Shown piece after piece: positions 1-33,699 of a stretch of 33,699 bases of DNA (within the stretch, counting starts at the first letter, position 1; each line of letters opens with the position of its first letter). Location: positions 1 through 33,699 of the forward strand of contig JASHQJ010000489.1 of the NCBI GenBank assembly GCA_030037595.1, read 5' to 3'. The notes under the pieces were generated by a model. It saw only the letters and a program-made list of their open reading frames with translations. It made no database searches and had not been told where the DNA came from. A program made the translations under genes and the position numbers. This stretch comes from Candidatus Binataceae bacterium. GTDB taxonomy: Bacteria; Desulfobacterota; Binatia; Binatales; Binataceae.

Positions 1-1
1 C

Positions 2-64
2 GACGTAGTGTCCGAGGTGAAGCGGTCCGGTTGGGCGATCGCCGGTGAGAATTCGTTTTTGCAT
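2..64 (-). CDS. trpS: Tryptophanyl-tRNA synthetase, N-terminal fragment (continues off the left edge)
   Basis: Manual reverse-strand translation from ATG at 64: MQKRILTGDRPTGPLHLGHYV, matching the TrpRS N-terminus with its HIGH-like HLGH motif. The ATG overlaps the nfo stop codon (TGATG). Not in the ORF track because it is truncated. Confidence 0.88.
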   Translation of the reverse strand, partial: MQKRILTGDRPTGPLHLGHYV

Positions 65-939
65 CAGGAATCAAACAGCGCGCGGAGCGTCGCGAGGTTT
101 TCGACGTCTTCGTGCAGGTCTTCGCTCTTGTCCGTTTCGAGGCACATCGGGATACCCGTGAAGCGCCGGTCATTCAGCAGGCGCCGAAACGCGGCGAGCC
201 CAAGGTGACCCTTGCCGATATGCTGGTGTCGATCGACACGTGAATTGAAGGGCTTCAACGAATCGTTGAGGTGAAAGGCGACCAGCCGCTTCAATCCGAC
301 ATGTTCGTCGAGTTCGGCGAAAGTGCGATCGTAGCCCTCGTTGGTACGGAGATCGTAGCCGGCGGCGAATGCGTGCTCGGTGTCGAAGCACAATCTCAGC
401 CGTTCGTTTTCTTTCACCGCGTCAAAGATTTGACCCATCTGTTTGAAACTGCGGCCTAGTACCGTGCCCTGGCCCGCAGTGATCTCGAGCGCGACCTTGG
501 TCGAATAGCCTTTGCAGGCGGCGTGCGCCTCGTTGATCGACTTTGCGATCGTCTTGATACCACGTTCCTCGCCCGACCCGACATGCGCGCCCGGATGCGC
601 GACCAGGAACGGCACGCCGAGCGCCTCGCAGCGATCGATCTCGTCAATAAATCCGGCGACGGATTTTTTGCGCAAGGCTTCGTCGGGAGCACCGAGGTTC
701 AAGAGGTAAGAGTCGTGCGCGATCACGGACTTGATTCCGGTCTCCTTCTGATTGCGCTTGAAGGTTGCGATATCCTCGGCGCTGAGCGGTTTCGCGGCCC
801 ACTGCCGCGAAGACTTGGTGAACATCTGGATACACTCGCATCCGATGCTCTGGCCGCGCTTCAGCGCCTCACCGACTTGTCCCGCGATCGACATGTGAGC
901 GCCGAGCAACGGCCGCTTCGGTTTTGTCGCAGTTGCCAT
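64..939 (-). CDS. nfo: Deoxyribonuclease IV / endonuclease IV (AP endonuclease family 2)
   Basis: 291 aa ORF. LLGAHMSIAGQ, AHPGAHVGSGEE, CFDTEHAFAAGYD, HLNDSLKPFNSRVDRHQHIGKGHLG and CLETDKS are Nfo metal-site motifs. Confidence 0.97.
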   Translation of the reverse strand: MATATKPKRPLLGAHMSIAGQVGEALKRGQSIGCECIQMFTKSSRQWAAKPLSAEDIATFKRNQKETGIKSVIAHDSYLLNLGAPDEALRKKSVAGFIDEIDRCEALGVPFLVAHPGAHVGSGEERGIKTIAKSINEAHAACKGYSTKVALEITAGQGTVLGRSFKQMGQIFDAVKENERLRLCFDTEHAFAAGYDLRTNEGYDRTFAELDEHVGLKRLVAFHLNDSLKPFNSRVDRHQHIGKGHLGLAAFRRLLNDRRFTGIPMCLETDKSEDLHEDVENLATLRALFDS

Positions 940-1092
940 TAGTCGATTGGAAATTCGTGCCGCGTTTTTCCCACTGATCGCATCGCGATTCTATACGGGG
1001 TGAATCCGCGGAAGCGAGAAGTGCCGCGCGTCCAGCGGCGGCGTAGCTTCGCTCTTGCTCTGCCCCGGTGCCTCCCGGTAATTGTGCCAGAC

Positions 1093-1497
1093 GTGAGAGT
1101 CCTGACATTTCCGATCGCGGTTTTTGGCGCGGTCGCTCTCGTTGCGTGTGCGAAGGTCAGTCTGCCGCCGCAGGTTGATGTCGCGGAGATTCAGCCGTCG
1201 GGACGCGCGGCCAAGCCGCCCGACTGCAACATGCCGGTGCTGCGAAGCGATCCGGCGACGGACTTCCGCAGGGTCGCGATTATCGATGCCACCGCCAACA
1301 CCTTCGAGAACGAAGGCGACCTGCTGCCCGCGGTCCAGCGGGCGGCTTGCGGAACGGGCGCGGACGCGATCGTGATCACCAAGAGCAAGGCGCAAACCAG
1401 CGAGGGCCTGGTCGGTTACTATCTGGGCGCGTATGCGATAGTTTACGGCAAAGTGAGTCCGTCGGTGGTCGAAGGCGGCGCGACATCTTCGCGCTGA
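1093..1497 (+). CDS. Small lipoprotein of unknown function (likely GTG start inside ORF 1000..1497)
   Basis: From GTG 1093: VRVLTFPIAVFGAVALVAC, a signal sequence with an LVAC lipobox, then a short periplasmic domain. Confidence 0.6.
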   Translation: MRVLTFPIAVFGAVALVACAKVSLPPQVDVAEIQPSGRAAKPPDCNMPVLRSDPATDFRRVAIIDATANTFENEGDLLPAVQRAACGTGADAIVITKSKAQTSEGLVGYYLGAYAIVYGKVSPSVVEGGATSSR

Positions 1498-1574
1498 CCT
1501 CGGCTCCCAATCACGGCACCAGCACGCCCGCGCGCATCACGTTGCCGCGATTTTTCCTGCATGATAGTTGCCTA

Positions 1575-2447
1575 ATGGCGGTGGCGAAGCGCGCAATCAA
1601 AACGGTCGGATTGGTGGTCAAGCAGGACCGTGCTGAGGCGATCACCGTCGCACGCACGCTCGCGCATCTGCTGCACAACGAGAAGAGGACCGCGATCTCC
1701 GAACCCGAGGTGGCCGCCGCGATCGGCGCCGAGCCCCTCGAGCGGCATCATCTCGCGGCCAAGGCCGATCTGATTGTTGTGCTGGGTGGTGACGGTACGA
1801 TGCTCGGCGTCGCGCGCCTCGTCGCCGGCCGTTCGACCCCGATTCTTGGCGTCAACCTCGGCGGTCTCGGCTTTCTAACCGAGGTTGCAACCAAAGAAGC
1901 GAAGGAGGCCCTGGAGCGCATCCTGAAGGGCAACTACGACGTCGATCCTCGCATCATGCTCGAAGCGTCGGTCGAGCGTGCATCGCAGCCGGAAAAACAT
2001 GACGAGACGTTTCAGGCGCTCAACGACATCGTGGTCAGCAAGGGTCCACTCGGCAGGATGCTGCAGCTCGAGGTGATGGCGGATCACAAGCCGTTCTGCA
2101 GCTACCGTGCGGACGGCCTGATTATTTCGACGCCGACTGGCTCGACTGCATATGCACTAAGCGCGGGCGGGCCGATCGTCTATCCGACGCTTGGTGCGAT
2201 CGTGCTCGCGCCGATATGCCCGCATACGCTCACCAATCGTCCCGTCGTGCTGCCTGATTCGTTCGAAGTCGAGGTACGGGTGCGGGCGCCCGATCACGAT
2301 ACGACCTTCATCGTTGACGGCCAGGAGTCCGCGCAACTCGGGCCGGCGGATTCGATTCGCATCAGGCGCGGACCGTACCAGGTCTCGCTCATCCGCTCCG
2401 AGCACGCGTATTTCGAAATCTGGCGCGACAAGCTGCATTGGGGATGA
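1575..2447 (+). CDS. nadK: NAD kinase (ATG 1575 inside ORF 1347..2447)
   Basis: GGDGTMLGVAR, LGVNLGGLGFLTE, RADGLIISTPTGSTAYALSAGGPIV and ICPHTLTNRPVVLP are diagnostic NAD kinase motifs. Confidence 0.97.
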   Translation: MAVAKRAIKTVGLVVKQDRAEAITVARTLAHLLHNEKRTAISEPEVAAAIGAEPLERHHLAAKADLIVVLGGDGTMLGVARLVAGRSTPILGVNLGGLGFLTEVATKEAKEALERILKGNYDVDPRIMLEASVERASQPEKHDETFQALNDIVVSKGPLGRMLQLEVMADHKPFCSYRADGLIISTPTGSTAYALSAGGPIVYPTLGAIVLAPICPHTLTNRPVVLPDSFEVEVRVRAPDHDTTFIVDGQESAQLGPADSIRIRRGPYQVSLIRSEHAYFEIWRDKLHWG

Positions 2448-2462
2448 GCGGGCGCATCGAAG

Positions 2463-4163
2463 ATGCTGCTTGAGCTCCGAATCCGCAACTTCGCAACTAT
2501 CGAAGAGACCAGCGTTGAATTCGGCCCCGGCCTTAATGTGTTGTCCGGGGAGACCGGCGCGGGCAAGACGATTATCCTGAGCGCGCTTGGCCTCCTGCTC
2601 GGAGAGCGTGCGTCGCCCGATATGGTCCGCGCGGGGGAGAAGGAAGCGATCGTCGAGGCGCTGTTCGAACTCGAGGGCGAAGCGCCGATTCCGGAGCTGG
2701 CCGAGCGCACGCGCGACGGCAAGAATCGGGAGCTCTTGATTCGGCGCGTCGTCGTGGTGGAGGGTGGCCGCTCGCGAGTCTCGATCGACGGCGAGATGGC
2801 AACGGTGCAGTCGCTGGCTAAGCTCGGCTCGGCTCTCGTCCAGCTTTACGGTCAGCATGAGCAGCAATCGCTCCTCCGTTCTGAGAGCCATCGCGAGGTC
2901 CTCGACCGCTTTGCGAATCTTGACGCCGCGCTCGCTGAGTATCGCGAGGTATTCGATCGCGCGGTCGCGCTGCGTGCGCGCCTCAAAGATTTGGAACGCC
3001 GCGAGCGCGAGCGCGCGGACCTGCTCGAGCTCGCCAGGTTTCGTGTGACGGAACTGGAGCGGGCCGAGCTCGTCGCCGGCGAGGACCAGGAACTTCAGCG
3101 CGAGCGGACCGTGCTCGCTAACGCGGCCAAGCTCGCGGCAGCAGCGGGCGAATCGGAGAGCGCGCTATCGGGCGACGACGGCGCCGCGCTCGATTTGGTG
3201 CGCGCTGCTGAGACGCGCCTTGTCGAGGCTGCCGCGATCGACCCGAAGCTCAACAACGCGCTCGAAATGATTCGGACGGCGCGGACGAATCTCGAAGAGG
3301 CGGCGCGAACGCTGGGCGCGTATGCGTCTCGCGTGGAAGCCGACCCGGCGCGCTTGGAACAAATCGAGAACCGGCTCCAGGAGCTGACACGGCTCAAGCG
3401 CAAGTACGGCGGCTCGATTGACGCGGCGATCGATACGCTCGCGCGCTCGCGCGGCGAGATCGCCGAGCTCGAAGGAATCGCCGAGTCGATGGCCGAGGTC
3501 CACGCGGAGTTGAACGCAGCGCTGGACGCGCTGCTCGCGCTCGCGAAAAAATTGAGCGCCGCGCGCGGCCACGCCGCCGAAGAACTCGGCCGCAAGATGG
3601 AAGCAGAACTTAAGACACTGGGTATGCGCTCGGTCGCGTTCGAGGCGAGGCTCGGCACGATCGCGGCGGGCGAAGGCGAGTTTGTGCATGAACGAATCGC
3701 GATGGGTCCCGTCGGCCTCGATAGCGTCGAGTTGTTCATGGCGCCGAATCTCGGGCAGCCTGCGATGCCGCTCGCGCGGATAGCGTCAGGCGGCGAGTTG
3801 TCGCGCGTGATGCTCGCGCTGAAGCGCCTCGAGGCGCAGCGCCGCGGCGTGACGACAATGATTTTCGACGAGGTCGATGCGGGAATCGGTGGCGCGGTGG
3901 CGCAGGTCGTCGGCCGCAAGCTGAAGCAGCTCGCGCGCTTTCATCAGATATTGTGCGTGACTCATCTTGCGCAGATCGCGGCGTATGCCGACCGCCACTT
4001 CACCGTCGCTAAGGAAGAGCGGCGCGGCTCGACGCGAAGCCGCGTCAGGCTCATCGATAACGCCACGGAGCGGACCGAAGAGATTGCGCGGATGCTCGGC
4101 GGCGACGTCTCGGAGAAGCTCCGGCGCGCGGCCCGCGAGCTGCTCGATCGCGCCGCTGAATAA
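2463..4163 (+). CDS. recN: DNA repair protein RecN (SMC-like ATPase)
   Basis: MLLELRIRNFATIEETSVEFGPGLNVLSGETGAGKTI (Walker A), ARIASGGELSRVMLALK (signature), TMIFDEVDAGIGGAVAQVVG (Walker B), coiled-coil middle. Starts 15 nt after the nadK stop. Confidence 0.97.
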   Translation: MLLELRIRNFATIEETSVEFGPGLNVLSGETGAGKTIILSALGLLLGERASPDMVRAGEKEAIVEALFELEGEAPIPELAERTRDGKNRELLIRRVVVVEGGRSRVSIDGEMATVQSLAKLGSALVQLYGQHEQQSLLRSESHREVLDRFANLDAALAEYREVFDRAVALRARLKDLERRERERADLLELARFRVTELERAELVAGEDQELQRERTVLANAAKLAAAAGESESALSGDDGAALDLVRAAETRLVEAAAIDPKLNNALEMIRTARTNLEEAARTLGAYASRVEADPARLEQIENRLQELTRLKRKYGGSIDAAIDTLARSRGEIAELEGIAESMAEVHAELNAALDALLALAKKLSAARGHAAEELGRKMEAELKTLGMRSVAFEARLGTIAAGEGEFVHERIAMGPVGLDSVELFMAPNLGQPAMPLARIASGGELSRVMLALKRLEAQRRGVTTMIFDEVDAGIGGAVAQVVGRKLKQLARFHQILCVTHLAQIAAYADRHFTVAKEERRGSTRSRVRLIDNATERTEEIARMLGGDVSEKLRRAARELLDRAAE

Positions 4164-4254
4164 AAGACGATCATCGTTCAACCGCGTCGCTTGACGACCT
4201 CTGACTTGCGGCGATACATCGGCTGAAGGAACCCTCGCCAAGGAGGTTCGAGCG

Positions 4255-5355
4255 ATGCTTCCCGAGAGAATTCTTTCCGCCGACTCGCACATCATAGAGC
4301 CTGCCGACGTTTGGACCGCGCGAATCGAGCGCCGCTTTCTCGAGCGTGCGCCGCGCGTCGTGAAGCACTTCGGAGATCGAGAGGGCGATTTCTTCGTCGC
4401 CGAAGGGCTCAGGCCGTTCCCGGTTGCTGGATTTGCGGTGGCCGGCGTCGATCCGAAGGAGTTCGCGTCGCGGATGGCGCAGGGTTATCCGGGCGTGCGG
4501 CCCGGGGCGTGGGACCCGGCGCTTCGAATCGACGACCAGGAGCGCGATGGCGTGGTCGGCGAGTTCATCTACCCGAGCCTCGCGATGCGGCTATTCCAGC
4601 TCGAGGATGGCGAGCTTCGCGCCGCGAGTTTCCGCGCGTACAACGACTGGCTCGCGGACTACACGAGCTACGACCTGAAGCGCCTCGCGGGCGCCGCGCT
4701 GATTTCGCTCGATGATGTTGAGCAGGGTGTCGCGGAGCTAACGCGCGCAGCGAAGAAAGGTCTTCGCGGCGCGATGATCTGGGGCGCGCCGCCGACTGAG
4801 CGTCCATACAGCGATAGCTTCTACGATCCTTTCTGGGCAGCGGCCCAGGACCTCGCGACTCCGATCAGTCTGCATATCCTAACTGAGCGGCGCGGCGGCA
4901 GCGACTTCACGAGCGTGATGAAGAGCTACCCGTCGCTGCATCATTCGGTCGAGCGCACGCTTGCCGACATGATTCTCGGCGGCGTGCTCGAGTGCTTCCC
5001 GCGCCTGCAACTGGTGTCGGTTGAGAACGATATCGGATGGATCGCGCACTTCCTGCAGCGGCTCGATCACGCGTACGAGAAGTATCGCTACCTCGAGACC
5101 AAGGCGATTCCGAATCGGCCGAGCTTTTACTTCCGGCGCCAGGTGCACGCGACGTTCCAGGACGACCGCGTCGGAGTGCTCACGCGCGACTTCGTCGGCG
5201 CTGACCGACTGATGTGGGCGTCGGACTATCCGCATTCCGATTCGACCTGGCCGCGTTCGCGCGAGGTCATCGAGCGCGATTTCGAGGGCGTCGCCGACGC
5301 CGACCTGCGCCTGATGGTTGCAGACAACGCGGCCGGACTCTACGGCCTCGGCTGA
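4255..5355 (+). CDS. Amidohydrolase family protein (Amidohydro_2, TIM-barrel metal-dependent hydrolase)
   Basis: ILSADSHIIEPADVW N-terminus, LMWASDYPHSDSTWP near the C-terminus. RBS aaggagg upstream. Confidence 0.9.
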   Translation: MLPERILSADSHIIEPADVWTARIERRFLERAPRVVKHFGDREGDFFVAEGLRPFPVAGFAVAGVDPKEFASRMAQGYPGVRPGAWDPALRIDDQERDGVVGEFIYPSLAMRLFQLEDGELRAASFRAYNDWLADYTSYDLKRLAGAALISLDDVEQGVAELTRAAKKGLRGAMIWGAPPTERPYSDSFYDPFWAAAQDLATPISLHILTERRGGSDFTSVMKSYPSLHHSVERTLADMILGGVLECFPRLQLVSVENDIGWIAHFLQRLDHAYEKYRYLETKAIPNRPSFYFRRQVHATFQDDRVGVLTRDFVGADRLMWASDYPHSDSTWPRSREVIERDFEGVADADLRLMVADNAAGLYGLG

Positions 5356-5369
5356 GCAAGGAGCATCGC

Positions 5370-6260
5370 ATGTTCAAGATAGGCAAACTTTTTCATGTCA
5401 CTCACGTCGTCGATAACCTCGACGCAACTGACCGCTGGTACGACGACGTCTTCGCGGTGACGCGTTACTATCACGGCTTCGCGAAGGCGGCGGGCCGCGA
5501 TGCGTCGCTGATCGCGATTGGCGACGTGATCATGGAGCCGATGTCGCCGGCGAAGGTCGAGAACCTGCGCAATCAATCGGTGAAGCGATTCCATGATCGA
5601 TTCGGGCAGCACTTCCACTCGATCGCGTTCTACTGCGACGACATTCCCGCGATTTCGACGCATCTCGCCAAGCAGAATCTGAAGCTGTGGGACGTTATGG
5701 GCCGCCCCGTTACGCCGCCAAACGAGAAGTTCGCCGTGTGGACGCATCCGCGCGAGACGCACGGGCAGCTGGAGTTTGCGGTCATCGGTGACAACACGAT
5801 CGATCCGCGCCTGCAGCCCGCGTGGTCGAACGAGTACTGGCGCGAGCGCCATCCGCTCGGAATCGAGCGTGCGTCACACGTCACGTTTGTTGTGAATGAC
5901 CTTGCGGCGGCCGAGAAATTCTATTGCGGCGTTCTCGGTTCGACGGTGCTCGAGCGGCAGGAGATTCCGAACCGCAAGCGCAGTGCGTTCATCGCGATCG
6001 GCGAGGACACCGTTTTCGAGCTTGCACAGCCGACGTCACCGAACAGCCGCGAGGCGCGCGACCTCGAGAAGAACGGCGAGGGCGTTCACGCGCTCACGTT
6101 CAAGACCAAGCACCTCGCGCGCGCGGCGGACTTCCTGAAGTCGAAGAAGATGCGGCCCGATCCTGACGGCACCGATTCTATCGTGCTCGGTCCGGAGCAG
6201 GCGTTCGGGATGGTGATTGGATTCACCGAGCGCCGGATTCAGAACGATAAGCGAAGCTGA
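5370..6260 (+). CDS. VOC (glyoxalase/bleomycin resistance) family protein with two VOC modules (ATG 5370 inside ORF 5214..6260)
   Basis: FHVTHVVDNLDATDRWYDDVF and ASHVTFVVNDLAAAEKFYCGVLG are two VOC repeats. aaggag RBS upstream of ATG 5370. Confidence 0.88.
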   Translation: MFKIGKLFHVTHVVDNLDATDRWYDDVFAVTRYYHGFAKAAGRDASLIAIGDVIMEPMSPAKVENLRNQSVKRFHDRFGQHFHSIAFYCDDIPAISTHLAKQNLKLWDVMGRPVTPPNEKFAVWTHPRETHGQLEFAVIGDNTIDPRLQPAWSNEYWRERHPLGIERASHVTFVVNDLAAAEKFYCGVLGSTVLERQEIPNRKRSAFIAIGEDTVFELAQPTSPNSREARDLEKNGEGVHALTFKTKHLARAADFLKSKKMRPDPDGTDSIVLGPEQAFGMVIGFTERRIQNDKRS

Positions 6261-6269
6261 CGCGCGTCA
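6258..6269. repeat. 12-bp perfect palindrome TGACGCGCGTCA spanning both stop codons of convergent genes
   Basis: Read directly; TGA 6258-6260 is the VOC stop, TCA 6267-6269 is the reverse complement of the enoyl-CoA hydratase stop. Confidence 0.9.
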
Positions 6270-7055
6270 CTCACCCTTGAACTTGGCCGGCCGCTTCTCG
6301 AGGAAGGCGCGCACGCCCTCCTGGAAGTCGGCGGAGCTGCCCGCCCGGCGCTGTGACTGGCGCTCGAGGTTGAGCTGCTCCTCGTACGAATTGCCGTCGC
6401 TCTCCCAGTAGAGCCGGCGGATGAGGCCGAGGGCGACTGTAGGACCGTTTGCCAGCTCCATCGCTAACTCACGGGCGTGATTCATCAACTCTGAGTCATC
6501 AAAGACGCGAGTGACGAGGCCCCACTCGAGCGCTTTCTCGGCGGGCAATCGTTCGCCCAGCATCGAGAGCTCCATCGCGCGCATCTTGCCAACAAGCCGC
6601 GGCAGGAGCCACGTCGAGCCGCCGTCGGGGACGAGCCCGATGCGCCGGAAGGCCTGGAGAAAGTACGCCGACCGCGCGCACAGCACGAGATCGCCCATCA
6701 GCGCGAAGCTCATACCGACGCCGGCGGCCGCGCCGTTGACCGCCGTGATCAAGGGCATCGGCAATTCGCGGAGCCGCCTCAGGAACGGATGATAGTGCGT
6801 CTCCAGCACCGAGCCCGCGTCGCCGGAGCCTTCGCCGCCTGAGCGCGGCTGTAGGTTTGCGCCGGCACAGAAGCCGCGCCCTTCGCCCGTCATGACGAGG
6901 CATCGCGCGCCGCTCTTCGGACTTTCGACGCGGTCGATCGCCTTCATCAGGCCGCCGAGCATCTCCTGCGAGACGGCGTTCATCACCTCGGGATGGTTGA
7001 GCGTGAGAGTCGCGACCGGTCCCTGGATATCGAGTTTGACGCGTTCAAATTCCAT
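6267..7055 (-). CDS. Enoyl-CoA hydratase/isomerase family protein
   Basis: VATLTLNHPEVMNAVSQEM, GRGFCAGANL and ITAVNGAAAGVGMSFALMGDLVLCARSAYF are crotonase motifs. Confidence 0.95.
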   Translation of the reverse strand: MEFERVKLDIQGPVATLTLNHPEVMNAVSQEMLGGLMKAIDRVESPKSGARCLVMTGEGRGFCAGANLQPRSGGEGSGDAGSVLETHYHPFLRRLRELPMPLITAVNGAAAGVGMSFALMGDLVLCARSAYFLQAFRRIGLVPDGGSTWLLPRLVGKMRAMELSMLGERLPAEKALEWGLVTRVFDDSELMNHARELAMELANGPTVALGLIRRLYWESDGNSYEEQLNLERQSQRRAGSSADFQEGVRAFLEKRPAKFKGE

Positions 7056-7144
7056 GGCAGTGTCTTAGCAGGCCTCGCGCCCGCTCGCCATTGAAGGAAC
7101 ACGGCAGAGCATCATGCTCGATGAGCAAAGATGGCGAACGATTT

Positions 7145-7654
7145 CTATTCGGTCGGGCGCTTCTCACCTAGATACTTGAGATTCAGCGCGGCGACGCCGG
7201 CGGCGACATTCAGTCCCGTCTGCCCTTCGAACGAAACCGGCTGCAACGCGATCGATTTTTTGAAACCGCCAACCAGAACGTTGGCGCCCGCGCCCGCTCC
7301 CAGACTGACGCTCGCGGTGGCGCCGCCGTATTCACCGGCAAGAGCGCCGGCGTGGAGGTCTTTGGTGGTGGCAGCGACCGCCCACACGATCACCGCGGAC
7401 TTGAGATAGCCGATATCGGCGCCGAACTTCGACACCGAGCCTGTATAGTATTCGACGCGCCCGCTCTTCGATGCGTACGAGCACTTAACGTCTCGTGAAG
7501 AACCGAAGATGAAACCCCATCCGGAGCTCTCGACGCAGGTGAGGTAGCCGGTCTTGACTGTATAACCGCCTTCGGCCGCGTTAGCCGACGGCATCATGAA
7601 CGCCATCGAGAGAAGGATACTCGGGGCAATCAAGGTGAAAGTCCTGGATGTCAT
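7145..7654 (-). CDS. DUF992 family secreted protein (start MTSRTF at 7654 within ORF 7145..7738)
   Basis: Signal peptide ending ANAAE; VKTGYLTCVESSGWGFIFGSSRDVKCSY, VEYYTGSVSKFGADIGYLKSAVIVWAV, GAGANVLVGGFKKSIALQPVSFEGQTGLNVAAGVAAL recognised as DUF992. ggaggcaat RBS upstream of ATG 7654. Confidence 0.85.
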   Translation of the reverse strand: MTSRTFTLIAPSILLSMAFMMPSANAAEGGYTVKTGYLTCVESSGWGFIFGSSRDVKCSYASKSGRVEYYTGSVSKFGADIGYLKSAVIVWAVAATTKDLHAGALAGEYGGATASVSLGAGAGANVLVGGFKKSIALQPVSFEGQTGLNVAAGVAALNLKYLGEKRPTE

Positions 7655-7817
7655 ATTGCCTCCGGTAATCGAGCAGTCAGTGAGCAAGACAAGTGAATCG
7701 CTTCCGGCCGCCACAACGTCGATTGCTATGGCGGTCACTGCGCGCGCATGCTATCGAAGCTCGGCCCGAATCTTACAAACCGCGGGGGAACATAGTAATA
7801 GTCTTAACAACTAACTT

Positions 7818-8690
7818 ATGAGCGATGCGCCAGTCAGCGAGGAACTAATCGAGCAATTCGAGCGCGACGGCTTCGTCGTCGTTCCCGGATTGTTTACTGA
7901 GAGCGAGGTCGAGAGCTTCGGCCGCGCGGTGGATGCCGCCGTCGCCGATCGCTCTCGCAACGACCAGCGCGCGCTGCACGAGCGATCGCCCTACGAACAG
8001 TCCTTCCGCCAGTGCATCAACCTCTGGGAGGATCATCCCGAGGTCTTGCCGCTGACGTTTCATCCGAAGATTTCCGAGGCCGCGACGATGCTGGCGCGGG
8101 CGCCCGCCCTGCGCCTGTGGCACGATCAGGCGCTTTACAAGGAGGCAGGTGGCCGCTACACCGAGCCGCACCAGGATCAGCCCTACTGGCCGATGGACGA
8201 GACCAACACGCTTTCGGCTTGGATTCCGTTCGACGGTTCGACTCGCGACAACGGATGCATGGGTTACGTGCCGGGCTCGCATCGCGTCGGGCTGCGGCGC
8301 TTCGTGAACATCTTCACGGCGGACGAGCAGGTGAAGATTCTCGAAGATCCTAAAATCGAGGGCGTGCCACCCGTGTACGTCGAGGTGCCGCGCGGCAGCG
8401 TCGCGTTTCATCACGGGCTAACGGTTCACATGGCGGGACCGAACAGAAGCGGTCGCATGCGGCGGGTACATACGATGATCTACTTCCGCGACGGCGCGAC
8501 GCGCACCAAGCCCTATGTGCATCCGAGCGTCGATCGCCCCGGTATCAAAGTCGGCGAGGCGATTTCGAGCGATCTCACGCCGATCGTGTGGCCGCGCGCG
8601 ATTGGCGACTGGCCGAAGCCCCCGCGGATGCCGCTGACTCCAGTTCTCGAGCGCCTGAACGCGCACGGCGCGCTGCCGACGATCAAGTAA
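7818..8690 (+). CDS. Phytanoyl-CoA dioxygenase (PhyH) family protein
   Basis: LWHDQALYKEAGGRYTEPHQDQPYWP (HxD-type metal site), VAFHHGLTVHMAGPNRSGRMRRVHTMIYF. Confidence 0.9.
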   Translation: MSDAPVSEELIEQFERDGFVVVPGLFTESEVESFGRAVDAAVADRSRNDQRALHERSPYEQSFRQCINLWEDHPEVLPLTFHPKISEAATMLARAPALRLWHDQALYKEAGGRYTEPHQDQPYWPMDETNTLSAWIPFDGSTRDNGCMGYVPGSHRVGLRRFVNIFTADEQVKILEDPKIEGVPPVYVEVPRGSVAFHHGLTVHMAGPNRSGRMRRVHTMIYFRDGATRTKPYVHPSVDRPGIKVGEAISSDLTPIVWPRAIGDWPKPPRMPLTPVLERLNAHGALPTIK

Positions 8691-8795
8691 CTTTTGCGTC
8701 ACGCGCTCGGCAATGCGGCGTTCCTGACAATCGCCTGGTAGTCATCGCTATATCGATATTGTAGAAGATTCGCTGGCCACGAGTTCCGAGCATCT

Positions 8796-10712
8796 GTGCC
8801 ACGGATGAGTAACGAGCCGTCGCTCTATTGGCTGCCCGACGATGATCGGTGGACCACGCGTCTGACCGAGGCCGAATCGCTACCGGACGAGCAGGGTGCA
8901 TGGAGGGCGCTGGTCGCAGTCGGGCGCACCCGTGCAGACTTCGTGCGAGCGAAGCGCATCGATCTCGCGCTCAGCCGGCGTTTCGAGACGCATCCCTCCG
9001 CGTCGCTGACAACCCGGCCAGTGCGGCTCGCGATCCTGAGCTCGTGCACCACGAGTCATCTTGCCCCTGCGATTCGCGTTGCTCTTCTCCGGCGCACGAT
9101 GTGGGCGCAGGTCTATGAAGCTTCCTTCGGACAGTATCGGCAGGAACTGCTCGATCCGAAATCAGCGCTTCACCAATTCGATCCCACGGAGGTTCTTTTC
9201 TCCTTCGACGCGCGGCACCTGATCGGTTTGGTTGGAGACCTGAACGACGACCGCGCCATGCCACGCGTCGTCGATGGTATTCGCCAGTGTTGGACGATCG
9301 CGCGAGAACAATTCCGATGCGACATCATCCAGCAGACGGTGATGCCGGTATTCGATCAGCTATACGGCAGCAACGAGCATCGTTTCGCCACTTCAAAATA
9401 TAGTGTCGTCCGCCGAATCAACGATGCGCTGCGCGAGATTGCCGGTCGCGAAGGAATTGACTTGTTGCCAGTCGATTCGATCGTTGAGCGTTACGGCTTG
9501 GCGGCCTGCTACGATCCTTCCTTCTGGCATCGCGCGAAGCAGGAAGTAAGTCCCGCGATCGCGCCGCTCTATGGCGACCATGTCGCGCGGATTGTCGCCG
9601 CGCGCGCTGGCCGCTCATACAAGTGCGTAGCTCTCGATCTCGATAACACGCTATGGGGCGGCGTGATCGGCGACGACGGGCTCGAGGCAATCGTCATCGG
9701 CCAGGGCAGCGCTGAAGGCGAGGCCTACGCGGATTTTCAACGATACATCTTCGAGCTATCGCGACGCGGAATCATAGTAGCCATCTGCTCGAAGAATGAA
9801 GAAGGGATCGCGTGGTCAGCCTTCCGGTCTCATCCGGAAATGGTACTGCGCGAGAATGATATTTCGATCCTGGTAGCTAATTGGAATGACAAGGCATCAA
9901 ATCTCAGACGAATAGCCAGTTCGCTGAATATCGGACTCGATTCGATCGTATTCGTTGACGACAATCCCGCAGAACGCGCGCTTGTCAGAAGCGAATTGCC
10001 GGAAGTGGCGGTACCCGAGCTACCCGATGATCCGGCGCTCTTCTCACGATGCCTCGCCGACGCGGGCTACTTTGACACGCCGGTGCTCACCGAGGAGGAT
10101 CGCGCGCGAACGGAACAATACCGCGCCAATCGCACCCGCAGCGCTTCAGCCGAAAACACCGCCGAGATGCCGGCGTTTTTGAGAAGCCTCGAGATGAAGC
10201 TCGAATGGCGACGATTCGACAGGCTAGGTCTTGCGCGGATCACTCAGCTAATCAACAAGACCAATCAATTCAATCTCACGACCAGGCGATATGCCGAAAG
10301 TGACGTCGCAGCGATCATGGCCGATCCGAACGGCCTGGCGCTTCAGTTCCGGCTGCTGGATAAATTCGGCGACAATGGAATGATTGCTATCCTGATCGCT
10401 CGCGCGGCGCACGGCGACGAGATGGAAATCGACTGCTGGCTGATGAGTTGCCGGGTTTTCGGACGGCAGGTCGAATACGCGGCGATGAACGTGCTCGCCC
10501 AGGAGGCTATTCTCCGCGGTGCACGTCGTCTAGTTGGCGAGTACCTACCCACGGCGAAAAATGCGATCGTGGAAAACCTCTATCCCGCGATGGGCTTCGT
10601 CGAGATGCCGGCGTCGATTCCTGGCCGGCGCCGCTTCAGCCTCGAGCTTAATTCCTTCAAACCGTTCGAAACGTTTATCGAAGTTCGAAGTAACAGCGAT
10701 GGAGCAAGCTGA
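8796..10712 (+). CDS. HAD-IIIC family phosphatase / FkbH-like protein (N-terminal region, HAD domain, GNAT-like C-terminus)
   Basis: CVALDLDNTLWGGVIGDDG (HAD motif I), VAICSKNEE, DSIVFVDDNPAERALVRSELPEVAVPELP, C-terminal LINKTNQFNLTTRRY and DCWLMSCRVFGRQVEYAAMNVL as in FkbH-type proteins. Confidence 0.93.
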   Translation: MPRMSNEPSLYWLPDDDRWTTRLTEAESLPDEQGAWRALVAVGRTRADFVRAKRIDLALSRRFETHPSASLTTRPVRLAILSSCTTSHLAPAIRVALLRRTMWAQVYEASFGQYRQELLDPKSALHQFDPTEVLFSFDARHLIGLVGDLNDDRAMPRVVDGIRQCWTIAREQFRCDIIQQTVMPVFDQLYGSNEHRFATSKYSVVRRINDALREIAGREGIDLLPVDSIVERYGLAACYDPSFWHRAKQEVSPAIAPLYGDHVARIVAARAGRSYKCVALDLDNTLWGGVIGDDGLEAIVIGQGSAEGEAYADFQRYIFELSRRGIIVAICSKNEEGIAWSAFRSHPEMVLRENDISILVANWNDKASNLRRIASSLNIGLDSIVFVDDNPAERALVRSELPEVAVPELPDDPALFSRCLADAGYFDTPVLTEEDRARTEQYRANRTRSASAENTAEMPAFLRSLEMKLEWRRFDRLGLARITQLINKTNQFNLTTRRYAESDVAAIMADPNGLALQFRLLDKFGDNGMIAILIARAAHGDEMEIDCWLMSCRVFGRQVEYAAMNVLAQEAILRGARRLVGEYLPTAKNAIVENLYPAMGFVEMPASIPGRRRFSLELNSFKPFETFIEVRSNSDGAS

Positions 10713-10953
10713 AATTTACGAACGGCTCACCGGAATTTTTCACGAGGTCTTCGGCGACGATTCAATCGTGCTCACGCCGGAGACCACCGCGACCGATATC
10801 CCGGACTGGGACTCCGCCAACCACATCAGCCTGGTAGTGGGTGCCGAAGCGCGCTTCGGGATCCGCTTCAAGACCGCCGAGCTCGAGGAGCTCCGCAACG
10901 TCGGAGAATTTGTCGAACTGATTGGCAAGAAACTCGCTAATCGTCGACACTAG
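10699..10953 (+). CDS. Acyl carrier protein (ATG 10699 inside ORF 10534..10953)
   Basis: MEQAEIYERLTGIFHEVFGDDSIVLTPETTATDIPDWDSANHISLVVGAEARFGIRF; DS of DWDSANHISL is the expected phosphopantetheine site. Overlaps the fkbH-like gene by 14 nt. Confidence 0.92.
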   Translation: MEQAEIYERLTGIFHEVFGDDSIVLTPETTATDIPDWDSANHISLVVGAEARFGIRFKTAELEELRNVGEFVELIGKKLANRRH

Positions 10954-10959
10954 GTCCGG

Positions 10960-11916
10960 ATGCGCACGACCAGGTTCTTCGCAAGCTTTCTGATTACCTT
11001 AGTCGGACTGGTGTTCGTCGGCTTTCTGATTGCGCGAAGCAGCTACTACATAAAGCATATTGTCTATTTCTACCAGGTCCCGATGGAGGTGAAGTTCAAG
11101 GCGCGTAATATCGACGCCGATGTCCTGCTTGTGGGCGATTCAGCATTACTCAACGGCGTGGATCCAGCAGTGATTACCAGTGACACACATCTCACTTCAT
11201 ACAATCTTGGTATTCCCGTTTCGGCGTTTATCTATGATCCATATTCATTGCCCGATACCTACTTGAGGCAGAACTCGAAACCCAAGTTGATAGTTCTCTA
11301 CGTTTCGCCGATAGCGAGCCCGTCGCACCCCGATCCTTACTTTTCATGCTACGACGCCGGGATCATGTTCCTTCGCTACTGCCGGCTCTCGAGGACATTG
11401 AGATTCTTCGCGGCGCTGCCGGCGAGGATTCCTTCTTTCGCGCTCACGGTTTACGACTTTCTGATCTGGCACTTCGATCGGACAGGACAATACTTCACAG
11501 AGCAGGCTGCGTCGCTCGTCGCCGAGCGCGGCTACAGCCCGAACCGCGGACTAGCCGATGATCATCTGACGCTCGCAACCTGCAAGTCGGCAGACTCCAG
11601 CACCGGTCCGCTCGATGCGGCTTTCTACCGGCAGTTTCGTGAGCGCTACGAGGCGCGGGGGATTCCGGTTGCTGTCTATCTCGCGCCGTTTGCCGACTGC
11701 GATCCCCGCTTCGATTACTATGCTGTCCATGCAAAAGGTATTACCGATAACAACGTCGCTCGCCTGCCTTACGCGCTCTTCACTCACGATGCTGTCCGGG
11801 AGCATCTGCTGGATTCGGGCGCTACACTCAATTCCCATATGGTGGCGCGCTTCATCGAGCAGTATCGCGCCGGGCACAAGGGCTTGATGACGGCGTCGAG
11901 CGCGAATCCTGACTGA
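10960..11916 (+). CDS. Membrane-anchored SGNH-hydrolase-like protein (DltD/AlgJ-like context)
   Basis: N-terminal TM helix FFASFLITLVGLVFVGFLIA; DVLLVGDSALLNGVDP resembles SGNH block I (GDS). Adjacent to ACP and MBOAT genes. Confidence 0.7.
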   Translation: MRTTRFFASFLITLVGLVFVGFLIARSSYYIKHIVYFYQVPMEVKFKARNIDADVLLVGDSALLNGVDPAVITSDTHLTSYNLGIPVSAFIYDPYSLPDTYLRQNSKPKLIVLYVSPIASPSHPDPYFSCYDAGIMFLRYCRLSRTLRFFAALPARIPSFALTVYDFLIWHFDRTGQYFTEQAASLVAERGYSPNRGLADDHLTLATCKSADSSTGPLDAAFYRQFRERYEARGIPVAVYLAPFADCDPRFDYYAVHAKGITDNNVARLPYALFTHDAVREHLLDSGATLNSHMVARFIEQYRAGHKGLMTASSANPD

Positions 11917-13538
11917 TGCTGTTCACGTCGCGCGAGTTTCTATTCGCGTTCTTGCCGATCGCGCTCGCGGGCTTCTACCTGCTCGGACGCCGCGGCGGCC
12001 ATCTCTCGATACTTTGGCTCCTCGCCGCGTCGCTCGTTTTCTACGCATGGTGGAATTACCACTTCGTTCTCCTGCTGCTGGTTTCTGTAACCTTCAACTA
12101 TGTCTGCGGACTCGCGCTCAAGCGGAATCTCGATCGCGAAAATCGACTCAAGTGGTTTTTGATTGCCGGTTTGGCGGGAAACATAGGTCTGCTCTTTTAC
12201 TACAAGTACTTCGGACCGCTGGGTCACTGGCTAGTCGCTCTAGGCGCACTTTCGGCAAGCAGCAAGCACCTCACGTTACCTCTAGGTATTTCGTTCTTCA
12301 CCTTTACCCAGATTGGCTACCTGGTGGACTCGGCGGCTGAAAGCGCCGACGAGCTGAACTTCTTCAAGTACGGTTTGTTTGTCACTTTCTTTCCGCACCT
12401 GATTGCCGGTCCGATCATCCATCATCGCGAGATTGTGCCGCAGTTCAACGACCCGGACACGTATCGATTGAAGACGAGCAACCTCGCGGTCGGGCTTTCG
12501 ATTTTCGTGATCGGGATGGCCAAGAAGGTGCTGCTGGCCGACGCAATTGGGCCGATCGCTGATCATGCGTTCGATGGATGGCGTCACCTGGAGCTGTGGT
12601 CGAGTTGGATCGGCGCGATTGCCTATTCGATGCAGATATATTTCGACTTCTCCGGCTACAGCGATATGGCTATAGGCCTTGCGCGGATGTTCGGAATTAC
12701 TTTTCCGCTCAACTTCAATTCTCCGTATAGAGCTACTTCGGTAGTTGACTATTGGCAGCGTTGGCATATGACACTGACGCGCTATCTCACGTTGTATTTG
12801 TACAATCCGATGGCGCTGTATGTTCGCCGGAGCAGGATGGTGGCCAAGAAGCCGGTCAACCGCAAAGCTCTCGCTACAGCTGAGGGCTTCGGCCAGATGA
12901 TCGCGGCGCCAACGATTTACACGATGAGCCTCGCGGGAATATGGCACGGCGCGGGACTGCAATACCTTTACTTCGGCCTGCTGCACGGCATCTACATGAC
13001 GATCAATCACGGCTGGCGGACTTTCGTGACGGAACGGATGCCGGCGACGATGATGACGGGCCGGCTAGCAAAAGGAATCAGCTACCTCATCAGCGTGATG
13101 CTCACGTTTGTTGCCGTGCTGGTGGCGCTGGTTTTCTTCCGCGCGGAATCGCCTAGTGCTGCATGCTCGATCCTGGCCGCAATGGCGGGTGCCTATGGCG
13201 CGCGGGCGCCCGCGCTCGAGGTTTCACCCGCGACGATCGACTGGCTAGGCGCGGCGGGTCGCTGGATGGAGCGCGTGGGCATACTTCACGCTCCGCCGCA
13301 AGGTGATTCGAGCGCCGTTATCGCGTTGATTGCCGCGATCTTGATTGTGTGGACGATGCCGAACACGCAGCAGATCATGGTGGCCTACAAGCCGGCTCTG
13401 GATCCCGAGCACGTGTTCAAGGCGAGCTGGCTCAAATGGCGCCCCAACGTGGCGTGGGGGATTCTGCTCGCCATCGCATTCCTTGCGTGCGTCGGCACGC
13501 TCGCCGCGCCGCAGAAGTTTCTGTACTTCCAGTTCTAG
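11916..13538 (+). CDS. MBOAT family O-acyltransferase (AlgI/DltB-like)
   Basis: MLFTSREFLFAFLPIALAGFYLL start, LPLGISFFTFTQIGYLVD, FFPHLIAGPIIHH, DFSGYSDMAIGLARMFG, WQRWHMTLTRYL, MSLAGIWHGAGLQYLYFGLLHG (catalytic His). Start overlaps the upstream stop (TGATG). Confidence 0.97.
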   Translation: MLFTSREFLFAFLPIALAGFYLLGRRGGHLSILWLLAASLVFYAWWNYHFVLLLLVSVTFNYVCGLALKRNLDRENRLKWFLIAGLAGNIGLLFYYKYFGPLGHWLVALGALSASSKHLTLPLGISFFTFTQIGYLVDSAAESADELNFFKYGLFVTFFPHLIAGPIIHHREIVPQFNDPDTYRLKTSNLAVGLSIFVIGMAKKVLLADAIGPIADHAFDGWRHLELWSSWIGAIAYSMQIYFDFSGYSDMAIGLARMFGITFPLNFNSPYRATSVVDYWQRWHMTLTRYLTLYLYNPMALYVRRSRMVAKKPVNRKALATAEGFGQMIAAPTIYTMSLAGIWHGAGLQYLYFGLLHGIYMTINHGWRTFVTERMPATMMTGRLAKGISYLISVMLTFVAVLVALVFFRAESPSAACSILAAMAGAYGARAPALEVSPATIDWLGAAGRWMERVGILHAPPQGDSSAVIALIAAILIVWTMPNTQQIMVAYKPALDPEHVFKASWLKWRPNVAWGILLAIAFLACVGTLAAPQKFLYFQF

Positions 13539-13577
13539 GGGGAGCGCCGCGCTGGCTTTGCGATCCGCCCTCCACCT

Positions 13578-13606
13578 GCGGTCCGACTCGAATCGATTCG
13601 GACCGC
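13578..13606. repeat. Inverted repeat GCGGTCCGA-N11-TCGGACCGC in the convergent intergenic region
   Basis: 9-bp perfect stem read directly; the loop region overlaps an alternative 12-bp palindrome CGAATCGATTCG. Confidence 0.85.
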
Positions 13607-13621
13607 CGCCTCTCCCGGTGT

Positions 13622-13649
13622 GCGGCTTCCGCCTCACGGCGTCAGCCGC
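13622..13649. repeat. Second hairpin GCGGCT...AGCCGC with an inner CGCC/GGCG stem
   Basis: Read directly: gcggct tc cgcc tcac ggcg tc agccgc. Confidence 0.8.
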
Positions 13650-13702
13650 GGACGAGGCTATTCAACGGAGACGCACTCGCCATGGTGCGTGAAACCGCCG
13701 TG

Positions 13703-14533
13703 TTACCGCTGGAACGACGGACCAGAGTAGCCGGCGGAAAGTTGCTGCTCGACGCCCGCGAGCTGGAACGGCGTGCCAGCGGTGAAGCCACCGTCCACCA
13801 CCATCGCGGCGCCTGTAATCCAATTCGCCTCGTCGCTCGCCAGGAACATCGCCATGTTGGCGATATCCTCGGCCTGGCCCGCGCGCTGGAGCGGCTGCGC
13901 CTTGCCGAGGATCGGATCCAGAGTCTCTTTGCCTCCCGGAATGCCGCCATGGACCAGCGGCGTGCTGATAACGCCGGGGCAGATACAGTTGACTCGGATT
14001 TTATCCTTGCCCAGTTCGATAGCTGCCGTGCGGGTGAGGTTGATCACCGCGGCCTTTGACGCGCTGTAAGCGTGAAGGCGGAAGCTGCCCGAGAGTCCGG
14101 CAATGGAAGCGGTGGAGATTATCGATCCGCCACCCGCGGCGCGCATCGGCGCCACGGAATGCTTGATGCCGAAAAAGACGGCCTTGATGAGAATGGCGAA
14201 GGTCTTATCCCATTCGGCTTCGGTAGTGGTTTCGATCGACCCGGTTGCGCCAATCACACCGGCATTGTTGTAGGTGATATCGAGGCGGCCGTATTCGCGG
14301 ACGGCGCGATCGATGAGCGTTTTGATGTCCTGCTCGCTGGTGACGTCGGTGCGCTGATAGACGGCGCGGCCGCCGGCGGCGGCGATTTCGGAGACGAGCA
14401 GTTCGCCACCCTGCGAGTTGAGGTCGGCAGCGACTACGCCCGCGCCTTCGGCGGCGAAGCGGACGGCGCTCGCGCGGCCGAGTCCGCTGGCGGCGCCTGT
14501 GATCACTGCGACTTTGCCTTCAAGTTTGCCCAT
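13703..14533 (-). CDS. Short-chain dehydrogenase/reductase (classical SDR)
   Basis: VAVITGAASGLGRA (TGxxxGxG), NNAGVIG, STASIAGLSG, YSASKAAV (YxxxK), VNCICPGVISTPL. Confidence 0.95.
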   Translation of the reverse strand: MGKLEGKVAVITGAASGLGRASAVRFAAEGAGVVAADLNSQGGELLVSEIAAAGGRAVYQRTDVTSEQDIKTLIDRAVREYGRLDITYNNAGVIGATGSIETTTEAEWDKTFAILIKAVFFGIKHSVAPMRAAGGGSIISTASIAGLSGSFRLHAYSASKAAVINLTRTAAIELGKDKIRVNCICPGVISTPLVHGGIPGGKETLDPILGKAQPLQRAGQAEDIANMAMFLASDEANWITGAAMVVDGGFTAGTPFQLAGVEQQLSAGYSGPSFQR

Positions 14534-14640
14534 CGGTTTCTCCTGCGCTCCAACGTCTCAGAGGAGCTGGTGCTCACAGTTATTTGAGAAAATAGTTAAT
14601 GGCACTGTCAGCCAGGAAAACGCAATTGACTGGTCTTGTG

Positions 14641-14665
14641 AGATTCACCTGCGAAGCGTGAATCT
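14641..14665. terminator. Hairpin AGATTCAC-N9-GTGAATCT overlapping the 3' end and stop codon of the DUF3052 gene
   Basis: 8-bp perfect inverted repeat read directly. No clear T-tract, so terminator function is a guess. Confidence 0.4.
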
Positions 14666-15083
14666 AAGGCCCGCCCATTCTTCGCTGATGGGGCAGATTT
14701 TGAAGTCCACCATGCCGGCATCCAGAGCAGCTTTGCGCACACTTTGCTGGTTGAGGCCTGGCCTGCTCCGTCTTCTTCGACCAGATGATCGAGAGCACTC
14801 CGCCTACGGCGTCTCTCTTCATCGCGGCTATTTTCGATTGCATCATTTTGGCGGAGGAGGTGAACCACAACGTGAGGTCGCGCGCGCGGCGCGCGTTCCT
14901 CGCTATGGTTGCACCATCGGGCAGCGCGCCGAGCGTCTCTTCGAATCCCGGCGGCGCGTTCACCGACGCAACGATGGCGTTGGGCTTAATCCCGAGCCTG
15001 TCGGCCAGCGGTTTCTCAGAATCTGCGGCGAATACTGACAACTGGCGAGCGCCGGCCGGCGGAGAGCTCCAGGGTCCATCCAC
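14645..15083 (-). pseudogene. DUF3052-family protein, apparently disrupted by a frameshift near 14752-14775
   Basis: Frame A: SEKPLADRLGIKPNAIVASVNAPPGFEETLGALPDGATIARN...DLTLWFTSSAKMMQSKIAAMK...GVLSIIWSKKTEQ. A different minus frame then gives NQQSVRKAALDAGMVDFKICPISEEWAGLRFTLRR-stop (14645-14752), the expected DUF3052 C-terminus. Confidence 0.75.
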
Positions 15084-15378
15084 GATAATCTACCCGCGCT
15101 CGGATAGAAGCTGCCGATGAGACTCAGCGTCGGCGCCACCGGCATTAACGAACCAGACCAGGCCCGAGGGCCGTTCGCTTCGAGTTTTCTTCACCATTTG
15201 CGGTTCAGTCGGCGTGAAGTTATCGACCCAGCTGCGGGCAAGGTTGCAGCTTCCGAAATGCCGGGTCTATCCAGCAAGAGAAAAATTATTGCCGCAAGCT
15301 GTCTATCGGACGTAATGTTCGTCTGCGAGATAGTGCTCGTTTCGCGGACTGATTCGAAGATCAGGGGAGCATTCGACG

Positions 15379-16182
15379 ATGAGCGCAAAGAGCCGCACAA
15401 TATCCTGGACATCGTTTTCCGCGGCGCTGTTTTTTGCGCCTGCAATTGCGGGCGCGCAGACGCTGCCTGCATTCAGTACGGATATCGTGCCGAACGGGCT
15501 CAGCTTGACGATAGTAAGTCAGAAGGAAGCCACGGAGACCGGCAAGACCGAGACAGACACGTTTACGATAAACACCGGCTTCACCGGCTCCGATTTCACC
15601 GACGATTTGATCGATCTTATTTCCAGCGGGGGCACGCTGGAGGTGGGAGTCGCTCCCAATGGAAGTTGCCGCACCGGCGAAACGATTTTGCCGCCAATCA
15701 GTATCCCGATGAGCGGTGTGACTCACACTACAAGCTCAGGCGATGACATCTTCGCGTTCACGAGCCCCCACTTCTCCGCAAATTGGACCATATCTCCGTT
15801 CGAGGTGAGCAGCGGTGGGAGTGGGCAGAGCGGTGGCAGCCAGAACACCAGCGTTTCATGCATCAACGGCAACTGCACCGTCACGGGTGGCAGCGGAAGC
15901 ACGATCATCAACAACAACGGCTCTGTGATTATCGAGAACAACTCGGTGGGAGGCTCGGGCGGCGCCACGCCAACCGATGAGATGACTTTCAAGGCGACTG
16001 CCAGCGTGGCAGGAATCATCCCGCTGCCGCAAACGCCGGTTGACGTATTCTTCCTACTATATCCGAATCCAAGCGGCGCCTTGGAGGGTGGCTGCGTCAC
16101 GCTTCACTCAATTTCTGTGAACAATCAGATGCGGAACGTAATCGGCAAGACGACGGTGACGAGCACCTACGCGGCGCACTGA
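15379..16182 (+). CDS. Secreted protein of unknown function with a Gly/Ser/Asn-rich central segment
   Basis: Signal peptide SFSAALFFAPAIAGAQT; central SSGGSGQSGGSQNTSVSCINGNCTVTGGSGSTIINNNGSVIIENNSVGGSGG. Confidence 0.75.
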   Translation: MSAKSRTISWTSFSAALFFAPAIAGAQTLPAFSTDIVPNGLSLTIVSQKEATETGKTETDTFTINTGFTGSDFTDDLIDLISSGGTLEVGVAPNGSCRTGETILPPISIPMSGVTHTTSSGDDIFAFTSPHFSANWTISPFEVSSGGSGQSGGSQNTSVSCINGNCTVTGGSGSTIINNNGSVIIENNSVGGSGGATPTDEMTFKATASVAGIIPLPQTPVDVFFLLYPNPSGALEGGCVTLHSISVNNQMRNVIGKTTVTSTYAAH

Positions 16183-16207
16183 TCGAAATTGTCGGCTCGC
16201 GCCGAAA

Positions 16208-16564
16208 TCACACTGATTCGCCGAGGCGCCTCTTCGCCGACCGCGTAGCGAATGCTACTGCGGCGCCTATTACAAGCGATACGCATCCGGCCAACGCGAA
16301 GGCGAGCCACCACTCGACCCAGTGGTGCAATAGAAGGATTAGGGCTGCCAGCAGACATACTGCCGCCGCGGCAATGAAGCCCACCACCGCGAGCATCGCG
16401 AAGGCATCCAGGAGCGTTTCCTTGCGTGACGTGCGGAAACTTGCTTCCGCGAGATGGACCTCCGCGTGCACCATACGTGCGACGTCGTCGATTGCCCTGG
16501 CCGCCAGTGTGGTCCATTCGGGTTCGTCATGGGCGCGCAGTTCAGCGGGTTCCGTTGCTTCCAT
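16208..16564 (-). CDS. Phage holin superfamily III-like / YqjE-like (Phage_holin_3_6 type) membrane protein
   Basis: N-terminal amphipathic helix, two TM segments (AMLAVVGFIAAAAVCLLAALILLLHHWVEWWLAFALAGCVSLVIGAAVAFATR). Confidence 0.7.
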   Translation of the reverse strand: MEATEPAELRAHDEPEWTTLAARAIDDVARMVHAEVHLAEASFRTSRKETLLDAFAMLAVVGFIAAAAVCLLAALILLLHHWVEWWLAFALAGCVSLVIGAAVAFATRSAKRRLGESV

Positions 16565-16862
16565 CTTTTGCTTCGCCGCTCAACTCGACCAGCTTCGCCG
16601 CGCCAAATCCCAGCAGCAGGCCGAGCACGACGGGTTCGAAGATTGGCAGGTCAACTGAACCAAGCAGGAATCCCGTGGCGGTGCTGATCCCGATCGCGGC
16701 TCCAGGATAGTTTGAGAGCACAAAGCGGTCGGGCCGCAATTCCGTATCGACGATGGTCTCGACCTTCTGGCGCATCTGCTCGACCGTTTTGCGCAAGTCG
16801 CGGCGCGCGTCGTCGGCCTGCTCTTCAAGCTCTATTATCCGCTGTTCGTCGATCATTGCCAT
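16542..16862 (-). CDS. Small membrane protein with an N-terminal helical segment (DUF3618/DUF883-like)
   Basis: ELEEQADDARRDLRKTVEQMRQKVETIVDTELRPDRFVLSNYPGAAIGISTATGFLLG; overlaps the next gene by 23 nt. Confidence 0.6.
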   Translation of the reverse strand: MAMIDEQRIIELEEQADDARRDLRKTVEQMRQKVETIVDTELRPDRFVLSNYPGAAIGISTATGFLLGSVDLPIFEPVVLGLLLGFGAAKLVELSGEAKDGSNGTR

Positions 16863-17091
16863 TCACAAACATCGACACGAGCATCGAACTCGCGAGGCCC
16901 GCCGCGATCTCGCGTGCCACGATGCGGCTGATGAGCGAAGTGGCGAAGCGGCCCGGACCCGTCATCGCACCGCCGCCGGCGAAGAATCCGGTAATCGCAG
17001 CTGCTGTGACGGCGAGAATCGGTTCCTGCCGAATGACATCGGCCCAGTTCTTCGCGTCGGATCGATAATTCTCTTTCGACGCGTTGCGCAT
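16825..17091 (-). CDS. Small membrane protein of unknown function (start MRNASKE at 17091 within ORF 16825..17172)
   Basis: NWADVIRQEPILAVTAAAITGFFAGGGAMTGPGRFATSLISRIVAREIAAGLASSMLVSMF; QEPxLAVxxAAxxGFFAGG resembles the DUF883 membrane anchor. Overlaps the adjacent gene. Confidence 0.6.
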   Translation of the reverse strand: MRNASKENYRSDAKNWADVIRQEPILAVTAAAITGFFAGGGAMTGPGRFATSLISRIVAREIAAGLASSMLVSMFVNGNDRRTADNRA

Positions 17092-17102
17092 CAGCTTTAC
17101 AC

Positions 17103-17279
17103 CTACGCGGACCGGCGCATCAGGCGCGCGATCACGTATCCAATCGCGAACGCAGCGCCGACCGCGAGCCACGGCTGATCGCGAACGAACTCGCGAAGCT
17201 CGGAGCCGAAGTCATGCTGGTTGACATAGTCCTTGACAGCGTCGGTCGCACGCTCAGCGGCCCGGCCCAGTACAGCATT
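17103..17279 (-). CDS. DUF883/YqjD-like C-terminal membrane segment, no canonical start found (possible remnant)
   Basis: Manual minus-strand reading: NAVLGRAAERATDAVKDYVNQHDFGSELREFVRDQPWLAVGAAFAIGYVIARLMRRSA-stop, with the typical PWxAVGxAFxxGxxxxRLxRR ending. Not in the ORF track. Confidence 0.55.
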   Translation of the reverse strand, partial: NAVLGRAAERATDAVKDYVNQHDFGSELREFVRDQPWLAVGAAFAIGYVIARLMRRSA

Positions 17280-17452
17280 CGACTCTAAGTTCCATTGGTT
17301 TCTGAGCTTCCAGCCTCGCGTCGACGACCGAAGCTAAGCGCTCAGTCATCGAAGAGTTCAGCAATCAATGCGCCCCCAGTCCGAAATGCAGGATTAGTTC
17401 GGGGGACGGCTCGGAATCGTTGGCAATTATTTCGGTGACTGCGCAGCCGCGC

Positions 17453-17469
17453 GATGAACAATGTTCATC
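17453..17469. promoter_or_regulatory. Inverted repeat GATGAAC-AAT-GTTCATC, operator-like
   Basis: 7-bp perfect arms, 3-bp spacer, in a 440-bp noncoding gap upstream of the 17718 CDS. Confidence 0.4.
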
Positions 17470-17717
17470 CTTCACGAGAATGGGTGCCGGTGTCGTCGAG
17501 GTGTGAAAACTCTACACGATCGGAAACTTATAGATTCGGCGGCGTCAGTATTTATGTGGGTTTTTTCTGGCTCTGCTCTTGCTTGGTGAGTCGCAAAGGT
17601 CAAGCGAGAGAATCGAAGCATGACTGTGGATCAAAGAAAAAACGAACGTCCGGCGCGCAATCAATTCCCGGAGCGCAATTCCGACCGGATCATCGTTGAA
17701 AGCGTAGAGGGGTTCAT

Positions 17718-18176
17718 ATGAGAGCTCATCCGGTCGAGACCGAAACGTTGCCGGGGTTTTTTCAAGGCGAATGCATTCTGCCGTCGCAATACAACGAGAG
17801 TGGCCCGCGGCGCTACTCCGATGAGGGCCAGCGCCGCCTGCTGCTAGCGGTGCTCGAGGACGCGATCCGTTGCTACTTCGATTACAGCGGCGCGATGCGC
17901 GGGACGGATCGTTTCGAGGAGTTCAGCGAAGCGCGCGACTGGATTTATTGGACGGGCGAATCCGCAGGCCTTTCCTTCAACAACGTGTGTGAGGCTCTCG
18001 GTATCGACGCGAACTGCCTGCGAGCCGGCCTCAAACAGCGCTTCGAATCGCTTACGACCCGGATGCGCCAAGCGTCACGTGATGAAGCCGCGGGAGCACG
18101 GCCGGCCAATGTGCGGATGCGGATCAATCTCCGCGAACGCAACGGCAGGATGCGTGTAGTCGCGGCGCGGAGCTAA
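17718..18176 (+). CDS. Conserved-looking hypothetical protein, 152 aa
   Basis: LLLAVLEDAIRCYFDYSG...FSEARDWIYW...LSFNNVCEALGIDANCLRAGLKQR looks like a compact helical domain. RBS-like gagggg upstream. Confidence 0.7.
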   Translation: MRAHPVETETLPGFFQGECILPSQYNESGPRRYSDEGQRRLLLAVLEDAIRCYFDYSGAMRGTDRFEEFSEARDWIYWTGESAGLSFNNVCEALGIDANCLRAGLKQRFESLTTRMRQASRDEAAGARPANVRMRINLRERNGRMRVVAARS

Positions 18177-18303
18177 TCTCCGGATTCGGCGCGCCACCGA
18201 TCCCGCTTTGAGGCGGAAGCGGCTTGAGGTGCACGCGACATCGGCCGTAATATTTGAGCCGTTACATTGTTGTGGCAGGGACCGAGGGACCAAGTTTTTG
18301 ACG

Positions 18304-19665
18304 ATGGCGTGTGAGATCCGAGTACTGGTCGCCGAGGACGACGTCGGCACGCACGATGAGTGGCGCGAATCGCTGACGGCGTGGGGTTATCGCCCCGAGG
18401 TGGCAGAAGACGGCGTGCGCGCGCTCGAGATGGTGGAGACGTTCCATCCGCAGATCGTGCTCGCCGACCTCAGGATGCCGCGCAAGAACGGCCTCGAACT
18501 AATCACCGATATCCGCGAGCTGGGCATCAGCGTCCCGATCATCATGATCTCGGGACAGGGCGATATCCCCGACGCGGTCGAGGCGATCAAACTCGGCGCC
18601 CTCGACTACCTGCGCAAGCCCGTCGATCCGCCACATCTGCGCCAGATGCTCAAGCAGATCGCCGAGAACATCGTGATGCGCGAGGAGAACTCCTCGCTCA
18701 AGCGCCGCCTCGCTCAGGTCGGCGAGCTCGGCCCGCTGTTCGGCAATTCTCTCTCGATGCGCAAGGTGATCACGGCGATCGAGCGGCTCGCGCAATCCTC
18801 CGCGTCGGTAGTGATTACGGGCGAAAGCGGCACCGGCAAGGAGCTGGTGGCGCGGACGATTCACGAACTCTCACCGCGGCGCGGTGCCGCTTATGTTCCG
18901 GTCAATTGCGCCGCGATACCCGACACGCTGATGGAAAGCGAGCTGTTTGGCCACGAGCGCGGCGCTTTCACGGGTGCCGACCGCCGCAAGGAAGGATGCT
19001 TCGAGATCGCCAACGGTGGCACGCTGCTGTTGGATGAGCTGACGGAAATGAAAATCGAGCTGCAGGCCAAGCTGCTGCGCGTGATCGAAGAGCAGAAGCT
19101 GCGCAGGGTTGGCGGCACCTCGGAGATTCCAATCGACGTGCGCGTGCTGGCCGCGTCCAATCGCGACGTTGAGCAGGCCGTGCGCGACAACAAGCTTCGC
19201 CAGGATCTGTTCTACCGGCTGAACGTCTTCAACATCGAACTGCCACCTCTGCGCGAACGGATCGACGATGTGCCGCAGCTCACGCAGATGTTCGTGCAGC
19301 ACTACGCGAGCCAGAACAGTAAGCAGGTGGTTGGTCTCGACGACGAATGCCTCGAAGCGCTGCGCGCTCATCCCTGGCCGGGCAATGTCCGGCAACTGCG
19401 CAACGTCATCGAGCGCGCGGTCATCGTCTGTGAGGGCTCATCGATCCGCAAGCGCGACCTGCCCGAGGAATTTCGCGCGGCCTCATCTTCCGATGGCGGT
19501 TTTGTGCGGATCAGACTCGGTTCATCGCTCGAGGACGTCGAGAAGGAGATGATCTCGCGTACCATCGAGTTCACCGGCGGCAACAAGACCCGCGCGGCAG
19601 ACATCCTTGGCGTCAGCGCCAAAACCCTGTACAACAAGCTGGAGCGGTTCGGTCAGGAACACTGA
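18304..19665 (+). CDS. Sigma-54-dependent NtrC-family response regulator (ATG 18304 inside ORF 18208..19665)
   Basis: Receiver (VLVAEDDVG, IVLADLRMPRKNG), AAA+ (GESGTGKE, ERGAFTGA, GGTLLLDELTEM, RQDLFYRLNVF), Fis-type HTH (NKTRAADILGVSAKTLYNKL). Confidence 0.96.
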   Translation: MACEIRVLVAEDDVGTHDEWRESLTAWGYRPEVAEDGVRALEMVETFHPQIVLADLRMPRKNGLELITDIRELGISVPIIMISGQGDIPDAVEAIKLGALDYLRKPVDPPHLRQMLKQIAENIVMREENSSLKRRLAQVGELGPLFGNSLSMRKVITAIERLAQSSASVVITGESGTGKELVARTIHELSPRRGAAYVPVNCAAIPDTLMESELFGHERGAFTGADRRKEGCFEIANGGTLLLDELTEMKIELQAKLLRVIEEQKLRRVGGTSEIPIDVRVLAASNRDVEQAVRDNKLRQDLFYRLNVFNIELPPLRERIDDVPQLTQMFVQHYASQNSKQVVGLDDECLEALRAHPWPGNVRQLRNVIERAVIVCEGSSIRKRDLPEEFRAASSSDGGFVRIRLGSSLEDVEKEMISRTIEFTGGNKTRAADILGVSAKTLYNKLERFGQEH

Positions 19666-19730
19666 CGCGGCCGGATCGCGCGCGTGGCTAAGCATCGGGC
19701 TATGCCCGGCGCCGTGCGCCTCGAACATCT

Positions 19731-21539
19731 ATGCGTCTTAGGGCAAGACTAGCCTGGTTGTTCCTGGCCCTGTTGCTCATTCCGATTCTCTCAATGAGTC
19801 TAATCTCGCTCGACTATATCGTCGGGCAGATGATTGTTGACCTGTCTCACTCGACCGATCTGATGGTCGAGTTGATCTTCGAGCAGATTCGCGGCGCGCT
19901 TACCCAGCAGCAGTCGAGTATCACCGCCGCGCTCACGCAAGACAATTCGCTCGCCGGCCTGCTCGGCTCGGCGCAGGCCTTTGGCCCCGATGTGGTGTCG
20001 GCCTCGATTCTCACGCCCGACGGCACGGTTCTGATGTCGGCGAATACCGACGATGTCGGCAAGCCCGCACCGCAGATGCCGCCGCTCGCCGACCTGGAGC
20101 AGCGCGCCTCGAGCTGGTGGCTATTCGCATCGATTCCGAGCGTAATAAGCGCGAGCGTTTATGACGCCAGGCGCGAGGTTCAGGTCAACGGCAAAACGGC
20201 CGCTATCATCTCGGTCGGCGTTACCACGGCGCTGATCGCGGACAAGGCCCGGCATCTCCTGCTGACATTTATCGCGATCGCGGCGATCTTGACCGCCATT
20301 GCTTGGCTCGCAGTCTCGCTTGTCGCCAACCGCATCTTGTTTCAGGTTGCGGCGCTGACCCTGGGTCTCGAGCAACTGGCAGCCGGTCGCACGCCGATCG
20401 AAGTCGAGGTCGAGGGCCGCGACGAGTTAAGCACGCTCGCGGAAAAGTTCAACGAATTGTCGCGCCAGGTGCGCTCCGATCGCTCGCGTCTCGATGCCGA
20501 TCAGGCGCATCTGTTTGACGTCGTTCGCTCGATCCAGGATGCCGTCGCGCTGCTCGATGCCGACGGTGTCGTGCTGTTCGCGAACAAGGCCGCGCGCGAG
20601 CGCCTGGCGCCCGAGGCGCAGTCTTTCGAGGGTGCACGCGTCGAGGTGGCCCTCGGCGAGAAGCATCCGTTGGTGACGTTGGTTCGCTCGACGTTTGAGA
20701 CCGGCACGGAAGCGCACGATGTGCCTGTCGATCTGCCGCAAGGCAACTCGCTCCTGGTTTCCTTCTTCAGGATGGGACAGAACCGCAAGCCGGCCGGTCT
20801 CGTGATCGTAATGCGCGATATGAAACCGGTGCTGGAATTGGAGAGCGCGCTGGACACGTCGAATCGTTTGGCGCGACTCGGCACGCTGGTCTCCGGTATG
20901 GCTCATCAGCTGCGAAGTCCTCTGCATGGCATGAATCTTCGCCTCGAACTGTTGCGCGATGGACAGGGCGAAGGCGCGCATCGTCATATCGACAAATTGC
21001 GGCAGGATGTTACGCGGCTCGACCAGGCAATCGAGGCGATACTGCGTTTCACCAGGCCGGCGGAACTGCACGTGACGGATTTCGACATGAATGAGCTGAT
21101 CCGCGAGATCGGCTCACGCGCAATCACTAGCGACAAGGTGATGCCGGATTACGACCTCGACGCGGGAGCGACCGTTCGCGCGGACCGCGGGATGGTCGCA
21201 GAGGCGTTGACCAATCTGGTGGTGAACTCTGTGCAAGCGATGCCGCAAGGCGGACGCTTAAGCTTCCAGACAAGACGGAGCGGTAGCGCGATCGAGATCA
21301 GGGTGACGGACCAGGGAGTTGGAATCCCTAAAGACAAGTTGGACCGAATCTTTGACCTCTATTACACGACTAAGGCGGGCGGAAGTGGACTTGGATTACC
21401 ATTCGCGATGCGTGCAATTGAGTTGAATCACGGTAAGATAGTTCTCAATTCCGAAGTGGGTCGCGGAACGATCTGTACTATTATTTTGCCGATGGCCGTC
21501 GATGTGCCTGCCCGCGTCATCTCGAGCAATTCAGGCTGA
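19731..21539 (+). CDS. Sensor histidine kinase (TM sensor, HAMP, PAS, HisKA, HATPase_c)
   Basis: LVSGMAHQLRSPLHGMNLRLELLR (H-box), NLVVNSVQAMPQGG (N-box), VTDQGVGIPKDKLDRIFDLYYTTKAGGSGLGLPFAMRAIE (G-boxes). Directly downstream of the NtrC-type gene. Confidence 0.95.
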   Translation: MRLRARLAWLFLALLLIPILSMSLISLDYIVGQMIVDLSHSTDLMVELIFEQIRGALTQQQSSITAALTQDNSLAGLLGSAQAFGPDVVSASILTPDGTVLMSANTDDVGKPAPQMPPLADLEQRASSWWLFASIPSVISASVYDARREVQVNGKTAAIISVGVTTALIADKARHLLLTFIAIAAILTAIAWLAVSLVANRILFQVAALTLGLEQLAAGRTPIEVEVEGRDELSTLAEKFNELSRQVRSDRSRLDADQAHLFDVVRSIQDAVALLDADGVVLFANKAARERLAPEAQSFEGARVEVALGEKHPLVTLVRSTFETGTEAHDVPVDLPQGNSLLVSFFRMGQNRKPAGLVIVMRDMKPVLELESALDTSNRLARLGTLVSGMAHQLRSPLHGMNLRLELLRDGQGEGAHRHIDKLRQDVTRLDQAIEAILRFTRPAELHVTDFDMNELIREIGSRAITSDKVMPDYDLDAGATVRADRGMVAEALTNLVVNSVQAMPQGGRLSFQTRRSGSAIEIRVTDQGVGIPKDKLDRIFDLYYTTKAGGSGLGLPFAMRAIELNHGKIVLNSEVGRGTICTIILPMAVDVPARVISSNSG

Positions 21540-21543
21540 ACGA

Positions 21544-22311
21544 ATGCTGAACTATGGGCATCGCGCGTTGTTCGGCGCGATTTGCCTGATGTCGATGCAA
21601 ATGGCTGCTTGCACCGGGTTGCAGCAGTACGCCCCGTGGTCTCAGGGTGAGCAAGCGGCCTCCGAGGCGTCGAATGCTCCTTCGGCGCTCGCCACTCCGG
21701 CGCCGCCTACTGCAGCCGCCGCGGCGCACGGCGGCGTTTCAGCCAGTGTCCCGGAGAAGCGGGCGTCACAAAGCGCCCAGCGGTTGGTATCGGCGAGAGC
21801 CGCACAGGCGTCGGCTAATGCGCTGAAGGCTTCCAAGCAAGCAGCGCTTGCGTCCAAGGAGGCAGCAGGTGCAGTCGCCGCGCTACAGCCCGGAGCCAAG
21901 CAGGAGGAGACGTCGAAAAGCGCGGGCATCCCCGGCAGCACGGTGCCGCCGGGAGCGCCGGTCGTTACCCTCGGACAAGCTGCACCTTCTTCAGTGGGCG
22001 ACGCGCCTTCAAGCATTGGCGATTTACCGCCTCCCGCGGCGGGTGCCGCTGTCGCGTCGGCCGGGGATGACATACATCTCCAGGCCGATCGAATGATTCA
22101 CGAGGTCAGCGAAGAAGCGAAGAAAATTGACAGCAAAAATCTCGATGGCGATGAAAAACGGCGCGAAACGATCGCATTGCGCCTCATCAAGAGCGCCGAG
22201 AAATCCTACGCCGACCAGGATTACTCCGCCGCCTACAGCTTGGCTGTCAAAGCCTCGATTCTGCTGAAGCCGCTTCCCGAGACAACGTCGGCTGCCTCGC
22301 CGGCGAGGTAA
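21544..22311 (+). CDS. Ala/Ser/Pro-rich lipoprotein of unknown function (ATG 21544 inside ORF 21502..22311)
   Basis: MLNYGHRALFGAICLMSMQMAAC lipobox, long Ala-rich low-complexity region, C-terminal helical region ADQDYSAAYSLAVKASILLKPL. 4 nt after the histidine kinase stop. Confidence 0.75.
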   Translation: MLNYGHRALFGAICLMSMQMAACTGLQQYAPWSQGEQAASEASNAPSALATPAPPTAAAAAHGGVSASVPEKRASQSAQRLVSARAAQASANALKASKQAALASKEAAGAVAALQPGAKQEETSKSAGIPGSTVPPGAPVVTLGQAAPSSVGDAPSSIGDLPPPAAGAAVASAGDDIHLQADRMIHEVSEEAKKIDSKNLDGDEKRRETIALRLIKSAEKSYADQDYSAAYSLAVKASILLKPLPETTSAASPAR

Positions 22312-22382
22312 TTTCCTGCGCGATGCCCTGATAGGTCACCCGTCAGTGGAATAATTTACCCTTAAAGTCCTCGATCGCCGGC

Positions 22383-22508
22383 TCAAATCCCTTGCAGATA
22401 CTGGAATTTTTCAATGGTCTCGCTCTTGCTGCCGTTCTTTGGCGGAGAGGCGAATTCGCTTTGATAGCGCGGATATCTTGTCGGACTTCTCACGAATTTA
22501 CGGGGCAT
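22383..22508 (-). CDS. Possible 41-aa small protein
   Basis: Manual reading: MPRKFVRSPTRYPRYQSEFASPPKNGSKSETIEKFQYLQGI-stop in an otherwise empty 270-bp gap; no strong RBS seen. Confidence 0.25.
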   Translation of the reverse strand: MPRKFVRSPTRYPRYQSEFASPPKNGSKSETIEKFQYLQGI

Positions 22509-22581
22509 CGAGGACAAATCTTTTGAACCCCGCGATTACCAAGCGGACAAGGCTCTCCGGCGACATGACGGATGAAACACC

Positions 22582-22941
22582 ATGTCCGAGATGGAGAAAC
22601 ATCGCCCGCCCCTGAGCACGCCTGGACACTTGTCCGACTCCGAGACCGGGCGTCGATCTGTTTTGGATCGCGGTACCGAAAATTCGCTTGCACGGTTCGC
22701 ATATGAGTTCAGCGTTGAAATCAATGACATCCTCAACGCTGCCGCGCTCAGGCTCGCGCTGCTCAGATGGCAGCCGAACGGCGCCCGCAGCGAAGGCGAT
22801 ATCGTGCGCCTGGCAAAGATGATCGATCGCGCAGGCAGCCTGGTCCGATGGCTCCAGGACCGCTCGTTCGCTGCCCTGGAGCACCACCGCGGCCGTGCAC
22901 GGTCTTCGCACGGACGAGACCGAAAACGATTTGGACATTGA
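22582..22941 (+). CDS. Hypothetical protein with a degenerate HisKA/DHp-like segment
   Basis: FAYEFSVEINDILNAAALRLALLRWQPNGARSEGDIVRLAKMIDRAGSLVRWLQDRS resembles a DHp helix pair (compare AHQLRSPLHGMNLRLELLR in the 19731 kinase) but lacks the phospho-acceptor His. Confidence 0.45.
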   Translation: MSEMEKHRPPLSTPGHLSDSETGRRSVLDRGTENSLARFAYEFSVEINDILNAAALRLALLRWQPNGARSEGDIVRLAKMIDRAGSLVRWLQDRSFAALEHHRGRARSSHGRDRKRFGH

Positions 22942-22946
22942 TTGCT

Positions 22947-23222
22947 ATGAAGAGATCCGCATCAAAAAGTCTAACGGCGATCGTGGCGCTCCTCGCATTG
23001 GTCAGCGTTTCTGCTTGCGCCACGCACCAGGAAACCCAAACTACACAAACGACGACAACTCCGGCCTACAGCGATGATTCCTCGCCGCCGACAGAGACGA
23101 CGACGACCACAACCATGAGCGATGAACCGGACAGCGTAGTCGGCTCGGTTTTTCACGCGGTCGGGACAGTGATCCTCTTTCCGTTCAGATTGATCGGCGA
23201 CGCGCTGGGCTTGATTTTCTGA
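22947..23222 (+). CDS. Small lipoprotein, Thr-rich (ATG 22947 inside ORF 22767..23222)
   Basis: MKRSASKSLTAIVALLALVSVSAC lipobox, Thr-rich spacer, hydrophobic C-terminus VVGSVFHAVGTVILFPFRLIGDALGLIF. Confidence 0.7.
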   Translation: MKRSASKSLTAIVALLALVSVSACATHQETQTTQTTTTPAYSDDSSPPTETTTTTTMSDEPDSVVGSVFHAVGTVILFPFRLIGDALGLIF

Positions 23223-23250
23223 CGCGGTCGCTGGAGCGGCTCGTGGTCCG

Positions 23251-23538
23251 TTACTTCGCCGCCCGCGCCGCTTTGTTCTTCGGCCGATTCATCGAGCCGT
23301 GCACCGTATGTTTGCCCGGCCTGCGTTCGAGGTCATGAACCCACGTCTCGATATCGGACAGTACAAAGCGGTACGACTTGCCGAGTTTGAAGCCTGGCAA
23401 CCCATTCTCCCGCAACAGGCGATAGATTGTAGAAGTGTGACAGTGCAGATAGTCGGCGAGTTGCCGCACGGTAAGGACCTGGTTGGCTAGTTCCACGTTG
23501 AGTGGTTCCTCCGTTCGACGCTCTTCGAGACGATTCAA
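23251..23538 (-). CDS. Excisionase-family (HTH_17, MerR-like) DNA-binding protein
   Basis: VLTVRQLADYLHCHTSTIYRLLRENGLPGFKLGKSYRFVLSDIETWV. Confidence 0.9.
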   Translation of the reverse strand: MNRLEERRTEEPLNVELANQVLTVRQLADYLHCHTSTIYRLLRENGLPGFKLGKSYRFVLSDIETWVHDLERRPGKHTVHGSMNRPKNKAARAAK

Positions 23539-23724
23539 GACCCTAGCAAAATGTACATCTTGCAGGCAATTAAGACCGTTAGTAGCGGCCAGCTCTCGGC
23601 TTTAAACCCGGCCCGCGCGGCCGGATCCACTTTTCCCCCCTGAGCCGATCGAGGTGCCGTTCAGAACGCCGGACCTGGGACCCTGCAGAGTCAATACGCG
23701 GTCGCGAGCCAGACCGCTCGGCAT

Positions 23725-23970
23725 TCAGGAGGTAGCGGGCTTGTTCGTCATTCGTTTCTTTCGCCACTCTTCGATAGAGCGAAGATTGAAGCGCCAATCG
23801 CTGCCCAGTTTGAAACCGGGAATCTCCCCTTTCTGAAGCAGTCTGCGAATCGTCGCCTCGTGGCAATTGAGGTACGACGCTAGCTCGCTCATCGTAATGA
23901 TTTCCGCTCTCTGCGAAGGAGGTGGGGCATCGGACGTGGCTGTACCCTTACGACGACTGTTCGCAGGCAT
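23725..23970 (-). CDS. Excisionase-family (HTH_17) DNA-binding protein, paralogous to 23251..23538
   Basis: IITMSELASYLNCHEATIRRLLQKGEIPGFKLGSDWRFNLRSIEEWRKKR. Confidence 0.9.
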   Translation of the reverse strand: MPANSRRKGTATSDAPPPSQRAEIITMSELASYLNCHEATIRRLLQKGEIPGFKLGSDWRFNLRSIEEWRKKRMTNKPATS

Positions 23971-24230
23971 AAAAGCCCAAGAGGACTAAAGACTACTTAT
24001 GGAAGGAAATCATAACTATTAAGAAGTGGCAATAGGAACTATCGCTCAGCGTAGTGGATCACAGAATGGCACAAAACTGCCGTTTGAAGTCAAAAATGCT
24101 TGAATGGTTGTCTAATTACTAAGACGTGGTGACTTTCTATCATCGATTGCAGACTTCGCTTTAAACTTCATTACAAAAAAAGACCAACGAGCGTTCAGAT
24201 CGACGGCGCATCGCGCATTTGCCTTATATG

Positions 24231-24258
24231 ATTCTTAATGTAAGAATTTGTTAAGAAT
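24231..24258. promoter_or_regulatory. Operator-like cluster ATTCTTA-ATG-TAAGAAT-TTGT-TAAGAAT
   Basis: Perfect 7-bp inverted repeat plus a third copy in direct orientation about one helical turn further on, in an AT-rich intergenic region. Confidence 0.5.
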
Positions 24259-24309
24259 GTTGCTTTAATTTTGCACGCGTCTTTCCTGCGTCTCTGCTGA
24301 AAATCTGAG

Positions 24310-24531
24310 ATGAATCGGCCAGCTACTGCCTCTCGCTCGAGCTCCAAACCGCCACAAGAAGTCATCAAGCGATGGCTGGCGGGTCAGCGATGCCGCCGAT
24401 GCGCCCAGCACGACACCGAGAAGATGGGCGGAGTGCTGCTTGTGCTCCGGAACGACGACGACGAGCTTGAAGTTTTACCCTTCTGTTACGAGTGCGCCTG
24501 GAAGGTCTTCAAACAGGGCGAGCAGCTCTAG
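24310..24531 (+). CDS. Small Cys-pair protein (candidate zinc ribbon), 73 aa
   Basis: RCRRCAQHD...PFCYECAWKVF; two CxxC-type pairs. Confidence 0.7.
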   Translation: MNRPATASRSSSKPPQEVIKRWLAGQRCRRCAQHDTEKMGGVLLVLRNDDDELEVLPFCYECAWKVFKQGEQL

Positions 24532-24613
24532 TCCGCTAGTTTCGCATCGCGATCCGCCAAATCCGTTCAGAATTGACGCCGCCGGGCTGAGGTAAACTTC
24601 AGACTCGGCTATC

Positions 24614-26500
24614 GTGTCGACGCAACCGATGCCGAAGCAGAGCGCGGCGTATAATCTAAAGCTGGTTATGACTGGTTCGAAGGCCTCCGATCGGCCATCA
24701 GGTTTAGTGCGGCGGCGGGCGCGTCGCTGGCTATACCTTTCCACACCGGTGATTCTTGTGTTGTGTATCCTCGCGCTTCGTTTGGAAACGCATGCCGCGG
24801 AATCTCCTGCTGCCTCCGCCCCTGTATCGACGCCGGCCTCGGCCGCCTCGACGACCCCGGCCGAGGCTCAACTTCTCGCCCTCATCGAATCGGGGAAGCT
24901 CGCCGACCTTCGATGGCCCGACTTCTCCGACTATCGCGATCGCGTGCGCGACTTTTACGCTGCGGGCGGAAACCATCTCGCCTGGACGTCGAATGGTTCT
25001 CCAATTCTGCAGGCGAATGCGTTAATCGCGCAGTTCAAGCAGGCTACCGGCGAAGGATTGAATCCAGAGGACTATGATGCGTCGCGATGGGACACGCGAG
25101 TTGCTGCCCTGCAGCCCATGCCCTCGCCGCCATCGAGCGACACCCTAGCGCGCTTCGACCTAGCGCTGACGGTCTCCGCGATGCGCTTTCTGTCGGACCT
25201 GCACAGCGGCCGCCCGACGAGCGAGCGTGCCAAGATCGCATTCAAACCGATGCCCGGCAAGTTCGACGTGGCCGCGGTGTTGCGCAACCGGGTTTTGCCG
25301 GCCGCAAACATGCAGAGCGTGATCGATTCGGTACAACCGCAGTACGCCGGCTATGCGCGCGCAAAGGATGCTCTCGCGATGTATCTCAAAATTGCGGCCG
25401 AGGGTGACACGAAGCCGCTGCCGATTCCGCCCGCGTCGATTCATCCGGGTTCCAAGTATCCCGCCGCGATGGATCTGGCGGCACGGCTCAGCCAGCTTGG
25501 CGACCTGCCGCCCAACACTGACCTGTCAGCGATCAAGGGCGTGTATGGCGGCCCGCTCGTCGAGGGCGTGAAACACTTCCAGAAGCGTCACGGCCTCGAG
25601 CAGGACGGCGTGCTCGGCAAAGGTACCGTGACCGAGCTGAATCGCCCGCTGAGCTACCGCGTGCGGCAATTGCAGTACGCGCTCGAGCGCTACCGGTGGA
25701 TTCCCTCAAGCTTCCCGCAGCCCCCGATCGTGGTCAATCTGCCGGAGTTCAGGTTGCGCACGATGCGCCGGCAGCCGGCTCCGTTCATCAGCATGAAAGT
25801 CGTTGTCGGCAAGGCCTTCGGGCGGCAGACGCCGGTCTTCGCCGACTACATGCGGTACGTCATTTTTCATCCGTATTGGAACGTGCCGTTTTCGATTCAA
25901 CGTGCCGAGATGATTCCCAAGATAGCTCGTAATCCCGACTACCTGGCGGAAAACGACTTCGAGGTCGTCGATTCCAGCGGCAACTTCGTTACCGACGGCG
26001 CCATCACGGACGGCGTCCTGCGCGGGCTGCGCTCGGGCGCATACGCGATCAGGCAGAAGCCCGGCAAGAAGAACGCGCTCGGCCCGGTCAAGTTCATATT
26101 TCCCAACGACTACAACGTCTATCTGCACGGTACGCCCGCGATGAGCCTGTTCGCCAAGGCGCGCCGCGATTTCAGCCACGGATGCATCCGCGTCGAGAAC
26201 CCCGCCGAGCTTGCGACCTGGGTGCTGCGTAACAATCCCGGTTGGGATGCCGCGCGCGTCAACGCCACGATTGCGGGCACCGATACCTTGCAGGTCAATC
26301 TTCCGCAGCCAATTCCGGTGCTGATCATCTATAACACGGCCGTAGTCGAACCCGACGGCGAAGTGCATTTCTTCAATGACATCTACGGCTATGACAAGAC
26401 GCTGCGCGATTCTCTCGCGGCAGGCTACGGACCGAATCCCGCGCAACCTGCTGCGACAGCCGCCGCGGCCAGGCAGTCAATGCCAATGGTCAGTCGCTGA
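24614..26500 (+). CDS. Murein L,D-transpeptidase (YcbB/LdtD-like, PG_binding_1 + YkuD)
   Basis: N-terminal TM, GGPLVEGVKHFQKRHGLEQDGVLGKGTVTELN (PG-binding), VYLHGTPAMSLFAKARRDFSHGCIRVENP (YkuD catalytic HxxxxxxxxSHGCIR). Confidence 0.95.
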   Translation: MSTQPMPKQSAAYNLKLVMTGSKASDRPSGLVRRRARRWLYLSTPVILVLCILALRLETHAAESPAASAPVSTPASAASTTPAEAQLLALIESGKLADLRWPDFSDYRDRVRDFYAAGGNHLAWTSNGSPILQANALIAQFKQATGEGLNPEDYDASRWDTRVAALQPMPSPPSSDTLARFDLALTVSAMRFLSDLHSGRPTSERAKIAFKPMPGKFDVAAVLRNRVLPAANMQSVIDSVQPQYAGYARAKDALAMYLKIAAEGDTKPLPIPPASIHPGSKYPAAMDLAARLSQLGDLPPNTDLSAIKGVYGGPLVEGVKHFQKRHGLEQDGVLGKGTVTELNRPLSYRVRQLQYALERYRWIPSSFPQPPIVVNLPEFRLRTMRRQPAPFISMKVVVGKAFGRQTPVFADYMRYVIFHPYWNVPFSIQRAEMIPKIARNPDYLAENDFEVVDSSGNFVTDGAITDGVLRGLRSGAYAIRQKPGKKNALGPVKFIFPNDYNVYLHGTPAMSLFAKARRDFSHGCIRVENPAELATWVLRNNPGWDAARVNATIAGTDTLQVNLPQPIPVLIIYNTAVVEPDGEVHFFNDIYGYDKTLRDSLAAGYGPNPAQPAATAAAARQSMPMVSR

Positions 26501-26508
26501 TACGCTGA

Positions 26509-27366
26509 CTACTGACCATTTGAAATAAACTCGCGAATCACGTTGAAGAAGCGTTCGGGCGCGTCGGCAGCGATACCATGTCCCGCGTTGGCGAAGCGTT
26601 CGTAGCGCGCGAGCCCGGGCGGCATCGCGGCGACAATTTGGTCGGAATAGAAGGGTGGTGTGATCGGATCGTCCTCGCCGACCAGCACCAGCGTCGGACA
26701 TTTAATGCGCTTAAGCTCCGCGACAAAGTCGAAGGTATAGTCCTCGGTCTCGCGAAAATGACGCAACACGTCGGTCTTCCAGTCCTGCCTGATGTCGCGA
26801 TTGGGATCGTACGGCACGCGTGTGTAGAGCGGACGGCATAGCCGCGCGTAATCGCGCAGCGCGTCAGCATCGATGGAGTTGCCGGTCAGATATTTTCGAG
26901 CCGCCGCTCCCGCCGCGGGACCGCCGAGGCGCTCGAAGACTTCGATCTCGCGGTCCGGCTCGGGTGGACCCGCGCGCGTCGAGCATAGAATCAGTTTCGC
27001 GGGATGGTCCGGATAGCGGGTCGCGTACGCGAGCGCAACGAAGCCGCCGAACGAAAGCCCGAGCACGATCGGCCGTTCGATGCCGACCGTATCGCAGAAG
27101 AGCTTCACATCGTCGGCCCACTGCGCGAGGTTCCACCGCTCGGGCGTGCTTCGGTGGCTGCGGCCTTGGCCGCGGTGGTCGAGGTAGATCACCTGCGCGA
27201 CGTCGGTGAGCGCCGAGTAGGCGGGCTTGAATGACGAGTGATCGCCGCCGGGTCCGCCGTGAAGCAGCAGAAGCGTCGGCACCTCGCGCATCGCGGGACC
27301 CTGTGGCCGAAGCTTCGGACCCTCGACGTCGAAGAAGAGCTGAACGTCGCCCACCTTTGCGCGCAC
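26509..27366 (-). CDS. Alpha/beta hydrolase (proline iminopeptidase-like)
   Basis: LLLHGGPGGDHSSF (oxyanion), VIYLDHRGQGRSHRS, VLGLSFGGFVAL (nucleophile elbow), NAGHGIAADAPERF. Confidence 0.92.
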   Translation of the reverse strand: MRAKVGDVQLFFDVEGPKLRPQGPAMREVPTLLLLHGGPGGDHSSFKPAYSALTDVAQVIYLDHRGQGRSHRSTPERWNLAQWADDVKLFCDTVGIERPIVLGLSFGGFVALAYATRYPDHPAKLILCSTRAGPPEPDREIEVFERLGGPAAGAAARKYLTGNSIDADALRDYARLCRPLYTRVPYDPNRDIRQDWKTDVLRHFRETEDYTFDFVAELKRIKCPTLVLVGEDDPITPPFYSDQIVAAMPPGLARYERFANAGHGIAADAPERFFNVIREFISNGQ

Positions 27367-27507
27367 GCCGTCAACTTACGTGAAAATTTGACCTTCGGAC
27401 AACTGCAGCACCTTTGCGGCCGAGTTCGTTTCGTCAAGATAGATCGGAATGCTATATCGGATGGCGAAAATGCAGCGGCGGTTTAGCGCGGACGCGAAGC
27501 GGCACCT

Positions 27508-30500
27508 ATGAGCGATGTCCCCATGCTGGGCGCAGAGCGTGCTCGATCGGTCATCGATCGTGCGGCGGCGATCGGAACTTCGCGCCGAACCCGCAAAATC
27601 GCCATCATCGTAATCGCGATTATCCTGGTCCTCGGGATTTCGACCTTCTTCGCCGTCCCCGCGGTGCTGCGGAACGTCCTGACCGGCCGCGTCGCTACGA
27701 CGATCCATCGCCCGGTCACAGTCGGCGATATCTATTTCAATCTCTACACGCTTCGTCTCAGGATCGATCGCCTCCACGTCGGCAATCGCACGGGCAGCGA
27801 TCCATTCGTCGATCTCGGGAGCCTCAACGTTCGAGTCTCGTGGTCCTCGCTGTTACACCTGGCGCCGATCGTGAAAGAGCTGACGGTAGAGAGTCCGTCG
27901 ATTCACCTCGTGCGCGAGTCCGACGGAACGTTCAATTTCTCGGACCTGATGCAGAGTTCGGCGCCTCCGCCACCGCCCGCAGCGAAGCCAGGCGAGCCCC
28001 TCAGGTTCGCGGTCTCGAACATCCTGGTCGATCAAGGTGACGTCGAGCTCGACGACAAAGTCACGGAACAGAAGCATTCGATCGAGCGCATCCGGCTCGG
28101 CATTCCATTTATCGCCAATTTTAAAGCCGACCTCGACGTCGTCGTCCAGCCGCTTCTCCAGATGCTGGTCGATGGCCGCCCGGTCCTGATTCTGGGCGAG
28201 ACCAAACCGTTCGGCTCGACGCTCGATTCGGTTATCGATCTTCGGCTGCACGCGTTCGAGCTGCCGGCCTACATGGCGTATGCGCCGAAGACGATCAAGG
28301 CGAAGATGGCGTCGGGAGCACTCTCGATGGACGTGCTGGTGCACTTCGTCCGCGCCGATAAGGGACCCGTCATCCGCGTGAACGGCGCTGTCGCGCTCGA
28401 TCAACTCGATGTTCGGGATGCCACTGACGCGCCGGTGCTCGGCCTCGATCACTTCGAGGTTCGGATGAACGACGTCGAGCCGCTTGCGCGCGTCGCTTAC
28501 CTGGATTCGATACGAATCGACAACCTCAAGGCCAATCTCGTTCGCAATCACGACGGCACGACGAATCTCGCCGGACTGATGGCAAGCCCACCGCCCTCGG
28601 CACCGACTCCGGCTGTGGTTCCGACTCCTGCCGCCGCGGCCCCGCCAATGGCGGCTTCGACGATCGCAGCGCCGCCAATCGCGGTGGCCGCGCCGCCGAT
28701 TACGCCGGCCTCGTCTCCGCAGGCGACACCGGCAGCCAAGGCGCAGCAGTTCGACGCGGCTATCAATTCCTTCGAGATGGTCGGCAGCTCTGTGACCGTA
28801 ACCGATTTGAGCGCGGCCAAGCCTTCGGTGCTCGAGCTCGACGCGATTCACACCTCGATCAACAACCTGCGCACCCAAGGCCAGATTCCCGCCACGTTCG
28901 AAGTCGCGGCGACGCTTCGCACTGGCGGCACGCTCGATGTAAAGGGAGCGGTGGATGTTCCGAAGCAGAGCGTGACCACAAACATCTCAGCCGAGAAAAT
29001 CGACCTGCACGGCCTGCAAAACTTCGCGCAGTCGGTGCTGGCGGGTTCGCTCGATTCAGGAAAGTTGACGGCGCATGTGACAGTCCAGGCCGGACCGAGC
29101 GGCGGACAGGTCAACGTTCATGCGGCTCCCGCTGACGTGGCGCTCGACAACTTCGCGGTGAGCGGGCCGCGCGACAAAGAGCCTCCGCTCGCGTGGTCGC
29201 ATTTCGGCATCACGCTCGACCAGTTCGATTTGGGACAGCATCTGATCGCCGTTAAGCAGGTCAGCGGCGACGGAATCAAAGTTTTCGTGCAGCGCGAGCG
29301 CAACGGTCGGCTGAGCCTCCTGTCGCTTATGCGCCAATCCGAAGCGCCGCCGCGCCCGGCTCGCGCGCACGAACGAAGAAGGCGCGCGCCGCGCCGGCGT
29401 CGTCACGAAGCTGCACCTACCGTCGCGCAGCCGAGCGCTCCGCAGTGGCAATACACGGTTGAGTCGGTCGCGATCGAAAAGACCGATGCGCGTGTTGAGG
29501 ATCGCTCGCAGGGAACGCTGGTCCGGCTCGCGGTTTCACCGCTCAATATCAACTTGAAGAATATCTCGAGCGATTTCGCGAAACCGATCAACATCGCGGT
29601 CGATGGCACTCTGAATCGCCGCGGCACCTTCAAGATTGACGGCGATGCTGCGATCGATCCCCTGAAGGCAAATCTGAACATCGAAACGAACCGCCTCGAC
29701 ATTTCAGCCGCGGGCGCTTATGCGAGCAGCAAGCTCAACGCCGTCATACGCCGCGTAGCGCTCACGACGAAGAGCAAGGTCGCGGTGACCAAAGACGGCC
29801 AGGACATGAAGATCAGGTACGGCGGCGACGTGACGGTCGGCGATCTTTACGTGCTCGACAAGCTGACCGGTGACGAATTCCTGAAATGGGAGGCGCTGAG
29901 CCTCCGCCGCATCGAGGCCGATCTCGGCAGTGGACCGCCCAAGGTCCACGTCGGCGGAATCGCGCTCGACAATTTCTACGCGCGCATCATCCTGAACAGC
30001 AACGGCAAGCTGAACCTGAGCGACATCATGGCGAATCCGCAGCAGGCGCCGAAGTCGCTGACACGAGCCGAGGGCCAGCCCGGCACGACTCCCGTCGCGC
30101 CGGCGCCGACGCCGCAGGCTTCGCCGTCACCGGCGGCGGCCGCTCCGACTCCTGAAGCGCATCCGATCGAGGCGGATATCCTGGTCAGCGGTATCACGTT
30201 CGAAAAAGGCAAAGTCGATTACACCGACGATTTCATCAAGCCGAACTATTCCGCTGATCTGAGCGATATCGGAGGAAAGGTCGGCGCGTTCGGCACCAAG
30301 ACAACCGAACCCGCCGACGTCGAACTGCAGGGGCAGGTCAACGGCAGCTCGCCCCTCAATATCAGCGGATCGATCAACCCGCTCGCGCCGCTGGCCTCGG
30401 TTGATATCAAGGCCAAGGCCGACGCGATCGAACTGACCGGCCTCACACCGTACACGACGAAGTACACCGGCTATCCAATCGAGAAAGGCACGCTGACCGT

Positions 30501-31350
30501 TGACGTTCACTACATACTCAACCAGGGCCAGCTCAAGGCCGAGAATCACATCCTGCTCGATCAGTTGACGTTCGGCGATCGCGTGCAGAATTCTACTGCG
30601 CGCAACCTGCCGATTCGGCTCGCGGTCGCGATCCTGAAAGATTCCAAGGGCCAGATAAATCTCGACGTGCCGGTGTCGGGGTCGCTCTCCGATCCGCAAT
30701 TCTCAATCGGCGGCGTGATCTGGAGCGCGCTCGAAAACATCCTCGTGAAGGCGGTGACCTCGCCGTTCTCCTTGCTCGCGTCGGCTGTGGGAGCGGTCGG
30801 CGGCAAGAACGCAGATCTGTCGTACGTGGCCTTCGATGCGGGACGGTCGAAGCTCACTCCGGACGCGCAAAATCAGTTGACCGCGATCGCGAACGCTCTG
30901 CAGCAGCGCCAGTCGCTCAGCGTGAACATCTCGGGCCGCGTCGATCCAAAGTTGGATCGTCCCGGGCTTCAGGTGGCGATGGTCGATGACGCGATCGAGG
31001 CGCAGGCCGACAAGAGCCGCCATGGCCGGAGCGAGAACCAAGCTTTGACTCCGGCTGAGCGCGACAAATACCTGAAGCGCGCCTATTCGGCCGCTGACTT
31101 CCCCAAACCGCGCAACGCGATCGGACTCGAGAAATCATTGCCCCCCGACGAGATGCAGAAGCTGATGGTAACCAACACCAAGGTCACCGATGCCGACCTG
31201 CAGCATCTTGCCGACGCACGGGCCAACGCCGTGCGCGAATTTCTCAGCACCAAGGTGCCGCCGGCGCGCCTCTTTATCCTCGCGCCCAAGCTCAACGCTG
31301 ACGACGTCAAGCAGGGAACGACCACGCGCGCCGATCTCTCGCTCCAGTAG
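27508..31350 (+). CDS. Very large DUF748/AsmA-like protein, 1280 aa, with fourfold internal repeat and Pro/Ala-rich linkers
   Basis: N-terminal TM (IIVIAIILVLGISTFFAVPAVL), VGDIYFNLYTLRLRIDRLHV, C-terminal IRLAVAILKDSKGQINLDVPVSGSLSDPQFSIGGVIWSALENILVKAVTSPFSLLASAVG typical of DUF748. Confidence 0.9.
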   Translation: MSDVPMLGAERARSVIDRAAAIGTSRRTRKIAIIVIAIILVLGISTFFAVPAVLRNVLTGRVATTIHRPVTVGDIYFNLYTLRLRIDRLHVGNRTGSDPFVDLGSLNVRVSWSSLLHLAPIVKELTVESPSIHLVRESDGTFNFSDLMQSSAPPPPPAAKPGEPLRFAVSNILVDQGDVELDDKVTEQKHSIERIRLGIPFIANFKADLDVVVQPLLQMLVDGRPVLILGETKPFGSTLDSVIDLRLHAFELPAYMAYAPKTIKAKMASGALSMDVLVHFVRADKGPVIRVNGAVALDQLDVRDATDAPVLGLDHFEVRMNDVEPLARVAYLDSIRIDNLKANLVRNHDGTTNLAGLMASPPPSAPTPAVVPTPAAAAPPMAASTIAAPPIAVAAPPITPASSPQATPAAKAQQFDAAINSFEMVGSSVTVTDLSAAKPSVLELDAIHTSINNLRTQGQIPATFEVAATLRTGGTLDVKGAVDVPKQSVTTNISAEKIDLHGLQNFAQSVLAGSLDSGKLTAHVTVQAGPSGGQVNVHAAPADVALDNFAVSGPRDKEPPLAWSHFGITLDQFDLGQHLIAVKQVSGDGIKVFVQRERNGRLSLLSLMRQSEAPPRPARAHERRRRAPRRRRHEAAPTVAQPSAPQWQYTVESVAIEKTDARVEDRSQGTLVRLAVSPLNINLKNISSDFAKPINIAVDGTLNRRGTFKIDGDAAIDPLKANLNIETNRLDISAAGAYASSKLNAVIRRVALTTKSKVAVTKDGQDMKIRYGGDVTVGDLYVLDKLTGDEFLKWEALSLRRIEADLGSGPPKVHVGGIALDNFYARIILNSNGKLNLSDIMANPQQAPKSLTRAEGQPGTTPVAPAPTPQASPSPAAAAPTPEAHPIEADILVSGITFEKGKVDYTDDFIKPNYSADLSDIGGKVGAFGTKTTEPADVELQGQVNGSSPLNISGSINPLAPLASVDIKAKADAIELTGLTPYTTKYTGYPIEKGTLTVDVHYILNQGQLKAENHILLDQLTFGDRVQNSTARNLPIRLAVAILKDSKGQINLDVPVSGSLSDPQFSIGGVIWSALENILVKAVTSPFSLLASAVGAVGGKNADLSYVAFDAGRSKLTPDAQNQLTAIANALQQRQSLSVNISGRVDPKLDRPGLQVAMVDDAIEAQADKSRHGRSENQALTPAERDKYLKRAYSAADFPKPRNAIGLEKSLPPDEMQKLMVTNTKVTDADLQHLADARANAVREFLSTKVPPARLFILAPKLNADDVKQGTTTRADLSLQ

Positions 31351-31358
31351 CGCGCGGA

Positions 31359-32771
31359 TTACTTCGTCCGCTGAAAGTGATCGGCGATCACGCGCGACAC
31401 GCAGCCGGTTACGCGACGGCCCGTCGGGATATGAAGAAATTCATTGGGGCCGTGCGCGTTGGCGTGTGGTCCGAGCACGCCCGTGATCAGGAATTGCGCC
31501 TCGGGGAATCGCTCGCCAAGCATGCTCATGAATGGAATCGTCCCGCCTTCGCCCATGTATGCCGGTGGCTTGCCGAAGAACTCGCGCGAGGCGGTATCGA
31601 GGGAGCGCTCGAGCCACGGCGCGAGCGGAGGTGCGTCCCACCCGCGAGCGCCCCAGTTCGCTTCGAATGACACTTGAGCGCCGTGCGGCGGATCACTCTC
31701 GAGAATTGTCTTGAGCTTCACCAACGCAAGTTTGGGATCGCATGTCGGCGGCAGCCTGACCGAAAGCTTAACCGTAGTTGATGGCCGGAGCACATTTCCC
31801 GCATTTTCCGCGGGCGGCAATCCGTCGGCGCCGATTACTGCCAGGGCCGGGCGCCAGGTGCGATTCAGCACTAGCTCGGTCAGGTCATCGCTCATCGGGC
31901 GCATGCGCGAGACGAACGGAAACCTGCGGTAGATATCTTCGCCGAGCACGTTCGCGGTTTCGATCGCTTGTGCGCGGCGTTCTTCCGGAATCTCGGCGTG
32001 GAATTCTTTTGGCTTGATCGCGCCCGTCGCTTCGTCTTCGACGCGGCTTAGTAGCTGGCGCAAAATCCGAAAACTATCGGCCACGATTCCGCCGGCGTCA
32101 CCCGAATGCATCCCTTCACCGAGCACGTGGATCTTGAGCGTGCCGCCGACAAGACCGCGCAGCGAGGTTGTGCACCAGAGTTGCTCGTAATTGCCGCACC
32201 CGGAGTCGAGGGCGATCACGAGGCTCGGCCTCCCGATACGCGGCGCGAGATGATCGATGTACGCCGGCAGATCGAAGCTGCCGCTCTCCTCGCAGGCCTC
32301 GATCAGCACGACGCATCGCGCGTGCGGAATTGACCCGACCTGCAGCGCCGCAATTGACGTGAGGCACGCGAAAATCGCGTAGCCGTCGTCGGCCGAACCA
32401 CGGCCGTAGAGACGATCGCCCTCGCGCACTGGAGTCCACGGCGCGAGCCCGTCACGCCATCCAGCCATCTCGGGTTGTTTGTCCATATGGCCGTAGAGCA
32501 GGATGCAATCGTTCGAGGCGCCGGCAATATCGATGAAGACGAGCGGCGTGCGGCCCGCAAGCCGCACGATCTCGACCGTCATGCCCTTGATCGGTTGCTT
32601 CCGCGCCCACGCCTCGAAGCGCTTCACGACCTTGTCCATGTGGCCATGCGCGGCCCATTCGGGATCGAAGGCGACCGATTTGTTGGGGATACGGATATAC
32701 TCGGTTAATTCCGGGACGATGGTTTGCTCCCATTGCTCGTCGACGAAGGACTGTACACGCCTCATATCCAT
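31359..32771 (-). CDS. M20 family metallopeptidase (dipeptidase-like)
   Basis: CILLYGHMDKQPEM, GRGSADDGYAIFACLTSI, LIEACEESGS, HVLGEGMHSGDAGG, MGEGGTIPFMSML. Confidence 0.94.
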   Translation of the reverse strand: MDMRRVQSFVDEQWEQTIVPELTEYIRIPNKSVAFDPEWAAHGHMDKVVKRFEAWARKQPIKGMTVEIVRLAGRTPLVFIDIAGASNDCILLYGHMDKQPEMAGWRDGLAPWTPVREGDRLYGRGSADDGYAIFACLTSIAALQVGSIPHARCVVLIEACEESGSFDLPAYIDHLAPRIGRPSLVIALDSGCGNYEQLWCTTSLRGLVGGTLKIHVLGEGMHSGDAGGIVADSFRILRQLLSRVEDEATGAIKPKEFHAEIPEERRAQAIETANVLGEDIYRRFPFVSRMRPMSDDLTELVLNRTWRPALAVIGADGLPPAENAGNVLRPSTTVKLSVRLPPTCDPKLALVKLKTILESDPPHGAQVSFEANWGARGWDAPPLAPWLERSLDTASREFFGKPPAYMGEGGTIPFMSMLGERFPEAQFLITGVLGPHANAHGPNEFLHIPTGRRVTGCVSRVIADHFQRTK

Positions 32772-32871
32772 GCCTTCGAGCCTACGCGAGATTCGGCTCG
32801 GCAGGCAAAGCGCAAGTCACGAGAATGCGGTTGAGAGCGGGCTTGTCGCAAGGTAGATAACCAGCGCATCG

Positions 32872-33699
32872 ATGGCATTTCATGACAGACTGCTGCCGCC
32901 GAGCGCTACGCCCGACGCCGAACGCTTGCTCACATCGCGTGCGCTTCGCGGCTTCGCCGACGGTGCGGTAAGTGTGCTGTTGCCGAGCTATCTCACGGCG
33001 ATCGGGCTCGGCTCGACGCAAATCGGCGCGATCGTATTCGCCACGCTGCTCGGCTCGGCCGCGCTCACGCTCTGGGTGGGACTGCTGAGCCATCGGCTCG
33101 GCAAACGTCGATTGCTCCTCGCGGCCGCGGTGTTGATGTTTCTGACCGGCTTCGGATTCGCTTTTGTAACGAGCTTCATCGCACTCATCGTCGTGGCGTT
33201 CGTCGGTACGCTGAACCCTTCGGCCGGCGACGTCAGCCTGTTTTTGCCAGTCGAGCAATCGGCCCTGGCGGACACCGTTGCGACGCGCGATCTGACCGCG
33301 ATCTTTGCAATCTACAACGTTGCGGGTGCGTTGGCAGGCGCTCTGGGAGCGCTCGCCAGTGGACTGCCGGTCGCAATCGCACCGCGCTTCGGATGGACGC
33401 CGGCGGGAGCCCAGCGCATCGGATTCTTCGTATACTGCGCGATCGCACTCCTTGCGGCGATCGTCTATTTCACCTTGTCGCAGGCGGTCGAATCGGGACC
33501 ACCGCCTGCCCACTTTAAACCGCTCGCGACCTCGCGCAGCGTGGTCATCCGGCTGTCCGCGCTGTTCAGCCTCGACGCGTTCGGCGGCGGCTTCGTCGTG
33601 CAGTCGTTGCTGGCGCTATGGCTGTTCAAGCGCTTCAACATGTCGGTCGCAGCTGCGGGCACATTTTTCTTTGTCGCGGGCCTGCTGGGATCGTTCTCA
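32872..33699 (+). CDS. MFS transporter, N-terminal part (continues off the right edge)
   Basis: Manual translation from ATG 32872: MAFHDRLLPPSATPDAERLLTSRALRGFADGAVSVLLPSYLTAIGLGSTQIGAIVFATLLGSAALTLWVGLLSHRLGKRRLLLAAAVLMFLTGF...; multiple TM helices with an SHRLGKRR loop. Not in the ORF track because no stop lies in the window. Confidence 0.85.
   Translation, partial: MAFHDRLLPPSATPDAERLLTSRALRGFADGAVSVLLPSYLTAIGLGSTQIGAIVFATLLGSAALTLWVGLLSHRLGKRRLLLAAAVLMFLTGFGFAFVTSFIALIVVAFVGTLNPSAGDVSLFLPVEQSALADTVATRDLTAIFAIYNVAGALAGALGALASGLPVAIAPRFGWTPAGAQRIGFFVYCAIALLAAIVYFTLSQAVESGPPPAHFKPLATSRSVVIRLSALFSLDAFGGGFVVQSLLALWLFKRFNMSVAAAGTFFFVAGLLGSFS

Follow-up and report, generated by a model that had tools for sequence, protein, structure and literature searches.

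A first question raised by the stretch of DNA analysed here, 33,699 nucleotides of Candidatus Binataceae bacterium (contig JASHQJ010000489.1, assembly GCA_030037595.1; the window from here on), is what an FkbH-type enzyme and a free-standing acyl carrier protein (ACP) would do in the company of an MBOAT and an SGNH-like protein. The original prediction regarded the locus as a dlt-like cassette, in which FkbH replaces the amino-acid adenylating enzyme and a C3 acyl unit is passed to the cell envelope.

Architecture of the cassette

The ORF list and a direct reading of the DNA at the gene junctions confirm the four co-directional and tightly coupled genes (window 8796-13538, + strand) from which that prediction started. 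The FkbH and ACP genes share 14 nt (10699-10712), a gap of 6 nt separates the ACP gene from the SGNH gene, and the SGNH and MBOAT genes overlap through TGATG (11914-11918). The features of the cassette are as follows:

8796..10712, + strand: FkbH-type HAD-IIIC enzyme, 638 aa (FkbH_N, HAD core and C-terminal FkbH half)
9636..9662, + strand: HAD motif I, DLDNTLWGG (D281, D283), read from the sequence; D281, D283, T285 and W287 invariant in 13 FkbHs
10699..10953, + strand: free-standing acyl carrier protein, 84 aa (weak PF00550 match; PDB 2lml, E=4.5e-21)
10813..10815, + strand: Ser39 codon (WDS), predicted phosphopantetheine attachment site; W37-D38-S39 invariant in 17 ACPs
10960..11916, + strand: SGNH-like protein of 318 aa with a membrane anchor, put forward as the extracytoplasmic acyl transferase (N-terminal helix, alignment, weak model)
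11916..13538, + strand: MBOAT O-acyltransferase, 540 aa (PF03062, 85 bits; DltB structure, PDB 6bug, E=3.7e-21)
12942..12950, + strand: WHG with the catalytic His344 of the MBOAT; W343-H344-G345 invariant in 16 MBOATs
13518..13535, + strand: C-terminal FLYFQF (FxYxxF) acyl-shuttle motif of the MBOAT, with Tyr537; F535, Y537 and F540 invariant in 16 MBOATs

This architecture and these motifs are seen directly, and from them we infer the identity of the acyl group, the acceptor and the chemistry. A scan of window 7000-15000 found no promoters, and its terminator-like matches were not above those of shuffled sequences.

At the corresponding site of a genus mate, the segment equivalent to window 8815-16025 is missing, and of the start of FkbH only about 10 nt remain. 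The PhyH dioxygenase gene at 7818-8690 was rejected as a fifth member of the cassette, since it persists at this site of the genus mate, which has no cassette there, and the SDR gene at 13703-14533 was rejected as well, as it lies on the opposite strand and the genus mate carries its homolog on a different contig. No PhyH gene was seen upstream of FkbH in the subset of relatives examined. Contamination was also discarded, because the RecN protein of the window is 90% identical to that of the genus mate, with values of 54-75% across the family. No glycan genes were found beside the window cassette.

The predicted loading enzyme and its carrier

The window FkbH is a long-form enzyme, with a TIGR01686 score of 298.5 bits (cut-off 146.65) and a match to FkbH_N, and it carries the motifs DLDNTLWGG, CSKN, K366 and FVDDNP. 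Residues D281, D283, S332, K366, D388 and D389, together with C552 (in SCRV), are invariant between this protein and the FkbHs of tetronate contexts. Its translation would probably start at ATG 8805 rather than at GTG 8796, because the distance from the former to the WLP motif equals that in L081, a related FkbH. The Pfam scan of the window proteins gave no AMP-binding match, that is, no DltA-type adenylating enzyme, in agreement with the idea that FkbH stands in its place.

The ACP scores 19.9 bits against PF00550, just below the cut-off of 20.8, and the solved structure nearest to it is itself an ACP. This structure, 2lml, is presumably GmACP3 of Geobacter metallireducens, reportedly a specialised ACP to which a putative part in the biosynthesis of LPS has been assigned (title cited in PMC4847154).

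FkbH domains are known to load D-1,3-bisphosphoglycerate on T domains and to dephosphorylate it (PMC8949500). The module formed by FkbH and ACP is common to several pathways (MaoC-SDR, WcbI, nonulosonate and tetronate), and therefore FkbH alone fixes neither the acyl group nor its destination.

The MBOAT and the SGNH-like protein

By sequence, the MBOAT is DltB-like, with a TIGR04091 score of 160 bits that falls well below the equivalog cut-off of 375. The protein ends in the hexapeptide FLYFQF (residues 535-540), an FxYxxF "acyl shuttle" present in 23 of the 24 cassette MBOATs whose sequence is complete. In PatA and DltX, the tyrosine of this motif is the residue that bears the acyl group, and in PatA the motif is also fused to the MBOAT, with acetyl-CoA as the donor (PMC12148441). 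The likeness to dlt thus holds for the carrier protein and the DltB-like MBOAT, but not for the shuttle, which is fused to the C-terminus as in PatA/AlgI and not split as in DltB plus DltX.

Searches of Pfam, NCBIfam and PDB sequences gave no match for the SGNH-like partner, and no homologs were found in 148 genomes of the class or in plasmids. The protein can be aligned, in any case, with the SGNH proteins encoded beside the cassette MBOATs, with Ser61 (GDS) and His282 invariant. What it lacks is the canonical DxxH, which most of those relatives carry: V279 occupies the expected place of the aspartate, and Asp277 lies five residues ahead of His282. Any catalytic role of this protein is consequently putative. 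A low-confidence fold model (pLDDT 60), too weak to judge a catalytic triad, matched mostly SGNH/GDSL enzymes, none with E<0.001. This orphan protein is proposed as the acyl transferase, and it is a weak point of the reading offered below, as is the lack of nearby glycan genes.

Recurrence in other genomes

In searches seeded with FkbH, an ACP was adjacent in 28 of the 29 loci, and an MBOAT lay within 6 kb in 19 of the 29, in 17 of them in the same direction. By our own estimate, with few MBOATs per genome of 4-5 Mb, chance linkage would be expected in about 1% of loci, and the observed linkage is not due to chance. The expectation that the genes form a conserved unit in relatives was thus borne out by the neighbourhoods. 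The loci with the linked unit belong to Pseudomonadota and Bacteroidota, and the linkage is also seen in G010, from the family to which the window belongs. In the window's phylum the linkage is rare, and a comparison of gene places found FkbH and MBOAT side by side only in G000 and G010.

Named cases include Tistrella, Rhodobacteraceae SC52 (ACP-FkbH-MBOAT-unannotated SGNH-VOC) and the pSymB replicon of Sinorhizobium meliloti (VOC-MBOAT-SGNH-ACP-FkbH), whose SGNH gene is annotated as a TonB receptor. Most cassette MBOATs adjoin SGNH-type genes, the majority with DxxH. As for their surroundings, some loci show a glycan setting, with three GT4-type glycosyltransferases, an RmlD-like gene and a GDP-mannose dehydratase in one of them (L023), a GT2 in another (L006) and a DegT-ACP-FkbH-Antibiotic_NAT arrangement in a third (L030).

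Proposed pathway and alternatives

The reading we favour, with somewhat better than even confidence, is that of a carrier-protein-fed machine for envelope acylation, which would combine glyceryl loading by FkbH, an acyl-bearing tyrosine in the MBOAT and transfer to an envelope acceptor by the SGNH-like protein. The pathway would start with FkbH, which would take D-1,3-bisphosphoglycerate, dephosphorylate it and leave a D-glyceryl thioester on the holo-ACP. At the cytoplasmic face, the MBOAT would receive the glyceryl-ACP, and His344 would drive the transfer of the acyl group to the enzyme's own Tyr537, in the C-terminal motif near the outer face. In the last and weakest step, the acyl group may pass onto Ser61 of the membrane-anchored SGNH-like protein and from there form an ester on an extracytoplasmic acceptor, for which a glycan is the likeliest candidate. 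As the window cassette contains no MaoC, SDR or methyltransferase gene, plain glyceryl would be its simplest product.

On the other hand, the same export could serve a modified C3 acid, either lactyl (MaoC dehydration plus SDR reduction) or O-methylglyceryl (through a methyltransferase), made by enzymes encoded inside or outside the cassette. Some relatives have a MaoC-SDR fusion (L008) or a SAM methyltransferase with a VOC protein (L006, L012 and Paroceanicella) between or beside FkbH and MBOAT, which suggests that the acyl group probably varies, and FkbH combined with glycerate methylation has precedents in suomilide and varlaxin (PMC10143770). Nevertheless, the absence of any such gene from the window cassette, whose neighbouring SDR is the one discarded above, makes this unlikely here, although it is the most plausible of the alternatives. 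Rather less probable is that the MBOAT and SGNH-like protein constitute a conventional O-acetyltransferase that depends on acetyl-CoA and only happens to share the operon, with the FkbH/ACP product used elsewhere. The acetyl-CoA-dependent PatA has the same fused motif (PMC12148441), some Bacteroidota loci hold two MBOAT/SGNH pairs, and the FkbH plus ACP module occurs at other loci without an MBOAT, so that the latter might use acetyl-CoA independently. Against this, the linkage is repeated across phyla, the minimal cassettes (L014, L016, L025 and the window) encode no other transferase, and the gaps between FkbH and MBOAT are just 22-25 nt in L014, L016 and L019.

A partial decay of the window copy, with loss of the SGNH catalytic aspartate while the cassette disappears from the genus, would account for the missing DxxH and for the empty site of the genus mate; but none of the four genes is disrupted, every expected motif is present in FkbH, ACP and MBOAT, and the SGNH-like protein retains Ser61 and His282, all of which leaves decay quite improbable. 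A polyketide or tetronate pathway, with FkbH and ACP supplying a glyceryl or methoxymalonyl unit, is what FkbH enzymes are best known for, and related FkbHs do occur in KAS III/E2/PKS-type clusters. Nevertheless, the Pfam scan of the window proteins found no KS/PKS, KAS III, E2-type acyltransferase or FkbG/I/J-like gene; the original prediction had already noted that PKS modules and FkbG/I/J-like genes are missing beside the cassette. In the FkbH tree, moreover, the tetronate-context enzymes are set apart in a group of their own (support 100/99), and the window FkbH clusters with L005 and L081 (100/100), a clade for which no membership of PKS clusters was found. On gene context and tree this role was rejected, and we give it hardly any credence.

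If carrier-fed export of glycerate is correct, the envelope acyl donor would be a phosphorylated glycolytic intermediate instead of an acyl-CoA or an adenylated amino acid, glycerate would be activated on a carrier without ATP-dependent adenylation, and surface chemistry would be tied to central metabolism. There is about an even chance, in our judgement, that the cassettes represent a widespread envelope modification, in which glycerate derived from 1,3-bisphosphoglycerate is placed on a carrier and exported by MBOAT/SGNH to form esters on surface glycans, and of which methylated and perhaps lactyl variants would exist. This would offer a testable route to the glyceric acid esters of bacterial polysaccharides, with S. 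meliloti strains that keep the locus intact as a tractable host. Among known products, the L-glyceryl ester of gellan was weighed and set aside: two Sphingomonas polysaccharide papers make no mention of glycerate or FkbH, and FkbH should give the D-isomer.

Comparison with known systems

In the open-licence literature, a search for FkbH, MBOAT and acyl carrier protein returned only an aeruginosin paper (PMC10143770), and those for HAD-IIIC with MBOAT, for glyceroyl and, through guessed locus tags, for the S. meliloti cassette returned nothing, so the cassette is apparently undescribed there. The FkbH glyceryl transferase/phosphatases of PKS/NRPS systems (tetronates, suomilide, vioprolide) share with the window enzyme the family, the HAD catalytic residues and a carrier partner, but the window has neither PKS nor NRPS and its predicted product would go to the envelope. 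A precedent outside PKS is cj1302 of Campylobacter jejuni, an FkbH in the glycan-modifying locus of flagellar glycosylation, although the part of the source that describes it mentions no MBOAT cassette (PMC7099621).

As in the Dlt pathway (DltA-DltC-DltB-DltX-DltD), a small carrier protein encoded with the MBOAT would feed it, and the MBOAT would in turn feed an SGNH protein. Unlike Dlt, the window has FkbH in place of the ATP-dependent DltA, the predicted acid is glycerate and not an amino acid, and no separate DltX gene would fit between the four ORFs. With the PatA/PatB and AlgI-type O-acetyltransferases, the cassette shares the fused FxYxxF and a membrane-anchored SGNH-like protein; those systems have no carrier protein, PatA working on acetyl-CoA, whereas the window encodes both an ACP and its predicted loading enzyme. 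The other MBOAT/SGNH pathways lack this combination of carrier and fused shuttle, according to a 2025 paper (PMC12148441). The window cassette is thus predicted to join the carrier feeding of Dlt with the fused shuttle of PatA; it would contradict the current generalisation that a carrier protein is used only by Dlt-type MBOAT/SGNH pathways and, if the proposed pathway holds, fused-shuttle pairs would not be restricted to acyl-CoA donors.

Organisation and recurrence of the cassette

Reading the open frames of the window returned the four genes of the original prediction exactly as it gave them, and the DNA bears out their 14-nt overlap (FkbH/ACP), 6-nt gap and TGATG overlap:

8796-10712, + strand: FkbH
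10699-10953, + strand: ACP
10960-11916, + strand: SGNH-like protein
11916-13538, + strand: MBOAT

Profile searches placed the FkbH protein in TIGR01686 (298.5 bits) with an FkbH_N domain, and its sole strong solved relative in a structure-database sequence search is the uncharacterised protein BF1531 (3slr). The ACP has a weak Pfam match and 2lml as its nearest solved structure; all 17 ACPs that were aligned share its WDS. In sequence the MBOAT resembles DltB, with an extra C-terminal part past the DltB match. No family match was found for the SGNH-like protein in Pfam, NCBIfam and PDB sequence searches; aligned with SGNH proteins of Bacteroidota cassettes (15-21% identity), it keeps invariant Ser61 and His282, and the DxxH of most relatives is missing, Asp277 lying five residues ahead of His282. 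Its model (pLDDT 60) gave weak structural matches, chiefly to SGNH/GDSL enzymes (DltD ranked 34th), and the protein may be a divergent or impaired transferase.

The neighbourhood search proposed with the original prediction found that the unit recurs in relatives. Thirty loci were collected on FkbH similarity alone, and the 29 with a long FkbH were used for counts: in 28 an ACP lies within 3 kb of FkbH (the one locus without it is a 3-kb contig), and in 19 an MBOAT is at most 6 kb away, in 17 of these on the same strand. These loci range over Alphaproteobacteria, one Curvibacter and Bacteroidota. Annotated plasmids also yield the cassette in Rhodobacteraceae SC52, Tistrella mobilis and Sinorhizobium meliloti, whose pSymB has the order VOC-MBOAT-SGNH-ACP-FkbH. 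One S. meliloti SGNH-like cassette protein (L085, 7398-8627) is labelled 'TonB-dependent receptor', probably a misannotation, and the pSymB copy of FkbH in S. meliloti 1021 (L086, 8797-10859) appears in the sequence as two overlapping frames, intact as one frame in other strains such as L085.

Distribution and history

Within the window's own phylum the linkage of FkbH and MBOAT is rare: when their places were compared in 28 FkbH-bearing genomes, the two were side by side only in the window's genome and one of the same family (G010), which by our estimate still exceeds chance (about 0.05 expected). Mapped on an FkbH tree, the MBOAT label has to change 5 times, where shuffled labels average near 20. 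The window FkbH clusters with those of L005, which is MBOAT-linked, and L081, an FkbH-ACP-WcbI-SDR locus, and gene neighbours have therefore been swapped within this clade. Adjoining the cassette of L005, the one closest to that of the window, is a 949-aa fusion (14946-17795) of AMP-binding, carrier and Acyl_transf_3 domains, possibly a one-chain carrier-fed membrane acyltransferase.

A second FkbH clade, specific to the window's family (L062, L063, L065-L068), had no ACP or MBOAT detected near FkbH; in the two loci examined (L065 and L066) a hexapeptide-repeat protein gene follows. A second FkbH fragment in the window's own genome (L077, 3046-3767) sits at the end of a contig, is split by a frameshift and has the L069 FkbH as its closest match.

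The 90% identity of its RecN to that of the genus mate marks the window as native to its genome. In the genus mate (G001, contig C154) homology continues through PhyH, the upstream dioxygenase gene (7818-8690), to window 8814 and resumes at 16026, so that 8815-16025 is missing from the homologous site. As some 10 nt beginning at the likely ATG of FkbH are kept there, a deletion in the genus mate is the favoured reading. The segment could instead have been inserted into the window lineage, and the 8814/16026 junction might also be a contig artefact in the genus mate. The GC content of the cassette is 55-58%, below the 60-66% on its left and the 64% immediately on its right. PhyH lies outside the cassette unit, because the genus mate retains it and then skips the cassette. 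Elsewhere in the window, about 2.3 kb (22312-24613) flanked by a two-component system and an L,D-transpeptidase gene contain no convincing gene.

Variation among relatives

Rhodobacterales-type loci carry an inserted SAM methyltransferase and VOC protein, the Curvibacter locus a MaoC-SDR fusion, and several Chitinophagaceae loci two MBOAT/SGNH pairs, which points to tailoring of the acyl group while on the ACP; we infer that the products could be methylglyceryl or, via dehydration and reduction, lactyl. Several glycan acyltransferases, of which MBOAT is one, also seem to be supplied by the FkbH-ACP module, given its settings: three GT4-type glycosyltransferases, an RmlD-like gene and a GDP-mannose dehydratase around L023; a DegT aminotransferase and an Antibiotic_NAT-type N-acyltransferase with FkbH-ACP in L030; and, in Maritalea, a long FkbH protein close to pseB and an N-acetylneuraminate synthase family gene. 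Nitrosomonas-type loci (L018, L020, L031-L033), which combine ACP-FkbH with a MaoC-SDR-like protein and a second ACP, without MBOAT, are a different use of FkbH-ACP; L018 also encodes a protein without Pfam match.

Proposed mechanism and relation to known systems

The window MBOAT ends in FLYFQF. The exact motif FxYxxF is present in 23 of 24 complete cassette MBOATs (the odd one out has IVYKNF), and its F, Y and F, like the WHG histidine, are invariant in 16 aligned. A 2025 study of PatAB showed that in PatA the Tyr of this C-terminal FxYxxF is the covalent acyl carrier between the MBOAT and the SGNH protein, a role also reported for the separate DltX peptide of the Dlt pathway (PMC12148441). 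D-1,3-bisphosphoglycerate is loaded on a carrier and dephosphorylated by FkbH domains, which yields carrier-bound glyceryl (PMC8949500); in their HAD residues, cassette FkbHs are identical to FkbHs from tetronate-like contexts. Taken with the co-encoded carrier and presumed loader, the shuttle Tyr and this known chemistry argue for a route in which the acyl group would pass from FkbH to ACP, then to the MBOAT His, the MBOAT Tyr, the SGNH Ser and the acceptor; past gene content and motifs, each step of it is inferred.

Full-text searches of the open-licence literature found no paper that links FkbH with an ACP and an MBOAT in a function at the envelope. According to the PatAB study (PMC12148441), carrier proteins are absent from MBOAT/SGNH pathways except Dlt; here the pair is encoded together with a carrier protein and a presumed loading enzyme. 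The cassette would resemble Dlt in being carrier-fed, but it lacks a DltA-type enzyme, its shuttle is fused to the MBOAT and its MBOAT scores under the DltB cut-off; we class it as a putative, apparently undescribed form of MBOAT/SGNH envelope acylation rather than a member of the Dlt family.
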